Assembly (NCBI GenBank): GCA_025354985.1
Contig: JANXLU010000085.1
Location: forward strand, 62,001-126,000
Source: Chloroflexota bacterium
GTDB lineage: Bacteria > Chloroflexota > Anaerolineae > J036 > Brachytrichaceae
Reading direction: 5' to 3'
DNA length: 64,000 nucleotides
A model generated the notes under the pieces. That model was not told the DNA's origin, ran no database searches, and saw nothing but the letters and a program-made list of their open reading frames with translations. A program made the position numbers and the translations under genes. Within the stretch, counting starts at the first letter, position 1, and every line of letters begins with the position of its first letter. Shown one piece after another: positions 1 through 64,000 of this stretch.

Positions 1-234
1 GTTCTTGCGGCAGACCAGAAGCCGCGCTATGGATATCACTCTTTTGATCAATGGTTGCGGGGAGAGCTGGTGGATGATATCCATTGGTTGGCCATGCCGC
101 CGGATTTGCCATCCGGCACGTACCAAATACGAGTAGGTCGTTATGATGCCGCGACCGGAGTCAGACGGGCAATTGTTGATCCTCTGCAGGACTCCGCCGG
201 CGACAGCTTGCGCATCGAAACCTTTCAATGGTAG
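1..234 (+). CDS. C-terminal end of a membrane protein (glycosyltransferase-39-like tail), partial
   Basis: The reading frame is open from base 1 to the TAG at 232-234, giving 77 residues of a protein that starts outside the window. The tail has the pattern LPSGTYQIRVGRYDAATG followed by GDSLRIETF. This resembles the beta-sandwich C-terminal domain that closes many large Chloroflexota membrane proteins of the glycosyltransferase-39/DUF2723 type, which also end in a 'GTYxLxVGxYDxxTG' strand pair. The family assignment rests only on this tail and is inference. No transmembrane segment lies in the visible part. Confidence 0.55.
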   Translation, partial: VLAADQKPRYGYHSFDQWLRGELVDDIHWLAMPPDLPSGTYQIRVGRYDAATGVRRAIVDPLQDSAGDSLRIETFQW

Positions 235-270
235 CCAGTTGGGTTCTAGTGACAAGCGCGACCGGGCGGA

Positions 271-1485
271 CTAAGATTTTCGAAGAATTGAAAATCCCAC
301 GAGTAGGGCACCGCTTGCCAGTGCGATATGCGCAAGATTGAACACCGGCATGGCGCCAATTTGAATAAAGTTTAATACGCCACCAGCCACGAGGCGGTCC
401 AATATGTTTGAAAGTAGCGCACCTAGCGCCACCGAGAGCCCGATTTTTTGGATTCGGGCTGCCGTGGTGGGCCCGGCTGAACTTGCAACTGCGAGAATTA
501 TCAGAAGGCTCGCAAGTGTGGCGGCGAGCAATTCAACCAATACCGGCAAAACCGTGCCGAATACGGTGGAAGGCGCCGCCACATCCAGAACACCAATTCG
601 AAGCAACCCACCCAAGAGTTGCCAAGGCGCCAGGCCGCGTATGATTATTTTTGACAACTGGTCTACAAAGAGGACGCCAAGGCCGATTGAAACCATGGGC
701 CCGATAGCCAAAACTTTCGACAGCGCCCAATCACCATTGGCACTTCTCGTTGCCTGAGTTCTGGAGGATAAGCTCGCCCCTGTGAAGCGCGTTGTGCCTT
801 GACCGGGCAGCTTATCAGTTGCAATGGTCATCCATTTTCCAAGCTCCACTTTGGCGCTCCATGATTCGGACAGGTTAATGGGTGTGAGCTTGGCGCCAAG
901 CATCTTATCGTCGCCGATGCAGACCAGCCTGACGTCGTCTGCTTGCAAAAAATAGCTTGCGGCTTCAAACAGTTCAGCCGCGCCTACCGAGCTCACTTTG
1001 TCCAAATGATCCAGGGCGATTATGAGCAGGCGTCCGACGGCCCCGACCACATTTTGGGCCAACTTTGGAAACGAGTTGCGGAAGCGGTTTGCAAAATTCC
1101 CAATAAGAATTTCAGATGCCTCGGGGGATTCCAATTTTGCTGCTTGAACGGCGGTAAGCAACTCTCCCCGAAGAGATGCAATGACGCCTTGATCACGCGG
1201 AACCGCGTTTTCACTCAACTTGTCCAAAACAACGCTCAGCAGGTGTTGCCAGGGCAGGAGGTATCCTGGCAACTCAGTTGCGTCGATCAGAACTACCATG
1301 CAGGTTCGTCCACCTGGTGTGGAAACGGTGGAGGACGATAAATCCTTGATCAGGGTTGTCTTTCCACTGCCCCTCGGACCAAACAACCCAAGCCAGGGCT
1401 TGCTCGCCGGGGATTCGAGATCACACGCCAGCAAAAGCTCGTTGCGCGCATTCTGTTGGTCTGTCGTTAGCCGTGAAGGTGACAT
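271..1485 (-). CDS. P-loop NTPase fused to a catalytically degenerate signal peptidase II (LspA)-like membrane domain
   Basis: 404 aa. Residues 1-220 form a KAP/AAA-like P-loop NTPase: Walker A GPRGSGKT (36-43), Walker B LLIIALDHLD (153-162) and a sensor-like LVCIGDD (187-193). Residues 255-404 are membrane-embedded and follow the LspA order: DQLSK (275-279), a degenerate 'NxGxxFG' box (APSTVFG, 304-310), then GALLSNILDR and VFNLAH. In active LspA the catalytic aspartates lie in VVDF and FNLAD. Here they are Asn372 (VLNF) and His386 (FNLAH), so lipoprotein signal peptidase activity is not expected. The gene ends near the convergent upstream fragment and starts 8 bases beyond the ileS stop on the same strand, so it is probably cotranscribed with ileS. 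Classical lspA is also often next to ileS, so this may be a diverged descendant of that locus. The function is unknown. An ATP-driven sensor or binder of lipoproteins or membrane substrates is speculative. Confidence 0.75.
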   Translation of the reverse strand: MSPSRLTTDQQNARNELLLACDLESPASKPWLGLFGPRGSGKTTLIKDLSSSTVSTPGGRTCMVVLIDATELPGYLLPWQHLLSVVLDKLSENAVPRDQGVIASLRGELLTAVQAAKLESPEASEILIGNFANRFRNSFPKLAQNVVGAVGRLLIIALDHLDKVSSVGAAELFEAASYFLQADDVRLVCIGDDKMLGAKLTPINLSESWSAKVELGKWMTIATDKLPGQGTTRFTGASLSSRTQATRSANGDWALSKVLAIGPMVSIGLGVLFVDQLSKIIIRGLAPWQLLGGLLRIGVLDVAAPSTVFGTVLPVLVELLAATLASLLIILAVASSAGPTTAARIQKIGLSVALGALLSNILDRLVAGGVLNFIQIGAMPVFNLAHIALASGALLVGFSILRKS

Positions 1486-1493
1486 TGATGCCG

Positions 1494-4400
1494 TTAAAGA
1501 CGCTCGCCCTTGGTTTTTTTGATTTTGATCGCGAGTTGTTCGCCATCGAACGCATCGGTGAGTGCATCCGGTGAGGCGTTGTCCAAAACGTTCATTTGAT
1601 CCGTGAGTGTCTCGTCCTTAATAAATCCCGCAAAGGATTTGATCGCGTTTGCAAGCCGAGGAGAAGCGGAATAGTCCAATGTGATTCTGTCAGACAGTTT
1701 GAATCCACTCGTTTTGCGCAAGTCATTTACTCTCCGGATCACCTCGCGTGCCAATCCCTCTTCGATCAGGGGTTCATCGAGTTGAGTATTTAACGCAACA
1801 ACTATTCCGCCACTTGCCTCCACGACCAACCCCGCACGTGGCTGTGGCTGCACGATTAATTCATGAGCTTCAAGTTGCTGACCGGCAATCACGATAGGCT
1901 GGCCGGCGCGAACACTGCGAACTATTTCAACCGAGTTCGATTCTGCCAATGCCGCCTTTACGGCCGGCATGTGATGCCCAAGGCGTTTCCCCAACTTTCG
2001 CAGATCAGGCACCAGTTTGTATGTAACCAAATCTTCTTCATTGGGCGCAAAGGAAACCGCCTTGACGTTCAATTCGGCTGCGATCATAGTCGCCTGCTTC
2101 GTGATAGCCCGTCTGGCATTCTCATCGGCTACCACGACGATTTCCTTGAGTGGTTGCCGGACTTTTAGGTTACTTTGAGACCGCAAGCTATGGCCCAGGT
2201 TTACGGTGGTTCTTGCCACCGCAACATCCCGGAGCAGGTTCTGTTCATTTGTGCTCAAGGCACGCGGCTCAGGATATGTTTGATGATGTACAGAGAAATG
2301 CGTATCAGCATGGCCGGTTACTGCGTCACGTTCGTGGAGGTTTTGCCAAATTGTTTCGGCCACAAAAGGAGCGATTGGTGCGATCATTTTGCACAATTCG
2401 GACAGCACCGAGTACAGTGTGCCATACGCGGCCAATTTGTCGTTGTCACGTTCAGCGCGCCAGAATCGCTCGCGATTCCTTCGGACGTACCAGTTGCTCA
2501 TATCGTCCACCAGCCTTTCCAGTGCCAGAATTGTCGTTCGCGCATCATATTTATCAAGCGCACCCACCACTACATTTCCCGTTTCGGCTACGCGTGCCAA
2601 AATCCAGGAATCCAACTGCGATTGCCCAACCTGAGAATCGTGCAGCAAATTTGGAGTCCAGCCGTCAATGTTGGCATAGGTTACGAAAAATGAGTATACG
2701 TTCCAAAGTGGAATGAACACATCTTTTCGAATGATGTCAAGAAGCTCGTATCCGAAATTCAGATTGTCATCGTAACGTTGGCGGGCATACACCCAACGCA
2801 TCATGTCGGCACCAGCTTTTTCGGCGGCTTCATTAAACTCAATCATGTTGCCGTCGCTCTTATGCATGGGTTTCCCCTTGCTATCCAGGAGGGTTGCGAA
2901 GCCAAGGATGGTGTCTGCTGGTCGACTGTTCGCCAGTACAGTACTCATTGCAATCATGGCATAAAACCAATTTCGGAATTGGCCTGGAAAACTCTCCGTC
3001 ATGAAGTCGCCCGGAAACCATTTGGCCCAATACTCCGGATCGGTTCGGTAGCGCAGCGTGCTTTGGCCGATGATGCCGGCATCGAGCCAGGGGTTGCCAA
3101 CATCCGGAACACGCGTTCCGAGTACGCCCGTTTTGGGATGCCGGATTTTGACCTTGTCGATAAATGGTCTGTGCGGGGTGTGACCCTCAAATTCGTCCCA
3201 GCCCTCCACTGCGCGGGCCTTTAACTCATCGTGACTGCCAATAACCTCAAAAGATCCATCAGGATATTCCCAAATAGGCAGCGCTAAACCCCAGTAGCGC
3301 TTTTTGGAGATCATCCAGTCGTGCATATTTACGAGCCAATCGTGTTCACGCTCTTTTCCAAACGCAGGCACCCAGTTTATGGTTTCGTTTACGGCCATCA
3401 TTTGGAGCCGCAACTCGTTCATGTTGATATACCATTCACCGACGAGCCGGTAAACAAGCGCAGACTTGCAGCGCCAGCAGTGGGCATAGCGGTGCTTGTA
3501 TTTTTCGCGCTTGTAAAAGAATCCCTTTTGTTTAAGCGCATTCTCAATTTGATCAGGAACGCTGTGGGCAAATTTGCCCGTAAATTCCCCAAAACCAGGC
3601 AGATATTCGCCTTCCTCGTTCAACGGTGCCACCATGGGCGAATTTACCAACTTGCCCAGCTTATGGTCTTCTGGTCCACATCCTGGCGCGATATGGACTA
3701 TGCCGGTTCCTTCCGCCTCGCCAACTTCATCCCAAGCAATTACGCAGTGGGCAAAAGTACCAGTACCGGGTGGCATTAATTTTGACCACTCTGCGTTGGC
3801 GTTCTTCCAGGCGTCGAGCTCGTCGAACAAGCCGGTGTAAGTCCAACCCTGCAGGCTGCCACCCATGAGCGTGCCAAGTAGGGTGTACTCGCCTCGCAGC
3901 ATTTTTAGCGTGCCGGTGCTCAGGATGTAAATCGCAACTTCACCGTCTCGGTGTGTTTGGCTTACAACCGAATATTCGAGCTTCGGCCCCACGGCCGCCA
4001 TTACATTTGCGGGCAAGGTCCACGGTGTGGTCGTCCACGCCAGCAGATACCTGGACTGCGATGATGCCCATCGGGTTGCCGCTTCACCATCCGTCCAAGT
4101 GATTCCCTCACTGGATGAGCTATCTAACCGAAACCTTACTGTAATACTGGGGTCTTCAACATCTTTATAGCCTTCCGTGTCTATTTCATGCTGGCTTATG
4201 CCAGTGCCGCACCGTGGGCACCACGGAATGCTGTCTGTTCCACGATATAGCCATCCACGGTTGCTACATTCTTTTAGGAACGTCCAAATAAGGTAGTTGT
4301 TCTCGTTTGAAAATGTAAAGTAACTTCCGCCAAGTTCATTCCCTAACAGACCCACGAGTTGCTCGGCCGTAGCTTCAACACATGCCTTGCCGCGCTTAAG

Positions 4401-4901
4401 GACCATTTTGGCTTGTGGCTCGCGGACGATTTTTTCGGCAAGTGTGCGCAACTCGTCCGTATCGTTCCAGTCCATCCAATAACCGAGCCGAATACTTTGC
4501 TCGGTTTGGGTTGCCGCATTAACCAAAACACGTTCCTTGCACAGATTGATAAATCTCTCGACACCAAACTTCTCTATGTCGCGTTTACTGGTGAAGCCAA
4601 GGTCTTTTTCGACATTCACCTCCACCCAGAGACCTTGACAATCGAACCCTTGTTGGTAGCGCAGCTCATATCCCTGCATGCTTTTATAGCGGTTCCAAAG
4701 GTCTTTGTATGTCCGGCCCCACGCATGGTGCACGCCCATGGGGTTGTTTGCCGTAATTGGACCGTCGATAAACGACCAGCGTTTACCGCTATTTAATCGA
4801 TTTTTTCGGGCTTGTTCGAAGGCACGGGAGGTCTTCCAAAAAGCAAGAACATCGCGTTCTTGCGCGGGAAAATCCACTTGATTGGATACTGGACGAAACA
4901 T
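1494..4901 (-). CDS. ileS: Isoleucyl-tRNA synthetase
   Basis: 1135 aa, a full-length class I aminoacyl-tRNA synthetase that charges tRNA-Ile in the cytoplasm. The HIGH-type motif is HHAWG (58-62) after DGPITANNPMG. The KMSKS-type motif is the variant PMHKSDGN at about residue 680. Zinc-type cysteines appear in CPRCGTG, and the editing (CP1) domain carries TTTPWTLPAN. The length and the HAWG signature match the longer IleS lineage that also occurs in archaea and eukaryotes. A hexamer TAAAAT lies about seven bases before the ATG, next to an AAGGA, so transcription may start at or very near the start codon. The rRNA methyltransferase gene ends 13 bases upstream on the same strand. Confidence 0.96.
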   Translation of the reverse strand: MFRPVSNQVDFPAQERDVLAFWKTSRAFEQARKNRLNSGKRWSFIDGPITANNPMGVHHAWGRTYKDLWNRYKSMQGYELRYQQGFDCQGLWVEVNVEKDLGFTSKRDIEKFGVERFINLCKERVLVNAATQTEQSIRLGYWMDWNDTDELRTLAEKIVREPQAKMVLKRGKACVEATAEQLVGLLGNELGGSYFTFSNENNYLIWTFLKECSNRGWLYRGTDSIPWCPRCGTGISQHEIDTEGYKDVEDPSITVRFRLDSSSSEGITWTDGEAATRWASSQSRYLLAWTTTPWTLPANVMAAVGPKLEYSVVSQTHRDGEVAIYILSTGTLKMLRGEYTLLGTLMGGSLQGWTYTGLFDELDAWKNANAEWSKLMPPGTGTFAHCVIAWDEVGEAEGTGIVHIAPGCGPEDHKLGKLVNSPMVAPLNEEGEYLPGFGEFTGKFAHSVPDQIENALKQKGFFYKREKYKHRYAHCWRCKSALVYRLVGEWYINMNELRLQMMAVNETINWVPAFGKEREHDWLVNMHDWMISKKRYWGLALPIWEYPDGSFEVIGSHDELKARAVEGWDEFEGHTPHRPFIDKVKIRHPKTGVLGTRVPDVGNPWLDAGIIGQSTLRYRTDPEYWAKWFPGDFMTESFPGQFRNWFYAMIAMSTVLANSRPADTILGFATLLDSKGKPMHKSDGNMIEFNEAAEKAGADMMRWVYARQRYDDNLNFGYELLDIIRKDVFIPLWNVYSFFVTYANIDGWTPNLLHDSQVGQSQLDSWILARVAETGNVVVGALDKYDARTTILALERLVDDMSNWYVRRNRERFWRAERDNDKLAAYGTLYSVLSELCKMIAPIAPFVAETIWQNLHERDAVTGHADTHFSVHHQTYPEPRALSTNEQNLLRDVAVARTTVNLGHSLRSQSNLKVRQPLKEIVVVADENARRAITKQATMIAAELNVKAVSFAPNEEDLVTYKLVPDLRKLGKRLGHHMPAVKAALAESNSVEIVRSVRAGQPIVIAGQQLEAHELIVQPQPRAGLVVEASGGIVVALNTQLDEPLIEEGLAREVIRRVNDLRKTSGFKLSDRITLDYSASPRLANAIKSFAGFIKDETLTDQMNVLDNASPDALTDAFDGEQLAIKIKKTKGERL

Positions 4902-4914
4902 TCCTTAAATTTTA

Positions 4915-5742
4915 TCAAAGTGAGGCCTGACGGGCGGCCTCAAATAATAGGATGCCGCACGCCACCGACGCATTTAGTGATTCGACTTTGTTTGCAAGAG
5001 GTATGGATACGTAGTGGGTAATGCACGTTACGGCGTCCGAACTCAGGCCTTGCGCTTCTGCTCCAATGACCAAAAAGGTTGGCGATCGCGCGTGCCAAAG
5101 AAAATTTGAATGAGCCATTTGACCGCCAGCTTGTGCGGCTATTACCCGGCCGGCTGTACTGTGCGAGGTGAAAGTCGATTGCATGGCGCGAAAACTCGCC
5201 CAGTCCATTTCGAGCAAGGGAATACGCGCATGTGCGCCCATGGCACCCCGAACAACCTTTGGATTCCAGACATCCACCGAACCGGCCATAATGATTGCGC
5301 CCGGGCAGCCCGCCGCGGCAGCAGAACGCAAACAGGCGCCCAGATTGCCAGGTTCCCGCAATCCATCCAAAATTAATATCGGCATATTGGTCGAATCGGT
5401 TGCTGATGACATTAACTCTAAACCAGCATCTGGCTCGCGTTTGGGCTTGGAGAAAATTGTGAGAACTCCCGGTGGTGACAACTCATCCGTCATTGACTGC
5501 ATGACCTCGTCGGACACGATCGTGACCGCTGAACTGAGGTGTTCAAAACACCAGTCGGATTTGTCCGTTACTGCAAACACCTCGGCTGGCTGAAGACCTG
5601 CGTCTACCAGATCCTTGCACAATCTGGCGCCTTCAGCCAAAAATCTCCCGTCATGCTGGCGGACTTTACGGTCATCCCGAATTTGACGCGCCAGTTTTAC
5701 TCTGGCGTTTGCCGGCGAAGTAATCACGCGTGCGATTATCAT
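4915..5742 (-). CDS. TrmH/SpoU family RNA 2'-O-methyltransferase (23S rRNA type)
   Basis: 275 aa. The N-terminal substrate-binding domain begins ITSPANARVKLARQ and has DGRFLAEGARLCKDL, typical of TrmH/RlmB-like proteins that methylate ribose 2'-OH in rRNA or tRNA. The C-terminal SPOUT knot has its three motifs: LDGLREPGNLGACLRSA, FLVIGAEAQGLS and SIPLANKVESLNASVACG. These bind S-adenosylmethionine and form the dimer. The exact target nucleotide cannot be told from sequence. The gene is probably the first of an operon with ileS downstream, and it is divergent from the CPBP protease gene with only about 25 bases between starts. Confidence 0.9.
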   Translation of the reverse strand: MIIARVITSPANARVKLARQIRDDRKVRQHDGRFLAEGARLCKDLVDAGLQPAEVFAVTDKSDWCFEHLSSAVTIVSDEVMQSMTDELSPPGVLTIFSKPKREPDAGLELMSSATDSTNMPILILDGLREPGNLGACLRSAAAAGCPGAIIMAGSVDVWNPKVVRGAMGAHARIPLLEMDWASFRAMQSTFTSHSTAGRVIAAQAGGQMAHSNFLWHARSPTFLVIGAEAQGLSSDAVTCITHYVSIPLANKVESLNASVACGILLFEAARQASL

Positions 5743-5758
5743 CCTGAACTAAACTGCG

Positions 5759-5791
5759 ATGGCAGTATGGAAGGTGAAATCAGTCACTTAA
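5759..5791 (+). CDS. Possible 10-residue leader ORF overlapping an alternative CPBP protease start
   Basis: A ten-codon frame (MAVWKVKSVT) ends with TAA at 5789-5791, and the last A of that stop is the first base of an in-frame ATG (5791) of the downstream protease. This TAATG junction is the type used for translational coupling. It could equally be chance, because the protease frame also has an ATG at 5767. There is no independent sign of expression. Confidence 0.2.
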   Translation: MAVWKVKSVT

Positions 5792-6534
5792 TGGATGAAC
5801 CGCGAGGCATGGGCTGGTTTCGCCTTGCCCTGGATTTCGCACTGTATACGTGCGTATTTGCGATATTTGTCATTGTCTCGGGACTACTCGCATGCCTGAA
5901 CGTGGTCAATCCTGCGCTTCGACTTGCGATGGCACTTGCGTGCAACATCGGAATTCTCGGCGGTGGCACATTGTTGGTAAATCTCTGGCGCAATACTTTT
6001 GGTCTGGAGAAAATTGGGATTTGGCCGATCAAGGTGGACTGGACATGGCTAGGCACTGGTCTCGGTCTGGCTGTGGTTTTGATGCCAGTGCGGGTCGGGG
6101 TTGGTTTGCTTGCGGCGTATCTATTTGAAGGTGGCATCGACAGCGTGCAGCGCAGGAGCGACCTTTTACTTGGGGGAACATCATTCAACCTCATTGTCGC
6201 GACGCTTGGCTTGGTTGGTGCGGGAATTTTAGCTCCTATAGCGGAGGAATTGTTGTTTCGTGGCGCGATGTATTCTCTGTTTCGCCGGCGGATGGCGTTC
6301 TGGCCGGCGGCTATCATCAGTGCGGCATTGTTTGCAGCCGGGCATGCTGATAGTGTTGCGGTAGTGGCCGCCAGCTTTATTCTGGGCGTTGTAAATGCCT
6401 GGCTTTTGGAAAAAAGCCGGACATTGTGGACGCCAATACTTCTACATATCTTAAATAATTCTATTGCTGTAATTCTGTTGCAGGTTATTCTCTTACTGCG
6501 AACCATTTTGCCGGCAGCTACTCCGCCAGCTTAA
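5767..6534 (+). CDS. CPBP-family intramembrane metalloprotease
   Basis: 255 aa from the ATG at 5767. The open frame extends upstream, but an earlier start would overlap the divergent methyltransferase gene; ATG 5791 is an alternative. The protein is strongly hydrophobic with about six to eight membrane segments. It has the CPBP (Abi, Rce1-like) motifs EELLFRGAMYSLFRRR (EExxxR), then GHADSVAVVAASFILG and a terminal HILNNS, which supply the glutamate and histidine metal/active-site residues. Family members cleave membrane or prenylated proteins, or act as protease-like immunity factors; the substrate here is unknown. No Shine-Dalgarno sequence precedes either start. Confidence 0.85.
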   Translation: MEGEISHLMDEPRGMGWFRLALDFALYTCVFAIFVIVSGLLACLNVVNPALRLAMALACNIGILGGGTLLVNLWRNTFGLEKIGIWPIKVDWTWLGTGLGLAVVLMPVRVGVGLLAAYLFEGGIDSVQRRSDLLLGGTSFNLIVATLGLVGAGILAPIAEELLFRGAMYSLFRRRMAFWPAAIISAALFAAGHADSVAVVAASFILGVVNAWLLEKSRTLWTPILLHILNNSIAVILLQVILLLRTILPAATPPA

Positions 6535-6537
6535 AGC

Positions 6538-6618
6538 ATGCAAAAGAGACTCATCAAATTCTGGAAATTCCTTCATGCGCACCTTAACTATCCACCCCAT
6601 GCTGTAGAAAGTTCATAG
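6538..6618 (+). CDS. Possible 26-residue small ORF after the CPBP gene
   Basis: An ATG three bases after the protease stop opens a 26-codon frame. It encodes a short basic, aromatic-rich peptide beginning MQKRLIKFWKFLHAHLN and ends in TAG. There is no recognisable family and no clear ribosome binding site, and the frame could be chance. I list it because the rest of this 158-base gap is explained only by the terminator and the proC promoter. Confidence 0.2.
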   Translation: MQKRLIKFWKFLHAHLNYPPHAVESS

Positions 6619-6637
6619 GTTTCCTCCTATTGGATGG

Positions 6638-6677
6638 ATGAGGGATTGATCGGCGGTCAATCCCTCATTCTGTTTTT
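6638..6677 (+). terminator. Rho-independent terminator upstream of proC
   Basis: A perfect 12-bp stem (6638-6649 with 6657-6668) encloses a 7-base loop and is followed by TCTGTTTTT. This is a classical intrinsic terminator ending transcription from the CPBP gene. The T-tract ends only four bases before the proC -10 hexamer. Confidence 0.88.
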
Positions 6678-6680
6678 CGC

Positions 6681-6686
6681 TACAAT
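6681..6686 (+). promoter_or_regulatory. -10 element for a leaderless proC transcript
   Basis: TACAAT lies exactly six bases before the proC ATG at 6693. Sigma-70-type initiation about seven bases after the -10 would put the first transcribed base on the A of ATG. There is no Shine-Dalgarno sequence. The same spacing recurs at five other starts in the window. Confidence 0.6.
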
Positions 6687-6692
6687 CCAGAC

Positions 6693-7523
6693 ATGCTATT
6701 GAATACGCGTATTGGATTTATCGGCGGAGGCGTTATGTGCGAGGCAATTTTAAAGGGCTTATTGACCGCACGGGTAGCCGCCACGACGCACATAGTCGTA
6801 AGTGATCCCCTGGAACATCGTCGATCTGATCTTCTCTTAAAATACGGCATTAAAACGACGGCGAGCAACATCGAAGCAGTTACTGGCGCTGAAGTCATCA
6901 TCCTGGCGGTGAAACCGCAGCAAGCAGCAGTGGTGCTGCGGGACCTGCGCGCCAGAATTGATTCAACTGCTCTTGTCATTTCGATCATTGCCGGCGTTAC
7001 TGTCGAAACGCTTCAATCCGGGATTGGTGCCATGCAACCCGTGGTTCGGGTAATGCCTAACACACCTGCCCAGATTGGCGAGGGTGCCAGCGGTTGGACG
7101 GCGACAGCAAATGTCACAGTAGAGCAGCATGACCAGGCTGAGACCATTCTTTCCGCCCTGGGGCGGCACGCGTACTTCGAAAGCGAGCACTACATTGACA
7201 TGGTCACGGGCGTCAGCGGAAGCGGCCCGGCGTATGTTTTCCTATTTATTGAAGCGTTTATCGATGCCGCTGTGCGTATTGGTTTGCCCCGACAATCAGC
7301 CGAAATGTTGGTGCTTCAAACGGTGAAAGGAAGCACGCTCTACTATGAACAAAGCAAAGCCCACCCGGCGCAGCTAAAAAATCAGGTTACGTCAGCGGGC
7401 GGCACTACGGCTGCCGGATTGCATGCGTTGGAGGCCGGTGCCTTCAGAGCCACGATAGAGAATGCGGTGGAAGCGGCCTTTCGCAAAAGCGAGCAATTGG
7501 GTAAGCCCGGCGGGCATAATTGA
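6693..7523 (+). CDS. proC: Pyrroline-5-carboxylate reductase
   Basis: 276 aa, the usual family length. It catalyses the NAD(P)H-dependent last step of proline synthesis in the cytoplasm. The N-terminal Rossmann motif is GFIGGGVMCEAILKGLL, followed by LAVKPQQ. The C-terminal dimerisation and active-site helices carry TGVSGSGPAYVFLFIEA and QVTSAGGTTAAGLHALE, which match the ProC signature. The gene stands alone between an intrinsic terminator and the ABC transporter operon. The only plausible promoter implies a leaderless mRNA. Confidence 0.96.
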   Translation: MLLNTRIGFIGGGVMCEAILKGLLTARVAATTHIVVSDPLEHRRSDLLLKYGIKTTASNIEAVTGAEVIILAVKPQQAAVVLRDLRARIDSTALVISIIAGVTVETLQSGIGAMQPVVRVMPNTPAQIGEGASGWTATANVTVEQHDQAETILSALGRHAYFESEHYIDMVTGVSGSGPAYVFLFIEAFIDAAVRIGLPRQSAEMLVLQTVKGSTLYYEQSKAHPAQLKNQVTSAGGTTAAGLHALEAGAFRATIENAVEAAFRKSEQLGKPGGHN

Positions 7524-7616
7524 CGTGCGTGATAACCTGTGCTTAAATAAATTGTTGTCGACCTTAACGTCGGTTCCGCATTCTTTTGGAGCCGTATCTA
7601 ACTAAAGGAGAAAATT

Positions 7617-8885
7617 ATGAAGATGCAATCGAGATTCCCGCTCTCAACACTGTTGGCTAGCGTGGCAAGTGCAGTTGTCGTGGCTGCTTGCAGCGCGCCA
7701 GTTGCTCCAACAACGGTTCCAGCAGCGGTCGCCACCGTTGCGCCGACCGCTGCTGCAGCACCAAAGCCTGCCGAACCAACCAAGGTTCCGGCGTTGCCAA
7801 CTGCACCGCCAGCCCCGGCAGGCAAATCCAATGTGACCGTTTACGTGGACGGCGATACAAACATTACGGATTGGTATGCCAATGTATTGGCGCCCGAATT
7901 CGAGAAGGCAAACCCACAATACAAGGTCGTATTTGTAAACCTCAAGGGTGTGGGCGCCGGCATGCAGGCCGTCGTTGACCGAGTGCTTGCCGCCAAGCAG
8001 ACCAATAGCGACCCCCAGGCCGATGTCCTTGAAACTGCCGTCACTGGATATCCAGATGCCCTAAAGGCCGATGCCTTCCTGAAACTTGATTCAAATAATG
8101 TGCCAAATTCGGCCAATGCAATCAAGGCGGCGTTTGTAAGTCCCTTCAATGTTCCGTATCGTGGTTCACAGGTGTTGCTGGCATACGACAGCGCAAAGAT
8201 CAAGGATGCCGATGTGCCCAGGACATTTCCGGCATTGATTGAGTGGACCAAGAAGAACCCCGGCCAGTTTACCTACGGTCGACCAGACAAGGGCGGTAGC
8301 GGCGGTAACTTTGTCGTTCGCGCGATTCACGAAGTTACCGGCAAGGATCCGTCAATTTTCAAAGCCGGCGATCCCGACCCGGCACTTGTAAAGCAGTTTG
8401 ATAAGGCTTGGGAATTGCTTCGCAGCATGCACGAATTTACCTATGACAAAGGTAGCTACCCTGCCGGCAACCAGCCCGCATTGCAGCTTCTGGCAAATGG
8501 TAGCGTCAGCATGGTCAGTGCTTGGAGCGATCAGGTATTGCAGGGTGTGGAAAAGGGTGTGCTACCGCCGACGATCAAAATGGCACAGTTGACTGACCTG
8601 CCGTTAGCCGGTGGGTATTCGCAATATGCAATTCCGAAGAATTCTGCGAATCAGGCTGGTGCCCTCGCTTTCGTCAATTGGATGCTTACTTCGGACAGGC
8701 AGGTGGATGTCGTCAAGCGCATCGGCGGCTTTCCCGCCGTAGCTTGGGATAAGTTGCCCAAGGAACTTCAGCAGCAGTTCAACTCGGTGATTACCGACAA
8801 CGTGCCGACTTGGCCCGGTGGCAAATGGGATGCTGAGAGGAACAAGGGCTGGTACGAAAAAGTAGCCACAAACATTAAGCAGTGA
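7617..8885 (+). CDS. ABC transporter substrate-binding lipoprotein
   Basis: 422 aa. The signal peptide ends in a lipobox (VVVAAC) with Cys25, followed by a long Ala/Pro/Thr-rich linker to about residue 65. From KSNVTVYVDGDTNITDWY onward it is a cluster-D type extracellular solute-binding protein, nearest in style to the YnjB/spermidine-iron-thiamine group. The start follows a strong AAAGGAGAAAATT ribosome binding site. It is the first gene of a five-gene operon with two permeases, an ATPase and a glycerophosphodiester phosphodiesterase. That context suggests uptake of a phosphodiester such as glycerophospho-alcohols, analogous to UgpBAECQ. The ligand is inferred from neighbours, not from the protein itself. 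Confidence 0.88.
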   Translation: MKMQSRFPLSTLLASVASAVVVAACSAPVAPTTVPAAVATVAPTAAAAPKPAEPTKVPALPTAPPAPAGKSNVTVYVDGDTNITDWYANVLAPEFEKANPQYKVVFVNLKGVGAGMQAVVDRVLAAKQTNSDPQADVLETAVTGYPDALKADAFLKLDSNNVPNSANAIKAAFVSPFNVPYRGSQVLLAYDSAKIKDADVPRTFPALIEWTKKNPGQFTYGRPDKGGSGGNFVVRAIHEVTGKDPSIFKAGDPDPALVKQFDKAWELLRSMHEFTYDKGSYPAGNQPALQLLANGSVSMVSAWSDQVLQGVEKGVLPPTIKMAQLTDLPLAGGYSQYAIPKNSANQAGALAFVNWMLTSDRQVDVVKRIGGFPAVAWDKLPKELQQQFNSVITDNVPTWPGGKWDAERNKGWYEKVATNIKQ

Positions 8886-8892
8886 ACCTGTC

Positions 8893-9777
8893 TTGATATC
8901 ATCGATTTATCAACCGCGTAACCGGTCAGTGCTGTCTGCATTGGCTGGTTACGCGCTTATAGCGCCCCCGCTTGCGCTGCTTTTACTGCTCATATTCTTT
9001 CCAGCGGCGCAGGCAGTTGTTCGGACCTTGTTGGTCGACGCTGATATAGGACTGACGTCGGGCTTCACAACCTCGCGATATACGGGATTTTTTGGCGATG
9101 CAATCGCCCGATCCAACCTATGGTTTACCGTGTGGGTGACGATCGTTACAACAAGTTTCTTGTTCCTTGTCTGTCTTCCGCTCGCTGCCTATCTGCGGTT
9201 CAGTACGAGCAGGATTGCAGGAGTTGTTCAAGTGCTGGCCCTGTTCCCGTTGTTTGTGCCTGGCGTAATCCTGGCGTTTGCCCTAATTCGATATATCGGT
9301 CCTCGCGGGACGGTGGACACATTCCTCCGCGTCGTGCTTAACTATACTGGTTTTGTCACACCGTATTTGCGACCAAGCGGAATAATTTTTGCACTAGTGT
9401 GGGACCATATTCCATTCACCGTCCTCGTACTAACGGCTGGGTTACGCCAGGTTGAGGACTCGGTCATTGAGGCCGCGCGCGATGTTGGTGCCAGCGGATT
9501 GCGGGTATTCGCGCAAATTGTCTTGCCATTGATACAGCGGCCGGCAATGATTGTCTTGTGCCTGAACATCATCGGGATTTTTGGTTCATTTACGATTCCA
9601 TACCTGCTCGGCCCAGCTGCGCCGCAAATGATGGGCGTCTACATGGCACAGACGTTTAGTGAGTATCAGGACCGTCCAGGCGCCGAGACACAGGCTGTCA
9701 TTATGTTTGCAGCGTGCTCTGTTATTGGTGCGCTTTATGTGCGGACAGTGTCTCGCAGGCGAGGAGAGCGCGGATGA
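8893..9777 (+). CDS. ABC transporter permease
   Basis: 294 aa from a TTG start (MISSIYQPRN...) seven bases after the binding-protein stop. It has six predicted membrane segments. The cytoplasmic EAA loop VIEAARDVGASGLRVFAQIVLPL contacts the ATPase, as in the binding-protein-dependent transport family (BPD_transp_1). It is the first of two permeases that should form the heterodimeric channel. Its TGA overlaps the ATG of the second permease (ATGA), indicating coupled translation. Confidence 0.88.
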   Translation: MISSIYQPRNRSVLSALAGYALIAPPLALLLLLIFFPAAQAVVRTLLVDADIGLTSGFTTSRYTGFFGDAIARSNLWFTVWVTIVTTSFLFLVCLPLAAYLRFSTSRIAGVVQVLALFPLFVPGVILAFALIRYIGPRGTVDTFLRVVLNYTGFVTPYLRPSGIIFALVWDHIPFTVLVLTAGLRQVEDSVIEAARDVGASGLRVFAQIVLPLIQRPAMIVLCLNIIGIFGSFTIPYLLGPAAPQMMGVYMAQTFSEYQDRPGAETQAVIMFAACSVIGALYVRTVSRRRGERG

Positions 9778-10634
9778 CTGAACAATGGCCGAATCATCCC
9801 AAGTCATTTTTGCGCAGGCATTTGGGGCGCAACGTTGGGACGGAGGTGTTTGGATTATTCGCGGTGCTATTTCTTGGGTTGGTGATTATTGGTCCAATGA
9901 GCACAATCGTGCTTTGGGCATTTGCCGACCGATGGCGAGCTCCCGCACTTTTACCAACGGAGTGGGGAACCAGCTATTGGGGTGAAACCCTGCAACGTGC
10001 GGATGTGCTCACGGCGTTGCCGTTTAGCATTCTGCTTGCGGGGAGCGTCACGCTGCTTTCGGCCTTTATTTGTTTGCCGGCGGCCTATTCTTTTGCCCGA
10101 ATTAAGTTCCCAGGTAAACAGGCATTCCTGCTATCTTTTTTAGCCACAAATGCATTTCCCCGTTTCGGACTATATGTAGCCATTGCCGTGGTGTTCTTCC
10201 GCCTTGGTCTGGTTGGGACCGTTCCAGGCGTGGTGCTAATTCAGCTTGTGAATACGTTGCTGACCATGATTTGGATTCCGACATCGGCGTTCCAAAATGT
10301 CGATCGAGCGCTCGAAGAGGCGGCATTGGACGTCGGTGCGGGCCGAGTGCGGATTTTTTTCCAAATCACGATGCCGCAAGTATTGCCTGCCCTAGCTGCG
10401 GCGCTCCTACTAACGTTTGTTGCAACGTTCTATGAAGCGCAGGGCGCCTTGATAATCGGTCTGCCGGGTGTACGCACCATGGCAACGCTGATGTATTCAT
10501 ATATCAACAATCAAGTGGTTGTTCAGTATGGCGCGGTGATTTCGCTCATATTGTGGCTTCCGAGCCTGGTATTGCTTGCCTTTGCCCAGCGGTTTCTGCG
10601 GGGCAACACTGTTAGCGCCGGTTTTGGCGTTTGA
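9774..10634 (+). CDS. ABC transporter permease (second subunit)
   Basis: 286 aa from the ATG at 9774, which sits after an AGGAGAG ribosome binding site and overlaps the preceding stop by four bases. The frame is open further upstream (GTG 9714), but that would overlap the first permease by 64 bases. It has six membrane segments and the EAA loop LEEAALDVGAGRVRIFFQITMPQ. It pairs with the preceding permease to form the membrane part of the importer. Confidence 0.88.
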   Translation: MTEQWPNHPKSFLRRHLGRNVGTEVFGLFAVLFLGLVIIGPMSTIVLWAFADRWRAPALLPTEWGTSYWGETLQRADVLTALPFSILLAGSVTLLSAFICLPAAYSFARIKFPGKQAFLLSFLATNAFPRFGLYVAIAVVFFRLGLVGTVPGVVLIQLVNTLLTMIWIPTSAFQNVDRALEEAALDVGAGRVRIFFQITMPQVLPALAAALLLTFVATFYEAQGALIIGLPGVRTMATLMYSYINNQVVVQYGAVISLILWLPSLVLLAFAQRFLRGNTVSAGFGV

Positions 10635-10665
10635 TTCACGAGCGAATTTTCTCAAATCATTCATC

Positions 10666-11745
10666 TTGTCCACTCTTGAACTTGTATCGCTTAGAAAGCA
10701 ATTTGGTGATGTCGTTGCCGTACATGACCTAAACATCTCGGTTGCCGACGGGGAGTTTTTGTGCATTTTGGGACCGTCAGGCTGTGGCAAATCAACGGCT
10801 TTACGGATGATTGCCGGTTTTGAAGACCCTTCGGCCGGCGATGTTCGGATCGATTCCAGCTCAGTGCTCGATTTGCCCCCAAATCATCGTCCAACGGCCA
10901 TGGTGTTTCAAAAATACACGCTGTGGCCCCACATGCGGGTATTCGATAATATCGCCTTTGGCTTGCGGTTGCGCCATCAATCGAGAATAGAGATTGACAC
11001 GGCGGTTGGTCAATCCTTGGACATGGTTGGCTTGAACAATTACGGTCAACGCTACCCGGCCCAACTTTCAGGAGGCGAGCAACAACGTGTCGCAATTGCC
11101 CGCGCATTGGTGTTAAAGCCCAAAATCCTCTTGTTGGATGAACCATTTAGCAATTTGGACGCATTGTTGCGCGTTAGGTTGCGAGATGAACTTCGCACGA
11201 TTCAGCGAAATCTTAAGATCACCGCCGTATTTGTTACACATGACCAGGAAGAGGCTCTAAGTCTGGCAGATCGGATCGCAGTTATGCGCAAAGGGAATCT
11301 TGAACAAATTGACAAACCTGGAGTGATATATGCCACACCAAAAACGCTTTTTGTCGCAGATTTTATTGGCGCAATGAACCTCATGCAGGGCGAGGTATTC
11401 GATGGCCACGTAAAGATAGGCAATTTGCGATTGGATGTGCCTGCTGCGACAGCCGCTGGACAAACCACGGTTGCGCTTCGGCCGGAAGACGTGCGGATTA
11501 ATCCGGACGTAGCGTCAGATTCGACGTGGCATGGGCAGGTCACACAAATAAGCGATCTGGGCCACTACCGCAAGGTGTGGGCCAGCGTTTCAGGTTTGTC
11601 AGATCAAGAGGGAAACCCCGGCGGCGCACTTAAGATGTTTTTGCCAAAATCCATAGGTATTTCTGAGGGCGAGACGATCGGAATTGTGCCTACGAGATTC
11701 TTGCTGTATCAAGGTGGCGCATCACCTGTCGAAGTTCGCCGATGA
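10666..11745 (+). CDS. ABC transporter ATP-binding protein (PotA/UgpC type)
   Basis: 359 aa from a TTG at 10666 ([14 protein letters not shown]). An earlier ATG would add an unmatched hydrophobic stretch and overlap the permease. Walker A is GPSGCGKST, the signature is [10 protein letters not shown], Walker B is [12 protein letters not shown] and the H-loop is VTHDQEEA. After residue 240 comes a TOBE-like C-terminal domain ([10 protein letters not shown]). It energises import through the two upstream permeases. The phosphodiesterase gene begins three bases after its stop. Confidence 0.92.
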
Positions 11746-11748
11746 TCC

Positions 11749-12483
11749 ATGCACAAATTTAACGTTGTTGCTCACAGGGGTGCCAGCCGGTACGCTGTGG
11801 ACAATACGTTGGCGTCGTTTGCACTTGCAAAAAAGCATGGTGCTACGATGATTGAGACGGACATTCGGCGCAGCGCTGATGACAGGCCGGTTGTTTTTCA
11901 TGATGCCGTCATTTCCGTTCCAAACTTTGGGTTGCAACGCATTGACCACATGTCTCTTGCGTCAATTCAGGCTACTTCGCTCGCAGAACAGGCGTTTGTG
12001 CCAGCATGGGAGGATGTGCTTGCGCTGTGTATATCGCTGGATATGGGGATATATGTGGAAATCAAGGACGCCAGCCCAACCGTATTGACTGAGATAGTTG
12101 GGACGATTCGGGACGCGGGATGGCTGGAGCGCAGTGTCCTTTTCGGCCCAAGACCAGATCATGTTTTCGCTGCAAAACGTCTTGAGCCCAAGTTGACAAC
12201 CGGTTATAGTTACCGAGACGCCCGAATGGATCCGATCACCTTGGCGCGGGCCTGCGAGTGTAATGCGCTCAACCTTGCTTGGGAAGACTATCCTGACCCA
12301 TGTTCGCTGATCACGCAAGGTTGGCTAGAGCGTGTTCGGGGCGCCGGATTGCGGCTCATGAGCTGGCATGAAGAGCGTATTTCCGTACTACAGCAACTTG
12401 TGACGATCGGGATTGAGGATATTTGTACGAATGATCCCCTAACTGCGTCTCGCTTGGTTCTTGAGAATACAGAGCAACGTTAG
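11749..12483 (+). CDS. Glycerophosphodiester phosphodiesterase (UgpQ-like)
   Basis: 244 aa, cytoplasmic (no signal). It follows the GDPD TIM-barrel pattern: VAHRGASRYAVDNTLASF (catalytic His-Arg), IETDIRRSADDRPVVFHD (E-x-D metal ligands and second catalytic His) and VEIKD. It should hydrolyse glycerophosphodiesters to glycerol-3-phosphate plus an alcohol. It closes the ABC importer operon, as ugpQ does in E. coli, so imported phosphodiesters are the likely substrate. The stop codon overlaps that of the convergent phosphodiesterase-like gene. Confidence 0.9.
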   Translation: MHKFNVVAHRGASRYAVDNTLASFALAKKHGATMIETDIRRSADDRPVVFHDAVISVPNFGLQRIDHMSLASIQATSLAEQAFVPAWEDVLALCISLDMGIYVEIKDASPTVLTEIVGTIRDAGWLERSVLFGPRPDHVFAAKRLEPKLTTGYSYRDARMDPITLARACECNALNLAWEDYPDPCSLITQGWLERVRGAGLRLMSWHEERISVLQQLVTIGIEDICTNDPLTASRLVLENTEQR

Positions 12484-13370
12484 CTTTCCAGCAGCATTCG
12501 CATCGCAATTGGCGTATTCGTGGTTATGTAATCGACGTGATCATCCCGCAGCAATTTTGCGTTTGCCTCCGCGCTGCTGTTGCCGATGTCCAGAGTCCAC
12601 ACGTCAAGCTCCGCATTTTTGGCGTGCAGCGCCTTGGACCAGCTAAAGCCTTCCTTCAGGCACTGTGCAACAAACGTGTGCCGAAGATAGAATATTTGTG
12701 CTGTTGGCAATTGGTTTGCAATTGATTCGCACCGGTCAGCCAAATATTCCCGTGCGGGCCAAAACCGTTCGCGCGCAAGAACATGATCGTCGAAGTATCC
12801 ATACGCTCCCAGGGTGTAAGGTGGCTCCGTCGGGTTCCGACGCGCTGGCGTGGATGACCAGTCGATGTAGTACATTATGTCAAAACCAAGTCGCAGCCAC
12901 GGTGCAATTTTGTGGAGTTTGCGCAGGTGCCAATCAGCCCCGCTGCTAACGATGACGCGCTCTGCGATTGGTTTTATCAATGTCGCCAGACGACGCAGCG
13001 GTTCGTCCGTTCGCAACGGAAGTACATTTTTAAAGTCGATCTGCAACCGCGTGCTTCCACCATTGTCAAGGATGGCGGACACAACGTGACTGAGCAAGGG
13101 TACTGATGCCGCCTCGCGAGAGTCGGTTCGTGGAAAGTGAAGTGAGCCGGCAACTTCGACTGTAGTTTCGCCAACCGGGCCGGTGCCCGTTGTTTCTCGG
13201 TCGAGCACTGGATCGTGCACCAGTAGATAGTCATCTGATGCCAGAGCGGTGACATCGATTTCTATTACGTCGGCGCCTGCACTTAAACAGTCGCGGATCG
13301 CTTCAATGGAATTTGGATGGTGCCCGCAATGATCCATCGCCGCCATGTGATGAACGATGGTTGGAGTCAT
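12480..13370 (-). CDS. Second glycerophosphodiester phosphodiesterase-like protein, atypical active site
   Basis: 296 aa, GDPD-like. The E-x-D and HD motifs are kept (VIEIDVTALASDDYLLVHD), and IDFK and WTLD follow in order. The first motif differs: instead of HRG...PENT it reads MDHCGHHPNSIEAI, so the Arg after the catalytic His is Cys and the metal-binding Glu is missing. A changed substrate or reduced activity is possible. The gene overlaps the upstream inositol-monophosphatase gene by four bases (ATGA) and converges on the UgpQ-like gene with overlapping stop codons. Context favours a role in breaking down phosphodiesters whose alcohol may be inositol. Confidence 0.8.
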   Translation of the reverse strand: MTPTIVHHMAAMDHCGHHPNSIEAIRDCLSAGADVIEIDVTALASDDYLLVHDPVLDRETTGTGPVGETTVEVAGSLHFPRTDSREAASVPLLSHVVSAILDNGGSTRLQIDFKNVLPLRTDEPLRRLATLIKPIAERVIVSSGADWHLRKLHKIAPWLRLGFDIMYYIDWSSTPARRNPTEPPYTLGAYGYFDDHVLARERFWPAREYLADRCESIANQLPTAQIFYLRHTFVAQCLKEGFSWSKALHAKNAELDVWTLDIGNSSAEANAKLLRDDHVDYITTNTPIAMRMLLES

Positions 13371-14173
13371 AAACTGGTTCGCGCACTCATGAGCACTCGA
13401 ATGGCTTCGTCATGAAGCAGAGAATTGGTGGCAAGCAGCCCCGAAGGTGGATCCAAGTTGAACGGGTGGCCGTCATATTCCGAAATGGTTGCCCCGGCTT
13501 CGCTGGCAATCAGGAGACCGCCGCACATATCCCACGGAGCGAGGCCCTTTTCCCAGTAGACGTCGAAGCGACCCGCGGCCACGTAACAAAGGTCCAGTGC
13601 CGCGCTGCCCATGCGTGCCATTCCCTGTGTCAAAGGAATAAAGGCGCTCCACTCCGGGGCGTTGTTGCCTGTTTTCCGAAGGTTTGCCGGAAACCCGCTG
13701 GCCACCAGGGAGTCACGCAAGCGAGCCCGTGCGCTTACCCGAAGTTGTTCTGGCTTGCGTCCCGCACTTATACGATAGGCTCCATCGGCTCTTGACGCAT
13801 AAAAGAGTTCGTCAAACATCGGGTCATACACCACGCCGAGCAAAATATCGTCCAAGGTATTCCCGCGCACCAACGCAATGCTCACGCTAAAGCGCGGCAC
13901 TGAATGAACAAAGTTGTAGGTTCCGTCCAACGGATCAATCCACCAAGTTAGGTCACCTTCTCCAATGCGAGTGCCCTCTTCCGCCGCAATCCGATGATTT
14001 GGAAAGGCCGCACGAAGCCGCGACACGATCATGCGTTCGCTTGCAATATCCGTATCGGTGACAAGGTCATTGGTGCCTTTGTCAACTATCGACCGCGGCT
14101 TCCAAAAGTTCTCGCGCAGAAGCAAGCCGGCACTCTTGGCGGCCTCGATAGCAGCGGCCAGCTCGGCATTCAT
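13367..14173 (-). CDS. Inositol monophosphatase family protein
   Basis: 268 aa. Metal-site motifs are AAEEGT and WWIDPLDGTYNFVHSVP, with the third aspartate in APWDMCGGLLIASEAGA. This is the IMPase/SuhB pattern for Mg-dependent hydrolysis of inositol-1-phosphate or a related sugar phosphate. It lies between icd (24 bases upstream) and the second phosphodiesterase (four-base overlap), so all three are probably one operon. A paralogue is encoded at 63087-63956. The family also includes histidinol-phosphatase and nucleotide phosphatases, so the substrate is not certain. Confidence 0.9.
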   Translation of the reverse strand: MNAELAAAIEAAKSAGLLLRENFWKPRSIVDKGTNDLVTDTDIASERMIVSRLRAAFPNHRIAAEEGTRIGEGDLTWWIDPLDGTYNFVHSVPRFSVSIALVRGNTLDDILLGVVYDPMFDELFYASRADGAYRISAGRKPEQLRVSARARLRDSLVASGFPANLRKTGNNAPEWSAFIPLTQGMARMGSAALDLCYVAAGRFDVYWEKGLAPWDMCGGLLIASEAGATISEYDGHPFNLDPPSGLLATNSLLHDEAIRVLMSARTSL

Positions 14174-14197
14174 TCTTGTTTTATTTGTGCGATGCTG

Positions 14198-15610
14198 TTA
14201 CAAGTTGCTAATAATTGCAGTTGCGAATTCACTGCATTTGACTTCTTTGGCGCCTGGCATCATACGCGCAAAGTCATAGGTGACGGTTTTCTGACCGATA
14301 GTTTTGTCGAGAGCGGCGATAATGGCGTCCGCAGCTTCCACCCAGCCCAAATAGCGCAGCATCATTTCGCCGCTGAGAATTACGGAGCCCGGGTTCACTT
14401 TGTCCAGATTGGCGTATTTTGGAGCAGTGCCATGCGTCGCTTCAAATATCGCATGCCCGCTCTCATAATTTATGTTTGCACCCGGCGCAATGCCAATTCC
14501 ACCCACTTGAGCAGCCAAGGCATCGCTCAAATAGTCGCCATTGAGGTTCAGCGTTGCGATCACATCAAACTCTTCGGCACGCGTAAGCACCTGCTGCAGC
14601 GTTATGTCGGCGATGCTGTCCTTTACCATCAACTTTTTCTTCCATTGACCGGCGCCATGCGTCGGCATGAGCTTAAGCGCAGCTTCGACCTCGGCAATGA
14701 TTTCGGATTGTTGTGCGGGGCTCATCATGTCAAACCCGGGATCAATCGACAGCGCATTTTCCGCAACGCTAACAGTTGGATTTTTATCCTGGTTATCAAT
14801 GATCCAACTTTCTCGTTGGGTGACAATCATGCTGCGGTATTCCCGCATCGCGAGCTCGTAGCCCCAGTCCTTAAAAGCACCTTCGGTGAACTTCATGATA
14901 TTCCCCTTGTGTACGAGGTTCACGCTGCGGCGGTGAAAGGCAAGCGCATAATCTATCGCTGCTCGGACCAGGCGCTCGGTTCCCGGCCGGCTTACAGGTT
15001 TGATTCCAATGCCAACCGTTTCCGGTTGAGACTCGCCAAACCGGATTTTTTTGAAGTCCTTGGGAAACATTTGCTTGAGCACGACCATGATCTGGTGCGC
15101 CTCAATCGTCCCGGCTGCAAATTCTATGCCGGCATAAATATCCTCGGTGTTCTCCCGGAAAATAACCATATCCACCTTTTCAGGCGCCTTTACGGGAGAT
15201 GGAACGCCGGTGAAATACTTGACCGGTCTTACACAGGCATACAAGTCCAGAAGCTGTCGTAGGGCGACATTTAGCGAGCGGATGCCCTTACCAATAGGCG
15301 TGGTCAGAGGCCCCTTAATACCCACCCGGTATTCCTGGAACGCGTCGACGGTCTCTTGCGGCAGCCAATCGCCAAATTTGCGAAAGCTCTCTTCACCGGC
15401 ATAAACCTTCATCCAGTTAATCTTGCGCTTGCCGCCGTAGCACTTTGCAACAGCTGCATCTAGCACCCGCACACTGGCGCGCCAGATGTCAGGGCCCGTT
15501 CCATCGCCCTCAATAAATGGAAGAATTGGATTGTCGGGGACGGATAGTGAGCCGTCAGACATCGTGATTTTGGCGCCATTTTCTGGAACGTTGATTGTTT
15601 TATAGGGCAT
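14198..15610 (-). CDS. icd: Isocitrate dehydrogenase, NADP-type
   Basis: 470 aa. It oxidises isocitrate to 2-oxoglutarate and CO2 in the citric acid cycle. It has the bacterial Icd hallmarks: [15 protein letters not shown], the substrate serine segment [27 protein letters not shown], and [22 protein letters not shown]. The Lys-Tyr after HGTAP is the NADP-preferring arrangement known from E. coli Icd. An ATTGAGGAT ribosome binding site precedes the ATG. It is the first gene of the icd-IMPase-phosphodiesterase operon. Confidence 0.96.
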
Positions 15611-15675
15611 CGTGGAATATCCTCAATATGTTTTCGTCCGTAAAGCGAAAAAGATTCTACTGCAAGGATGCAGGA

Positions 15676-16521
15676 TTACGGGGTGTTTTCCAACCGCGTC
15701 ATCCAATAGTGCACATCAAATCGATCATCACCAGAGATGTAGCGCCACATTTTCACCCGGTTGACGATTTCGAGCCTACCACTGGCGTCTTCAAACCAAG
15801 GTTCGCTCCGCGCGAGGATAGTCTGGACGTCCTCAATCGCGTTTGTTTCCTTGGTAAAAATTGGTTTGGAGGCGCCAACATCCGATACCAGATTGTCCGT
15901 GTTCCAGAGACGGAGTTGGCGAACAACTGGATTTAGCCGGACCTTAAACATGTATCGCTTTTCATTGGTCTTGTTTTGTCGCCCGCAATGCCAAATGCCG
16001 TGGTGAAGCACAAGCAATGTGCCCGCCTTGCATACCATTTGGACCTGGCCAAGCATATTTTGGTACCGTGCGATGTCGGACTCGTTTACGCGACGGTATT
16101 GACTGCCCGGCAAGAGAAGCGTCCCTCCCATGTTGGCAGGAACGTCATGAGGGAAATACATCAATTGAATATCAAATGCGGTGCGTGTATCGATAATTGA
16201 ATCAGCATGCAGCGGTTGCGCACTGTCTTCATTGGGTTGGCGCACATGGACCGCTTGGTGGTCAAAAAGTGGATCCGGTCCGACCAGGCTTTGAATCAAC
16301 CCGGCGACAAGTGGCAGTCGGAGCATTTTGCCGATCGGTGAGGGATCCGGATAGCACGCGCTCAGCGGCGTTCCAGCGGGAGATGCCTTTATGCCCCGAT
16401 CAATTTCCGCCATCACGGCATGGTTGATGTCATCAGGAATTACCTCATCAAAACGCAAATATCCTTTGGCGACAAAAAGCGCCATTTGTTTGTTGTCCAG
16501 CAAGTTGGATTGTTCAATCAT
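15676..16521 (-). CDS. Phytanoyl-CoA dioxygenase (PhyH) family protein
   Basis: 281 aa from the ATG at 16521, which directly follows a GAGGAG ribosome binding site inside the end of the preceding gene (8-base overlap). An ATG 33 bases further upstream is possible but has weaker signals. The Fe(II)/2-oxoglutarate ligands are visible: H-x-D in PLHADSIID and the distal His in GIWHCGRQN, followed by KRYMFKVRL for 2-oxoglutarate binding. The substrate is unknown, since PhyH relatives hydroxylate lipids, ectoine, halogenated or phosphonate compounds. It is translationally coupled to the 94-aa gene and probably cotranscribed with the two-component genes. Confidence 0.82.
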   Translation of the reverse strand: MIEQSNLLDNKQMALFVAKGYLRFDEVIPDDINHAVMAEIDRGIKASPAGTPLSACYPDPSPIGKMLRLPLVAGLIQSLVGPDPLFDHQAVHVRQPNEDSAQPLHADSIIDTRTAFDIQLMYFPHDVPANMGGTLLLPGSQYRRVNESDIARYQNMLGQVQMVCKAGTLLVLHHGIWHCGRQNKTNEKRYMFKVRLNPVVRQLRLWNTDNLVSDVGASKPIFTKETNAIEDVQTILARSEPWFEDASGRLEIVNRVKMWRYISGDDRFDVHYWMTRLENTP

Positions 16522-16798
16522 GTTGCTCCTCAATCTTTTCGAAGATAAACTCATATTTTAAGAACGAAGTGTCAAGTTCATGACCCGGGTAGGGCGGAAT
16601 CAACTGTGGAAATTGAATGGCGCGCCAACCATCCTGCAACGCAAGCAAGCCGGTCTTGTACGGGGCAATATTTGTATCTCCGGTGGTGTGTGCCTCGCGC
16701 CCGGTCCCATCATAAACGGCCCAACCTTTAACTGTACTGTCCAAAGCGGAGTTTGACAGGTAGAGAACCAGTATTTTTTGTCGAAGTTTGTTCATCAT
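16514..16798 (-). CDS. Small conserved-looking protein coupled to the PhyH gene, function unknown
   Basis: 94 aa, soluble, no signal. The body reads VLYLSNSALDSTVKGWAVY then ALQDGWRAIQFPQLIPPYPG and DTSFLKYEFIFEKIEEQ. This Trp/Pro-rich order with a regular C-terminal helix or strand looks like a folded domain rather than a chance frame. I do not recognise a named family. It lies three bases after the response-regulator stop and its end overlaps the PhyH start, so it is in the middle of an apparent operon HK-RR-small protein-PhyH. Confidence 0.65.
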   Translation of the reverse strand: MMNKLRQKILVLYLSNSALDSTVKGWAVYDGTGREAHTTGDTNIAPYKTGLLALQDGWRAIQFPQLIPPYPGHELDTSFLKYEFIFEKIEEQHD

Positions 16799-16801
16799 AG
16801 T

Positions 16802-17485
16802 TTACTTTGCCATTGATTCTGTGTAGTTGTCAAGCAGTCCACGCCGCATTGCCTCCGCTGCCGCTTGAGCCCTGGTGCCAACACTAAGCTTTTCAAACAG
16901 CTCTTGTAATTTGCGTTTGACCGTTGCTTCGCTAACAAATAATTCACCTGCAAGACGCGCATTGCTTGCGCCTTGTGCAATCAAATTTAGTATATTCACG
17001 TCTGCATTGCTCAGTCCAAGGGTGTGCTGAACCTGAACGCGTTTGGCTGTGGTGACCTGGCGAACTAACCTATCCACCATAGTTGGCGACAATACACGCT
17101 CGCCCCTATAAGCGGCTCGCACCGCGGTTACCAACGTTTCATCAGATGCGCTCTTCAAAATGTAGCCGTGAGCTCCGGCTTGGAGGGCACGGTTGAGGTA
17201 TTCGTCCTCCTCGAATGATGAGAGCATTAGTACACGTGTTTCCGGTGCAGTGTGAATGATATCTCGTATGGCGTCCAATCCGGTCATGCCCGGCATGCGT
17301 ATGTCCAGCAAAATTACGTCGGGCTGCAATTTGTTGCATAACGCGATCGCTTGGGCCGCGGTTTCAGCTTCACCAGCCAGGCGCATATCGGAGTAATTGC
17401 TTAGCAGGCTTCGCAGCCCACTCCGCACAATTGGATGATCATCAACAATCATCACTGAAATTTGCGTTTTGCCGCTTTCGTTCAT
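16802..17485 (-). CDS. NarL/FixJ-type response regulator
   Basis: 227 aa. The receiver domain (residues 10-130) has the acidic pair Asp15-Asp16, phospho-acceptor Asp61 (VILLDIRMPG), Ser in MLSSFEED and Lys in YILKSASD. The LuxR-type HTH (about 160-225) reads LSNADVNILNLIAQGASN and SEATVKRKLQELFEKLSVG. Its ATG overlaps the histidine-kinase stop by four bases, so the two are the cognate pair. Likely targets are the co-transcribed small protein and PhyH genes, but no binding site is identified. Confidence 0.93.
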   Translation of the reverse strand: MNESGKTQISVMIVDDHPIVRSGLRSLLSNYSDMRLAGEAETAAQAIALCNKLQPDVILLDIRMPGMTGLDAIRDIIHTAPETRVLMLSSFEEDEYLNRALQAGAHGYILKSASDETLVTAVRAAYRGERVLSPTMVDRLVRQVTTAKRVQVQHTLGLSNADVNILNLIAQGASNARLAGELFVSEATVKRKLQELFEKLSVGTRAQAAAEAMRRGLLDNYTESMAK

Positions 17486-18783
17486 GGCGATTGCACTGGT
17501 ATTGTTGTGGAGACCATTGTGCCATGCCCGGGACTAGTATACATTTGTAACATGCCGCCGATGGCCTGCGCACGCTCGTGCATGCCCATTAATCCGAAAT
17601 GTACATCCCCCTGGCCGGCTCGTTCTCCCAGTACAAAACCACAGCCATTGTCCGTTACGGTCATTGCAACGTGCGTTTCTTGAAACGCCACCAGGATCTC
17701 TACATTGGAAGCGCGAGCATGTGACTGCACATTTTGCAGAGCTTCCTGCATAATGCGGTAAAGACCGATCTCGATACTTTCCGACATACGAAAGGGTTTC
17801 CCATTTGTCTCAACCTTGCACGACAACTGCGTGTGATTCTCAAATTGCTTTGCATACCTTGCGAGACTGGGCACCAGACCCAGGGAATCAAGCATCGGAG
17901 GGCGAAGATCAAAAATCGTCTGCCGCAGTTCCTGTTCAACCTGGTGAATGATTTCGCTAGCCTGTTTGAGCGAGGTTTTGACCCCGGTGGATTCATTGCG
18001 GTTTAGGCGTTCCAAGCCACTGCGCAATTCCAGTAACGCTCCAACCAAAAGCTGATTGAGACCATCGTGAAGGTCATGGCTAATTCGTTGGCGTTCGCGC
18101 TCCTGTATGGTAACCGTCTCTGCAAGGAGCTTTTGGAGCTGGGTGGCTTTTTCCGCCAGGGCATTGGTAGCGTCGTTCAATTCCCGCGTTCGATCCCGGA
18201 CGCGCTGTTCCAAGTCTCTGGTCGCCTCAGCAAGTGCGTCGTTTAGGCGGGCATTGTTTATGGCGATTGCCACTTGCGTCGCGTAGGTCATGAGCAATTG
18301 CTCATGGCTTTCGTCATATGGACTGGATCGGTTTGCCACTCCAATCATTCCAATTGGCTTCCGCTCAACGCGTAGTGGCACACCCAGAAAGGTTAGTACG
18401 GGCGGGTGCCCGGCCGGCTGACCATAGCGACGATCGGCAACGGCATCTGCTGAGCGTACCGGTCGATCATCCAAAATAGCCTGTGCAAAAAGGCTCGGGC
18501 GAAGTGGAATCAGGTGCGAGTGCATGTAAAACTCAGTGGTTGGATTGAAACCTTGGATGGCCTTAACATCCAAAAATCGGCCATCGGACGAGTTTAACCC
18601 AATGAATCCGAATTCGGATCCGGTTAGCGCAAGGCAATGCTCCAACGCCGTGTTCAGTACCGATGGAAGATCTCGAAGCGCGGAGATTTCCAGTGCCAAG
18701 TCATAGAGCGCTCGCAGCCGGTCCTGAGGCGCACCGTAGTCAAGCGCAAAGGGAACCGTAGTCGATTCTGACGACTCGTTCAT
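17482..18783 (-). CDS. GAF-domain sensor histidine kinase (HisKA_3/NarX-like)
   Basis: 433 aa, no membrane segment, so a cytoplasmic sensor. A GAF domain spans about residues 20-170 (ALTGSEFGFIGLN... FLGVPLRVERKPIGMIGVAN). A coiled coil follows (EQRVRDRTRELNDATNALAEKA), then the HisKA_3 dimerisation and phospho-acceptor segment RISHDLHDGLNQLLVG and an HATPase with DNGCGF and GLMGMHERAQAIGG. It phosphorylates the downstream NarL-type regulator. GAF domains bind small molecules, haem or Fe-S centres; no such ligand motif is evident here. Confidence 0.93.
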   Translation of the reverse strand: MNESSESTTVPFALDYGAPQDRLRALYDLALEISALRDLPSVLNTALEHCLALTGSEFGFIGLNSSDGRFLDVKAIQGFNPTTEFYMHSHLIPLRPSLFAQAILDDRPVRSADAVADRRYGQPAGHPPVLTFLGVPLRVERKPIGMIGVANRSSPYDESHEQLLMTYATQVAIAINNARLNDALAEATRDLEQRVRDRTRELNDATNALAEKATQLQKLLAETVTIQERERQRISHDLHDGLNQLLVGALLELRSGLERLNRNESTGVKTSLKQASEIIHQVEQELRQTIFDLRPPMLDSLGLVPSLARYAKQFENHTQLSCKVETNGKPFRMSESIEIGLYRIMQEALQNVQSHARASNVEILVAFQETHVAMTVTDNGCGFVLGERAGQGDVHFGLMGMHERAQAIGGMLQMYTSPGHGTMVSTTIPVQSP

Positions 18784-18923
18784 TTCATCATTTTGTCCGC
18801 CCGATTTCGTCGGCAGCGTTTGGCGAGCGTGCTAAATCGTTCTGTGTGAACAATTTCGACGAGGCAGCTTGTGCGTGCAGACATCCAAAGTTCGCGCGCA
18901 ACCAGGGCAAGCACACGAAATAA

Positions 18924-18957
18924 TGCAGGGGATGGCGTTTGTGAGCCATCCCCTGCA
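18924..18957 (-). terminator. Intrinsic terminator after the molybdenum hydroxylase operon
   Basis: A perfect 13-bp stem (18924-18936 with 18945-18957) has an 8-base loop. Read on the minus strand it is followed by TTATTT. It lies just after the stop of the FAD subunit and ends the three-gene operon. Confidence 0.82.
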
Positions 18958-18976
18958 CAGTTATTGGTCCAATGTT

Positions 18977-19828
18977 CTAAGCCGCGCGATGAACAGCTTC
19001 GACCAATGTGCGTTCCGAGGCGACTCCAGCGAGATGGGTGCGGTATGCACCACTTGCATATCCGTCTCCCATCGGATTTTTGATGACTTGCGCCACCATT
19101 GCGGCAGCGGCTTTGATGTTTTCAGAGGTTGGAGCTTTTCCAACCAAATAAGCCTCTGCCTCGACGGCGCGTACCGGATTGACTGTCGCGCCACCAACGA
19201 CGAGCGATACACGCTTGCAGATACCTGCCTCCACGGTAACAAGCGCTGCCGCGCCCGCCACAGCATATCCAGAAGCTGGGTGAGGAATCTTATAGTAGAA
19301 ACCGCCGGTGCCACTACCATAAACTGGCATCGTTATTTCTGTAATGATGTCATTTTCCTCAAGAGCAGTTGTGAGCATGTCCTTGAAAAACGTGTCGGCG
19401 TTATAGCTCTTTCCAGAGCTTGTTTTGATCGTTGCACCAACACACGTCACAAGGGTGGGGTAGTCTGCCTGTGGATCGCTATGCGCAAGGCTGCCGCCAA
19501 TCGTGCCACGGTTTCGAACCATTTGGTCTCCGATACCAGCCGCACCTTGCGCAATGATCGCGCAATTATGCTTGACAACGTCGCTTGAAGCGACGGTAGC
19601 GTGCGTGCTGAGCGCTCCAATCTTAAGCACGCCCTCCGCCGCAGTGATGTAGTTGAGGTTAAGCCGCCCTATGTCAACCAAAGCTGAAGGAGCAGCCACG
19701 CGATACTTCATGGCGGGAACAAGGCTGTGTCCGCCTGCCAAGATTTTGGCGCCGACGTGTTTACTCAATAGCTCGGTTGCTTCTTGGGCTGTTTCCGCCC
19801 GGTAATATTCAAATGGTGCTGGGTACAT
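18977..19828 (-). CDS. Molybdenum hydroxylase FAD-binding medium subunit (CoxM/XdhB-like)
   Basis: 283 aa. The FAD-binding motifs AGGHSLVPAMKYR (residues about 33-45) and TIGGSLAHSDPQADY are those of the CoxM/XdhB medium subunit. This subunit passes electrons from the 2Fe-2S subunit to FAD and an external acceptor. It is the third gene of the small-large-medium operon, starting two bases after the large-subunit stop, and is followed by a strong terminator. Confidence 0.93.
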   Translation of the reverse strand: MYPAPFEYYRAETAQEATELLSKHVGAKILAGGHSLVPAMKYRVAAPSALVDIGRLNLNYITAAEGVLKIGALSTHATVASSDVVKHNCAIIAQGAAGIGDQMVRNRGTIGGSLAHSDPQADYPTLVTCVGATIKTSSGKSYNADTFFKDMLTTALEENDIITEITMPVYGSGTGGFYYKIPHPASGYAVAGAAALVTVEAGICKRVSLVVGGATVNPVRAVEAEAYLVGKAPTSENIKAAAAMVAQVIKNPMGDGYASGAYRTHLAGVASERTLVEAVHRAA

Positions 19829-19830
19829 GA

Positions 19831-22182
19831 TTATTTCTTATTGATTGCCGACCAGATTTTTTCGGGTGTGAGTGGCATGTCCAGGTGGCTAATATTCATG
19901 GGCGCAAGTGCATCCATGACGGCATTTGCAGCTGTTACCGTCGCTGCGATAGTGCCCATTTCTCCCGCGCCCTTTACGCCTAATGGATTGTGAGGGCTTG
20001 GCGTCACCGTTCGATCGGTGTGGATCATGGGAAAGCAGTCCGCTCGCGGCATCGCGTAATCCATGAATGTTGCAGATTGTGGCTGGCCGTCTGAATCGTA
20101 CGCACCATATTCGTATAGTGCCTGACCAATACCTTGGGCAATCCCCCCGGTGATCTGTCCTTCAACGATCATTGGATTCACCACGTTCCCCACGTCATCC
20201 ACCGCACAATACTGCTGGAGATCGACCCGGCCCGTGCCGGAATCAATTTCCACATAAGCTATGTGGCAGCTATTTGGAAATGTAAAGTTGGCCGGGTCGT
20301 AGAATGAATTTTCCTCCAAGCCCGGTTCAAGACCGTCGGGCAAGTTATGGGCGGTATAAGCAGCAAACGTCATGTCAAATGTGCCTTTGCTCTTGGCGGG
20401 AGACCCTTTCACATATGCCTTGCCGGTGGATTGGTCAAACACGATATCTTCAACAGCCGCCTCAAGCTGATGCGCGGCGATTTTGATCATTTTGGTTCGT
20501 ACTTTTTCCGCGGCTTTGACGATTGCGCTGCCTCCCACGCTTAGGCTCCGGCTGCCATAGGTGCCCATACCAAACGGCACCTTGCCAGTATCGCCATGGA
20601 CGACTTCAACATCTGCCATGGGAATGCCCAGTTCGTCGGAGATGATTTGTGCAAATGCGGTTTCATGGCCCTGACCATGCGAATGTGCTCCGGTAAACAG
20701 CGTCGCCTTTCCGGTTGGATGCATGCGAATGACCGCGCTTTCCCAAAAACCAACTGCACTTCCGAGCGCCCCAGCCACTTTTGATGGCGCCGGGCCGCTG
20801 GCCTCGATGCAACCGGCAATCCCAACGCCTGCGATTTTGCCTTCTTTACGGGCCTGATCGCGCTTGGCGATTAACTCGTGATATCCACTTGAAGCTATCG
20901 CTTTATCGAACAGTCCGTCGTAGTTTCCGCTGTCATACATCATGGCAACCGGGGTCTGATAGGGAAACTCGGACGGCTTGATAAAGTTATGGCGGCGAAA
21001 CGCAATAGGATCCATTTTCAGCTTGCGGCAGGCAAGGTCCATCAATCGTTCAACAAGATAAGCAGCTTCGGGCCGACCAGCCCCTCGATAAGCATCCACG
21101 GGCACAGTATTTGTCATTGTGGCAACCACATTGCAGTAGATACTCGGTATTTTATACAGTCCGCTTAACAGACAGACATAGAAGGCAGTTGGAATCAGTG
21201 GCGCAAACGTGCTGATATACGCACCCATGTCAGCATGGGTTTCTACGAATAGGCCCGTGATGGTGCCGTCATTCTTCAATCCCAATTTCGCCGTGCTGAC
21301 ATGGTCGCGACCCTGGCTGTCGGTTACGCTTGCCTCACTGCGGGTGGCAACCCATTTGCATGGTCGGTCTATCTTGCGGGCGATCCATGGAACGATAATT
21401 TCCTCAGGATAGTGAAATATTTTGCTTCCGAATCCACCACCGACATCAGGCGAAATGACGCGCAACTTATTTTCTGGAATTCCAAGGGTAAACGCGCTCA
21501 GCAGCAAACGGATCGGATGAGGGTTCTGCGATGTGGTCCACAGCGTCATCTCCTCCGTGTAGCGGTTCCATTGTGCAACCGCAGCACGGGTTTCCATGGC
21601 GTTTGGAATTAGACGTTGATTGGTCAAATCGAGGGTGACGACCGTATCGGATTCTGCAAGAGCCTGTTCAACCGCCGCATGGTCGCCAAGGGGCCAGGTA
21701 TACGTAATGTTGTCCGCGACCGAGTCATGAACCAGAGTCTTGTTTGAGGCGGCCGATTTAGCTCCAATGACAGCAGGTAGTTCCTCGTATTGAACTTCAA
21801 TTAGGTCGAGCGCATCCTGCGCAATATATGGTGATTCCGCGACAACTGCGGCAACCGCGTCTCCCACATGGCGAACCTTGTCTCCAACAGGTTGGATAGC
21901 CCAGCGATCTGGAACCTTAATGTTCGGCACATTCCAGCCACAGGGAAGTTTGCCCGTGCCCCCGTCAATTAAATCTTTGCCCGTAAAAACAGCGATGACG
22001 CCATTTAAAGCCTCAGCTTTGCTTGCATCAATGCTGACAATCCGTGCGTGGGCTACTGGACTGCGCTTGATGGCCACACTTGCCATTCCTGGAAGTGTGA
22101 TGTTCGTAACGTAACCACCCCGACCCTGGATAAATCTGGGATCCTCTACGCGCTTGATGGGTTGGCCAACTAGCTTTGCCAT
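19831..22182 (-). CDS. Molybdopterin-binding large subunit, form II CO dehydrogenase-like (xanthine dehydrogenase family)
   Basis: 783 aa from ATG 22182 (MAKLVGQPIKRVEDPRF), preceded by AGGAG. The open frame runs 48 bases further but overlaps the small subunit. It is an aldehyde oxidase/xanthine dehydrogenase superfamily large subunit that binds molybdopterin cytosine dinucleotide. The active-site loop is DAYRGAGRPEAAY, the form II signature, not the AYxCSFR loop of proven form I CO dehydrogenases. The C-terminal GVKGAGEMGT includes the catalytic-glutamate region. The true substrate (CO, a purine, an aldehyde or an N-heterocycle) cannot be fixed from sequence. No maturation genes (coxD/E/F) are in the window. 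Confidence 0.93.
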   Translation of the reverse strand: MAKLVGQPIKRVEDPRFIQGRGGYVTNITLPGMASVAIKRSPVAHARIVSIDASKAEALNGVIAVFTGKDLIDGGTGKLPCGWNVPNIKVPDRWAIQPVGDKVRHVGDAVAAVVAESPYIAQDALDLIEVQYEELPAVIGAKSAASNKTLVHDSVADNITYTWPLGDHAAVEQALAESDTVVTLDLTNQRLIPNAMETRAAVAQWNRYTEEMTLWTTSQNPHPIRLLLSAFTLGIPENKLRVISPDVGGGFGSKIFHYPEEIIVPWIARKIDRPCKWVATRSEASVTDSQGRDHVSTAKLGLKNDGTITGLFVETHADMGAYISTFAPLIPTAFYVCLLSGLYKIPSIYCNVVATMTNTVPVDAYRGAGRPEAAYLVERLMDLACRKLKMDPIAFRRHNFIKPSEFPYQTPVAMMYDSGNYDGLFDKAIASSGYHELIAKRDQARKEGKIAGVGIAGCIEASGPAPSKVAGALGSAVGFWESAVIRMHPTGKATLFTGAHSHGQGHETAFAQIISDELGIPMADVEVVHGDTGKVPFGMGTYGSRSLSVGGSAIVKAAEKVRTKMIKIAAHQLEAAVEDIVFDQSTGKAYVKGSPAKSKGTFDMTFAAYTAHNLPDGLEPGLEENSFYDPANFTFPNSCHIAYVEIDSGTGRVDLQQYCAVDDVGNVVNPMIVEGQITGGIAQGIGQALYEYGAYDSDGQPQSATFMDYAMPRADCFPMIHTDRTVTPSPHNPLGVKGAGEMGTIAATVTAANAVMDALAPMNISHLDMPLTPEKIWSAINKK

Positions 22183-22183
22183 T

Positions 22184-22684
22184 TTAGTGTTGCTCCTGCA
22201 TGTGCTGATGATGCTCGTGATGTAGTTCATCCCGGGCTTGCATGGCAGCTTTTACGATATTTTGATAACCGGTGCAGCGGCAAATGTTCCCTTCCAGTTG
22301 GTGTCGAATTTCCAATTCTGATGCATTTGGATGCTGGGCAAGCATATAGCTGATGCTCATGATCATGCCTGGTGTACAAAATCCGCATTGCAATCCATGC
22401 TGGTCCCAAAATGCCTGTTGCACCGGATGCAGTTTGCCATTGACGGCCATGCCTTCGATCGTCGTGATCACCGTACCATGCGCTTGAACTGCGAGCACTG
22501 TGCAGCTCTTTACAGCCATGCCATCCATGTGGATTGTGCATGCGCCACACTGGCTGCTGTCGCACCCAATGTTGGTGCCAGTAAGCCCCAAGTCTTCTCG
22601 CAGAAACGATGCCAGCAATGTTCGTGGCTCAACTTCACGGGTGTAATTTTTCCCGTTTACGGTTATCGATACCCATTGACCCAT
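22184..22684 (-). CDS. Molybdenum hydroxylase 2Fe-2S small subunit (CoxS-like)
   Basis: 166 aa from ATG 22684 ([14 protein letters not shown]), which follows an AAGGAGT site. The upstream extension is unmatched sequence. The plant-type 2Fe-2S cluster motif is [16 protein letters not shown]. The second, helical cluster domain has CGFCTPGM and CRCTGYQNI. It moves electrons from the molybdenum centre to the FAD subunit. It is the first gene of the operon and is divergent from rpsR. The last residues are unusually His/Gln-rich ([12 protein letters not shown]). Confidence 0.94.
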
Positions 22685-22892
22685 TTGTTTTTGACTCCTT
22701 GTTGCGTATTCGCCCAATAGAAACACTGGAATGATAGACATCAGGGCTTGAAAACAATGGTCAAGCATTGATGCACTCATTGGAAGTGTATTCGCGAGTT
22801 CAACATTGTCAAGTTGTCGGACGAATGAGTGGGTGTATGTTAAAATCATGGGCTTCATTTTTCAGAAGCAACTAAAGGTTCAAGGAGAAATA

Positions 22893-23228
22893 GTGGAAGA
22901 CAACATCCCAAGCGCAGTCGGCGGAGACGCCGGTCGAGCGCCGCTGCGGAAGCCGGCCATGCGCCGTAATCGCAGCGATGGTAACGCCAGCAGCTACTCG
23001 TCCAAGAATGACGTCAAGGTCAAGAAGCTGGATGAGTTTGCAACGACTGGAACAATTCCAGATTACAAGGATTACGAGCGGCTTAGGCGCTTTGTAAATC
23101 AGCAGGGCAAGATCATGCCGCGCAGGCGCACAGGTCTTACCGCGAAGAATCAACGCCTGCTCGCATCAGCGATCAAGCGCGCGCGACATCTGGCGCTCTT
23201 GCCAATGCCGGGCGCACCCAGGCCCTAA
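22893..23228 (+). CDS. rpsR: 30S ribosomal protein S18
   Basis: 111 aa from a GTG at 22893, five bases after AAGGAGA. The longer frame upstream has no ribosome binding site. The conserved core [24 protein letters not shown], then [15 protein letters not shown] and [15 protein letters not shown], is typical S18, which binds the 16S rRNA platform beside S6. The N-terminal extension of about 45 residues (basic, Ser/Gly-rich) is longer than in E. coli S18. It is followed by rpmG after 14 bases. S18 more often neighbours rpsF and ssb, which are not here. Confidence 0.95.
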
Positions 23229-23242
23229 GCCAAAGGAGCACG

Positions 23243-23407
23243 ATGGCCAAGAAAAAGGGAAATCGCATTCACATCCGCATGAAGAGCAGCGAAAGCGGCC
23301 ACTTTTATCTTACTGAAAAGAACCGCAAGAACGACCAAAACAGGCTTGAACTGACGCGGTATGATCCGGTTTTGCGCAAGCACGTGAAGTACAAAGAAGA
23401 GAAATAG
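23243..23407 (+). CDS. rpmG: 50S ribosomal protein L33
   Basis: 54 aa, starting at the ATG at 23243 after CAAAGGAGCACG. The sequence [19 protein letters not shown], then [11 protein letters not shown] and [20 protein letters not shown], is clearly L33. It has no CxxC pairs, so this is the zinc-independent (C-minus) form. It is cotranscribed with rpsR and ends just before a long perfect inverted repeat. It is easy to miss because of its length. Confidence 0.95.
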
Positions 23408-23423
23408 CTTTCTTTGTTGACGA

Positions 23424-23478
23424 ACGCAAAAGAAAACAACCCTGCGACCATTGATCGCAGGGTTGTTTTCTTTTGCGT
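23424..23478. terminator. Bidirectional terminator between rpmG and the aldo/keto reductase
   Basis: Perfect 24-bp inverted repeat (23424-23447 with 23455-23478) with a 7-base loop. The GC-rich inner stem (CCCTGCGA/TCGCAGGG) is flanked on each strand by a T-rich run (TTGTTTTCTTTT), so it can stop transcription from both convergent genes. Confidence 0.88.
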
Positions 23479-23488
23479 ACTGATGAGT

Positions 23489-24466
23489 CTAGTAACCCAA
23501 CACAGGGTGGGGCACGTATGGGCCTTCGAGTTCGGCAATTTCACTACTGGAAAGGGTAACGTCTTCGGCTGCCAGCGCCTCATCCAACTGGTACATCTTG
23601 CTTGCTCCAACGATGGGAGAGGTGATACCAGGTTTATGCAGCATCCATGCAAGCGCGATTTGTGCATTTGAAATGCCGCGCGCAAGGGCCAGTTTTCGCA
23701 CGACATCAAGCACCCTGAAGTCACCATCAGCGAAGTAAAGTTGGTTCGCGAATGGATCACTCATGCTGCGTACTGTGTCGCCGGTTTTGTTGGCAGCACG
23801 GTTGCCGGCCAAAAATCCACGTGCCAGCGGGCTCCATGGAATTAGCCCGACGCCAGTTGCCCGGCAGTATGGGATCATTTCGCGTTCTTCTTCCCGGTAG
23901 ACGAGATTGTAGTGGTTCTGCATGCTCACGAATTGTGTCCAGCCATGCCGTTGCGAAACGGATTGAGCTTGAACGAACTGCCAGGCAGCCATGCTGCTTG
24001 CGCCAATGTAAAGCGCCTTGCCGGCTCGCACAACGTCATGCAGCGCCTCCATTGTCTCTTCAATCGGAACGTTCGAATCGTATCGATGAATTTGATACAA
24101 ATCGACATAGTCCGTGCCAAGACGTTTCAAGGAGTTGTCAATGGACTGAAGGATATGTTTTCTGCTCAGCCCGCGATCATTTGGATCATCGCTTAGTGCC
24201 CCATTTACCTTTGTGGCAATTACCAGATTCTCTCGTTTGCCAAACTCGCGGAGCAGGCGGCCCGTGATTATTTCGCTTTCACCCAAGGAGTAAACATCAG
24301 CAGTGTCAAAGAAATTGATGCCAGCTTCAAGCGCGCGTTTAACGAATGGACGCGCATCAACTTCGGGCAGCACCCATTCACGCCACGATTTTGAACCGTA
24401 GGTCATCATGCCCAGGCAAATTCGCGATACCTTTAATCCCGTAGTCCCAAGGTTTACATATTTCAT
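23489..24466 (-). CDS. Aldo/keto reductase
   Basis: 325 aa TIM-barrel NADP(H)-dependent oxidoreductase. The catalytic tetrad is visible: Asp and Tyr in FFDTADVYSLGESE, Lys in LVIATKVNG and His in LYQIHRYD. The NADP-binding C-terminal part has IPWSPLARGFLAG and GISNAQIALAWML. It resembles the YajO/PhdA-like subgroup of bacterial reductases for aldehydes and sugars. It starts two bases after the gyrA stop, so it is transcribed with gyrA. The physiological substrate is unknown. Confidence 0.93.
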   Translation of the reverse strand: MKYVNLGTTGLKVSRICLGMMTYGSKSWREWVLPEVDARPFVKRALEAGINFFDTADVYSLGESEIITGRLLREFGKRENLVIATKVNGALSDDPNDRGLSRKHILQSIDNSLKRLGTDYVDLYQIHRYDSNVPIEETMEALHDVVRAGKALYIGASSMAAWQFVQAQSVSQRHGWTQFVSMQNHYNLVYREEEREMIPYCRATGVGLIPWSPLARGFLAGNRAANKTGDTVRSMSDPFANQLYFADGDFRVLDVVRKLALARGISNAQIALAWMLHKPGITSPIVGASKMYQLDEALAAEDVTLSSSEIAELEGPYVPHPVLGY

Positions 24467-24468
24467 GG

Positions 24469-27255
24469 CTATTGCTCCTGTAGTCTGGCGACCGCCGCAA
24501 CAACATCGGTGTCTCGCAGGTTAATGAGGCGGGAACCGCGCGCAGCACGGCCGCTTTTTGGAATATCCTTTACATGTGCGCGCAGGACGGTTCCGGCCGC
24601 ACTCATTACCGTTATTTGCTCACTGTCATGCACAACCCGCGCGGCAACCAGGCGACCCGTCACATCCAGTGCGCCTGTCATTGTGCGCATACCACTTCCG
24701 CCACGCCCCTTTGATCCGTATTCCGACAGTTCGGTACACTTGCCGAATCCCTTTTCGGTAACAACGAGCAGGTAACCATTTGGTTCAACCGTTTCCATGC
24801 CGGCGATGTAGTCGCCCTCTTTTTTGAGCTTCATGGCGCGCACTCCGCTTGCTGTTCTACCCATCAAACGTACTAGTGTCTCATCGAACCGTAGTGCCTG
24901 CCCTTGCGCGGTAACGATCAAAACTTCACCGGCGCCGGAAGTAAGGCGAACATAGTTAAGGTCGTCGCCATCCGCGATAGACATGGCCAGGAGACCGCTC
25001 TGGCGAATATTGGAAAACGCACTTAGTGCAACGCGTTTAATTTTCCCACGCGTTGTGCACATTGCTATGGTCGGTCTGGACTCAACCGGGTGGCTCACTT
25101 CTGGACTGGAATCCACTGCGAGCGCCGGCTCGTCCTGATCCGTTACAAGTATGCTGTCGGAATCCGGCAAATCATCCTCGACAGATACCAGACCTTCATC
25201 GGCAGTGTCAATTGGCAGGGTGACGTCTTCAACAGGGTCAGCAGGCGCATCCGCAGTATCGCTGTCGTCCGCATGGGATGCCGCTGCGGCGGCCATGGTT
25301 GCTTTGGGAATGGAGATCGCCGCGGTAACACGCTCACCTTCCATTAGTGAGATGATATTGCTTAGGAAGACACCCTTGGCGTCGCGGTTGGCTTCGGGAA
25401 GCTGATACGCGCGAACTGCATAGACCCGGCCCTTATTCGTGAAGAAAAGGACGGTGTCATGCGTTCGTGCCGAGAACAAATACATGATTTCGTCCTGCTC
25501 CTTGGTCGCCATACCGCTTACGCCGCGACCTCCACGTGCTTGAGCCTTGTATTGTTCCAGTGGCGTTTGTTTGATGTAACCACGCTGTGTGAGGCTGACC
25601 AGAACAACCTTGTCCTGAATTAGTTCCTCTTCGTCAAAGCTCTCGCGTTCGTCAAGAATGATCTTTGTGCGGCGGGCATCCGCGTATTTCTCGCGCAGTC
25701 TCAATATGTCTTCACGGATCAGCGCCAACATTTTTTCGGCATGGGCAAGCAAATCCAGGAGATAGGCAATGGTTTTCATTACCTCGGCATATTCGTCCTC
25801 CAAGCGCTGGCGTTCCAAGGCGGCCAACCTGCGAAGCTGCAGATCCAAAATCGCCTGTGTTTGAACATCACTGAGGCCAAATCGTGTCATTAGTGCAGAT
25901 TTGGCGGCCTCGGCGCTCTCTGCCGTTCGAATGATCCGAATGACCTCATCCAGAAATTGAATGGCGATGCGCAGACCTTCGAGGATGTGCGCGCGCGCAC
26001 GTGCGCGTGCCAGTTCCCATTCGCTTCGCCGGCGTATGACTTCCCGGCGATGGTCGATGAAAATTGTCAGGGCCTTCTTAAGCCCGAGCAGCCGCGGCTG
26101 GCCATCGACCAACGCGAGTGTTTGTACGCCAAACGTGCTTTGCAGCGCGGAATATTTATACAGTCGGTTGAGCACACGATTTGGCTGTGCGCCGCGCCGC
26201 AGTTCAATCACCGCGCGCATGCCTGTGCGATCGCTTTCGTCGCGAATATCTGTGATGCCTTCGATACGCTCGTCGCGTACCAACTCTGCAATGCGCTCGA
26301 TCAACATCGACTTATTGACTTGGTAGGGGAGTTCTGTCAGAACGATTTGGAACCGTTCACCCTTGCTTCGGGGCATTTCCTCAACTTCCGCCACGCCCCG
26401 CATAACTACGCGTCCGCGACCGGTCGCATAAGCAGAATGAATGCCCTCGCGACCGATAATTTGCCCGCCGGTTGGAAAGTCGGGCCCGGGAATTAGTTCC
26501 ATCAGGCGCTCGGGCGAACCCTCGTCAAAACCGGTATCTGGTTTCCACGCATCTATGAGGTAGACGATCCCGTCGCACAGCTCGCCAAGGTTATGGGGCG
26601 GAATATTGGTCGCCATGCCGACCGCAATGCCACTTGCACCATTTAAGAGCAGATTCGGGAGTGCGCTTGGAAGCACGGTTGGCTCCTGGGTCGTGCCGTC
26701 ATAGTTATCCTGCCAGTCGACAGTATCACGTTCAAGGTCCGTAAGTAACTCTTCGGCTACCCGGCTCAGCCGTACTTCGGTGTAGCGCATTGCCGCGGGC
26801 GGGTCGCCGTCAACACTGCCGAAGTTACCTTGACCGTCGACCAGCAGATACCGTTGGGAGAAGTCCTGCGCCATGCGCACCATGGCGTCATAGACACTCT
26901 GGTCACCGTGCGGGTGGTACTTTCCCAATACGTCGCCCACTACACGTGCGCTTTTCCGATAGGGTGCCGATGCGCGCGCACCTGAATCGTGCATGACATA
27001 TAGGATTCTTCGTTGAACAGGCTTTAGACCATCACGCGAGTCAGGTAGTGCGCGTGCAACGATCACGCTCATGGCGTAATCAAGATACGCCGTGCGCATT
27101 TCCTTGTCGATGTCTATTGGGCGAATTAAGCCAAAAGGTGATGCGGTCGCCGGTGGCTGAACTGGTGGCTCATTGTTTCCGCTTTCATTCAATTCGGCGA
27201 CAGGAATTTCCGTGTCGTCGGGCGGGCTGTCGCCGCCAAATTCGTCTAAATCCAT
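24469..27255 (-). CDS. gyrA: DNA gyrase subunit A
   Basis: 928 aa. It breaks and rejoins DNA in the A2B2 gyrase that introduces negative supercoils. The catalytic Tyr lies in [10 protein letters not shown], with the quinolone region [20 protein letters not shown] upstream of it. The residue at E. coli position 83 is Gln rather than Ser. The GyrA box QARGGRG is present, which separates it from ParC. The C-terminal propeller is interrupted by a strongly acidic insert at roughly residues 653-727 (rich in Asp, Ala, Pro, Ser), which is unusual. The N-terminus also has about 45 extra acidic/Pro-rich residues. A TATAAT at 27309-27314 is a likely promoter. Confidence 0.96.
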
Positions 27256-27308
27256 GTGGTTTTCGATGCTCCAAAAATGCGTCGTAATAGCGCATTTCTT
27301 AAGACTAA

Positions 27309-27314
27309 ATTATA
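27309..27314 (-). promoter_or_regulatory. -10 element upstream of gyrA
   Basis: A consensus TATAAT on the minus strand lies about 50 bases before the gyrA start. No good -35 is visible at 16-18 bases. The implied leader of about 47 bases is long compared with the leaderless genes of this window. Confidence 0.45.
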
Positions 27315-27329
27315 CTTCGACAGTTACGG

Positions 27330-28106
27330 TTAGAAGATGCGCGGGGCCGATAATTTGTGCAATTTTCCCCTGAAGGAGTCCCACAGTTGATCAATGCCGG
27401 GCCTGCCGACCAACGAGAGACGAAATGAAGTAAACCGACGATCTCGAATGTCGCTGGACAAGTCGTCCAACGTTTTTGTGAGCAAGGCTTCCAGTTCGGC
27501 AGTCAACGCTTTCAAACCGGGCCGTGAATCATGCACCGGACCTGCCATCAGCCGTGGCTGACCAACAGCGATCCATGCCGTTGGACGCTGTTCATTCAGA
27601 AAATCCAAGCGGATAGCGACCGGAATGCATGCAACCTGAGGAACCATCGAAATGATCCTGGCCAGGCCCTGGAAAAACTTTAATGGACGAATATCGTGAG
27701 CAAGAATTTCGCCTTGTGGAAAGATCAAAAGTGCACGGTTGGGCTTTGTGAGGCAAGCCGCTGCATAGGTCATGCTTTCCAATGACGTCCGTATATTGGT
27801 TCGATTTACTGAAAAGCACCCGATATACCTCAAGAAGGCATATTTGGAAAGTTGCCTGTCTTCCATCATCGTATACGTCTCACGTCCAAATTGTTCCTGG
27901 TTGAGCTGGTCAATCAGGTGCCCATCCCACCAGCTGCAGTGATTGCAGTAAAAAATGATGGGAGTTTCTTTCGCGATCGAATCCGCTGCGCTGTGGGTTG
28001 ACGCGCGGCCTACAAAAACACTGCTAAACGCACTCTGCAGCTGTGGACGTAGCATCAACCGGCGAATGAGCAATGCTGACAATCGGGTGTAGCGAGCCGT
28101 GATCAT
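27330..28106 (-). CDS. PlsC-like lysophospholipid acyltransferase
   Basis: 258 aa. The acyltransferase motifs are NHCSWWDG (NHxxxxD) and LIFPQGEIL in place of the usual FPEGT. GCFSVNR and ACIPVAIR are further conserved blocks. These enzymes transfer acyl groups to a lysophospholipid or similar lipid at the membrane. The FPQGE variant occurs in a subgroup not proven to make phosphatidic acid, so the acceptor is open. It lies 29 bases downstream of yvcK on the same strand and is probably in one operon with it. Confidence 0.85.
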   Translation of the reverse strand: MITARYTRLSALLIRRLMLRPQLQSAFSSVFVGRASTHSAADSIAKETPIIFYCNHCSWWDGHLIDQLNQEQFGRETYTMMEDRQLSKYAFLRYIGCFSVNRTNIRTSLESMTYAAACLTKPNRALLIFPQGEILAHDIRPLKFFQGLARIISMVPQVACIPVAIRLDFLNEQRPTAWIAVGQPRLMAGPVHDSRPGLKALTAELEALLTKTLDDLSSDIRDRRFTSFRLSLVGRPGIDQLWDSFRGKLHKLSAPRIF

Positions 28107-28135
28107 GGATTCAACAAACCTGGTGCAAACGCTAA

Positions 28136-29071
28136 CTACTGTAGTTTTAGTACTGCCCGCGCGAGTTTTGCCGAATGGTGGGCAAGCGGGTGATCAGAGT
28201 CGCCAACGAGATCCATCGTTACCAGCCTGGCAACTGATCCGCCCAATCCACGGGATGGGTCCACGACGAAACGACCGACGGGCATGACAGTAGGGTCGAT
28301 TTGGCCACTATTGGCAAGCACGATGTCGATAGTATTTCGTCCAATATGGCGTTCCAAGGCGTCAACATGGTCGGCCAGGGAAAACCCGTCCGTTTCGCCA
28401 AGCTCAGTTGCCACGTTGCATACGTAAATGCGTTTTGCCGTGGTATGACGCAGCGCTTCGGCAATTCCAGGTACGAGCAAGTTCGGAAGTACGCTGGTAT
28501 ATAGCGATCCCGGACCAAGCACAACAAAATCGGCGGAAACTATGGCCGCTACAGCGTCAGGATAGGCACTAGGATCCTGTGGCTCGAGCCACACGCGCTC
28601 TACACGGTGGCCATTTGATCCAAGCGTGCTTTCACCCTTGCTTGTTTGGCCATCAGCGTGTTCGGCATACAAATTAACATGGGTGAGTGTGCTAGGTATT
28701 ATTCGCCCGGTACTTGCCAAAACTTTGGACGTTTCGATAAGTGCGCGTTCAAAACTGCCCGTAAGCTCAGCCATTGCAGCAATAAACAGGTTGCCAAAGT
28801 TGTGACCCTTTAGCCCGTCGCCCTGGCTAAACCGATACTGAAAGAGCTGGACAACCAGGGAATCGTCGTGGGCGAGGGCCGTAATACACATTCGGAAGTC
28901 ACCGGGTGGCAGCGTTCCCAAATCCCGCCTAAGACGACCACTACTTCCTCCGTCATCGGCTACGGTTACGATTGCCGTAATATTTGGCGTTTCATGTTTC
29001 AGGCCGCGGAGCAATGCCGCAAGCCCATGACCTCCTCCAATAGCAACGACTTTTGGGTGATTATCTGTCAA
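28136..29071 (-). CDS. yvcK: YvcK/CofD-like gluconeogenesis factor family protein
   Basis: 311 aa from a TTG start at 29071 (MTDNHPKVVAIGGGHG). The Rossmann-like UDP-sugar binding site IGGGHGLAALLRGL, TVADDGGSSGRLR, LPPGDFRMCITAL and GHNFGNLFI are diagnostic of YvcK. In Bacillus this protein binds UDP-GlcNAc and directs carbon flow and cell-wall synthesis on gluconeogenic substrates. It is usually found beside rapZ and whiA, which are absent here. It shares an overlapping promoter with the divergent M28 peptidase gene. Confidence 0.92.
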   Translation of the reverse strand: MTDNHPKVVAIGGGHGLAALLRGLKHETPNITAIVTVADDGGSSGRLRRDLGTLPPGDFRMCITALAHDDSLVVQLFQYRFSQGDGLKGHNFGNLFIAAMAELTGSFERALIETSKVLASTGRIIPSTLTHVNLYAEHADGQTSKGESTLGSNGHRVERVWLEPQDPSAYPDAVAAIVSADFVVLGPGSLYTSVLPNLLVPGIAEALRHTTAKRIYVCNVATELGETDGFSLADHVDALERHIGRNTIDIVLANSGQIDPTVMPVGRFVVDPSRGLGGSVARLVTMDLVGDSDHPLAHHSAKLARAVLKLQ

Positions 29072-29087
29072 GGTTATTCGACTTCCG

Positions 29088-29095
29088 ATTATAGT
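29088..29095. promoter_or_regulatory. Overlapping divergent -10 elements for yvcK (-) and the M28 lipoprotein (+)
   Basis: The bases ATTATAGT read as TATAAT on the minus strand (29088-29093) and TATAGT on the plus strand (29090-29095). The plus element is exactly six bases before the ATG at 29102 (leaderless). The minus element gives a leader of about ten bases before the yvcK TTG. One near-palindromic hexamer pair therefore appears to serve both genes. Confidence 0.6.
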
Positions 29096-29101
29096 TTGAG
29101 T

Positions 29102-30019
29102 ATGGCATCAATCCGTGGGCGCACGCTTAAATGGGCGATATTGGCGATTTTGGCGAGTGCTGTGTCATGTTCGAGCTCGCCGGCTAGTTTTACACCGGCA
29201 ACTCGGGTGAACCCGACAGCGGTTCGGAAGCGATTTGAGGGCCAACGAGCATTTGCTCATGTGGCATCACAAATGGCCCTGGGTCCGCGTGTGACCGGGA
29301 CGCTAGCGATCAGGCAACTAGGCGATCAGATTCTGTCGCTTTTGCAGGCGACCGGGTGGGCTACGAAAACGCAGGAATTCGCTTATCGCGACACTCCCGT
29401 GAGAAACGTTTGGGGAACAAAGGGCTCAGGGCCGATCGTTAGAATTGTCGGAGCTCACTACGATACGCGGCGCCGCGCCGATCAGGATGCCGAGGACACG
29501 ACCGCGGGAGTTCCCGGAGCCAATGACGGAGCCAGCGGCGTTGCCGTTCTGTTGGAACTAGCCAGAGTGCTTGAGCCGCGTGTTGGAGAACAGGTATGGT
29601 TGGTATTTTTTGATGCCGAAGATAACGGCGAGCTTGACAACTGGGATTGGATTGTCGGGTCCCGGGCATTTGTTTCTGCAATGGAGATTGTGCCGGCGTC
29701 GGTAGTTGTCATCGACATGGTTGGCGACAAAAACCAGGAAATATTTTTTGATCGCAATTCAGACGTTGCGTTGTCGCAGCGTTTGTGGTCAATCGCCAGT
29801 TCACTTGGATATGAAGAACAGTTTCGAGCCCAACCGAAATACGCGATGGAGGATGATCATACGCCTTTCAGAGAACGAGGTTGGAGTGCAATCGATATCA
29901 TAGATTTTGACTACCCAAGCTGGCATACCAGGCAGGACACTCTGGACAAAATCAGCGCGGCAAGCCTGGAACATGTTGGACGTGTACTCCAAACGTGGTT
30001 GGAAATGACAGTCAATTAA
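29102..30019 (+). CDS. M28-family zinc peptidase lipoprotein (possible glutaminyl cyclase-like)
   Basis: 305 aa from ATG 29102. The open frame upstream would run through the divergent yvcK gene. A signal peptide ends in a lipobox (ASAVSC), so the enzyme is anchored outside the cytoplasmic membrane. Metal ligands follow the M28 order: GAHYDT, GANDGASG, FFDAEDNGE, IDMVGD and HTPF. The PGANDGASGVAVLLELAR and FDAEDNGELDNWDWIVGS blocks resemble the glutaminyl-peptide cyclotransferase branch, so it may cyclise N-terminal Gln rather than cleave peptides. No Shine-Dalgarno sequence is present; the promoter implies a leaderless mRNA. Confidence 0.88.
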   Translation: MASIRGRTLKWAILAILASAVSCSSSPASFTPATRVNPTAVRKRFEGQRAFAHVASQMALGPRVTGTLAIRQLGDQILSLLQATGWATKTQEFAYRDTPVRNVWGTKGSGPIVRIVGAHYDTRRRADQDAEDTTAGVPGANDGASGVAVLLELARVLEPRVGEQVWLVFFDAEDNGELDNWDWIVGSRAFVSAMEIVPASVVVIDMVGDKNQEIFFDRNSDVALSQRLWSIASSLGYEEQFRAQPKYAMEDDHTPFRERGWSAIDIIDFDYPSWHTRQDTLDKISAASLEHVGRVLQTWLEMTVN

Positions 30020-30059
30020 TCCAAACTTGACCTGACAGTACAATCACGCACTACAAAAA

Positions 30060-31304
30060 ATGGGCAAAATAGTAAGCACGACTGCGTTTGCGGATTATTC
30101 CATGCCGGATGAACAGGGCAGGTTTGGCAAATATGGCGGTCGCTTTGTACCGGAAACACTTGTGCCTGCCCTGGACGACGTCACATCTGCATACTTGGAA
30201 TTCAAGGAGGATCCCAGCTTTCGTGCAGAGTATGAGTATTTACTGCGCACGTATGTCGGAAGACCGTCGCCCGTGACGCACGCAAAGCGACTCAGCGACC
30301 ATCTGGGTGGCGCTCAGATTTATCTAAAGCGGGAAGACTTGCTCCACACGGGTGCTCACAAAATAAACAATGCTTTGGGTCAAGCGCTTATTGCCAAACG
30401 AATGGGCAAGAAACGAATTATTGCTGAAACTGGTGCAGGCCAGCACGGAGTTGCAACCGCAACGGCATGTGCGCTTCTTGGTCTCGACTGCATCATTTAC
30501 ATGGGAACGGTTGACATGGCACGCCAGGAACCCAACGTTTTTAGGATGCGATTGTTGGGTGCTGATGTGCGGCCGGTGTCCAGTGGAACTAAAACGCTAA
30601 AGGATGCGGTCAATGAGGCGATTCGCGATTGGGTTACCAATGTGGGTGACACGTACTACATTATTGGCAGTGCATTGGGCCCGCACCCATATCCAGTCAT
30701 GTGCCGGGATTTTCAAAGTGTTATCGGAATTGAGGCGCGTGAACAAATGTTGGAGCGGGTGGGGCGGCTTCCCGACGAGGTGCTGGCTTGTGTTGGCGGA
30801 GGAAGCAATGCCATTGGTGCATTCTTCGCATTCCTCGCGGACCCGGTTCGCTTGGTCGGTGTGGAGGCTGGCGGGCTCGGTGTTACCAGCGGCAAACACG
30901 CGATACGGTTTACCGACCCAGGTCCCGAACGCAAAATTTCTGGGAAGCTTGGCGTGTTTCAAGGTATGAAGACGCGGGTTTTGCAAAACGCGGATGGCCA
31001 AATTGCGGAAACCCATTCTGTAAGTGCCGGACTGGATTATGCCGGCATCGGTCCGGAACACGTGTACTTGCACGATATAGACCGGGTGCACTTCACAAGC
31101 GTCACTGACGATGAAGCAATGGCTGCATTCCATACCTTATGCAGGATGGAAGGCATCATTCCTGCGCTCGAAAGCAGCCATGCAGTAGCCGAAGCCATTA
31201 AACGCGCGCCCACGATGGCGGCAAGTCAAATCCTGCTCGTCAACCTAAGTGGACGTGGTGACAAAGATCTGAATACCGTCATGAGTGCAATGCCAAGCGC
31301 GTGA
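30060..31304 (+). CDS. trpB: Tryptophan synthase beta chain
   Basis: 414 aa PLP enzyme that joins indole and serine. The PLP lysine is in [15 protein letters not shown]. Other signatures are the N-terminal [37 protein letters not shown] and [12 protein letters not shown]. This is the TrpB1 type that normally partners TrpA. No trpA or other trp gene lies nearby, which is unusual for TrpB1 in bacteria. A TACAAT at 30039-30044 is a candidate -10. There is no ribosome binding site. Confidence 0.96.
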
Positions 31305-31365
31305 CTGGTCGGCTCAAAAAAATAGGGCCGGCGTTTGAGCTCTGCAACTCTGGCATGTGACCACA

Positions 31366-32241
31366 ATGATTAACCAAAATGAACTCGCACTCTTGATCGA
31401 TTTGGGTGAAAAGGAATACGTGGTCACCATAAAAAGTGGACTCCAGTTCCATAGTAACAAGGGCTTTATCTCACATGATGCGATTATTGGCCGGCCCTGG
31501 GGGACGATCATCTACACAAACATTGGGCATCCGTATCTCGTGGTTCAGCCCGGCACAAGTGATTTGATTCGCCACATCAAACGCAGTTCGCAAGTTATTT
31601 TTCCAAAGGACAGCGCACACATATTGATGAAGATGAACATCAAACCTGGTGTGAACGTGCTGGAGAGTGGTTGCGGAAGCGGCGGACTTACCCTTGCATT
31701 GGCCACTGCCGTAGCTCCCAGCGGGCACGTATATTCCCAGGAAATCCGCGCAGATTTTATTGCATTGACAAGTCGAAATATGCAAAAGGTGGGATTGGAG
31801 GCGTATGTCAGTTTTATTCATGCAGATGGTCGGGAGGGTTTCAAAGTCCCCGACAAAATGGATGCCGTTTTTCTAGACATGCCACAGCCTGAGTCGTGTC
31901 TTGCGCAGGCGCGAGCGGTGCTTAAGGATGGGGGTTTTTTTGGCTCACTTGTCCCTACTACCAATCAAATTCAGGAAATCCTGCGAACCATGGCCGCCAT
32001 GCAAGGTGACGCGCAATTTGGGCTTATCGAAGTTGAAGAAGTTATTACCCGGGGCTACAAGACCATAGCTGACCGATTGCGTCCAAAAGATCGTATGATT
32101 GCACACACGGGCTATTTGATTTTTGCACGGGCGGTCATCAAGCCTCGGCAACAACCGACCGAAGGTGCGGGTGATGATCATTATGAGGGTGAGGTACCTG
32201 AAACGGATGTGCAGGCATTTGAAGAGTCAGAAAACTCCTAG
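31366..32241 (+). CDS. trmI: tRNA (adenine-58-N1)-methyltransferase, TrmI family
   Basis: 291 aa from ATG 31366; a GTG at 31357 is an alternative. An N-terminal beta domain (HDAIIGRPWGTIIYTNIG) is followed by the Rossmann SAM-binding site VLESGCGSGGLTLALA, QEIRADFI, then the catalytic-motif region VFLDMPQP. This order is that of TrmI/GCD14, which makes m1A58 in the T-loop and stabilises tRNA. The acidic C-terminal tail (EGEVPETDVQAFEESENS) is likely disordered. It lies downstream of trpB in the same direction. Confidence 0.88.
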   Translation: MINQNELALLIDLGEKEYVVTIKSGLQFHSNKGFISHDAIIGRPWGTIIYTNIGHPYLVVQPGTSDLIRHIKRSSQVIFPKDSAHILMKMNIKPGVNVLESGCGSGGLTLALATAVAPSGHVYSQEIRADFIALTSRNMQKVGLEAYVSFIHADGREGFKVPDKMDAVFLDMPQPESCLAQARAVLKDGGFFGSLVPTTNQIQEILRTMAAMQGDAQFGLIEVEEVITRGYKTIADRLRPKDRMIAHTGYLIFARAVIKPRQQPTEGAGDDHYEGEVPETDVQAFEESENS

Positions 32242-32252
32242 CAGGCATGGGC

Positions 32253-32981
32253 CTACATATTTGTTGCGCGCCGCACAGGCGAGAGCAGCCGGGCCATTGT
32301 CGACCGTACGGCAGGAACGCGCAAAATCAAGAACGTACCGGCAATTATTCCGTAAACCACTGGTGTGCGAATGTCGGCCTTTACAAGCCAAACGTAATGG
32401 ACGACCGCCAGGGGAATAGCCAAATACACAAGTCGGTGGAGGACTTTCCACCGCTTGCCCAGCCGCTTCATCCACAACCGTGTTGACGTGATAGCCAGCG
32501 CCGCAAAGATCAGCAGCGCCGCAAGGCCAACCAAGACGTAGCGTTTGCTGGCGAGGTCCAGCCAGATTAGTTGCAAATCAAATTGGTAATCGATGCCAAT
32601 GAAGATAAAAAAGTGGGCCAAGGCATAGAAGAATCCGTATAAACCCAGCGCGCGACGCACCTTGAGTGCGGGCTTAAATCCAAACATACTGTTCAATGGC
32701 GTGCATGCCAACGAGGCAACTACAAAACGCAGAGCCCAGTCGCCGGTAAAATACGTGGCTTCCTGAAGCGGATTCGCGCTGGCGCCCCCGGTCAGGTAGT
32801 GAGCCGCGAACCAGACCGCAGGAGCAATGCATATCGCGTGCACAAGGCAGCGGAACCAAAATGTTGGTGTCCGGCGGACCGTACGATTTACATTGGTAAC
32901 CGCACGCTTTGGCGCTCTCCCTGCTATTGGCTCCGTGGCGGGTGCCTGTGCGGGACGACCAGACAGCTCAGGCGGCTCCAC
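32253..32981 (-). CDS. msrQ: MsrQ-like haem membrane subunit of methionine-sulfoxide reductase
   Basis: 242 aa from a GTG that shares one base with the msrP stop (TAGTG). A long N-terminal cytoplasmic part precedes about six membrane helices of the ferric-reductase/YedZ type: ALRFVVASLACTPL, RRALGLYGFFYALAHFFIF, KRWKVLHRLVYLAIPLAVVHYVW. The helix histidines (ALAHF, LHRLVY, VVHY) fit the b-haem ligands. It carries electrons from the quinone pool to MsrP for repair of oxidised methionines outside the membrane. Confidence 0.9.
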   Translation of the reverse strand: MEPPELSGRPAQAPATEPIAGRAPKRAVTNVNRTVRRTPTFWFRCLVHAICIAPAVWFAAHYLTGGASANPLQEATYFTGDWALRFVVASLACTPLNSMFGFKPALKVRRALGLYGFFYALAHFFIFIGIDYQFDLQLIWLDLASKRYVLVGLAALLIFAALAITSTRLWMKRLGKRWKVLHRLVYLAIPLAVVHYVWLVKADIRTPVVYGIIAGTFLILRVPAVRSTMARLLSPVRRATNM

Positions 32982-33946
32982 TAGAATTCCTTCCGCAGGT
33001 CCATGCCCGCATATAACGCGCCAACCTGGCTTTCATAGCCATTGAACAACAAGGTCCGTTTGCGGCTGTTTTCGTTAATTCGGCGTTCACTCGCCTGGCT
33101 CCAGCGTGGGTGATTTACCGTTGGGTTGACATTACTATAAAAACCGTACTCGTTGGGCCCGGCCTTCATCCAAAGTGACTGTGGCTGTTCGGCGACCAGG
33201 TCAATCTTTACGATGCTCTTAATGCTCTTGAACCCGTATTTCCAGGGCACAACCAACCGGATGGGTGCGCCGTTCTGGGCAGGCATTGGCTTACCGTAGA
33301 GCCCGGTAGCCAGTGTTGCCAAATCGTTCATGGCCTCATCGATTCGTAGTCCTTCAACATAGGGCCACGTATAACTACGGTCAGACTGACCGGGAAACTG
33401 TTTGGGGTCGCTAAGACTTTCAAAGCGAACATATTTGGCCTCGGTTTTGGGCTCCACCATTTTTAACAATGCGGATAGCGAAAAGCCCTGCCAAGGAATC
33501 ACCATGCTCCAAGCTTCCACGCAGCGAAGCCTATAAATGCGTTCTTCTTGCGCAAATTTTTTAGTGATGTCCTCCAGTCCGATTGTCAATGGTTTGTTGA
33601 CAAGACCTCCAATTGTTACCGTCCATGGCGTCGAGACAAAGTTACGAGCCAATGGGGCGACTCCCTGCTTGTCAGTGGAAAACTCATAAAAATTGTTGTA
33701 ATTTGTCACTGCATCATACGGAGTCAATCCATCACCAAGCTCATCAGTCTTTGGTTGATTTAACGGCTTTTCAGGGCCGGTGACAGCAGCCTGCGGTTGA
33801 GAGGCTGCTGTTGGTGGTGTATAAGGCGTGCTAGGAGCACACGCAGCGAGAAACGAAGCCCCGCCAAGAAGCATTGCGGTTTTTAGCGCCTTTCTGCGTG
33901 AAAGATAAATGGATTCGGGTGTGATTTCACTTGATTGAATTTTCAT
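32981..33946 (-). CDS. msrP: MsrP molybdopterin methionine-sulfoxide reductase, probable Tat lipoprotein
   Basis: 321 aa. The twin-arginine signal SRRKALK (16-22) is followed by a hydrophobic stretch ending in a lipobox (FLAAC, Cys36). The oxidoreductase domain has the Mo-ligand cysteine in RLRCVEAWSMVIPWQG, then KYVRFESLSDP and APIRLVVPWKYGFKSIKSI, as in YedY/MsrP. The E. coli enzyme is soluble in the periplasm, so the lipobox suggests a membrane-anchored version here. It is coupled to msrQ by a one-base overlap. Molybdenum cofactor is also needed by the hydroxylase at 19-22.7 kb. Confidence 0.93.
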   Translation of the reverse strand: MKIQSSEITPESIYLSRRKALKTAMLLGGASFLAACAPSTPYTPPTAASQPQAAVTGPEKPLNQPKTDELGDGLTPYDAVTNYNNFYEFSTDKQGVAPLARNFVSTPWTVTIGGLVNKPLTIGLEDITKKFAQEERIYRLRCVEAWSMVIPWQGFSLSALLKMVEPKTEAKYVRFESLSDPKQFPGQSDRSYTWPYVEGLRIDEAMNDLATLATGLYGKPMPAQNGAPIRLVVPWKYGFKSIKSIVKIDLVAEQPQSLWMKAGPNEYGFYSNVNPTVNHPRWSQASERRINENSRKRTLLFNGYESQVGALYAGMDLRKEF

Positions 33947-34118
33947 GAATGTGGCCTGTCAGGCAGTTCTGCCCATGATTAACTTTTGATCGCATCCTCT
34001 AAGCTTACGTTCAATTCCCCAACGTTATCGCGTCGACATTACAAAATGATGAAGTAGATCGAGACTGACGCAACCTTTCGGGCGATTTTGCCGCTGAAGC
34101 ACAAGGTAACACGCGAAC

Positions 34119-34124
34119 TACAAT
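34119..34124 (+). promoter_or_regulatory. -10 element for a leaderless methyltransferase transcript
   Basis: TACAAT ends seven bases before the ATG at 34131 (six-base gap), the same geometry as proC and four other starts. No Shine-Dalgarno sequence is present. The 184-base gap to msrP also holds a 5-bp inverted repeat (33962-33973) and presumably the msrP promoter, which I could not place. Confidence 0.55.
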
Positions 34125-34130
34125 GCGAAT

Positions 34131-34787
34131 ATGAAGTGGTTTACTCGGACGGTAATGTTCATGTTTGGTGGGTTGTTGGGAATGCAACTGGGTATTCGTA
34201 TCCTGTTTCGGTTTCGCCCCGCGCCAGTTCCCGCCCAGGTCTCCAGATTACTTGGCGGCTCCATGCATTTGTTGTATCGGGATCCCATTCGTGTCGTTGA
34301 TTTTGCCGCAGTGAGGCGCAATTCGACGGTGCTGGATTTAGGATGTGGGACGGGGATTTTTGCCATCGAGCTGGCGCTTAGGATTGGTGAGAACGGTTTG
34401 CTACACGCAGTGGATTTTCAGCCGGGTCAGATTGCAGCCACGCGAAAGCGGCTTGATTCGGCTTCGCTGCGAAATGTCCAGTTTGCGGTGGCGAACGCCG
34501 AAACACTGCCAATTGATTCCGAGACTGTGGATTGCGCAATACTCATTTCGATGTTGGCTGAAACAAACAATAAGGATGCCGTATTAAAGGAGGTAAAGCG
34601 GGTCTTAAAACCAGGCGCGACACTCGTTATCGGTGCTGAATTGCTGGAAGCGGATTATATTAGACCTGACACGGCACGCAGGTGGGCGGAACGGAATGGA
34701 TTTCAGCTGGTGGCACGTGGCGGCAGCACGGCCGCGTATTTGCTCAAGTTTGTGAGACCAATAAATCCTCTTAGCGTTGCGGCCTAA
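34131..34787 (+). CDS. Class I SAM-dependent methyltransferase (UbiE-like), N-terminally anchored
   Basis: 218 aa. The N-terminal hydrophobic segment VMFMFGGLLGMQLGIRILF suggests membrane association. The SAM domain begins VLDLGCGTGIFAIELA (motif I), then HAVDFQPGQ (II), NAETLPIDSETVDCAILI (IV) and VLKPGATLVIG. This is the methyltransferase-11/UbiE pattern. Anchoring would suit a lipid or quinone-like substrate, but nothing in the context confirms it. Flanked by divergent msrPQ and an orphan response regulator. Confidence 0.82.
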   Translation: MKWFTRTVMFMFGGLLGMQLGIRILFRFRPAPVPAQVSRLLGGSMHLLYRDPIRVVDFAAVRRNSTVLDLGCGTGIFAIELALRIGENGLLHAVDFQPGQIAATRKRLDSASLRNVQFAVANAETLPIDSETVDCAILISMLAETNNKDAVLKEVKRVLKPGATLVIGAELLEADYIRPDTARRWAERNGFQLVARGGSTAAYLLKFVRPINPLSVAA

Positions 34788-34894
34788 ATTAGTGGGATAA
34801 CATTAGGTTGCGTTGCGTCCTTGGACGCAGCGTCTCATGAAGTTTTCATGTGGCTACAAGAAAGGTCTAGCAGTGGTCGATCAACATACTATCC

Positions 34895-35569
34895 ATGGAA
34901 CACATACTTGTCATTGAAGACGATTCCGCAATCCGCGACTTGCTTAGGCGAGGGCTGGCGTATGAAAACTACAAGGTCACGATTGCCAACGACGGTATGA
35001 GTGGACTGACAACTGCGCGAGATAACCCGCCAGACATGGTTATTTTAGACTGGATGATGCCTGGCATGGACGGGCTGGAGGTTTGCAAGCGTCTCCGTGC
35101 GGCAAGCGATGTGCCGATTTTGATGCTAACTGCAAAAGATGCCGTGGGCGACAGGGTGCTCGGTCTTGAAACTGGTGCCGATGATTATCTGACGAAACCT
35201 TTCGCATTTCCCGAGCTCTTAGCGCGCGTGCACGCGTTGCTTCGCCGGGCGGCCCCGTCAACAAAGCCCGAAATTCTGCGATACAGTGACTTGGTGCTTG
35301 ATACAGGAACGCGACTGGCAAAGCGCGCCAATCGTCAATTCGAGCTTACAGCCAAGGAATACGATCTGATTGAGTACTTTATGCGCAATCCGCGCCAGGT
35401 TCTCACTCGAGAACAGATTTTGGATCGCGTTTGGGGTTATGACTTCGGCGGTGAGAGCAACGTGCTAGAAGTTTATATTCGATATTTGCGACAAAAAATT
35501 GAAGCCGACGGGGAGTCAAGATTAATTCACACTGTGCGAAGCGTGGGCTATGTGCTGCGCGAGGAGTAG
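34895..35569 (+). CDS. OmpR/PhoB-type response regulator (orphan)
   Basis: 224 aa. The receiver domain has Glu8-Asp9-Asp10, phospho-acceptor Asp52 ([10 protein letters not shown]), Thr in LMLTAKD and Lys in YLTKPFAF. The winged-helix domain shows [30 protein letters not shown] and [14 protein letters not shown] then [12 protein letters not shown]. No histidine kinase is adjacent, so its partner must lie elsewhere. A hairpin terminator follows. A small inverted repeat (TGCGTCC/GGACGCA) lies in the leader region. Confidence 0.94.
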
Positions 35570-35589
35570 CCGCCGATTGTTATATAAAC

Positions 35590-35626
35590 AGAAACAGCAG
35601 GTTGTACTATCCAATCTGCTGTTTCT
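35590..35626 (+). terminator. Terminator after the OmpR-type regulator
   Basis: An 11-bp stem (35590-35600 with 35616-35626) with a 15-base loop is followed by ATTTAAAG. The hairpin is clear. The U-tract is short, so termination may be partial. Confidence 0.6.
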
Positions 35627-35636
35627 ATTTAAAGTA

Positions 35637-35709
35637 AGCTATCCTCGGGAATTGAACCCGAAACCTATCGCTTACGAAGCGATTGCTCTACCGATTGAGC
35701 TAGGATAGC
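35637..35709 (-). tRNA. tRNA-Thr (CGT)
   Basis: The minus strand folds as a complete cloverleaf: acceptor GCTATCC/GGATAGC, D-arm AGCTC...GAGC, anticodon stem ATCGC/GCGAT with loop TTCGTAA (anticodon CGT, threonine), and T-arm CGGG/CCCG with loop TTCAATT. The PHP-domain gene ends ten bases upstream of its 5' end. Confidence 0.95.
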
Positions 35710-35719
35710 AGAACACTAA

Positions 35720-36412
35720 TTATAGCACTTTGGCGGGTTTATTCTCGTTATTTTCACCTGGCTTGCCCATGCCCATTACGTGAGCCAGCGCTGCCGCACG
35801 TGATCCAATGCTAACCAGTCCTGAACTATGGCTTGTGATCAACTCGCAGTCGCTCAGTGCGCGAAGGAACGACGCCGGCGTGTCAACTTCATGTTGGACC
35901 CGTACTCGGGTTCGGCCAATTTCAGCAATAGTATGTGCATCGCTGGCGCAAATCATTGGCAGATTTAAATCACGTGCCAAATCATAAGCAAGATCGTTTT
36001 TGGAGGTGTCGCATGTGCGCGCGTTAAATACCTCTACAAAGTCCAATTTATTCGCGATGAGGCGCAAAATCGTGCCACCCAATCCACTTCGTCTGGGGTC
36101 AAAGGGGTGCGACGGTCCGACCAGCCCGCCTTGTTGGTGAACCAAATCGCACGTATCGGCCGGTGTCATGCCTGGTGGAATGCGCGACTTGATGAAATAG
36201 CACAGCAACTCTCCCTGGGTCGTCATTACTTCTTCGCCAACAATAATGAGGTCGGGAGCGAGCTTGAGGGCACTCAGTGCACCCTGAATTTCATTGTGAT
36301 CGGTAATTGCAATCCGATCGATTCCGACTATGCGGCATTGCGCAATGATATCTTCGGGTTTGGTCAAGCTATCGAACGAGTATTGGCTGTGCGAGTGCAG
36401 TTCAAGATCCAT
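35720..36412 (-). CDS. PHP-domain metal-dependent phosphoesterase
   Basis: 230 aa from ATG 36412 (MDLELHSHSQYSFD); a TTG 12 bases upstream is possible. The PHP metal ligands are in LHSHSQYSFD, ITDHNE, GEEVMT, SHPFD and ASDAHT. Such single-domain PHP proteins hydrolyse phosphoester bonds of nucleotides, oligoribonucleotides or histidinol phosphate. This short form lacks polymerase-associated domains, and the substrate is unknown. It is divergent from the rsmA leader with a shared intergenic region of under 40 bases. Confidence 0.87.
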   Translation of the reverse strand: MDLELHSHSQYSFDSLTKPEDIIAQCRIVGIDRIAITDHNEIQGALSALKLAPDLIIVGEEVMTTQGELLCYFIKSRIPPGMTPADTCDLVHQQGGLVGPSHPFDPRRSGLGGTILRLIANKLDFVEVFNARTCDTSKNDLAYDLARDLNLPMICASDAHTIAEIGRTRVRVQHEVDTPASFLRALSDCELITSHSSGLVSIGSRAAALAHVMGMGKPGENNENKPAKVL

Positions 36413-36448
36413 ATGGGCTTGCAAGCGATTGTCTCATTATCAGGCACA

Positions 36449-36454
36449 TACAAT
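36449..36454 (+). promoter_or_regulatory. -10 element for the rsmA leader ORF
   Basis: TACAAT lies exactly six bases before ATG 36461, the start of a 12-codon leader ORF coupled to rsmA. On the opposite strand GATAAT at 36436-36441 is a candidate -10 for the divergent PHP gene. Confidence 0.5.
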
Positions 36455-36460
36455 TGTTTG

Positions 36461-36499
36461 ATGCAAATGCCACGTTGGCGAAGTCGAGCAACGCTATGA
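36461..36499 (+). CDS. 12-residue leader peptide overlapping rsmA
   Basis: The frame ATG...TGA encodes MQMPRWRSRATL. Its TGA overlaps the rsmA ATG as ATGA, and its own ATG would be the first base of the transcript if the TACAAT at 36449 is used. rsmA has no Shine-Dalgarno sequence, so this leaderless, basic mini-ORF may deliver ribosomes to rsmA by termination-reinitiation. This is inference from positions only. Confidence 0.45.
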   Translation: MQMPRWRSRATL

Positions 36500-37302
36500 C
36501 ACAGGTTCAAGCGCGCAAATCACTTGGCCAGAATTGGCTGATAGATGATGGATTGGTGCGAAGAATCGTGCAAGCGGCCGAGATAGGCCCAGATGATGTT
36601 GTGATTGAAATCGGAGCAGGAACAGGAGCACTGACCCGACACTTGGTTGGAAGTTCAGCGCGCGTGATTGCCATCGAATTGGATGGACGTCTTTTGGAAT
36701 ATCTTCCGGTTCACCCAAATCTCACGGTCATACAGGCTGATGCGTTGCAATTGGATTACGCTGCAATTGCCGGGTTGCTTCCGGGACAGCAGGTATGCTT
36801 TGTTGGAAATCTGCCGTACTATATAACTTCGGCGTTGGTTCGAAAAATGCTTGAATCTGATCTGCCCACTCGGACTGTTGTAATAACCGTGCAGTTGGAG
36901 GTGGCGTTGCGCATGGTAGCGGAACCCGGTAGTCTAAGCATATTGGCCGTCAGTATCCAATACTACGGTACGCCAGTTCTATTGTTTCGCTTGCCGGCAT
37001 CGGCGTTTCGTCCGCAACCGTCGGTTGACTCGGCCGTGGTCCGCATCGTGCCGCACAAGCAAAAGTCGGCCGTGAGTCCCGAACGGTTCTTTGAGGTGGT
37101 TCGCGCGGGTTTTAGTCAACCACGAAAACAACTGCGAAATCCCTTGTCGGCTGGCTTGTCTATTTCAAAGTCTGAGGCGGACGCCGTGCTTCATTGGGCA
37201 GGGATTAATCCCATGCGTCGTGCCGAAACATTAAGCGTTTCCGAGTGGGAAGCTCTGACGTTGGCGCATATACAAAAAACGAGCGGAGAGGACAGGATTT
37301 GA
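36496..37302 (+). CDS. rsmA: 16S rRNA (adenine1518/1519-N6)-dimethyltransferase (RsmA/KsgA)
   Basis: 268 aa from ATG 36496 (MTQVQARKSLGQNW). It dimethylates two adenines near the 3' end of 16S rRNA during 30S assembly. KSLGQNWLIDD, VIEIGAGTGALTRHL, VIAIELDG and the catalytic VGNLPYYITSALVR are diagnostic, and the C-terminal helical domain has FRPQPSVDSAV and QPRKQLRNPL. The last codons (SGEDRI) and the TGA lie inside the 3' end of the oppositely oriented tRNA-Ser gene. Confidence 0.96.
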   Translation: MTQVQARKSLGQNWLIDDGLVRRIVQAAEIGPDDVVIEIGAGTGALTRHLVGSSARVIAIELDGRLLEYLPVHPNLTVIQADALQLDYAAIAGLLPGQQVCFVGNLPYYITSALVRKMLESDLPTRTVVITVQLEVALRMVAEPGSLSILAVSIQYYGTPVLLFRLPASAFRPQPSVDSAVVRIVPHKQKSAVSPERFFEVVRAGFSQPRKQLRNPLSAGLSISKSEADAVLHWAGINPMRRAETLSVSEWEALTLAHIQKTSGEDRI

Positions 37303-37371
37303 ACCTGCGATGGGGTTTAGCCATACCCGCTTTCCAGGCGAGCGCATTAGACCAGGCTATGCTACCTCTCC
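37284..37371 (-). tRNA. tRNA-Ser (GGA)
   Basis: 88-base class II tRNA on the minus strand: acceptor GGAGAGG/CCTCTCC, anticodon stem CTCGC/GCGGG around loop CTGGAAA (anticodon GGA, serine), a long variable arm typical of serine tRNA, T-arm GCAGG/CCTGT and discriminator G. Its 3' 19 bases overlap the end of rsmA on the other strand. Confidence 0.95.
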
Positions 37372-37384
37372 AAGTCCAACCATT

Positions 37385-38188
37385 CTATTTTAGCGCGAAT
37401 TTTTTGAGGGCGGCCACCACGCCATCCTCTTCAATACTCGGAGCAATCCAATTTGCAGCCTCTTTGGCTGATGGGCTGGCGTTACCCATGGCCACACCAA
37501 CTCCGGCCCACGTCAACATTGTCACGTCATTTTCCTGATCACCGATCGCAAGCACTTCAGATTGATCGATTTCGAGCCTAGCGGCAACAAATTCCAGTCC
37601 TTTGCCTTTGGTTGCCATTGATGGATTCACCTCGACAAACATGGCGTGACTTTGCACGACGCTGGCACGACTTCCGAGAAACTGCTTTAGGGAATCCGCG
37701 ACCGCCGTCGCCTGATGCGGATCGACCACGAAAAGTATCTTGTCAGAATCACGAGTGCCCAAGGCACGTACCAGGCTCTGGCTAATGATTGGCGGTTCTG
37801 GCACGAGCATTTCGCGATAAAACGCCTCGCCGTGTCTTATTTCCATAACGTGAATGCGATCGTCAAGATACAAAACGGGTTGCCAGGACTCATGTCTGGC
37901 GGCAAACGCCAGCACGTCATTTGTAATTTGATTGCTGAGCGATATTCGGCGCAGTTGCGTATCAGTCGCGAGATCATAAATCAGTCCCCCTTGCGTACAA
38001 ATAACCGGGGCGTTTACACTTAGATTTTGCCAATATGCGCGGGTGCTGGCCGGTCCGCGACCCGTGGCAATTGTAATTTTCACCCCTTGATTGCTCGCAT
38101 GTTCAAGTGCCTCAACGACTTTGGCTGAAATTGACAAGTCATGCTTGACGACGGTGCCGTCCAAATCTACTGCGATGAGTTTAATCAT
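37385..38188 (-). CDS. Cof-type HAD hydrolase
   Basis: 267 aa. The HAD nucleophile motif is AVDLDGTVV, followed by TIATGRGP (motif II), the type IIB cap, Lys in SMATKGKGLEFV and the acidic motif AIGDQENDVTML. These phosphatases act on sugar phosphates, flavin or PLP precursors. The specificity cannot be read from the sequence. It sits 13 bases from tRNA-Ser and 21 bases after the next gene on the same strand. Confidence 0.92.
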   Translation of the reverse strand: MIKLIAVDLDGTVVKHDLSISAKVVEALEHASNQGVKITIATGRGPASTRAYWQNLSVNAPVICTQGGLIYDLATDTQLRRISLSNQITNDVLAFAARHESWQPVLYLDDRIHVMEIRHGEAFYREMLVPEPPIISQSLVRALGTRDSDKILFVVDPHQATAVADSLKQFLGSRASVVQSHAMFVEVNPSMATKGKGLEFVAARLEIDQSEVLAIGDQENDVTMLTWAGVGVAMGNASPSAKEAANWIAPSIEEDGVVAALKKFALK

Positions 38189-38209
38189 GAATTACCCGTG
38201 CATAACAAG

Positions 38210-40321
38210 CTAGGGCTTAAAAACAAAAAGTTGGCGTGGCGAGACCGCATAAAAGATGTCATTGGCAAAATCGTATGAAATGTCTTGAACGCCAACCATT
38301 TCGTCATTTTTCGCACGAATCTGACGGATGTATTCGCCATTTTTGGTCAGCTCAATAATTGCTCCCGATGCACTGTCGGCCACGAAGAGGCTGCCAGTTT
38401 CAGGATCGGCTGTATTGGTGGCAATTGCCACCGGTTGGCGGAGGGGTTCTGGCAGGCCTGATAGGGTAAACGTGGTTGCGCGTCCTTGTGTCAGGCGAAT
38501 TATGGGCGGGTCGCTTGATGGTTTTCTAAGGATAAACAGGCTGCCGTCGACCACAAGGTCAATACCATCTTGAAGCGCAGCCATTGGTTGGGTCAAGTAC
38601 GCCGTCGACAGAACGGATTCACCCTGGACACGTTGCCTCCAAATCTGACCTTCGGCCGTGTCCAATTGGTAGAACAATCCGGCGTAAACGTCGCCGGCCA
38701 CTGTTTGAGGAATTTTGTTACCAAGTTTTAGCGTAGACAGCTGGCCCGATCCCGTGCTAAACAAATATGCGTCGTCAACGCCCACCATAAGCGCCCCGTC
38801 GGTACTGGGCCACCGGTTGTTTCGTGGAGTCGTCCAGGTAACATCCTTAATTACAGGCAACGCCACGCCACGTTGTGGAGCGACCCGGATCGGGGTGCCC
38901 GTGAGTTCTGTTTTTGCGGAACTTAAAACGAGCTGGTCGACCGAGTTGGTCGCGGTGTCAAGCACGTATACGCCACCATCAAATGCCGCAATTCGTCTGA
39001 CGGATGCATTTGCAAACGGCGGCAAAATCGTAACGCCTACGCGTTGGACGCGAAATATGGAATCGACCTGTGTTTGCAACTGGAGCTTGGTTGCGTCAAA
39101 AGATTTATCTCCAGGTGCGCGTAACTCAAATCCCCGTATCACGGCGATGGCATCAGAAAGCGGTTTAGCTGAGTTTGACGGATCGTTGACAAAGCTTGTT
39201 TGGGCTGCCTTAACCTTATCTTGTACCTGCGTACGAAGCGAGCGCATATCGCTTTCCGTAGACAGTTGCAAGCTGAATGCGCTGACGGTAGCAGCCACAA
39301 TTACCGGGAGTATTAATGCCAATCCAGCAAACAGAATTCGTTGGGTTCGTTCTGCCTCCGGACTAAGCTTGATCGCGATTCGGCTCGCACGTTCAATTGA
39401 TGACGATTGTTGCGATCTGCGCGTTACTGCACGCAACTGCCCAATAAACAGTCGCAATGCGGCAATGACACGCTCCACCCTTGGGTATAGTGCGACCTTC
39501 CCAGATCCACTGGGTGTAGACGGTGTATTCGTGACCGATGCTGTTCGTGCAGGCAAACCACTGGAAGTGATCGCAGGGGTATTTGTCCAAGCTGAGGCCG
39601 CGGTCGGTTTGGGCTGTCTCACCCCGGGTTCGTGCGGCACGGGACGTGGTGCCGTACGATCAGCCGGTGCTGTCGGCGCACCCAGACTGAATGCCAAGCC
39701 GGCCATAAAGCCTGCTTTTACGTTTGCATTGAGGTAGCCGGCAATTAGGCGGCCATCTCCCTTGCTCATGCACGCGTCGATAAGCGCGTCTGGCACCTTG
39801 CCATCGTTGCTCAGGCTTGTTAATCCGGTGATTACAAATGCATCTCCAGGTTGCCACACAAAATTTGCTGCATAAACCTCGACACCACCACTGCCAAAGA
39901 GTGGTGTACGACCTGGTGGAGCAATCCGTTCAAACGCGCCATTTTGTGCCCTGGCATACGCTATTGCAGGCCCAGACTGTGCCAGAACAACATGATTGCC
40001 GCTAATGGCGACACATGAAACAGATCCACGCACCGCCGGTTCGGCGCCCAAATTTTGGTTGAGCAATTGCTCGTTGGCGAGTTTGATCGACAGCCTCAAT
40101 GCCGTAGCGCAGCCGCCCGGAGCACTTTGATAGGTGTCCGCGATTGTTTTGGCAAGCGCGTCCAGAGTGGTGTCGGATGCTGTCGGAAGGTCGCAATAGA
40201 CGATCAGTGTGTCTTCCGGACGCTTGTTGTCCCGGTTTGGTCGCTGAGTGAATGCTCTGGAGGTCTCCCCCAATTCATGTCCATCGTTGACATTTATCGT
40301 AGAAATCGAGATTTCCGCCAT
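38210..40321 (-). CDS. Membrane protein with pseudo-PP2C cytoplasmic domain and beta-propeller-like extracellular domain
   Basis: 703 aa. Residues 1-210 follow a PP2C/SpoIIE-like phosphatase fold (CATALRLSIKLANEQLL, SCVAISGNHVVLAQSGPAIAYA, PGDAFVITGLTSL), but I cannot find the paired Asp-Gly metal motifs, so it is probably catalytically dead. A Pro/Ala/Thr-rich linker (210-280) leads to one membrane helix (ILFAGLALILPVIVAATVSAF, about 330-350). A short helical region and repeated strand motifs follow (GGVYVLDTATNSVDQLVL, GDVYAGLFYQLDTAEGQIW, GSLFVADSASGAIIELT) resembling an NHL/TolB-type propeller. It may sense outside and signal inside. The role is unknown. Confidence 0.65.
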   Translation of the reverse strand: MAEISISTINVNDGHELGETSRAFTQRPNRDNKRPEDTLIVYCDLPTASDTTLDALAKTIADTYQSAPGGCATALRLSIKLANEQLLNQNLGAEPAVRGSVSCVAISGNHVVLAQSGPAIAYARAQNGAFERIAPPGRTPLFGSGGVEVYAANFVWQPGDAFVITGLTSLSNDGKVPDALIDACMSKGDGRLIAGYLNANVKAGFMAGLAFSLGAPTAPADRTAPRPVPHEPGVRQPKPTAASAWTNTPAITSSGLPARTASVTNTPSTPSGSGKVALYPRVERVIAALRLFIGQLRAVTRRSQQSSSIERASRIAIKLSPEAERTQRILFAGLALILPVIVAATVSAFSLQLSTESDMRSLRTQVQDKVKAAQTSFVNDPSNSAKPLSDAIAVIRGFELRAPGDKSFDATKLQLQTQVDSIFRVQRVGVTILPPFANASVRRIAAFDGGVYVLDTATNSVDQLVLSSAKTELTGTPIRVAPQRGVALPVIKDVTWTTPRNNRWPSTDGALMVGVDDAYLFSTGSGQLSTLKLGNKIPQTVAGDVYAGLFYQLDTAEGQIWRQRVQGESVLSTAYLTQPMAALQDGIDLVVDGSLFILRKPSSDPPIIRLTQGRATTFTLSGLPEPLRQPVAIATNTADPETGSLFVADSASGAIIELTKNGEYIRQIRAKNDEMVGVQDISYDFANDIFYAVSPRQLFVFKP

Positions 40322-40362
40322 TCGGTACTGATTCTAACTGGTTGAAGTACAATTTCAAAGTC

Positions 40363-40434
40363 GCCCCCATAGCTCAATGGATAGAGTGCCGGCCTCCGAA
40401 GCCGACGGTCGCAGTTCGAATCTGCGTGGGGGCA
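40363..40434 (+). tRNA. tRNA-Arg (CCG)
   Basis: Complete cloverleaf: acceptor GCCCCCA/TGGGGGC, D-arm GCTC...GAG, anticodon loop CTCCGAA (anticodon CCG, arginine) in a GCCGGC/GCCGAC context, T-arm CGCAG/CTGCG with loop TTCGAAT and discriminator A. The stop codon of the convergent C39-like gene begins at the very next base. Confidence 0.95.
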
Positions 40435-41040
40435 TTACAACGAGGGTTCATGCTTGTGCGCCTGGTCGTCTCCGACTTGAATCCAAATTCGGGCCATACT
40501 AGACCAATAGCGCAAGAACACGGCGCTTGGATATAAGTGCAGGTCGTTTGGATTAATTGTCTTTTGTGCTGGATCAAGAACGATCACTCTTTCTTCAGCT
40601 AAACCTACAACGACCAATGCGTGTCCCCAGGGCTGCCACCTAAATCCGCTATGGTTGGTCCATTGACCAATGATTGGAATTGCGCACATGCCTCGCGAAA
40701 GGGTTTCTTGCAATTCTGCCAGCGAGCCAAACACCCGCAATTTTGCGCGTACGCCGTGCGAGGTTAGGTATCGTGCAATGGCCCCGGGCATAGTTGCACT
40801 ATCGGGTGGGAACCGATTCAGCCTAGGCAGCAACGCCTTGCGCGGTTGCCACTCGATCCAATTGCGCTTCATTTCCTCCGCAACAGTATCTCCATCGAAC
40901 TGGAAAGATTTTGTCATCAAGTTCCCAGCGATCGCAATGCTAAACGGGCCACAGCGATTTGGAGAACCGCCTGATTTCAGCTGCCACTGGTGATATTCAG
41001 CGGTTGTCTGCGAAATTAAAGGCGAAACCTCGGCGTTCAT
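40435..41040 (-). CDS. C39-like (papain-fold) cysteine peptidase domain protein
   Basis: 201 aa, no signal peptide. A Cys-His-Asp order typical of the peptidase C39_2 family is visible: Cys30 in SPNRCGPFSIAIA, His in QPWGHALVVVGL and Asp in VIVLDPAQ. The segment GAIARYLTSHGVRAKLRVF fits the family's middle helix region. It may cleave peptides or be a transglutaminase-fold relative. Its ATG overlaps the stop of the Lit-like membrane protein (ATGA), so the two are coupled. The 3' end abuts tRNA-Arg exactly. Confidence 0.72.
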   Translation of the reverse strand: MNAEVSPLISQTTAEYHQWQLKSGGSPNRCGPFSIAIAGNLMTKSFQFDGDTVAEEMKRNWIEWQPRKALLPRLNRFPPDSATMPGAIARYLTSHGVRAKLRVFGSLAELQETLSRGMCAIPIIGQWTNHSGFRWQPWGHALVVVGLAEERVIVLDPAQKTINPNDLHLYPSAVFLRYWSSMARIWIQVGDDQAHKHEPSL

Positions 41041-41723
41041 GTTTTCGCATTATTGATGCGACTGAGCCGATTGGAAACCAATAGTAATAAGCCACACGTT
41101 CCAAGGATAGTAACGCCAAGCATTGCCGTCACAATTTGCCAAAACTCAACCGGGTACAGGCGAATTAGCGCATCATCCCAGTTAAACAGCCATGAATCGC
41201 CAGAGAAAAAGATGCGATGAAATGCGGTGAAGGCTTCGTCCCAGCCCACTATGGCTCCAACAAGAATTACGCCGACTATGGCGATTGTAGCTACTGCGCC
41301 AGCGCGAATAGCACTCGCAAGGTTGTGACGAGATGACCGGCCGAGTAGAACAGCAAGCAGAATCGCACTGAGTGCGACAATCGAATGGATTGGAAACAAC
41401 ACATTGATGATTGCGCGAACGTCATCCAGATGTTTTACTTCACGGTCATCAAAGACACTTTGTCCATTATCAAATTTCATCCCAAGCAGTATTTGGTGGC
41501 CGTTGGAAGCAGACGTTCCTTGAAGACCTTCGACACCCAGTCGCAACCTTTCGTTAGGAGTCATCGCACGGAGTGGTTCGACTTCTGACACGGGATCTGG
41601 TGGAAACCCTGGCATTCCATACTCGACAGCGACGAGCCAAGGGCTAAACACGGCGCGTACCGGGAACATGATCACCAAATAGGGAACCAATACAATCAGT
41701 AACAGCCGCAAAAAGCGAAGCAT
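41037..41723 (-). CDS. DUF1461/TIGR01906 integral membrane protein, Lit-like lipoprotein transacylase candidate
   Basis: 228 aa with about five membrane segments. The family's marks are present: FDDREVKHLDDV with His98, and FHRIFFSGDSWLF with His169, then LIRLYPVEFWQ. DUF1461 includes Lit, the lipoprotein intramolecular transacylase of Enterococcus and Bacillus, which moves an acyl chain to the N-terminal cysteine amine to make lyso-form lipoproteins. Lit depends on two histidines about 70 residues apart, and the spacing here is 71. Orthology is inferred from these motifs. It is coupled to the C39-like gene. Several lipoproteins in this window could be substrates. Confidence 0.75.
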   Translation of the reverse strand: MLRFLRLLLIVLVPYLVIMFPVRAVFSPWLVAVEYGMPGFPPDPVSEVEPLRAMTPNERLRLGVEGLQGTSASNGHQILLGMKFDNGQSVFDDREVKHLDDVRAIINVLFPIHSIVALSAILLAVLLGRSSRHNLASAIRAGAVATIAIVGVILVGAIVGWDEAFTAFHRIFFSGDSWLFNWDDALIRLYPVEFWQIVTAMLGVTILGTCGLLLLVSNRLSRINNAKT

Positions 41724-41771
41724 TTACCGCAATCGTAACAGGTCCGCCATTTGCTAAAACGATTGCCAAGG

Positions 41772-41777
41772 TATAAT
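41772..41777 (+). promoter_or_regulatory. -10 element upstream of the 524-residue unknown gene
   Basis: TATAAT with a possible -35 TTGCTA (41751-41756) at 15-base spacing. It gives a leader of about 30 bases that contains an ACAGG/CCTGT inverted repeat and an AGGA before the GTG start. Confidence 0.5.
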
Positions 41778-41813
41778 TGAGGCTCGTAAGTTTTTGACAG
41801 GACCTGTGAACGA

Positions 41814-43388
41814 GTGGTAAATCGCGCAACACAATCACCGGAGTACTGGTCAGCGTTCAAGCTATCTTCTGAAGACGCTGACTTTATTTCCAATCTTCTC
41901 CTAGAGGCGGGCAAACCAATGCCATCATCGACATTGGCAGTCGCGCTTGTCAAGCAGCGCATCGAGCGCGAAAATAATACACTTCGTCGTGAAATGGAGC
42001 GAAGTGCCATTTATCAGCCCAAAAAGACGTTTGGTGCCGGCGCTGATGTGCTTTTTCCCGCTTTGGGATTCGTCAGCGGCAAAGTGGTCGCAATCCGACC
42101 TGGCGTAAACCCTGATTTGGGTGCATTTGATGTAGTAACAGTTGAAATGCGGGACGGTGCGTCGCGCGATTTCGCCGCCAATCTTCTCGGTCAGCATCGG
42201 TTGAATGATGACGCGGCGCTTTCAGCGCTGCTGAATCAGCGTGGGGAGGTAATCGAGCCTGAAGTGCTGTGCGACCTATATGCACCAACCATCGTCAATG
42301 TGTTGGATACCGAGCTGCCCCGGCGCGAAACATTCATCCATATTGGGACGGATTGGTTTTTGCGCGCCCTTATGGCAGATGTAGGTGCCGGGCATCTAAA
42401 TTTGGCAGAGGCTGTTCTTGACGTGGCCAGCGGCGGTCCGCTACCCACGAGCGTAATTTTGAGGGATTTGGGATTGCCAGCTGATGTGACGGGCTCACTG
42501 CAGGTGGTGAGTCTGAACAGCGCACTTGCACATGATGATCGATTTGACGAAGTTAGCCTTGATTCCGAGCCAGCCTGGTTTCTGCGAAGGCTTGAACCGC
42601 TCGAAGTGCGCACAGTCCCCAGCCAACTAATTCATGTGCCGCGTATACAAACGGAAGTGCAGCCAGCATTGGTTCAGCTCGCAAAGGCACTGGATGATGA
42701 GTTGGATTTTGAAAACGTGAAGGTTGTTAGTGCTGACTTGTCAACCGAGAAGGCAACCATTGTTTTGACTTTCCCACATCGACGTGCGGGGACGTTGGGA
42801 TGGGGGCATCGGTTGGGTGCGATTTTGCCAAATGTATCCAAGCCGCGGCTCCCAATTTACATCCAGGATAAGGTCACCGGAAAACGGTTTGCAGTTTGGC
42901 TGGTTAAGGACGGCAGGTATATTTTTGGTTTGGGGGATTGGTACAAGCAAAATGACCTCCCAGCCGGTGCCGAGCTTGAAATTGCCCGGACCTCCGAAGC
43001 AAATGTTTTTTTGATTGACGCCAAGAGACATAAACCGCGGCGCGAATGGGTCCGGCATGCGTCGTTGCGGGATCAAAAATTTCGGCTGGAGACGGCTCAA
43101 AAAAGCATTTCCTGTCAAACAGACGATTTGATGTCGGTGTTTATTGATGATGTCCGGATATTCGATGCGTTGCGCGCCCAACATACGGATGTTGTTCAGA
43201 TTGTTCGCGAGATCTTTCCCGAAATTGCCAAGTTAAGCCCGCAAGGCAACGTGCATGCGCGCACACTTTTTGCGGTCGCAAATGTCGTTTCCCGGGTGGC
43301 TCCTCTGGATGTGTTTGGCGCCCTCACGACTTCCGGGTTGTATGCACCGGTCGGAGATTACTATTGGCATCTGAGTGACAAGAATTAG
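41814..43388 (+). CDS. Conserved-looking protein of unknown function, 524 aa
   Basis: Starts at GTG 41814 and is soluble. Residues 15-50 (DADFISNLLLEAGKPMPSS) look like a winged-helix/HARE-type start of a protein that couples nucleic-acid binding to another activity; this is tentative. A beta-rich middle (VLFPALGFVSGKVVAIRPG, DVVTVEMRDG) and a second beta region near residue 320 (TIVLTFPHRRAGTLGWGH, LPIYIQDKVTGKRFAVWLV) follow. I do not recognise the family. The 139-aa gene starts 4 bases after its stop, so the pair is one operon. Codon use and base composition match the neighbours. Confidence 0.7.
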   Translation: MVNRATQSPEYWSAFKLSSEDADFISNLLLEAGKPMPSSTLAVALVKQRIERENNTLRREMERSAIYQPKKTFGAGADVLFPALGFVSGKVVAIRPGVNPDLGAFDVVTVEMRDGASRDFAANLLGQHRLNDDAALSALLNQRGEVIEPEVLCDLYAPTIVNVLDTELPRRETFIHIGTDWFLRALMADVGAGHLNLAEAVLDVASGGPLPTSVILRDLGLPADVTGSLQVVSLNSALAHDDRFDEVSLDSEPAWFLRRLEPLEVRTVPSQLIHVPRIQTEVQPALVQLAKALDDELDFENVKVVSADLSTEKATIVLTFPHRRAGTLGWGHRLGAILPNVSKPRLPIYIQDKVTGKRFAVWLVKDGRYIFGLGDWYKQNDLPAGAELEIARTSEANVFLIDAKRHKPRREWVRHASLRDQKFRLETAQKSISCQTDDLMSVFIDDVRIFDALRAQHTDVVQIVREIFPEIAKLSPQGNVHARTLFAVANVVSRVAPLDVFGALTTSGLYAPVGDYYWHLSDKN

Positions 43389-43392
43389 TAAG

Positions 43393-43812
43393 ATGAAGTT
43401 TTTTCGACCAACAGAAGACACCGAATTTCATATTGATTATGGCTGGTTTGAAATCCAACACCAGGACGTAAATGTGCTGATTTACAAGTGTTTAAGTCCC
43501 GACCAGCGAGATCGATTGGGCGAACAGCGGGAACCCAGAATGTTGGATTTTGTGGACGAGGCCTCAGGCGAGGTGAGCCGCACAAGCCAGGTACTGCACA
43601 TGATTCGCACGGAAAATGCGCGTGACCCGGGTTTTGTATCGGCAAAGACACCTGTGTTCGAGGCAGCCTTTCGATTATTCTTAATGAATGATAACAAGCC
43701 CCTGACGGCGCGTGCCTTGGCCGAACGAATGGGTCGTAAACCCATGGATGTCCTGGCACAGGTTGGTGGACGGGCTGTGTACAATGGAATCCGCCCGTTT
43801 ATGCCCTCGTAG
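43393..43812 (+). CDS. Protein of unknown function, 139 aa, running into tRNA-Arg
   Basis: Starts at ATG 43393 (MKFFRPTEDTEFHIDYGWF); an upstream GTG would overlap the 524-aa gene. The N-terminal half is beta-rich. The C-terminal half (VFEAAFRLFLMNDNKPLTARALAERMGRKPMDVLAQVG) looks like a small helix-turn-helix. Family unknown. Its last codons CCC TCG TAG are bases 2-10 of the tRNA-Arg(TCT) gene on the same strand, so the stop codon is the tRNA's U8-A9-G10. Cotranscription with the tRNA would require processing through the end of this mRNA. Confidence 0.7.
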   Translation: MKFFRPTEDTEFHIDYGWFEIQHQDVNVLIYKCLSPDQRDRLGEQREPRMLDFVDEASGEVSRTSQVLHMIRTENARDPGFVSAKTPVFEAAFRLFLMNDNKPLTARALAERMGRKPMDVLAQVGGRAVYNGIRPFMPS

Positions 43813-43876
43813 CTCAGCTGGATAGAGCAAAGAACTTCTAATTCTGAGGTCGTGGGTTCGAATCCCGCCGAGGGCG
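43803..43876 (+). tRNA. tRNA-Arg (TCT)
   Basis: Cloverleaf with acceptor GCCCTCG/CGAGGGC, D-arm GCTC...GAGC, anticodon loop CTTCTAA (anticodon TCT, arginine), T-arm GTGGG/CCCGC with loop TTCGAAT and discriminator G. The first anticodon-stem pair (27-43) is an A-G mismatch. It overlaps the end of the preceding coding region by ten bases. Confidence 0.94.
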
Positions 43877-43910
43877 CTGGGCCAATACGCGCCGCTTGTA
43901 GTTAAGTACG

Positions 43911-44894
43911 TTACCTGCGCGACACTTTAATAGTTTTTACAACGGTTTCTTTTGCGCCAAGCTTGAATTTGTACGCCTCATTTCCTTGCAAGAAGTCAAA
44001 AGAGGTGTACTTTTTGGATATTGCGTGTTCAATTAGTTTGCCGATTAGGACTTGTCCGGGGCTTAGTTGGGCAAACTTTGCCGGATCCAAGCCGGAGTTG
44101 TAAACAAGCACAGTTGATTCATAGGCGAAATTCATATAGGTTGCTGCACGTTCTCCTTCTAGTTCAAGAAAGGCCAACTGCAACCACCCGGCGTCAAACA
44201 TTGCGCGTGCCTGAGTTTGAAAGTAATGTTCCATGCGGTCCGACATGAAATCGCTCTTTGCAAATGTACTTTGTTTCATCAAATAAATGAAGTCGCGCAC
44301 ATCCTTTTCAAGGTCATTAGCGCTCTCTGAAAACGTTATCTTTGCATCTTCCTCGGCGCGGCGCAATTTGCGGACCAATTCACGGCGTTCCTTGCCATCC
44401 AGTCCAGCCAGGTACAAATCAAATGATTCCGGCAATGAGATGACAGGACAAACATCTTCGACGCCTATTGTGACCAGCCATCCAAACTGTCGCGCCAGAT
44501 TTGGCAGGTGATCCAGTGTGGCGGATTTTTCGGGGATATTGTAGAAATTGAATGTGGACCATGGCAACGTGTTGATTTCAGAGGCCACGGCAGACCAGCA
44601 TGCCTCCTCCCTGCCTGCCGCAAACATGACATCAACGTAATCTGTCACTTCCTTGTAGCCGACCACTGCCAATTCATCGGCTTTTGGCATAAAAAGCGGT
44701 GCGATTCCAATGAGTGTTCCGTTATCACGCAGCTCCAGGATATGCAATGTTCCTTGACCAAGGCAAGCCCACCATGTGGAAAGCCATTCACGTGTCTGAA
44801 AAAGAGTGTGATGTACACACGTTTTGGCAAGGCTATTCCACTCACTTGCGAGTTCACCAAACGCATCGGCGTTGTTATATCGTTTTAATTCCAT
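43911..44894 (-). CDS. BioF2/FemAB-like GNAT acyltransferase
   Basis: 327 aa from ATG 44894 (MELKRYNNADAFGEL), two bases after the def stop. Double-GNAT architecture of the BioF2-like/DUF482 group: HHTLFQTREWLSTWW near the N-terminus, ELRDNGTLIGIAPLFMP, then ERRELVRKLRRAEED, and a second GNAT half with LAFLELEGERAATYMNFAYES and PGQVLIGKLIEHAISK, FDFLQGNEAYKFKLG. Members transfer acyl or aminoacyl groups in polysaccharide or peptide synthesis. Two glycosyltransferases lie 3 kb away on the same strand, which fits an envelope role. The acceptor is unknown. Confidence 0.85.
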   Translation of the reverse strand: MELKRYNNADAFGELASEWNSLAKTCVHHTLFQTREWLSTWWACLGQGTLHILELRDNGTLIGIAPLFMPKADELAVVGYKEVTDYVDVMFAAGREEACWSAVASEINTLPWSTFNFYNIPEKSATLDHLPNLARQFGWLVTIGVEDVCPVISLPESFDLYLAGLDGKERRELVRKLRRAEEDAKITFSESANDLEKDVRDFIYLMKQSTFAKSDFMSDRMEHYFQTQARAMFDAGWLQLAFLELEGERAATYMNFAYESTVLVYNSGLDPAKFAQLSPGQVLIGKLIEHAISKKYTSFDFLQGNEAYKFKLGAKETVVKTIKVSRR

Positions 44895-44895
44895 G

Positions 44896-45411
44896 TTATT
44901 CGGCTGGCACGCCCACCGCAGCTTCATCCACCTGCCAGATTCGATCGGGAGCCGTTAGTTTGTCTATGTACAAAACGCCATCTAAATGATCCAGCTCATG
45001 AAGCATGGCGCGGGCTATTCCACCTTCAACTTCGACCTTAATTCGATTGCCATGGCGGTCCTGTCCTTTGATAATCGCCTTTGTGGGACGTTCAACGTCG
45101 CCTCGCCACCCAGGAATGCTCAAGCAACCTTCCGCACCGGTTAATAGTGCGCCATCGGTGCGGAGCAATTCCGGGTTAATCAGTGCATACGTGATACCAC
45201 TGCCGGGGATTTCATCGTTATGTTCCATTTCAACCACGAACATTCTCTGTGGAATCCCAATTTGAGGCGCAGCCAAGCCAACACCATTGTGATGATGCAT
45301 CGTTTCCAGCATATCGTCAATCAGCTTGAGCACGTCCCGGGTTATTTTTTCAACCTTTTTCGCTTTCTTTCTGAGCACGGGATCCCCGATGCGCTTTACT
45401 TCTCGAATCAT
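44896..45411 (-). CDS. def: Peptide deformylase
   Basis: 171 aa from ATG 45411 (MIREVKRIGDPVLRK); upstream in-frame codons are not conserved in style. It removes the formyl group from nascent proteins. The three motifs are present: GVGLAAPQIG, EGCLSIPG (metal-binding Cys) and HELDHLDG (two metal His and catalytic Glu). Length is normal. It is followed by the GNAT gene with almost no gap. In many bacteria def precedes fmt, which is not here. Confidence 0.96.
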   Translation of the reverse strand: MIREVKRIGDPVLRKKAKKVEKITRDVLKLIDDMLETMHHHNGVGLAAPQIGIPQRMFVVEMEHNDEIPGSGITYALINPELLRTDGALLTGAEGCLSIPGWRGDVERPTKAIIKGQDRHGNRIKVEVEGGIARAMLHELDHLDGVLYIDKLTAPDRIWQVDEAAVGVPAE

Positions 45412-45466
45412 TCTAGTACGTCCTATTGTGCCGCTATCACGCGATCCCAAGTTTACCCTTTAGCTG

Positions 45467-47152
45467 TCAGGGCACTGATCGGTTTCCATGCAACCGGGCC
45501 TGTTCATCGTAAATGCCAATCCAATCCGTCAATTCCTTACGGCGTTGTTCTTTTTCTCTCGCCCGCTTTTTTTCGGCGGATGCTTCAATGCGTTTGAATA
45601 TGTCCTGCTGCACAGATTTGGGATCATGCACGCGTTCGAACACGAGTTTGTCGCCACCAGTTTTCGCAATTACAACGTCGCCAACGTTAAACATGGTATT
45701 GGTAATGCCTTTGATATCAGCATTGACCGTGGTTATACGGTCATAAGGCACCTCGTTTCGCTGGGTTTCGCCGCCAAATGGTTTCCGGTCGAGATCAACC
45801 AGCTTGTCCTCGTCCAGGATATATTGATCGTTGCGCCAGTCTTCGTAGTGGTAAAACAGCCAGGCGAACGCCAAAAACCATAGAAGCGCCACTGGCAAAC
45901 AAATCACGTTCCAGCTGACGCTCAGAATTTGGTCAAACCGCCAGGCGATTATGAATCCCGCCAAAACGCTTATGGCCGCAAAAATTGCCCCTGGTAGCCA
46001 TACCGTATCCAGCAAATCAAGCCAATGCCGTCGAAAGATTATTTGTTTGCCCTGATTCAACTCGACCCGGCTTTTTGGAGCAAAGGTTGATCTAAAAGTA
46101 GACGCATTGGAACCAAGATACTCTTTGGTGCGCTGCAAGGCTGATTTGGGTAACGTTGGTTGAACCACGATTGGTGCTGGACGTGGCGCAATTTCCATTG
46201 CCACCCGAACGTCACCTCGAATAACTGATAGCTCTGTGACGTGATTCGCAGCACGCACGCGCTCCTGCTCTGCGCTAATGGCGTTTTTCAGCGCTTGGGG
46301 TTCATGCATGAGGTCAAAAATTACCTCGGATTGATTGGGCCCCTGGAGCGTCACCGTGCCAAGATTGAAGAGAAACTCAATCGGTCCGGTCTGCTTAACC
46401 TTGATGCTGTCGACCTTTTCCAAAGGCATCTGGTTTTTCTGATCCTTGACAAAGATCACGCGCTCGCGATGTACAACATGGCGGTCGGTAACTACGAAAT
46501 AGTCGTTCTGCCAGTCTATGAAGTGCCATGCGACATACGGCACGCAAAAAACCGGCCATAGCCAAAGTAGTCCAGGTGGAGCAAGATTGGCGAACCCGGC
46601 CAAAAGTAATGCGAAGCCGCCAGCCAACACAATTGGGAACCACATCCGCTTGCCAAAAAACCACCAATGGCGTTTACGTTCGATTTCCACACGTTCGCCT
46701 GGTTCGAGCCATTCATATTTGGACGTACGGTGCATGGTGGCAACCGTTTCCGGTGCATAGGAGATATTGGCTGCCAGGTCCGGATTGTCTTTAAGAATCG
46801 CTTGAAAGTCACCTCTGCTAATAAACCAGACCGTACACTCGGTATCCGCTTCAACGGCAGTATCGCTTCTTCCACCAGTTACGAAGGCCATTTCATTGAA
46901 CAACCGGCCAATTTGGACGATACTGCTGCGCAATTCTTTCATTCGGTGGGAATCGGTCGCTCGCTCAATTGCCCGTCCCTTGCGCAGGATATATAGATTG
47001 GTGTTGCCGTAACCCTGAGAAACAATATGTTGACCAGGCTTGACGATTTCCGATCGCAGCGCAGAAAGGACGACTTGATATTGACTCGCTGTCAGTCCCG
47101 CGAACATCGGTGAAGATCGGAGCGCCGACTGGGCGAGTTCTTCAGGTCGCAA
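45467..47152 (-). CDS. Membrane protein with cyclic-nucleotide-binding domain and two bacterial PH-like domains
   Basis: 561 aa. Residues 1-130 are a CRP/cNMP-binding fold (PGQHIVSQGYGNTNLYILRKG, RLFNEMAFVTGGRSDTAVEAD). Two repeats follow, each with a pair of membrane helices (WFPIVLAGGFALLLAGFANL..., DTVWLPGAIFAAISVLAGFI...) and then a bPH2-like domain (YFVVTDRHVVHRERVIFV and YILDEDKLVDLDRKPFGG with 'PLEKVDSIKVKQTG' and 'PYDRITTVNADIKG'). The C-terminus is a basic coiled coil. No DNA-binding domain is present. The role is unknown; it may tether a nucleotide signal to the membrane. The upstream glycosyltransferase overlaps it by 11 bases. Confidence 0.82.
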   Translation of the reverse strand: MRPEELAQSALRSSPMFAGLTASQYQVVLSALRSEIVKPGQHIVSQGYGNTNLYILRKGRAIERATDSHRMKELRSSIVQIGRLFNEMAFVTGGRSDTAVEADTECTVWFISRGDFQAILKDNPDLAANISYAPETVATMHRTSKYEWLEPGERVEIERKRHWWFFGKRMWFPIVLAGGFALLLAGFANLAPPGLLWLWPVFCVPYVAWHFIDWQNDYFVVTDRHVVHRERVIFVKDQKNQMPLEKVDSIKVKQTGPIEFLFNLGTVTLQGPNQSEVIFDLMHEPQALKNAISAEQERVRAANHVTELSVIRGDVRVAMEIAPRPAPIVVQPTLPKSALQRTKEYLGSNASTFRSTFAPKSRVELNQGKQIIFRRHWLDLLDTVWLPGAIFAAISVLAGFIIAWRFDQILSVSWNVICLPVALLWFLAFAWLFYHYEDWRNDQYILDEDKLVDLDRKPFGGETQRNEVPYDRITTVNADIKGITNTMFNVGDVVIAKTGGDKLVFERVHDPKSVQQDIFKRIEASAEKKRAREKEQRRKELTDWIGIYDEQARLHGNRSVP

Positions 47153-47903
47153 GTTGATGAGATTTTATCAGCACATACCAGATGAAACGGAAAACTTCTC
47201 GTTGTCTGCGCCACCGGGACGGCTGTCGCACAAGGCGAAACAGCCATTCGAGCGATATAGACCTCAACCAGGTGGGTGCTCTTGTTTGAACACCGGCAAT
47301 GAAATCAAACGCACCGCCGACACCAATGCCAACGACGCCACTATCCGCGTGCCCAGACGTAAATTTTGGCAAGTTTCTCGCAAGCCACAAGTTCTGGCCT
47401 GGCGCGCCATATGCCACAAAGATAATGTTTGGGCGCGCTCTTTTGATAATTGGAACAATTACATCATCTGACTCTTGCATAGGCGAGCCTGAAAACGTGC
47501 CGGCCACGCGCAGGCCAATATACCGCTCAGATAGGATGGCCGCGCACTTCTCGGCGATTCCCGGGGCCGCGCCCAAAAAGAATACCCTCCATGAATTTTG
47601 TTGCGCCTGTGAGCAAAGGGACGGAAGCAGGTCGGATCCGGTCACGCGCTCCTTGAACCTAATGCCCAATCTGCGCCCGGCCCACAAAATGCCGGCGCCA
47701 TCAGGTACGTTTAATGCACTTTCAGCCAAGGTGCGTGCAAAAAGCGGACTGTTTCGCGCCAGCATGACGAATTCCGGGTTAATCGTGGATAACTGACACG
47801 CGTATCCTTGGTTAATTTGGCGCCCAACCCATTCAAATGTTTGGGCATAGTCGACATTGTCGACCCGAACGCCGAGAATCGAGGCCGACTCAATTGTGCC
47901 CAC
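47142..47903 (-). CDS. WecG/TagA/CpsF-family glycosyltransferase
   Basis: 253 aa from a GTG at 47903 (MGTIESASILGVRVDNVDY), which overlaps the preceding glycosyltransferase by 14 bases; a longer start is possible but lies inside that gene. Family motifs are STINPEFVMLAR, ALNVPDGAGILWAGRRLG, VFFLGAAPGIAEK, FVAYGAPGQNLWLARN and GIGVGGAFDFIAG then RAPTWLRSISLEWLFRL. GT26 enzymes add N-acetylmannosamine-type sugars to lipid carriers in wall or polysaccharide synthesis. It overlaps the downstream cNMP/PH gene. Confidence 0.93.
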   Translation of the reverse strand: MGTIESASILGVRVDNVDYAQTFEWVGRQINQGYACQLSTINPEFVMLARNSPLFARTLAESALNVPDGAGILWAGRRLGIRFKERVTGSDLLPSLCSQAQQNSWRVFFLGAAPGIAEKCAAILSERYIGLRVAGTFSGSPMQESDDVIVPIIKRARPNIIFVAYGAPGQNLWLARNLPKFTSGHADSGVVGIGVGGAFDFIAGVQTRAPTWLRSISLEWLFRLVRQPSRWRRQREVFRFIWYVLIKSHQLAT

Positions 47904-48999
47904 TGAGTAACTCCAGCAGCGTGGCGGCGCAGGACGACCATGTGAATCTTGTTGAGTTCTGAAGCCCGATTTCACTTAGGTGGCGACTGAGTGACGGGTC
48001 GCGAAAAATTCTAACCAGCCCGTTGGCAATGGCAGAAGTGTCTTCAGGATTGACAAGCACCGCGCTGTCCCCCGCTACTTCAGGCATACTGCTGGTATTG
48101 CTGCAAAGCACCGGCGTTCCCACCGATTGAGCTTCCACAATTGGAAAACCAAAGCCTTCGTGCAATGACGGATATGCCAGACATCCGGCATTCCGTAACA
48201 AGGCACTCTTGAGTTCCTCGCTGACAAATCCTGTGAAGATTACGTGGGATTCCAAACCTAGTTTTTGGGCGAGCACCGCGTAATTTTCTACGCCCCAGCC
48301 TGGCTTGCCGACAATTACCAACTTAGGCGGATTGTCCGGGAAGGCCGCCACAATGGTTGTCCAGGCCTTGATTAGCCGCGCCAGGTTTTTGCGTGGCTGC
48401 AGAGTGCCGATATACACGGCATAATTCTTTGCGACCAACCCGAGGCGTGACAGTGCTTCCAACTGAAAAACGATTGGAATCGCCAACGGCGGCATAAAGC
48501 CCGGATATGCAACACTAATGTGATTCTCTGGAACTTTGTAATATTCAATCAAATTTCTTTTGGTTGCATGGGAAATGACAGATATGTGAGTCGCGAACGA
48601 TGCGCTAAGCCAAGTGGACAAGTGTAAATAGATTCTTTGACCAAGTGGATGTGCCTCCGGGAACTTCATGTATCCAATATCATGAATGGTCACCACCGTC
48701 TTAAGTTGTCTATGCAGTGCCAAACCTATTGGCAACACATGTGCCGGGATATACATCGCGTCAGGTGGGTTACGCAATAGTTCTGGTCCCAGTCCAATAT
48801 GTGTCCAAAGGCGTTTTGTGCCAATACGAACGGATTCGTGCGGAAAGTCAAAGACGGGTGGGGTGCTATTTCTAAAATACAGTCGAAACTTATGTTTATT
48901 TCCTCGCTGTCCAAGCGCGTTAATAACTTCAAGAGAGTACCGTTCCGTTCCTGTCGCCAATCGAGGCGACGATCGACTGGCGTCTACGCCGATTAGCAC
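47890..48999 (-). CDS. Family 4 glycosyltransferase
   Basis: 369 aa from a GTG start at 48999 (MLIGVDASRSSPRLATGTERYS). GT-B fold with VVTIHDIGYMKFPEAHP, YVIYIGTLQPRKNLARLIKAW-like block, LVIVGKPGWG and the donor-binding region GCLAYPSLHEGFGFPIVEAQSVGTPVL. The C-terminal domain matches GT4 mannosyl- or glucosyl-transferases. It is the first gene of the GT4-WecG-cNMP/PH operon. A TAGAAT sits exactly six bases before the GTG, indicating a leaderless transcript. Confidence 0.93.
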   Translation of the reverse strand: MLIGVDASRSSPRLATGTERYSLEVINALGQRGNKHKFRLYFRNSTPPVFDFPHESVRIGTKRLWTHIGLGPELLRNPPDAMYIPAHVLPIGLALHRQLKTVVTIHDIGYMKFPEAHPLGQRIYLHLSTWLSASFATHISVISHATKRNLIEYYKVPENHISVAYPGFMPPLAIPIVFQLEALSRLGLVAKNYAVYIGTLQPRKNLARLIKAWTTIVAAFPDNPPKLVIVGKPGWGVENYAVLAQKLGLESHVIFTGFVSEELKSALLRNAGCLAYPSLHEGFGFPIVEAQSVGTPVLCSNTSSMPEVAGDSAVLVNPEDTSAIANGLVRIFRDPSLSRHLSEIGLQNSTRFTWSSCAATLLELLSGHN

Positions 49000-49005
49000 A
49001 TGCCC

Positions 49006-49011
49006 ATTCTA
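49006..49011 (-). promoter_or_regulatory. -10 element for a leaderless GT4 transcript
   Basis: TAGAAT on the minus strand is separated from the GTG start by six bases. An ATG at 49001 would give only two codons, so GTG is the functional start. This is the only non-ATG member of the leaderless set. Confidence 0.5.
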
Positions 49012-49134
49012 GCAAGTTTAGTCCCTGCAATTGCGCATTTTGCTTCCAAAACCTATATTTAACCGCCTTAATGATGGCAATGCCGGGTTCTGGAAGGCCA
49101 AACCCGCTACGATCTAAACCTGTTGGATTCAATT

Positions 49135-49159
49135 TTTATCCCAACTGGTCTGGGATAAA
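49135..49159. repeat. 9-bp inverted repeat upstream of the HMG-CoA synthase operon
   Basis: Arms 49135-49143 and 49151-49159 (TTTATCCCA/TGGGATAAA) around a 7-base spacer, 26 bases before the ATG at 49186. There is no T-tract, so it is more like an operator or leader hairpin than a terminator. The rest of the 49002-49185 gap shows no gene. Confidence 0.5.
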
Positions 49160-49185
49160 TCTGTGATAACTCCATACGAAAACTT

Positions 49186-50253
49186 ATGTCAGTCATGCGC
49201 TCAAATATTCCGGTTGGAATCGTCGGATACGGAAGTTACGTGCCCCGGTTTCGATTGCCTGCACAAGAGGTTAGCGACTTGTGGACGGATGGAAATGCTG
49301 TATTGCCCGTTCGTGAAAAGAGTGTGCCAGGTCTGGACGAGGATGTTGCAACGATGAGCATTGAAGCTGCTCGCAACGCTCTAAAGCGTGCTCGAATAAT
49401 GATACCCGGACAATTTAACCCCAAGGACATTGGGGCAGTTTGGGTGGGCAGTGAAAGCCACCCCTATGCCGTGAAGCCGACCAGCACAATTGTGGCGGAG
49501 AGCATCGGGGCCACGCCCTATACGCAAGCCGCGGATTGGCAGTTTGCCTGCAAGGCCGGAACAGAGGCATTTCAAGCCTCGATTGGGTTTGTCGGCAGTG
49601 GGATGGCGAAATATGCTTTGGCTATCGGCATGGATGCAGCGCAAGGGCGTCCAGGGGACGCCCTGGAGTACACGGCTGGCGCAGGCGGCGCAGCGTACTT
49701 ACTTGGCCCTATCTCTGATTCGTTTGTTGAAATAGAAGCATCCGTAAGTTATGTAAATGATACGCCGGACTTTTGGCGACGGCAATATGAAAAATTTCCG
49801 GAGCATGCTGGCCGGTTTACCGGCGAACCGGCATATTTTCAGCATGTAACAAGTGCGGCGCAAGCTCTATTTGAGGGTCTGGGTAAAGGTGCGAGAGATT
49901 TTGACTACTTTGTGTGCCACCAACCAAACACACGGTTTCCTGTAAAGGCGGGTGAGAATCTGGGTTTCACTATGGATCAAATGGCCGCTGGTCTGCTTGT
50001 AAACGATATCGGAAATACGTATGCCGGGAGTTGCTTGATAGGCCTAACTGCAGTGTTGGACAAATGCAAACCAGGTGACCGGATCATGGTCGTGAGTTTT
50101 GGTAGCGGAGCAGGGAGTGATGCGTTTTCACTAAAAGTTACACGGTTGCCCAGCCATAATGGTGTTTTGTGTACACACGACTATGTGCGACGACGCAAGG
50201 TGATCGATTATGCCCAGTACACACGCCTCAAAGGCAATTACAGGCTTACCTAA
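49186..50253 (+). CDS. Hydroxymethylglutaryl-CoA synthase, archaeal type
   Basis: 355 aa. It condenses acetoacetyl-CoA with acetyl-CoA to HMG-CoA at the start of the mevalonate route. The fold begins GIVGYGSYVPRFRLP. The catalytic Cys is in ADWQFACKAGTEAF, Glu in the DEDVATMSIEAA region and His in FVCHQPNTRFP. The length and the following thiolase and DUF35 genes mark it as the archaeal-type enzyme rather than the bacterial MvaS. It is the first gene of a three-gene operon. Confidence 0.92.
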   Translation: MSVMRSNIPVGIVGYGSYVPRFRLPAQEVSDLWTDGNAVLPVREKSVPGLDEDVATMSIEAARNALKRARIMIPGQFNPKDIGAVWVGSESHPYAVKPTSTIVAESIGATPYTQAADWQFACKAGTEAFQASIGFVGSGMAKYALAIGMDAAQGRPGDALEYTAGAGGAAYLLGPISDSFVEIEASVSYVNDTPDFWRRQYEKFPEHAGRFTGEPAYFQHVTSAAQALFEGLGKGARDFDYFVCHQPNTRFPVKAGENLGFTMDQMAAGLLVNDIGNTYAGSCLIGLTAVLDKCKPGDRIMVVSFGSGAGSDAFSLKVTRLPSHNGVLCTHDYVRRRKVIDYAQYTRLKGNYRLT

Positions 50254-50274
50254 TTTCTCAATAAGTGGATCTCA

Positions 50275-51432
50275 ATGCGTGATGTATCAATAATCGGAGT
50301 TGGGCAAATACCCGTTGCGGAACACTGGGATAAGAGTATTCGCGAGATGGGGTATTTGGCTTTGTCGGCGGCAATGCGGAACGCCAAAGTCACAGTGCTG
50401 GATGCGTTGTACGTTGGCAATATGCTAAGCGGTGAGCTCGCACGTCAGGAGCATTTGGGCGCTTTGATAGCAGATTTTTCGGGACTTCGCGGGGTTGAAG
50501 CCGTAAAAATTGAAGCAGCTTGTGCAAGTGGGGGGGCCGCCATGCGCATGGGGTACATGGCCGTTGCCAGCGGGCTCTGTAATTTTGTAGCGGTCATGGG
50601 CGTGGAGAAAATGACTGATCAACAGGGACCTGACATCACCGCCGGCTTGGCAATGGCTGCTGATGGAGATTATGAGGCGCTGCACGGATTGTCGTTTGTC
50701 AGCATTAACGCGCTCCTGATGAGGCGATATATGCATGAATACGGGTATACCAAGGGCGATTTTGCGAACTTTGCCATTAACGCACACGCTAATGGCGTGG
50801 GTAACCCAAATGCAATGTTTCGTGCGCCGATTACGTTCAAGGCGTTTTCCGAGGCAAAGTCGGTGGCAGATCCAATTAATTTGCTTGATAGCTCCCCAAT
50901 CGCTGATGGAGCAGCCTGTGCTATTCTGGCACCCACGGCCATCGCCAGTGAATTTAGCGACAAGCCGATTCGGGTTCGGGCCAGCTCAATAGCCACTGAC
51001 ACCGTTTCACTTCATGATCGACGCGAACCGTTGTGGTTGGAGGCGGCAGCACTAAGTGCAAGCCGGGCCTATGACATGGCTGGTGTGCGTGCAAGTGACA
51101 TCAGCTTTTTTGAACTTCATGACGCCTTCACGATCATGAGTGCGCTTTCACTCGAGGCAGCAGGCTTTGCAGCACGTGGTCATGGTGTTCGAATGGCACA
51201 GGATGGCAGCATTGGACGTACAGGCAAATTGCCGATTACAACCATGGGCGGTCTCAAGGCACGCGGTCACCCGGTTGGCGCGACAGGCATGTATCAAATT
51301 GCCGAGGTCGCTTTGCAACTCCGGGAAGAAGCCGGCCCAAATCAGATAGCCAACGCCTCGTTGGGTATGGCTCAAAATATTGGTGGAAGTGGCGCAACTG
51401 TGGTCACAACCATCCTTGAAAGGATTAAATAA
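50275..51432 (+). CDS. Archaeal-type thiolase (acetyl-CoA C-acetyltransferase)
   Basis: 385 aa. It makes acetoacetyl-CoA from two acetyl-CoA. The nucleophilic Cys is in IEAACASGGAAM, with His in ELHDAFT and GGLKARGHPVGATG. The second Cys of classical thiolases is replaced, as in the archaeal/SCP2-like group (LGMAQNIGGSGAT). Between HMG-CoA synthase and DUF35, it should feed acetoacetyl-CoA directly to the synthase in a complex. Confidence 0.93.
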   Translation: MRDVSIIGVGQIPVAEHWDKSIREMGYLALSAAMRNAKVTVLDALYVGNMLSGELARQEHLGALIADFSGLRGVEAVKIEAACASGGAAMRMGYMAVASGLCNFVAVMGVEKMTDQQGPDITAGLAMAADGDYEALHGLSFVSINALLMRRYMHEYGYTKGDFANFAINAHANGVGNPNAMFRAPITFKAFSEAKSVADPINLLDSSPIADGAACAILAPTAIASEFSDKPIRVRASSIATDTVSLHDRREPLWLEAAALSASRAYDMAGVRASDISFFELHDAFTIMSALSLEAAGFAARGHGVRMAQDGSIGRTGKLPITTMGGLKARGHPVGATGMYQIAEVALQLREEAGPNQIANASLGMAQNIGGSGATVVTTILERIK

Positions 51433-51435
51433 ATT

Positions 51436-51843
51436 ATGGAAGTCTCACGCTTTTGGAGAACAACAAAACAGCGGTATCAGTTGATTGGCGAGGTGTGTGG
51501 TCATTGCGGTACGAAAATTTTTCCACCACGAGATGTTTGTCCGTCCTGTGATCTTGAAGCCAAAACACCGTTTGAGTTTGGCGGCAAGGGTGAAGTGTTT
51601 TCATACAGCACGATCCACCAGGCGCCAGCCGGGTTTGAAAAGTATGTGCCGTATACAGTTGCGTTGGTTAAGCTGGAGGAGGGCCCCTTAATTACTGCTC
51701 AGTTAACTGATGTGGACGAATGTGACGTGAAGATCGGCATGCCCGTCGAAATGGTGACAAGAGCTCTTCGCGAGGATGGCGAACGCGGAATGCTGATCTA
51801 TAGCTACAAGTTTCGGCCGGTAATGGAATCGAAGTCAATCTAG
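51436..51843 (+). CDS. DUF35 OB-fold zinc-ribbon scaffold protein
   Basis: 135 aa. The N-terminal rubredoxin-like zinc ribbon has four cysteines (CGHCGTKIFPPRDVCPSC). The OB-fold follows (GKGEVFSYSTIHQAPAGF, VALVKLEEGPLITAQLTD). In archaea this protein bridges thiolase and HMG-CoA synthase and shares the CoA-binding channel. It starts three bases after the thiolase stop, so the same complex is expected here. Confidence 0.93.
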   Translation: MEVSRFWRTTKQRYQLIGEVCGHCGTKIFPPRDVCPSCDLEAKTPFEFGGKGEVFSYSTIHQAPAGFEKYVPYTVALVKLEEGPLITAQLTDVDECDVKIGMPVEMVTRALREDGERGMLIYSYKFRPVMESKSI

Positions 51844-51877
51844 ACGCCCGCATTAAATTAGCCGATCGCACTGCTAC

Positions 51878-52582
51878 TTATCCGCCGCCTTGGATGCGGT
51901 CTCCCGCTGCATTTATCAATGCGACGACATCTGCTGGACTATCTGTCATATGCAACAGACCAACATCTTCGAATTTTATGAGGCCACGTTCAACCAGTGA
52001 ACTCTTTATCCAGGTCATCAGTGGCTGCCAGAATTCCGTGCCCATTAAAATTATGGGCACGCTGGCATCACTCTTGCCCGTCTGAACGACCGTCAACACG
52101 GTAAAAAGTTCATCCAGCGTGCCAAATCCGCCCGGCATGTAAACGTAGGCAAGTGCAGAATAGTCCAGCATAAATTTTCTACTAAAGAAATAGTGAAAGT
52201 TAATGCCATGCTGAACGTATGCATTGGCGTGTTGTTCGAAGGGCAACTCAATATTTAGCCCAACCGAGTTGCCGCCGCCTTCCACCGCGCCCCTGTTGCC
52301 AGCCTCCATAATGCCTGGTCCTCCGCCGGTAATGACTGAATATCCGTGCTCAGAAAGTGCTCTGGCGGTGGCCCGCGCAAGTTCATAGTAGCAGTTGCCT
52401 TCACGAAGCCGGGCGGAGCCAAATATTGTCACCGGATTCTTAATTTTTGACAGGAATTCAAATCCATTTACGAACTCGGACGTAATCTTCATTACCTCCC
52501 AAGCCTGATTCGGTTCCGCCGGGCCATTTGTCAAACGCTTTTTGTCGATCGCGGTGCGGCCACTGCTTTGATGAGCTTTCAT
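51878..52582 (-). CDS. LOG-family protein (cytokinin riboside 5'-monophosphate phosphoribohydrolase-like)
   Basis: 234 aa. The motifs GGGPGIMEAGNRGA and PGGFGTLDELFTVLTVVQTGK are the LOG signature (often annotated as lysine decarboxylase). Members release base and ribose phosphate from nucleoside monophosphates. FGSARLREGNCYYELARATA is the usual N-terminal strand. The N-terminal 30 residues (KKRLTNGPAEPNQAWEVMKI) place it in the TIGR00730 subgroup. It has no obvious functional partner nearby. Confidence 0.92.
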   Translation of the reverse strand: MKAHQSSGRTAIDKKRLTNGPAEPNQAWEVMKITSEFVNGFEFLSKIKNPVTIFGSARLREGNCYYELARATARALSEHGYSVITGGGPGIMEAGNRGAVEGGGNSVGLNIELPFEQHANAYVQHGINFHYFFSRKFMLDYSALAYVYMPGGFGTLDELFTVLTVVQTGKSDASVPIILMGTEFWQPLMTWIKSSLVERGLIKFEDVGLLHMTDSPADVVALINAAGDRIQGGG

Positions 52583-52609
52583 GGTGAGATTTAAATTGTG
52601 TTGACGTGA

Positions 52610-53956
52610 CTACAAAGATGTCTGGAATTGAATTACCGCATGCTCAAGCGACTCGGCAATATCGAGCAACCTCACGTCGTCATCTTTGCGGCAAACAACT
52701 TGAACACCCAGCGGCAGGCCGCCTACAGATGCGAACGGCACGGAAATTGCTGGTAGTCCACAGAGACTAAACGGAAGCATCAGCCGTATGAAGGCGTTTC
52801 GGAGTGGCTCCTTGCCACGAATGAGATCCAACTCCGAGGTGCCAATCACCGGTGCAGGCGCCGGCTGGGTTGGCAGAAGAATTGCATCGCAACTCTCATG
52901 GCACTTTGCCAGCTCCATGGCTAGTGCGTCACGCCTTGACAGAGCCGCGAAGTAATCGACTGCCGACGGTCTAAATCCATTGAGAAGCACAGAACGCATA
53001 GGCTCTCGAAAGAGGTCAGGATGTTCAGACAGCGCTTGGCGATGTACGAATGCACTTTCCGGTTCGCGAATGGTATTGAATATTTCGATGCAATCGTCGA
53101 GACCAACTGGCTGAATGTCGATTAGGTTCGCTTTGAGGCGCCTCATATGGTCAAGCAGACCCTGCCACGCCGAGGCCGTTTCATTTGTTAACCATCCATC
53201 CAAATAATCCGTTGGGATGCCGAGAGTCAGGTCCCTGAACGCGACATCTGATGATGCGGGCAATTTGCGTGATGAGAGGACACCAAACATTGTGCGTGCG
53301 TCTGCCACGCAGCTGGTTAACGGTCCAGCGTGATCACAGGTCCAGCTCAGGGGTAAGGCACCTTGAAGGGACACGCTGCCATATGTTGGCTTGAACCCGA
53401 CAACGCCACAATACGCCGCCGGGCCACGGATGCTACCGGCTGTGTCACTACCCAATGAAGCAAGGCCAATACCCACCGCTACGCAAACCGCGCTGCCACT
53501 GCTGCTTCCGCCCGACTGCCTGGCGCTGTCGAATGGGTTGCGAACCGGACCGTTGTTTCCAAATTCTCCTGTTATTCCCAAGGCAATTTCATGCATGTTC
53601 GCCTTGCCCAATACGATGGCACCGGCCGCCCGCAGTAGTTGTACGGCAACAGCTTCTCTAGGTCGAATGGAGGGCAGAGGCGCCGCCGTGCTCGCGGTCA
53701 TGGGCATACCTTCGACATTAAAGAGATCCTTGATCGTAACGGGCAAGCCATGCAACGGTCCGCGGAAAATTCCCGCTTTTGCATCCTCGGTTGCCTGCAG
53801 TGCCATTTCGCTGGCGCCTATGCCGTCGAGGAACGTTAATGCATTAAGATGTTTGTGGCGATCAGCTGCATCCAACGCCAACTCGACTTGCTCGATGGGT
53901 GTAGTGGCGCCAGATCGGATTTGTGCGGCTATCGAGATAAGGGATTTTGACGACAT
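52610..53956 (-). CDS. Amidase signature family enzyme
   Basis: 448 aa. The Ser-Ser-Lys triad is visible: Lys in PVTIKDLFNVEG, Ser in QSGGSSSGSAVCVAVG and the nucleophile in GSDTAGSIRGPAAYCG. Family members hydrolyse amides, including GatA in the tRNA amidotransferase. It lacks adjacent gatB/gatC, and the C-terminal region (PVIGTSELDLIRGKEP, SLCGLPAISVPF) fits a free-standing amidase. It follows the aldolase gene on the same strand after 14 bases. Confidence 0.9.
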   Translation of the reverse strand: MSSKSLISIAAQIRSGATTPIEQVELALDAADRHKHLNALTFLDGIGASEMALQATEDAKAGIFRGPLHGLPVTIKDLFNVEGMPMTASTAAPLPSIRPREAVAVQLLRAAGAIVLGKANMHEIALGITGEFGNNGPVRNPFDSARQSGGSSSGSAVCVAVGIGLASLGSDTAGSIRGPAAYCGVVGFKPTYGSVSLQGALPLSWTCDHAGPLTSCVADARTMFGVLSSRKLPASSDVAFRDLTLGIPTDYLDGWLTNETASAWQGLLDHMRRLKANLIDIQPVGLDDCIEIFNTIREPESAFVHRQALSEHPDLFREPMRSVLLNGFRPSAVDYFAALSRRDALAMELAKCHESCDAILLPTQPAPAPVIGTSELDLIRGKEPLRNAFIRLMLPFSLCGLPAISVPFASVGGLPLGVQVVCRKDDDVRLLDIAESLEHAVIQFQTSL

Positions 53957-53960
53957 TATT

Positions 53961-53974
53961 GTAAGCGTGCTTAC
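53961..53974. repeat. 14-bp palindrome between the aldolase stop and the amidase start
   Basis: GTAAGC-GT-GCTTAC with 6-bp arms spans the end of the HpaI-type aldolase gene and lies five bases before the amidase ATG on the minus strand. It could be an operator or an intercistronic hairpin. Confidence 0.4.
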
Positions 53975-54807
53975 GCACCTGAACGCCAGTAGTCAACGGC
54001 GTTGCCCCAGCCCCCAATGGGTGCTTGTGAACCCGTGACCTCGGAATATCCGGCGCCAACCGCATTCAAGAGCAATGCCGCGTCTCCCGACATGCCCACA
54101 AAGGAGTAGCCATCGGCCAGCCGATCATGGGCTTGGGTCGCATTGCCCATTAATATGCCCGCTGCTATGTTGTTCTTTTGCGCTGCGAGAACGACCGCCC
54201 GCGCAGCCTGTTGAAACAGATCGGCGTCGCTCCAATAACTTGGCGCGAGACCAAGAGAAATGTGCAGGTCATTTGGGCCAATAAAGAGCACGTCGATGCC
54301 AGGCACCGCGGCGATTGCACTCAGGTTCTGAATTGCAGTTTTTGTCTCAATTTGGACAGCAATCAAGGTTTCGTGATTGGCCCTATTCGTGTAGTCAAAC
54401 CGATTGGTTTTGAAACCAACGTGTGGCATCAGGCCGCCATTTCCGCGCACTCCCGTTGGCGGGTACTTCGCATAGCTGACGATGCGAGCGGCTTGCTCGG
54501 CCGTTTCCACCATTGGCACCATAATTCCATGCGCGCCTGCATCAAGGGCTTGTTTGACGTGAAACACGGTTCCGTCCACTACGCGCACCAACGGGCTGCA
54601 ACGGCCCTCACTGACATCAGAAATCGTGCTGCAAAGAATACTCACCACGCTAAGGTCCGTGGCGCAGTGTTCAGTGTCAATAAGTAACCAATCCATACAA
54701 CCTTGTGCCGCGATCATTCTCGCCAGCGGTACATTGCCACTGTTGAACCACAGTCCCAGAGCCAGCCGATTGCCGCGAATTTTTGCGAGCGAGTTGTTGT
54801 TTCTCAT
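53971..54807 (-). CDS. HpcH/HpaI-type aldolase
   Basis: 278 aa class II pyruvate-type aldolase. Conserved blocks are GLWFNSGNVPLARMIAAQG, DWLLIDTEHCATD (metal Glu/Asp region), VDGTVFHVKQALDAGAHGIMVPMVETAEQA and LFIGPNDLHISLG. It cleaves or forms 4-hydroxy-2-oxo acids such as hydroxy-oxoheptanedioate, releasing pyruvate. The true substrate is not shown. Probably an operon with the amidase downstream, and divergent from an MFS transporter that could carry the substrate. Confidence 0.9.
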   Translation of the reverse strand: MRNNNSLAKIRGNRLALGLWFNSGNVPLARMIAAQGCMDWLLIDTEHCATDLSVVSILCSTISDVSEGRCSPLVRVVDGTVFHVKQALDAGAHGIMVPMVETAEQAARIVSYAKYPPTGVRGNGGLMPHVGFKTNRFDYTNRANHETLIAVQIETKTAIQNLSAIAAVPGIDVLFIGPNDLHISLGLAPSYWSDADLFQQAARAVVLAAQKNNIAAGILMGNATQAHDRLADGYSFVGMSGDAALLLNAVGAGYSEVTGSQAPIGGWGNAVDYWRSGA

Positions 54808-54923
54808 GATTCGTCCGTTGATGTTACAACAGCCAGGACAACTGTTCAGTTGCCACTATCGAGGCATGGGTGTTGCGCAAATTGCTCAAGCGCTAAACTT
54901 GATCTCCTTATGTTGTGTGGCAC

Positions 54924-56159
54924 ATGCTGAGTTTCCTGCAAAATTTGATACCCGGGGCCGTCCAAAGGACTTTGCGCCGCGAGGTTCTTGCGATGTGTTT
55001 GATCGCTTTTATCGCGGACAACGTATGGAGCGTACTATCCCCCACGTTTTCCAACTTCGCCACAAGCCTTGGCGCTTCGCTGAGTCTGGTTGGCGTTCTA
55101 AGCAGCCTGGCGGGGCTTACTCAGTTGGCTGCTAGCATGTGGTTGGGCTTGCAATCTGATTTGCGGGGTAGAAAGCCCGTCATTGTGGCAGGGTTGGGCG
55201 TGTTTGCAATTTCGATGTTTATGTTTGCCGGCGCTTCAGACGCGTGGCTGTTGATCCCAGCACGGATCTTGTTTGGGTTGGGAACCGTGTCGATATTTAC
55301 AATTGGCGCGGCCTACATTGGTGACGTTATCAGTGCGGAGGAGCGTGGCGTTGCATTTGGTTTGTACGCAACCAGTATGGGTCTTGGCGCAACGACAGGT
55401 CCGTTCATCGGCGCGTTGATACAGCCTGCATTTGGCATATCCGGAACGTACGTATGGGGTGGGTTGCTGGCTGGATTGGGCGCTTTTCTTGCTTGGCGCT
55501 GGCTGGCCGATACGCGAAAGTCTGCGATTCACGGGCCAAACCAGCACCATGCTCCCGCTCTTGGAGCAATGATTTCAGTACTTCGGAATCCAAATCTACT
55601 TGCTGCATGTCTTGTCACGCTGGTCGCGAACACGTCGTTCATCGGCTTGATAGCCAGCTTCTTCCCCGTTTATTTGGTGTCGCTTGGACTTTCCCAATCG
55701 AGCATCAACGGTATGTTTTCGCTGCGGGCACTATGCTCAACTGTAACGCGATTGCCGGCGGCCATTTTGAGCAGCAAAACTTCGCGCTGGTTGTTTCTAC
55801 TTGGCGCGCTCATGATCATGAGCGTGGTTGCATTCTTAATGTCTCGATCGCAAAGCATCCCAGTCCTTGCATTGTTGTTAGTGTGCGAGGGAATCGCATT
55901 TGGCTCAGTTCTGGCCGTCGGCCAATCGTTTGTTGCGGAACACTCTACGATGGCATCACGTGGTGCGGCAATCGGAATGTATAGTACGGTTGGAAGTGTT
56001 GGCAGTACGTTGAGCCCGCTAATGCTCGGTATAGTGGCTGATTCCATGGGAATTGCTGCGGTGTTTGTGTTGACATCCGTCCTGCTCACGCTCGGGTTCG
56101 TTGCGGTTGCCGCGATTTACCTTCAAGGACGCACCAACCGCGCACGCGACCTCACCTGA
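54924..56159 (+). CDS. MFS transporter
   Basis: 411 aa from ATG 54924 (MLSFLQNLIPGAVQ); a GTG nine bases upstream is an alternative. About twelve membrane helices. The conserved loop between helices 2 and 3 is GLQSDLRGRKPVIVAG, and helix 5 has SMGLGATTGPFIGALI, the major-facilitator sugar/drug antiporter pattern. It may be an exporter or a carrier for the aldolase/amidase substrates; neither is proven. A TATGTT lies nine bases before the ATG. Confidence 0.9.
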   Translation: MLSFLQNLIPGAVQRTLRREVLAMCLIAFIADNVWSVLSPTFSNFATSLGASLSLVGVLSSLAGLTQLAASMWLGLQSDLRGRKPVIVAGLGVFAISMFMFAGASDAWLLIPARILFGLGTVSIFTIGAAYIGDVISAEERGVAFGLYATSMGLGATTGPFIGALIQPAFGISGTYVWGGLLAGLGAFLAWRWLADTRKSAIHGPNQHHAPALGAMISVLRNPNLLAACLVTLVANTSFIGLIASFFPVYLVSLGLSQSSINGMFSLRALCSTVTRLPAAILSSKTSRWLFLLGALMIMSVVAFLMSRSQSIPVLALLLVCEGIAFGSVLAVGQSFVAEHSTMASRGAAIGMYSTVGSVGSTLSPLMLGIVADSMGIAAVFVLTSVLLTLGFVAVAAIYLQGRTNRARDLT

Positions 56160-56200
56160 ATTCGTCTCCGTCGAATCGTTGCCGGCCAGTGAAGGTTCGA

Positions 56201-56842
56201 TTAGCGCCTTGGACTTGTGACGTGTTTTTTTAGCAAGCCGCTGGCAAGCAAATATACCTGTGCAACTTTGTCGTCCGATTGGTCCCATTTCATAAGCTCT
56301 CGCAACACCACGTCACCATGTTGTCTGCTGATGTCGCGAATTGCATTGCCGATGGATCGCCTTACAGAGTCGCTTTCATCCGCGCGGAGGGGCGCCAACA
56401 TCCCAACTGCGTGCTCGGGTACATGTTTGAAATATGGACGTGCAGTCCATATACGCAGGCCTTCTGCAACTGCGCGCTTTACATTTGGCCGCTCATCATC
56501 CAGCCATTCCTGGATGACCGGCAAGGCGGACTCGTAGCCTGTATCCTGACAATGGCGATCAATTGCGCGTGCCAACATTTCCTGAACACGCCAGTTTGCA
56601 TCCCCACTGACGATATTTTTGAGGTACTGAACAAATTGTTGCCGTTGGGCACTAACCCGACCGAGCAACAGCACTGCAATCATGCGGGCTTGATACACGT
56701 CGGATGAAAATAATCGCGTTGCGATCTTTCCGCTTTCGTCAGGTGTGTTTTCAAGGTAAACCTCATCCGCTGCCTGGGTAAGGTCTGTAAACCCAACTTT
56801 GGTTTGTCGTGCACGATCCGTCAAATATTGAATTATGTCCAT
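56201..56842 (-). CDS. AlkD-like HEAT-repeat protein (DNA alkylation repair family)
   Basis: 213 aa, all-helical HEAT repeats. The blocks NWRVQEMLARAIDRHC, LPVIQEWLDDERPNVKRAVAEGLRIWTARPYF and DSVRRSIGNAIRDISRQHGD match the AlkD/AlkC-related family, which flips out alkylated bases and excises them as a glycosylase. The N-terminal part is shorter than in full AlkD. The key catalytic Asp/Trp positions cannot be assigned with confidence, so a non-enzymatic relative is possible. Confidence 0.8.
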   Translation of the reverse strand: MDIIQYLTDRARQTKVGFTDLTQAADEVYLENTPDESGKIATRLFSSDVYQARMIAVLLLGRVSAQRQQFVQYLKNIVSGDANWRVQEMLARAIDRHCQDTGYESALPVIQEWLDDERPNVKRAVAEGLRIWTARPYFKHVPEHAVGMLAPLRADESDSVRRSIGNAIRDISRQHGDVVLRELMKWDQSDDKVAQVYLLASGLLKKHVTSPRR

Positions 56843-56890
56843 TCAGCTCAATCCGGGTGTCACGCATCCGGTTCATTCATCTAATCCGCT

Positions 56891-57113
56891 TCAGGTACTG
56901 CCGGCTTCTATCCAATGCAAAATGTCTGCGTCAGTCCACGCAGGTATCGTAGACCTAACATTTATGGCACTACAAGCAACTGGAATAACGGAATTTTGTC
57001 CATCTCCCATTGGCATCATCTGGTCAAAAACTAAATTTGCCTGAATGTCGGATACGTGATCGCGGGCGCGCATTGCATCCCATTATCCCGCCTGCAGCGA
57101 AATTTTCACAAAA
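56891..57113 (-). pseudogene. Possible remnant of a c-type cytochrome domain
   Basis: Minus-strand translation of this 223-base gap gives IQANLVFDQMMPMGD, then TDADILHWIEAGST and a stop. This resembles the C-terminal 'MPxGN...mT..er..l..WI..G' part of cytochrome c domains such as that of PuuD. A preceding FAAGGIM fits the same domain but lies in another frame, with an in-frame stop between, and no CxxCH is found. It looks like a frameshifted, truncated fragment directly after the defective Rieske-like gene. The match is short and could be fortuitous. Confidence 0.3.
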
Positions 57114-57908
57114 TTAGACTAGTGAATTTTCGATCATTTCTCGGAATGCCCTGGAGGCTGCACATTCCACAGAAGATTTTCCTTCCAATACTCCGCGTTC
57201 GCGTTCAAGAATCGTTACTATTCGGCTTGCACGCGGGGTAATCTTGCGTCCCCGATCGTCCGGCACTGAATAGGCAGACCAAAAGGATCGCGTTTGCCCG
57301 GCCGAAATTGGAACATGCGCCGTGATTATGAGCCCGGACTGCGCAGTTAGCAAAATGCATGATGGAAACTGAAACCTCATCCGTACGGTCTGTGTCACCG
57401 GAGGCTTAACCTTTTTAATAAATGTACCTGTTGTCCGCCGTGGTGAAATTAGTTGGGCTGAGCACGAAATTCCCCAGTTTTTGGCGGACGTGGAAATCAA
57501 GTCGACCTTGTCTGGAGCTTCGAGGGATTCGTCCAGAACGCCGGGTATTTCACCAGTCACATCCAGAAAGTGTTCAACGACCCTCCAAATATTCGCATTC
57601 CAAACAGTTTCACCGGTAACAGGGCGCCCAACACCAACCAATTGGTCATTCCAGTTGGCCAGGTCAATTTTTTCGGGTTTTGAATCGGCATTTGAACGGA
57701 TCCATGTCAATCCATATGCTTCCGCGACTTGGACATCTTCAGCAGTTTGATTTTTAGTTGCAGTCACCTGGCCGGAACGTATTGCTCCTGCAGAGCGCAG
57801 CCCCACAGAGGATCGTAGGAGTGTGTACACGGCTCCCAATGCTGGGATTGACCGCGGCGTGGTTCCAATCTTGGCGGAAAATGCCACCGGCCACCAAAGA
57901 TGATTCAT
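57114..57908 (-). CDS. Rieske-oxygenase-like protein lacking the Rieske cluster and the mononuclear iron ligands
   Basis: 264 aa, intact frame. The N-terminus (MNHLWWPVAFSAKIG...YTLLRSS) and the body (VAEAYGLTWIRSNAD, IWRVVEHFLDVTGEIPGVLDESL, TRSFWSAYSVPDDRG) follow the order of Rieske non-haem iron oxygenases of the VanA/phenylpropionate type. The CxH...CxxH segment between YTLLRSS and AEAYGLTW is missing; about 40 residues seem deleted. The catalytic D-x-x-H-x4-H site reads DVTGEIPGVLDE, so both His are absent. No other frame holds the missing motif. Its ATG overlaps the PfkB stop (ATGA). It is either a pseudoenzyme with a binding role or a decaying gene that has stayed open. Confidence 0.6.
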   Translation of the reverse strand: MNHLWWPVAFSAKIGTTPRSIPALGAVYTLLRSSVGLRSAGAIRSGQVTATKNQTAEDVQVAEAYGLTWIRSNADSKPEKIDLANWNDQLVGVGRPVTGETVWNANIWRVVEHFLDVTGEIPGVLDESLEAPDKVDLISTSAKNWGISCSAQLISPRRTTGTFIKKVKPPVTQTVRMRFQFPSCILLTAQSGLIITAHVPISAGQTRSFWSAYSVPDDRGRKITPRASRIVTILERERGVLEGKSSVECAASRAFREMIENSLV

Positions 57909-58852
57909 ATTGTTGGAGTCAGGAATGCAGAAAGCTCGCCTCGTCGCGGCGCATTTGCACCGGCCTTGGTGCAGTTTATCGCAGCAACTGCTGTAGCGAA
58001 TTGCAAGACGTTAATCCACTCGGCATCCGTCACGTTCCCGGCCAGCAGCGCATCCGACTTGATGCCAAGCTCCAAAATGCGAACCATGCAGGCTGCAGTG
58101 AATGAATCCCCGGCACCAACCGTGTCAACGACTGCGATGACGTTTGCTGGAACATCGAGCGGTTGCTTACCTGGGCGAAAAAGGGTCGATCCGTGGTCAC
58201 CCTTTGTGACAATCACTACCTTGGCGCCAAGCGAGAGCCACTCGCCTGCAATATAAGCGTGAGCAATTCCCGGATGCAACCAGGTTAGATCTTGATCACT
58301 AACCTTGACAATATGTGATGCGGGAATCCAATCGTGCACCAGATATTGCAGATACCGCGCGCGATTTGGCGTAAGTGCCGGGCGGCAATTTGGATCAAAC
58401 ATTACGAGGCAGAGATTTTGATGCAGCTTTACGGTTTCGAGAATAGCTGTGGCGGCTGGTTCAGCGAGAAGGCTGATTGAGCCAAATTGTATGAACTGAA
58501 CACTTTCTGGCAACACGGTTCGAGGTTGCGGATCGTAGCGTGAATCAGCCGAACCATTGGCAAGAAATTGAAAGTGGGCGTTCCCATCACGCTCGTCTAC
58601 AAAGGCGACCGTCGACGGATCATTCGAACGAAAAAGGAAATCAACTTGAACGCTATTTGTTTCCAAATATGCGAATAGCTCCCCGCCCAACATATCTGTT
58701 GAAATTTGACTTAAAAACGTCACCGGCTGCGCCAAGCGGGCAGCGGCCACGGCAACATTAAATGGGGAACCTCCAGGATAACCTTGATACGCTAGCGGTC
58801 CGACCGCCTTAAAGTCAATGAGCGCTTCGCCAAACACGGCGATTGTTGGCAT
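57905..58852 (-). CDS. PfkB-family sugar kinase (fructokinase-like)
   Basis: 315 aa from ATG 58852 (MPTIAVFGEALIDFKA); the longer frame has an unconserved tail. The N-terminal PfkB signature is YPGGSPFNVAVAAARLAQ. The C-terminal ATP/anion-hole signature with catalytic Asp is DTVGAGDSFTAACMV. VTKGDHGSTLF binds ATP. Closest in style to bacterial fructokinases, phosphorylating a free sugar. It is coupled by a four-base overlap to the defective Rieske-like gene, a combination without obvious metabolic logic. Confidence 0.92.
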   Translation of the reverse strand: MPTIAVFGEALIDFKAVGPLAYQGYPGGSPFNVAVAAARLAQPVTFLSQISTDMLGGELFAYLETNSVQVDFLFRSNDPSTVAFVDERDGNAHFQFLANGSADSRYDPQPRTVLPESVQFIQFGSISLLAEPAATAILETVKLHQNLCLVMFDPNCRPALTPNRARYLQYLVHDWIPASHIVKVSDQDLTWLHPGIAHAYIAGEWLSLGAKVVIVTKGDHGSTLFRPGKQPLDVPANVIAVVDTVGAGDSFTAACMVRILELGIKSDALLAGNVTDAEWINVLQFATAVAAINCTKAGANAPRRGELSAFLTPTI

Positions 58853-59022
58853 TTTTTGAGCTTTTGAATCCTGCTGGCATGTCATGTGCATTTTCAAGTG
58901 CTTTGGAACGGACAAGTACATTAAGGACATCTGCGACGCTAGCTAATCCAAGCGCGCGGATAAGGTACGCCCGGCGGGCGAGCAGATTTGCTCTAGTGCA
59001 AATGGATAATTGCGATCTTTAA

Positions 59023-60096
59023 TTATCGTATGTGTCGAATTAGGGCCCCTTGAGGAAGCTCATAAACGATGCGCCCCTTAAAGCCCGTCATCGTTTCGGC
59101 TGCGCAAAGTGCGTTCAAAATAGACTCTTCCGTTGCATCAGCAACGGCTTCAAACAAGCGACTTAAGTGGGGCTGCGGCAGCCACGCGGCAGATTGGACG
59201 CTGCGGGCCCCGTTTACGACATGGTTATGCGTGCTGAATGCCAGAAATAAATCGCCACTTCCGTTGCTACCAGTGCCGCCGACGCGGCTTAAGCCCACCG
59301 TCGCACGTTGGGCCAGACGCGTGCATTGCAGGGGCAACAGAGGAGCATCTGTGGCTAGAATCACGATGATTGAACTTGATACCGCCTCGGGCTGCGTTGG
59401 CAATTTCAAATGTGGGACTGGCGTATGATCAGGGGTAATCATTCTGCCAAAATGCACACCATCCACTCGCAGTGAGTTGCGATTGCCATAGTTGGATTGG
59501 ACTAAAACACCAACCGTATAGGGTGATCCTTCAATCTCGACCACTCGACTGCTCGTGCCAATCCCACCCTTAAAGTCGTGGCATATCATCCCTGTTCCGC
59601 CACCGACATTGCCCTCGGAGACCGTGCCGGACCGTGCATTGTGGATAGCGTCAAACACATGTTCACGCGTGAGGTGGAATGCATCGGCATCATTCAAGTA
59701 GCCATCATATGTTTCCGCAACAACAGGCAGGCTCCACATATCGGCGAAACCATGTTTGCTGGAATATTCAACCAGTGCCTGGTGCGCCACCCCTACGGAA
59801 TGTGTGCTGGTCAAGGCGATTGGCGAAATCAAGAACCCACTTTCTTTTAACCAGTGGATGCCGGTCATTTCGCCGTTACCGTTAAACGAGTGAAAGCCGG
59901 CAAAACAATGATCCCGGCCAATTTCACCATCCCTGGGCATGATGATGGTGACACCAGTGCGCGCGATGCGCGGGGTTTCAGATATCAGTGTGGTATGTCC
60001 AATGGCGATGCCAGCAACATCAGTGATCGCATTGTGTGGGCCGACTGGATACGATCCAATTTCGATGCCAAGTTCTCGCAGGCGTGGTTTCGTCAT
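59023..60096 (-). CDS. P1/DmpA-family (S58) peptidase
   Basis: 357 aa from ATG 60096 (MTKPRLRELGIEIGSYPVG). N-terminal nucleophile aminopeptidase of the DmpA/BapA group, which self-cleaves into two chains and releases N-terminal D- or beta-amino acids. The blocks NAITDVAGIAIGHTTL, TGIHWLKESGFLISPIALTSTHSVG, EGNVGGGTGMICHDFKGGIGTSSR (written here as the self-cleavage region) and RVGGTGSNGSGDLFLAFSTHN are typical. TAGAGT on the minus strand seven bases before the ATG suggests another near-leaderless start. Divergent from the propeller gene. Confidence 0.9.
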   Translation of the reverse strand: MTKPRLRELGIEIGSYPVGPHNAITDVAGIAIGHTTLISETPRIARTGVTIIMPRDGEIGRDHCFAGFHSFNGNGEMTGIHWLKESGFLISPIALTSTHSVGVAHQALVEYSSKHGFADMWSLPVVAETYDGYLNDADAFHLTREHVFDAIHNARSGTVSEGNVGGGTGMICHDFKGGIGTSSRVVEIEGSPYTVGVLVQSNYGNRNSLRVDGVHFGRMITPDHTPVPHLKLPTQPEAVSSSIIVILATDAPLLPLQCTRLAQRATVGLSRVGGTGSNGSGDLFLAFSTHNHVVNGARSVQSAAWLPQPHLSRLFEAVADATEESILNALCAAETMTGFKGRIVYELPQGALIRHIR

Positions 60097-60133
60097 TGGA
60101 CCAACTCTACCTGCTAAATTGCGTTGCGTCCGC

Positions 60134-60139
60134 GATAAT
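60134..60139 (+). promoter_or_regulatory. -10 element for a leaderless GyrA-propeller-like gene
   Basis: GATAAT is separated from the ATG at 60146 by six bases. No Shine-Dalgarno sequence is present. The space to the divergent P1 peptidase gene is only 49 bases. Confidence 0.5.
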
Positions 60140-60145
60140 TGTTGC

Positions 60146-61264
60146 ATGAACACGCCCGACTTGGAGGTGCCTGAATCCGATCGAACGGCTGATCCCGCTA
60201 CCCTGGCTAATTATCTGAATGACCTGTCGATGCGCGTCTCCACTTTGCAAACACAAAGCGACGAGTTACGCGGCGAGAATGTCATTTTGAGGCGGTCAGG
60301 TATTCACCAAATATATTCTGCACAAATTGATGCGCTGCGTACGGATGTTCGCGATTTGATATCACTTGCAACCCGCCGTGGACTAAGCCCGCACGTGGTT
60401 CGGCTAATTTCGAGCAACGGCATGTGCGCGCAGTTTGAGACGCCGGCATCCTATGAACAGACTTTGCCTCTGGACGGGTTGACCTCCGACGCATTTGCTT
60501 CGCTTCGGCCGGTTCACCTTGCATGTGCGCACGCACTTGATTCGGTCATTGTGGTCACTTCAAAATTCCGATTGCTGCGCGCCACTGGTATGGGGATTCA
60601 AACAGCGGCATCCAGTGATTGGCGCGCCGCCCGTGCTGTTGTTGCGTTGCGCAGGGGCGAACAAGCTGACTGCATCCTAAGTGTTGACGAGGCGCATGCT
60701 CCACGGTACGTGGTCGTGGTTACCCGAATGGGGTGGGTGAGGGCGCTTTCGTGGAGCGCCTTTGAGCAAATCATGCATTCTGGTCAACCGTTTGCGAGCA
60801 AAACGGATGGTGATACACCGGTTCGCATCATTGGGGGTGAAGGCGGTGATGTGTTGGTCGTTTCGCGCGCTGGTAAATGGACTCGGTTTCCTCTTGGTTC
60901 TGTTGAACCGGCCGGGTCACAGGCGATAAATGTGACCCTCGAGGATGATGTGGTCGACGCCGTCCTGGTGGATGATCAACCCGCGATATTTTTTGTCGGG
61001 CCGGATGGTGCCATGCTCGGTGTGAGCCCGACGGCTCTTGCAACGCATAAGCGTCCACTTGCCAAACCGGGCGGTCTGCCGCGCGGGTTTCGCGTAATGG
61101 CTTGTTTAGGTTGTAAACCCGCCGCGACAATTCTGACGCTGGGATACGATCTAACGTTTGACGTGGTTGGCACGAAGCGGCTGCGCGTGGGGGACCGCAT
61201 CTCGGATTCCCAGCCTTTGAACGTGATTTCGCGCAAACTGGCTGCTGTTGCGTTGCTTCAGTAA
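60146..61264 (+). CDS. Free-standing GyrA C-terminal-like beta-propeller protein with N-terminal coiled coil
   Basis: 372 aa from ATG 60146 (MNTPDLEVPESDRT); the frame is open upstream only across the divergent gene. Residues 20-80 are a coiled coil (LANYLNDLSMRVSTLQTQSDELRGENVILRR). From about 110 on, repeated strands of the type VVTxxGxxRxLxxxxF occur: DSVIVVTSKFRLLRATG, YVVVVTRMGWVRALSW, VLVVSRAGKWTRFPLGSVEP, IFFVGPDGAMLGVSPTAL, ILTLGYDLTFDVVGTKRL. This blade pattern is that of the DNA-wrapping propeller of GyrA/ParC. There is no GyrA box and no topoisomerase core. It precedes an Hsp70-like gene by eight bases. DNA binding is inferred. Confidence 0.7.
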   Translation: MNTPDLEVPESDRTADPATLANYLNDLSMRVSTLQTQSDELRGENVILRRSGIHQIYSAQIDALRTDVRDLISLATRRGLSPHVVRLISSNGMCAQFETPASYEQTLPLDGLTSDAFASLRPVHLACAHALDSVIVVTSKFRLLRATGMGIQTAASSDWRAARAVVALRRGEQADCILSVDEAHAPRYVVVVTRMGWVRALSWSAFEQIMHSGQPFASKTDGDTPVRIIGGEGGDVLVVSRAGKWTRFPLGSVEPAGSQAINVTLEDDVVDAVLVDDQPAIFFVGPDGAMLGVSPTALATHKRPLAKPGGLPRGFRVMACLGCKPAATILTLGYDLTFDVVGTKRLRVGDRISDSQPLNVISRKLAAVALLQ

Positions 61265-61272
61265 AGGTTCCT

Positions 61273-62658
61273 ATGAATATTGGTATAGATTTTGGAACGA
61301 CGAACACCGTGGCGGCCGTTGTCGACACCGCCGGACGGGTGCAGATGCTGCCGCTTGACCCGACGGACGGTGGCCGCAATACGTTGCGCACTCTGATTTA
61401 TGTCGAACGAGACGGAACCATGCATATCGGTGCGGAGGCAAGCCGGATTCACCGTGATCAAAATCTTGGTCGGGTGCCGCGGTTTTCAAAACAATGGATT
61501 GGGTTTCTGGATATGGACGTTGCAGAATTTACGGCAAAAGGTTATGAGATCAAGGGAGGATCGACCATCGTCGATGTGTATTCCGATGTCGATGTCGATG
61601 CCCCGGGCAGGCTTTTGCATTCGCTCAAAGGGCCGTTGGCGACCGACTATGCCGGCACCACCCTATTTGGCACGTACTACTCGCTCGAAGAGTTGATCGC
61701 CCAGTTTTTGACGCGCCTACGCACACGCGTAGAGACATTGACCGGCGAACGCGTCGACTCCGCCGTATTTGGTCGCCCGGTAAATTTTGCGGCGGCTAAT
61801 ACGCCGGCCGAAAATGAACGCGCCGAGGCTCGTCTGGCACAGGCCGCCAAGCTTGCCGGATTTGATCGCATTACATTCGAGTTGGAGCCCATTGCAGCCG
61901 GGCTTGCCGCTCTGCATGATCAACCGTCCACCGCAGACGACAAAACGCTGATCTTTGATTTTGGCGGCGGCACGCTAGACGTTGCAATCCTGCGCAGTGG
62001 ACCAGGAATTGAAACCACGGTGCTCGCGACCGGCGGCATCGGGATAGCAGGAGATTATTTTGATCAAGTTCTGTTTAGGAAGGCACTTCGAGTTTGGTTT
62101 GGCGAAGGGATCACATGGGGCGCGCAGCGATTGCCATTTCCCACCAAGTTAATGGATATGCTTGGCGACTGGCAGGAGATACCGTCGTTGTGTAACGAGC
62201 CAACGCTCCAGTTTTTGCGTGAGGCACAACGAGATTGTTCAGCGCCGATTCGCTTGATGGCACTAGAGGACCTGATTGCGCGCGGTCATGCATACGATGT
62301 GTATGCCGTGGCAGAGCGGGCAAAAGTTGCCTTGTCAGATCAACCAATAACCATCGCCACCTACAGGGGCGATGCAATTGACATGTGGCAGCCGGTGTGG
62401 CGTTCGGAATTTGCAACGTGGATCAGCAGGGAGCGTCGCATAGTAAATACCTTGATCGACGACATAGTTAGCCGGGCAGGTCTGGATACCAGACAGATCA
62501 CGCGCGTTGTGCGCACCGGGGGATCATCATCGATTCCCGTATTTGTAAACCTGTTGGTCGAAAAATTTGGTCGCGAGAAGCTTGTCGAGCGCGATCTCTT
62601 TACAGCTGTGGCGGCAGGTCTTGCGTATCGCGCAGCTTCAGAGACATTTGATTCCTGA
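61273..62658 (+). CDS. Hsp70-family ATPase (YegD-like, no substrate-binding domain)
   Basis: 461 aa. The actin-like ATPase motifs are GIDFGTTNTVAAVVD (phosphate 1), LIFDFGGGTLDVAILRSG (phosphate 2) and VVRTGGSSSIPVFVNLL (adenosine). GRPVNFAAANTPAENERAEARLAQAAKLAGF is typical of YegD-like proteins. It is about 150 residues shorter than DnaK and ends after the ATPase domain, so it lacks the peptide-binding domain. It is coupled in an operon with the GyrA-propeller-like protein and converges on a DUF971 gene. Confidence 0.9.
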   Translation: MNIGIDFGTTNTVAAVVDTAGRVQMLPLDPTDGGRNTLRTLIYVERDGTMHIGAEASRIHRDQNLGRVPRFSKQWIGFLDMDVAEFTAKGYEIKGGSTIVDVYSDVDVDAPGRLLHSLKGPLATDYAGTTLFGTYYSLEELIAQFLTRLRTRVETLTGERVDSAVFGRPVNFAAANTPAENERAEARLAQAAKLAGFDRITFELEPIAAGLAALHDQPSTADDKTLIFDFGGGTLDVAILRSGPGIETTVLATGGIGIAGDYFDQVLFRKALRVWFGEGITWGAQRLPFPTKLMDMLGDWQEIPSLCNEPTLQFLREAQRDCSAPIRLMALEDLIARGHAYDVYAVAERAKVALSDQPITIATYRGDAIDMWQPVWRSEFATWISRERRIVNTLIDDIVSRAGLDTRQITRVVRTGGSSSIPVFVNLLVEKFGREKLVERDLFTAVAAGLAYRAASETFDS

Positions 62659-62661
62659 TTT

Positions 62662-62988
62662 TTACCAAGCACGGTGGTGATCTGCGGTCGGGGTATGGCC
62701 GGCGCCAAGTGCATAAAGATAGTCCCAGGTGTAAATGCCATGGCGACATCCTCCAACCCAAAGTATGTTTACGCCATAGCTTCCAACGGCCTCAATTGTG
62801 TCGAGAATGCTGGATTCGGGCTCATGTGCAGTCCCCGCTGCCATAGCTTTCGCCCGTGCGTCATTGCAGGACGCACAGCGACAGGCGGCCGCCAATTTAT
62901 GAAACGGCAACGAAACCTCGGTGCCATCTTCCCAAAAGATGGTTAAAGACGCTTGCGATTTACTGGCCTTGATTGATCTTGGTCTCAT
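62662..62988 (-). CDS. DUF971-domain protein
   Basis: 108 aa. The pattern is LTIFWEDGTEVSLPFHKLAAACRCASC, then ILDTIEAVGSYGVNILWVGGCRHGIYTWDYLYALG. This is the DUF971/gamma-butyrobetaine-hydroxylase N-terminal-like domain with its CxxC-type metal site (Cys-x-Cys-x2-Cys). In other genomes it accompanies Mrp/ApbC iron-sulfur carriers. Its function is not established, though a link to iron-sulfur protein assembly is often proposed. The stop lies three bases from that of the Hsp70-like gene. Confidence 0.9.
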   Translation of the reverse strand: MRPRSIKASKSQASLTIFWEDGTEVSLPFHKLAAACRCASCNDARAKAMAAGTAHEPESSILDTIEAVGSYGVNILWVGGCRHGIYTWDYLYALGAGHTPTADHHRAW

Positions 62989-63033
62989 AATTCGAACGGA
63001 ACAGTGGCTGCCATGCTATACTTTTATTTTTAT

Positions 63034-63105
63034 GCGGGCGTAGCTCAGGGGTAGAGCGTTTGCTTCCCAAGCAAAAAGTCGTGGGTTCAAATCCCATCGC
63101 CCGCT
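63034..63105 (+). tRNA. tRNA-Gly (CCC)
   Basis: Cloverleaf with acceptor GCGGGCG/CGCCCGC, D-arm GCTC...GAGC, anticodon stem TTTGC/GCAAA around loop TTCCCAA (anticodon CCC, glycine), T-arm GTGGG/CCCAT with loop TTCAAAT and discriminator T. A TATACT twelve bases upstream is a plausible -10. Its 3' 19 bases overlap the end of the convergent inositol monophosphatase gene. Confidence 0.95.
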
Positions 63106-63956
63106 TTCACCACATTGTTTCGTGAGCTTGCTGACTTTTCCATATCCCTGTTTAGAACTTCCAGCATGGCCGGGTGAATGTGGCGGTTGCTTGCCACTAT
63201 ATCGTGTGCCCTGACAGTTGCTGGAGCTCCAGAAAAGTCTGTGACCTGTCCACCTGCTTCACTAACAATCAGGATTCCGGCGGCAATATCATGGGCCTTC
63301 AGCTTGAGTTCCCAATATCCTTCCGCACGACCACATGCTACGAAGCAAAGATCAAGCGCGGCACTGCCCAGGCGACGGACGGCCTGAACTTTGGTCTTGA
63401 ACGCAACAAAATGATCGAAATTGTTTACAGGGCTTGTATGCCGATCATAGGGAAAGCCGGTGATCAACAAGCTCCTGATCGGGTTAAACTCGGCGCTTAC
63501 CCCAATCGGTATGTCGTTTAGAGTTGCGCCACCGCCCACGGTCGCGCAAAACAGTTCGTCAGTCATTGGGTTATAAACCACGCCGACGGACGGCACGCCA
63601 TCGATTACCAATCCAAGTGACACACAAAATATTGGTATTCCGTGGGCAAAGTTCACGGTGCCATCAATCGGATCAACATACCAACGATTTTTGACGGGAG
63701 GTGCACCGCTCCGCGTAGCTTGAGCATAGGTGCCACCTTCCTCGCCAACTATGGCGTCGCTCGGGAATTTTTTTTGCAGTTCGCGCACAATGAACGCTTC
63801 GCTTTGCCGGTCGTACTCGGTTACGGGATCCACCGCGCTTGACTTGTAATTGATTGACCCGCGCGTTGCGTCGCGCACGCCGGTTTTTAATATTTCGCCG
63901 GCACCCTTTGCAATTTGGATGGCAATTTGCAACGTAGACTTCAAAGCAGTTTCCAT
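63087..63956 (-). CDS. Inositol monophosphatase family protein (second copy)
   Basis: 289 aa. Metal motifs are VGEEGG, WYVDPIDGTVNFAHGIP and the third Asp in KAHDIAAGILIVSEAGG. It is similar in layout to the protein at 13367-14173 but not adjacent to any phosphodiesterase. Substrate unknown within the IMPase group. The last codons GGC GAT GGG ATT TGA are the antisense of the T-arm of tRNA-Gly, so the tRNA supplies the stop codon. TACAAT on the minus strand ends nine bases before the ATG, suggesting a very short leader. Confidence 0.92.
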   Translation of the reverse strand: METALKSTLQIAIQIAKGAGEILKTGVRDATRGSINYKSSAVDPVTEYDRQSEAFIVRELQKKFPSDAIVGEEGGTYAQATRSGAPPVKNRWYVDPIDGTVNFAHGIPIFCVSLGLVIDGVPSVGVVYNPMTDELFCATVGGGATLNDIPIGVSAEFNPIRSLLITGFPYDRHTSPVNNFDHFVAFKTKVQAVRRLGSAALDLCFVACGRAEGYWELKLKAHDIAAGILIVSEAGGQVTDFSGAPATVRAHDIVASNRHIHPAMLEVLNRDMEKSASSRNNVVKAGDGI

Positions 63957-63991
63957 GAAGGGTCCATTGTACGTTTTGGAAGGACGGAGTT

Positions 63992-64000
63992 ATGCGGATT
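63992..64000 (+). CDS. Start of a gene continuing beyond the window (partial)
   Basis: An ATG at 63992 follows GGAAGGACGGAG with a seven-base spacing to AGGA, a good ribosome binding site. Only three codons (MRI) are visible, divergent from the inositol monophosphatase gene. TACGTT at 63970-63975 could be its -10. Nothing can be said about the product. Confidence 0.4.

Follow-up and report, generated by a model that had tools for sequence, protein, structure and literature searches.

What a copy of signal peptidase II (LspA) may still be doing once both of its catalytic aspartates have been replaced, and why it should be carried behind a P-loop NTPase domain, is the question raised by a gene found at positions 271–1485, on the minus strand, of the window (i.e. 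the whole stretch of 64,000 nucleotides from a Chloroflexota bacterium that was analysed). The gene encodes a protein of 404 residues (ATG start; the stop codon is included in the coordinates), and its nearest upstream neighbour, 8 bp away and in the same orientation, is ileS (1494–4901). An initial annotation of the window had described the open reading frame as such a fusion and as a neighbour of ileS, and both observations were reproduced; it had also suggested that a lipoprotein-binding fold deprived of cleavage could make an ATP-driven sensor or carrier of lipoproteins.

An NTPase domain followed by a predicted signal peptidase II fold

The AF2 model, the fold search and Pfam assign residues 1–217 (835–1485; this and all other features of the gene lie on the minus strand) to a P-loop NTPase domain that is KAP/AAA-like. 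Walker A (GPRGSGKT, residues 36–43; 1357–1380) and the Walker B region (LLIIALDHLD, residues 153–162, including D159 and D162; 1000–1029) are intact in the window copy, as had been noted from the start. A predicted disordered linker follows (residues 218–258; 712–834; pLDDT <50), at the position of which the alignment places a further segment in many relatives outside the window's genus; in a second model, that of the congener L033, this stretch is predicted to be disordered as well. The pseudo-LspA domain, with four predicted membrane helices, spans residues 261–404 (274–705) on the basis of PF01252, fold search and hydropathy. The Pfam model Peptidase_A8 (PF01252) matches residues 269–400 with 45.4 bits against a cut-off of 25, and the NCBIfam lspA equivalog TIGR00077 scores 35 bits, below the required 73.95. 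The motifs appear in the signal peptidase II order initially described, i.e. DQLSK (residues 275–279; 649–663), SNILDR (residues 359–364; 394–411), VLNF, which contains N372, and FNLAH, which ends with H386.

The AF2 model, computed with 24 sequences (mean pLDDT 83.2, pTM 0.56), consists of two largely confident parts joined by the 218–258 stretch, the NTPase being mostly above 90 and the LspA part having its lowest values (63–70) around residues 281–310. When the model was submitted to Foldseek, the matches were RdrA-type ATPases and LspA. The LspA fold is predicted for the C-terminal half, with residues 261–403 superposing on 5dir_C (Z 16.3, 133 aligned, rmsd 2.3) and a further match to 6ryo_A (Z 15.6, 144 aligned, rmsd 3.8). 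For residues 1–219 the best structural match is RdrA of the RADAR system (8hr8_H, Z 14.3), followed by MuB (Z 13.5) and ORC-type chains (about 12 and less), and, these scores being close together, no specific kinship is claimed for the NTPase.

The same caution applies to the family assignment. In Pfam, the NTPase half of the window protein reaches 28.3 bits with AAA_16 and 17.3 bits with KAP_NTPase (PF07693), both below the respective cut-offs (20 for KAP). KAP proteins typically have transmembrane segments of their own within the NTPase domain; in the window protein no such insert is present, as hydropathy peaks start at residue 253 and the model has none in 1–217, and the domain is therefore called KAP-like rather than classed as a KAP protein. 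Profile matches to KAP are common to most fusion members (21 of 24 at E ≤ 0.01; 20 of 27 loci above the cut-off, the window's not among them; bits of 40.5 in L033, 35.2 in L042, 20.9 in L038 and, below the cut-off, 17.9 in L052), the model being a loose test that also finds matches in 13 of 14 control genomes, in nine of them above the cut-off. The fusion differs from KAP NTPases in that its membrane part is the C-terminal LspA fold and in that Walker A is lost in a part of its members. Six KAP-FGE proteins of other Anaerolineae (L109–L114) have an NTPase and a following segment that are matched by the fusion profiles, but they are longer, FGE-sulfatase domains were found in the two that were scanned (L111 and L113), and no LspA part was found in any of the six; in a phmmer search with L111, matches to solved chains fell only outside its KAP part. 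A place in phage defence was considered and set aside, since the gene invariably accompanies ileS; PADLOC matches are weak (mad8 at 8.6e-5 for the window protein, QatA at 1e-6 and PifA at 0.0097 for L042, weaker ones for others).

A lost catalytic dyad in a conserved pocket

The catalytic dyad of Staphylococcus aureus LspA is formed by Asp118 and Asp136, and 14 residues are highly conserved, according to the excerpted text of PMC6952399. Profile alignment of the window protein to the LspA chains 9emz, 5dir and 6ryo pairs residue 372 with the aspartate of VVDF and residue 386 with that of FNxAD, so that the replacement of the two catalytic residues by Asn372 (codon 370–372) and His386 (codon 328–330), on which the initial annotation had been built, is confirmed. 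By motif mapping, nine of the S. aureus residues are kept (Asp21, Lys25, Asn106, Asp109, Arg110, Val116, Phe132, Asn133 and Ala135), Gly102 is changed to Ala, Asp118 to Asn and Asp136 to His, and the Asn52/Gly54 box is gone.

These changes are not a peculiarity of the window copy. In the 25 full-length fusion copies that form the conservation set, the window's included, His386 is invariant and residue 372 is Asn in 21, with Ala, Thr, His and Asp once each; aspartate thus occurs at 372 in one copy only (L056) and at 386 in none, as compared with both aspartates, by pattern, in all 41 ordinary LspA rows (the 23 of the motif count below, four more of the lineage and 14 from outside). D275 and D363 are present in 25/25 fusions, K279 in 24 and R364 in 20. 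With the dyad gone, cleavage by LspA chemistry is not expected, given what is established for this aspartyl protease. The NxGAA box, the loss of which had also been noted initially, is absent in 25/25 fusions, and all 23 LspA proteins counted (22 neighbours and the LspA of the window's own genome) have NxGAA or NxGAT. The stretch from DxxxK to DR, which carries the beta-cradle strands and the extracytoplasmic loop in LspA, spans 62–94 residues from D275 to D363 in the fusions versus 88–93 in the 41 LspA rows, and does not exceed 83 in 22 of the 25. A general shortening of the helix 1–2 stretch would be too wide a description, as the window copy (88) and its two congeners L033 and L034 (94 by alignment, the two long ones) are not shortened. 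Because the Asn box is lost throughout and its stretch is shorter in 22/25, the pose in which LspA binds its substrate cannot have been preserved without change. The claim that a lipoprotein-binding fold is retained holds for the fold as predicted, and retention of the binding mode is uncertain.

Conservation at the twelve positions of the former pocket far exceeds that of the remaining domain. Their mean majority identity is 0.82 versus 0.48 for the other columns of residues 262–404, a value not reached by any of 20 000 random sets of twelve, and with one copy per genus the figures are 0.77 versus 0.46, again with 0/20 000; since such draws model neither structure nor phylogeny, they establish a strong excess, not its cause. 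The dN/dS values in seven pairs, some of them with saturated dS, are 0.07–0.27 for the NTPase and 0.19–0.45 for the pseudo-LspA segment (the end of the linker included; one pair gave no value for the middle segment), the latter exceeding the former in six of the seven; true LspA gives 0.06–0.19 in the six pairs that have one. To judge from these substitution rates, both halves of the fusion are kept by purifying selection. A lone mutant or a decaying gene is ruled out by the invariance of H386 and by dN/dS values of at most 0.45 for both segments in all seven pairs.

The NTPase motifs themselves are less constant. The Walker A pattern GxxxxGK[ST] fits 17 of the 25 fusions and is lost in eight (L043, L050–L054, L056 and L057; L053 retains GKS but has one residue fewer), one genus having lost it in each of its four full-length copies (L050, L052, L054 and L056). 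D159 of Walker B is found in 23/25, and four columns of the domain never vary (W79, F131, Y178 and F179). In the L052/L056 pair, which lacks the P-loop, the dN/dS of the NTPase is 0.07, with dS saturated at 2.3. With Walker A lost in these copies, ATP hydrolysis cannot be needed everywhere, although both halves of the protein are kept by selection.

Neighbourhood, distribution and origin

The fusion is present in 27 of the 28 genomes of the window's order (i.e. with homologues in 26 others). The one genome without it, G003, has an assembly of 78% completeness in which ileS finds only a distantly related synthetase (25–27% identity), an indication that the locus is missing from that assembly. 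With matches in 27/28 genomes and the replacements common to the relatives, as the initial annotation had proposed to check, chance does not explain the feature. Among the named members are Candidatus Roseilinea sp. NK_OTU-006 and a Thermoflexales bacterium, Ca. Roseilinea being placed by the NCBI taxonomy within Ca. Thermofonsia Clade 3 of the Chloroflexota; a scan of contigs with an alignment gave ten loci with names, and one with a single protein confirmed none of 74 stretches. Outside family f1, the whole architecture was not seen among the matches listed in profile searches of 298 genomes of the class and 301 of the phylum (partly overlapping sets), which cover either the LspA part or the NTPase part (the latter in G234, G261, G159 and others); four candidates were scored per genome in these searches, one of which was run at E ≤ 1e-15, so that rare fusions elsewhere could be missed. 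Within the lineage, the Peptidase_A8 cut-off is reached by 22 of 27 loci (two of the five failing ones are truncated at contig ends), the model is missed at E 0.01 by three of 24 members, and no listing at E ≤ 0.001 was obtained for the loci of G005, G014 and G015 (L051, L053 and L057).

Each of the 27 fusion genes is preceded by a co-oriented ileS, the distance between the two ranging from an overlap to 316 bp; overlaps of more than a few bases, e.g. in L040, L036 and L046, are an artefact of beginning the open frame at its first possible start. A true lspA lies downstream on the same strand in 22 of the 27, from overlapping to 95 bp apart, which provides a genomic link to lipoprotein processing. 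Among the remaining five, the contig ends near or inside the fusion in G002, G004 and G007 (the lspA of G002 is on another contig), and the window's genome (G000) and G001 have lspA elsewhere. Further along the window, an open reading frame at 5539–6534 on the plus strand contains an EELLFRG motif and presumably resembles a CPBP-type membrane protease; it overlaps the start of a SpoU-type methylase gene on the opposite strand (4915–5742), so that its true start is probably further in.

The second, intact lspA that the initial annotation had suggested looking for was found in the window's genome on contig 47, adjoining ligA (C47:7399-7824; L001 1459-1983, minus strand), with both aspartates. 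This LspA is divergent, scoring 85.8 bits versus at least 122.9 for the best LspA of each relative having one, and it falls outside the LspA clade of the lineage, on a long branch. In the congeners G001–G003, lspA stands beside two genes, which we take to be MgtC-like and glycosyltransferase-like; a search with the MgtC-like protein, carried out with no positive control, found no match in the window's genome, the divergent LspA of which may be a replacement. An additional LspA in G008, on another contig (L124 2934–3428), groups with LspA from outside the family (88/85, long branch) and may be contamination.

The 25 fusion domains form one clade (support 100/99) apart from the 41 LspA rows; the window row is flagged as a long branch and, with long branches flagged, the join of the clade to LspA is unsure. 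The two dyad positions are 14 residues apart in 24 of the 25 fusions and 13 in one; in LspA the spacing counted by script is 14 in 10 of 14 rows outside the family and 20 in 23 of 27 lineage rows, the script miscounting L107, L108, L122 and L123 owing to a second aspartate-phenylalanine (by eye 14, 14, 20 and 20). A recent tandem duplicate of the lineage's lspA is unlikely, as the fusion clade lies outside the lineage LspA and the dyad spacing differs. Apparently, an LspA copy lost its dyad and was joined behind the NTPase before the Ca. Roseilinea lineage diversified into genera. Tandem copies of lspA occur elsewhere: two of the additional lspA genes of Myxococcus xanthus are arranged in this way, and its four LspA proteins, unlike the fusion, all have peptidase activity, complementing an Escherichia coli lspA depletion strain that lacks lpp, no NTPase fusion being named for them in the excerpted text of PMC8689077. 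A tandem pair of LspA genes, each encoding both aspartates, was also observed in G157 (L106 852–1349 and 1353–1895), and similar tandem matches occur in G381, G486 and G548.

Receptor, anchor or partner

The reading favoured here, at a probability of about 0.4, is that the fusion is a conserved pseudoprotease, which would act as a receptor or regulator of lipoprotein maturation. Rather than cutting, this second LspA copy probably has a sensing or regulatory role. With LspA (PF01252; PDB 5DIR, 6RYO and 9EMZ) it has in common the four-helix fold and the DQ..K, N..DR and FN.A motifs, and differs from it in the exchange of the catalytic aspartates for Asn and His, in the missing Asn box and in the NTPase in front. 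Once the dyad had been lost and the copy joined behind a KAP/AAA-like NTPase domain, the remodelled pocket would still bind a ligand without cutting it, most likely the signal-peptide helix or the lipobox of a diacylated prolipoprotein, or else signal peptides that the true LspA has set free; as the gene is found near lspA in most of the lineage, the ligand is probably a precursor of a lipoprotein, the signal peptide of such a precursor or LspA itself. Occupancy of the pocket would be signalled to the NTPase domain, which would work on the cytoplasmic side as a switch gated by nucleotide or as a scaffold and, in lineages that have lost the P-loop, may serve only as a binding or assembly platform. 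The N-terminal domain, which we take to lie on the cytoplasmic side, could pass the state of the pocket inward. Such a placement fits the dyad of true LspA, which lies towards the outer surface of the membrane according to the excerpt of PMC6952399. The logic would be comparable to that of the iRhom pseudoproteases, which also have the fold of a membrane protease without catalysis and recognise transmembrane domains of their clients (PMC7618786, in excerpt), but their fold and organisms are unrelated and the likeness is one of analogy only. Counting against a pseudoprotease of this kind are the loss of the Asn box, the weak Peptidase_A8 matches of some copies and the higher dN/dS of the pseudo-LspA segment, together with the absence of lspA beside the fusion in G000 and G001, the divergence of the true LspA of G000 and the long branch of the window row.

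The same remodelling of the box and its stretch, the faster evolution of the segment and the lack of a transmembrane insert in the window NTPase would suit a pseudo-LspA part that merely anchors a KAP-type NTPase in the membrane, with no specific binding. An anchor would need neither the conserved pocket positions nor a histidine at 386 in every copy; since the pocket has been retained and its new histidine never varies, a binding site is the likelier of the two, and the anchor appears rather improbable overall. That invariant histidine, along with D275 and D363, could alternatively belong to a site rebuilt, together with N372, for another reaction, as a catalytic or metal-binding centre of a new kind. 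In ordinary LspA, the residues corresponding to D275 and D363 are conserved as well, so that only H386 is new among the three, and with position 372 being Ala, Thr, His or Asp in four copies and R364 varying in five, such a rebuilt site is improbable.

Other readings give the fusion a binding partner or a cargo. Dead copies that regulate live ones are a known pattern among pseudoenzymes, which would be matched by a fusion that pairs with the true LspA or with the substrate complex of LspA and adjusts its activity or position under the control of the NTPase. The ileS-fusion-lspA order, with overlapping or close genes at 22/27 loci, agrees with this. LspA is, on the other hand, a single-chain enzyme; lspA is not adjacent in G000 and G001 and lies on another contig in G002; and the fusion persists in G000 although the LspA there is divergent, on a long branch outside the lineage clade, all of which makes a partner of LspA unlikely. 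The ATP-driven carriage or extraction of lipoproteins, as initially proposed, would draw on the intact Walker A and B of the window copy and on the frequency of Walker A and D159 among the relatives. It is not supported as a general mechanism, because Walker A is lost in 8/25 fusions while H386 is kept in all; the loss throughout the full-length copies of a genus and the strong selection on the P-loop-less NTPase of L052 and L056 render it very improbable. The other half of that proposal, a sensor role, may still apply.

To return to the conserved pseudoprotease, regulatory members of this kind are known for rhomboids, and neither a pseudo-LspA/NTPase fusion nor a signal peptidase II pseudoprotease was found described in the open-licence literature searched. 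Only tentatively, the fusion may be the first conserved pseudoprotease of signal peptidase II, in one lineage of Chloroflexota, acting as a nucleotide-gated receptor that reads prolipoproteins or cut signal peptides and thereby controls lipoprotein maturation or an envelope response. Where selection maintains a dead LspA next to a live one, binding is uncoupled from cleavage in an antibiotic target enzyme, and a level at which the processing of lipoproteins is controlled could come to light.

Follow-up and report, generated by a model that had tools for sequence, protein, structure and literature searches.

The C-terminal domain (CTD) of GyrA and ParC is a beta-pinwheel (PF03989, DNA_gyraseA_C; structures 1suu, 3l6v and 1zi0). 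Gyrase requires a short motif of this domain, the GyrA-box, the loss of which abolishes DNA wrapping, and in the GyrA-CTD of Salmonella DNA binding is lost when R667 or R716 is substituted (PMC7210945). In Borrelia burgdorferi, a free GyrA CTD called Gac is read from inside gyrA and serves as a DNA-wrapping nucleoid protein (PMC10127594).

YegD (NCBIfam model PRK11678) is an Hsp70 nucleotide-binding domain (NBD) of about 450 residues without a substrate-binding domain (SBD), and in E. coli the yegD gene stands alone between alkA and yegI, with no pinwheel. Hsp70 function is held to depend on the conserved SBD. The GyrA pinwheel, free Gac and YegD are each known separately; nothing relevant to an Hsp70 combined with a beta-pinwheel or gyrase propeller was found in the literature searched, which excluded most subscription papers.

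In this study, a window of 64,000 nucleotides from a Chloroflexota bacterium of the class Anaerolineae was analyzed. It contains two co-directional genes, P0001 and P0002, with the following features.

60146 to 61264, + strand: P0001, pinwheel protein gene (372 aa), N-terminal helices followed by a GyrA-CTD-like beta-pinwheel (open reading frame, profile matches, AlphaFold2, VIA-align)
60194 to 60376, + strand: helical, probable coiled-coil N-terminal region of P0001, residues 17-77 (AlphaFold2 helices; conserved residues in a 9-row alignment)
60389 to 61261, + strand: six-bladed beta-pinwheel of P0001, residues 82-372, lacking the GyrA-box and the blade-3/4 pivot arginines (VIA-align to 1suu; residue survey)
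61265 to 61272, no strand: 8-base spacer between the two genes
61273 to 62658, + strand: P0002, YegD-like Hsp70 ATPase domain gene (461 aa) without a substrate-binding domain (profile and fold matches); intact motifs are phosphate-1 (D6-N11), E205, phosphate-2 (D229-D236) and the adenosine motif (414-422)
24469 to 27309, - strand: GyrA of the same genome, a comparison sequence outside the pair, with the GyrA-box QARGGRG

Compared to GyrA and ParC, P0001 has the same six-bladed fold and detectable sequence homology, but it lacks the topoisomerase core, the GyrA-box and the blade-3/4 pivot arginines, and it is linked to an Hsp70 ATPase. P0001 and Gac are both free-standing GyrA-type pinwheels, with 1suu as the closest solved structure. 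Unlike Gac, P0001 has a separate gene of its own, begins with helices and is partnered by an Hsp70, and it shows no DNA-wrapping signature. In the pinwheel of the window's own GyrA, blades 2 and 3 are separated by an acidic insert of about 80 residues, across which family members of other genera align with length differences.

Folds of the two proteins

The initial annotation described a free-standing GyrA-type propeller with a coiled coil in place of the topoisomerase core, followed after eight bases by a truncated Hsp70 ATPase, and this description was upheld, with the coiled coil as a probable one. P0001 alone matched no Pfam family at cut-off, and no topoisomerase domain was found among the Pfam searches of its 372-residue reading frame. 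It did match the NCBIfam GyrA models over the CTD (1.6e-10) and the GyrA CTDs of the PDB (1.3e-4), and a profile-profile comparison of its family with GyrA CTDs gave 99.8% and E 5e-29. An AlphaFold2 model based on a 9-row family alignment (mean pLDDT 82.6) has long helices at residues 17-50 and 53-77 and then a high-confidence beta-rich domain. Residues 82-372 of this model align by VIA-align with the Borrelia GyrA CTD 1suu over 272 residues, covering all blades (Z 30.1, rmsd 2.5 A), while the next unrelated fold scores 4.6; each of the best 20 Foldseek matches (E <= 1e-3) is a GyrA or ParC structure. Thus, this domain is a six-bladed GyrA-type pinwheel. The chain bears no winged-helix or tower catalytic core, as residues 1-81 form helices only, within which L34, Q35, D39, R42 and L48 are conserved in the 9-row alignment. 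The pinwheel diverges fast, with 34-37% identity across genera among the nine aligned relatives.

P0002 is a relative of YegD and not YegD itself, since its best NCBIfam model, PRK11678, scores 140.7 bits against an equivalog cut-off of 331 bits. It matches the Pfam HSP70 family (PF00012) with 79.5 bits (cut-off 20.6) and MreB with 28 bits. Its model is of modest confidence (pLDDT 64.9), and its PDB fold matches are Hsp70s with E values down to 4e-22, as are all 50 of the Foldseek matches listed. The chain stops at the C-terminus of the NBD (residue 461), with neither the beta-sandwich nor the lid of an SBD. Conservation across the six aligned NBDs extends to phosphate-1 (DFGTTN), E205, phosphate-2 (DFGGGTLD) and the adenosine motif (RTGGSSSIP), and all six keep the catalytic E205, D229 and T234. 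P0002 therefore looks catalytically competent by homology to E171, D194 and T199 of DnaK, to which we take these residues to correspond. The interdomain linker motif of DnaK was not seen, so that allostery of the SBD type can be invoked only by analogy. Hsp70 NBDs have the actin fold, and only in this sense was the ATPase rightly called actin-like; its nearest folds and profiles are Hsp70s and not MreB or ParM, and nothing in them points to the filament module that had also been suggested.

Conserved pairing and the one-chain form

Co-occurrence of the two genes, proposed at the outset as a check, was upheld. Relatives of P0001 occur in 9 of the 28 genomes of the window's family, and in all nine an Hsp70 gene lies directly downstream on the same strand. 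An Hsp70 search of the class detected a close P0002 match (E <= 1e-160) in exactly the same nine family genomes, while the other 19 had neither a P0001 nor a close P0002 relative; two of them (G004 and G005) had only a distant Hsp70 outside the clade described below. In the class as a whole, the genes are adjacent or near each other in 19 genomes of seven families, recurring beyond the window's family in f9, f54, f55, f27 and f45, and in f3 with one gene between them. In G280 the two genes are on separate contigs, which counts against reading them as one machine. Second Hsp70 genes were also observed, in tandem in G389 (pinwheel gene, Hsp70, second Hsp70; L062:1454-4185) and on another contig in G029 and G282. 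A genome-wide scan with P0001 as the sole query gave no match; with the family alignment as query it returned eight Chloroflexi/Anaerolineae metagenome-assembled genomes.

Upstream of the pair, the window has a divergent S58 peptidase, other genomes of its genus a thioesterase, G012 an asparaginase and genus g3 a class II ribonucleotide reductase. Because these neighbors differ, the pair and not the region is the conserved unit. A wider conserved operon was rejected, as neighbors vary between genera except for the ftsZ-nrd context of genus g3, where the two genes immediately follow ftsA-ftsZ-nrdR-class II ribonucleotide reductase (L072, L073 and L074). A role in defense was also set aside, since no PADLOC family matched P0001 or the fused protein, and P0002 gave one weak match.

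A search of the class with the Hsp70 alignment further revealed proteins of about 790 residues in families f35, f19, f38 and f49, in which both parts are fused in one chain: the N-terminal half is a YegD-like NBD and the C-terminal 330 residues or so are a pinwheel. In one of them (L060), the YegD match covers residues 128-442 and the gyrA match residues 537-752 (5e-10). A profile of 13 fused C-termini matched the GyrA CTD (99.5%, E 1e-22, 309 columns) and the P0001 family (E 1.7e-15). The fused form has no counterpart of the N-terminal helices of P0001, and its order, NBD first and pinwheel second, is the NBD-SBD order of a normal Hsp70. Compared to DnaK and other Hsp70s, with which the ATPase motifs are shared, it carries a beta-pinwheel in place of the beta-sandwich and lid and has no canonical linker.

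In a quick maximum-likelihood tree of 90 NBDs, 52 Hsp70s fell into one clade (SH-aLRT 98), comprising 28 fused, 20 adjacent (including that of G029, with one gene between, labeled by hand) and 4 labeled alone. Of these four, one (L111) is at a contig end, that of G280 has its pinwheel elsewhere in the genome (L087), and those of G029 and G282 are the second Hsp70 alongside a paired one. The two-gene (support 96) and fused (100) forms are sister branches, and the architecture labels are clustered on the tree, none of 500 shuffles being as low. In the pinwheel tree, all Hsp70-linked pinwheels are set apart by a single branch (support 82) from GyrA and the stand-alone pinwheels of group B (see below). 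Two fused proteins (L124 and L127) lie outside the main NBD clade and possibly represent a second, independent fusion. With one NBD clade and one splitting pinwheel branch on one side, and these two outliers on the other, a single recruitment of the pinwheel is possible but not proved. Outside the class, scoring of a few candidates per genome in 400 genomes of the phylum yielded only ordinary GyrAs and no pinwheel fusion.

YegD-like Hsp70s of about 610 residues (L092, L093, L094, L095, L132-L134 and L137-L144) form a separate clade, and their C-terminal domain, about 160 residues long, is not a pinwheel. Since this clade bears a different domain, replacement of the SBD in Hsp70s seems to have happened more than once.

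Residues for DNA wrapping

The initial annotation regarded the propeller as DNA-wrapping. For the residue survey, the GyrA-box in blade 1 was defined as Q(R/K)RGG(R/K)G, with R667 in blade 3 and R712 and R716 in blade 4, and the E. coli GyrA numbering was verified against the actual sequence. The box is present in 5/5 GyrA proteins and 9/9 group B pinwheels but in 0/9 of the P0001 family, 0/11 of the other two-gene forms and 0/30 of the fused forms. R667, the blade-3 pivot arginine, is found in 5/5 GyrA and in none of the 50 Hsp70-linked pinwheels. R712 is kept in 5/5 GyrA and 0/20 two-gene forms, the position being basic in 17/30 fused forms, and R716 is missing from all 20 two-gene forms. 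P0001 itself has M210, E254 and a gap at the positions of R667, R712 and R716. By this residue survey, the Hsp70-linked pinwheels have lost the DNA-wrapping signature, and that part of the description is not supported. Net charge was dropped as a test of DNA binding, as it spans -10 to +8 even among GyrA CTDs; a CTD charge near zero, at -4 to +4, does not discriminate from them.

These losses bear directly on the strongest competing explanation, in which the pinwheel has kept the ability to bind or bend DNA, as Borrelia Gac does, and is loaded or remodeled by the Hsp70 ATPase, making an ATP-controlled nucleoid protein. P0001 nearly superposes on the GyrA CTD of Borrelia, the source of the free DNA-wrapping Gac (PMC10127594), and its family keeps a basic residue at position 303 in blade 5 (9/9) and at position 351 in blade 6 (7/9), so that a weak nucleic-acid contact stays conceivable. 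The position of the pair behind the ftsA-ftsZ-nrdR-reductase genes would also suit such a role, but this context is limited to genus g3. The near-zero net charge of the CTD leans the other way, although it does not discriminate from GyrA. More telling is that the box whose loss abolishes wrapping by gyrase (PMC7210945) is absent from 50/50 linked pinwheels, as is R667, and that R712 is absent from 20/20 two-gene forms. We therefore consider an ATP-controlled nucleoid protein unlikely. It is quite doubtful that Hsp70 cycling alters the engagement of the pinwheel with chromosomal DNA or a DNA-bound complex, in an ATP-gated, Hsp70-driven nucleoid or topology factor. Because the wrapping residues are missing, the nucleoid module of the initial annotation is kept as a minority reading only.

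A different set of proteins, group B (L085:3502-4539, L084, L086, L088, L089, L090, L091, L025 and L028), are stand-alone proteins of 340-440 residues in which a short N-terminal coil precedes a GyrA pinwheel. They retain a GyrA-box (Q[RH]R[GA]GxG) and have no Hsp70 beside them in the loci read. They are likely frequent in the class, judging from many open frames of 340-440 residues, and by their sequences are the better candidate for a DNA-wrapping, Gac-like nucleoid protein encoded outside gyrA.

A putative Hsp70 machine with a pinwheel

The reading we favor, with reasonable though far from full confidence, is that the two genes encode one machine, in which an Hsp70-type ATPase has recruited a GyrA-type pinwheel as the target-binding module that replaces the SBD. 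P0001 and P0002 would bind each other as subunits; we infer this physical interaction between NBD and pinwheel from the fusion and the adjacency, which are strong but indirect arguments. The extra N-terminal helices of P0001 would probably hold the pinwheel to the NBD or dimerize the pinwheel protein. Binding and hydrolysis of ATP would then switch the grip of the pinwheel on its target, which is probably a protein, and more likely so than wrapped DNA.

The pinwheel might instead serve the Hsp70 as a co-chaperone, either a client adaptor or a nucleotide-exchange factor, and not form its target-binding end. The helical N-terminus of the two-gene form would fit a separate partner of this kind, and YegD-like NBDs without any partner domain exist and are presumably functional. 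In the fused chain, however, the pinwheel sits at the position of the SBD without that helical N-terminus, and no other target domain remains, which makes a co-chaperone role rather improbable. Passive or chance linkage of a decaying gyrA fragment to an Hsp70 gene, which the fast divergence of the pinwheel might suggest, is highly implausible and already contradicted by the intact reading frames in the genomes read, the invariant motifs, the pairing despite shuffled neighbors and the one-gene form.

Collectively, the Hsp70-pinwheel combination in one Chloroflexota class points to an undescribed kind of Hsp70 machine, one whose target-binding end is new. First, a whole branch of Hsp70s bears a gyrase-derived pinwheel at the place of the SBD, as a partner protein or a fused domain. 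Second, a topoisomerase domain has moved out of the topoisomerases and been stripped of its DNA-wrapping signature. Third, the natural one-chain and two-chain versions would provide a test of how an Hsp70 motor is rewired to a new target, and the pair may offer a direct entry to the YegD-like Hsp70s, the role of which has been little described.
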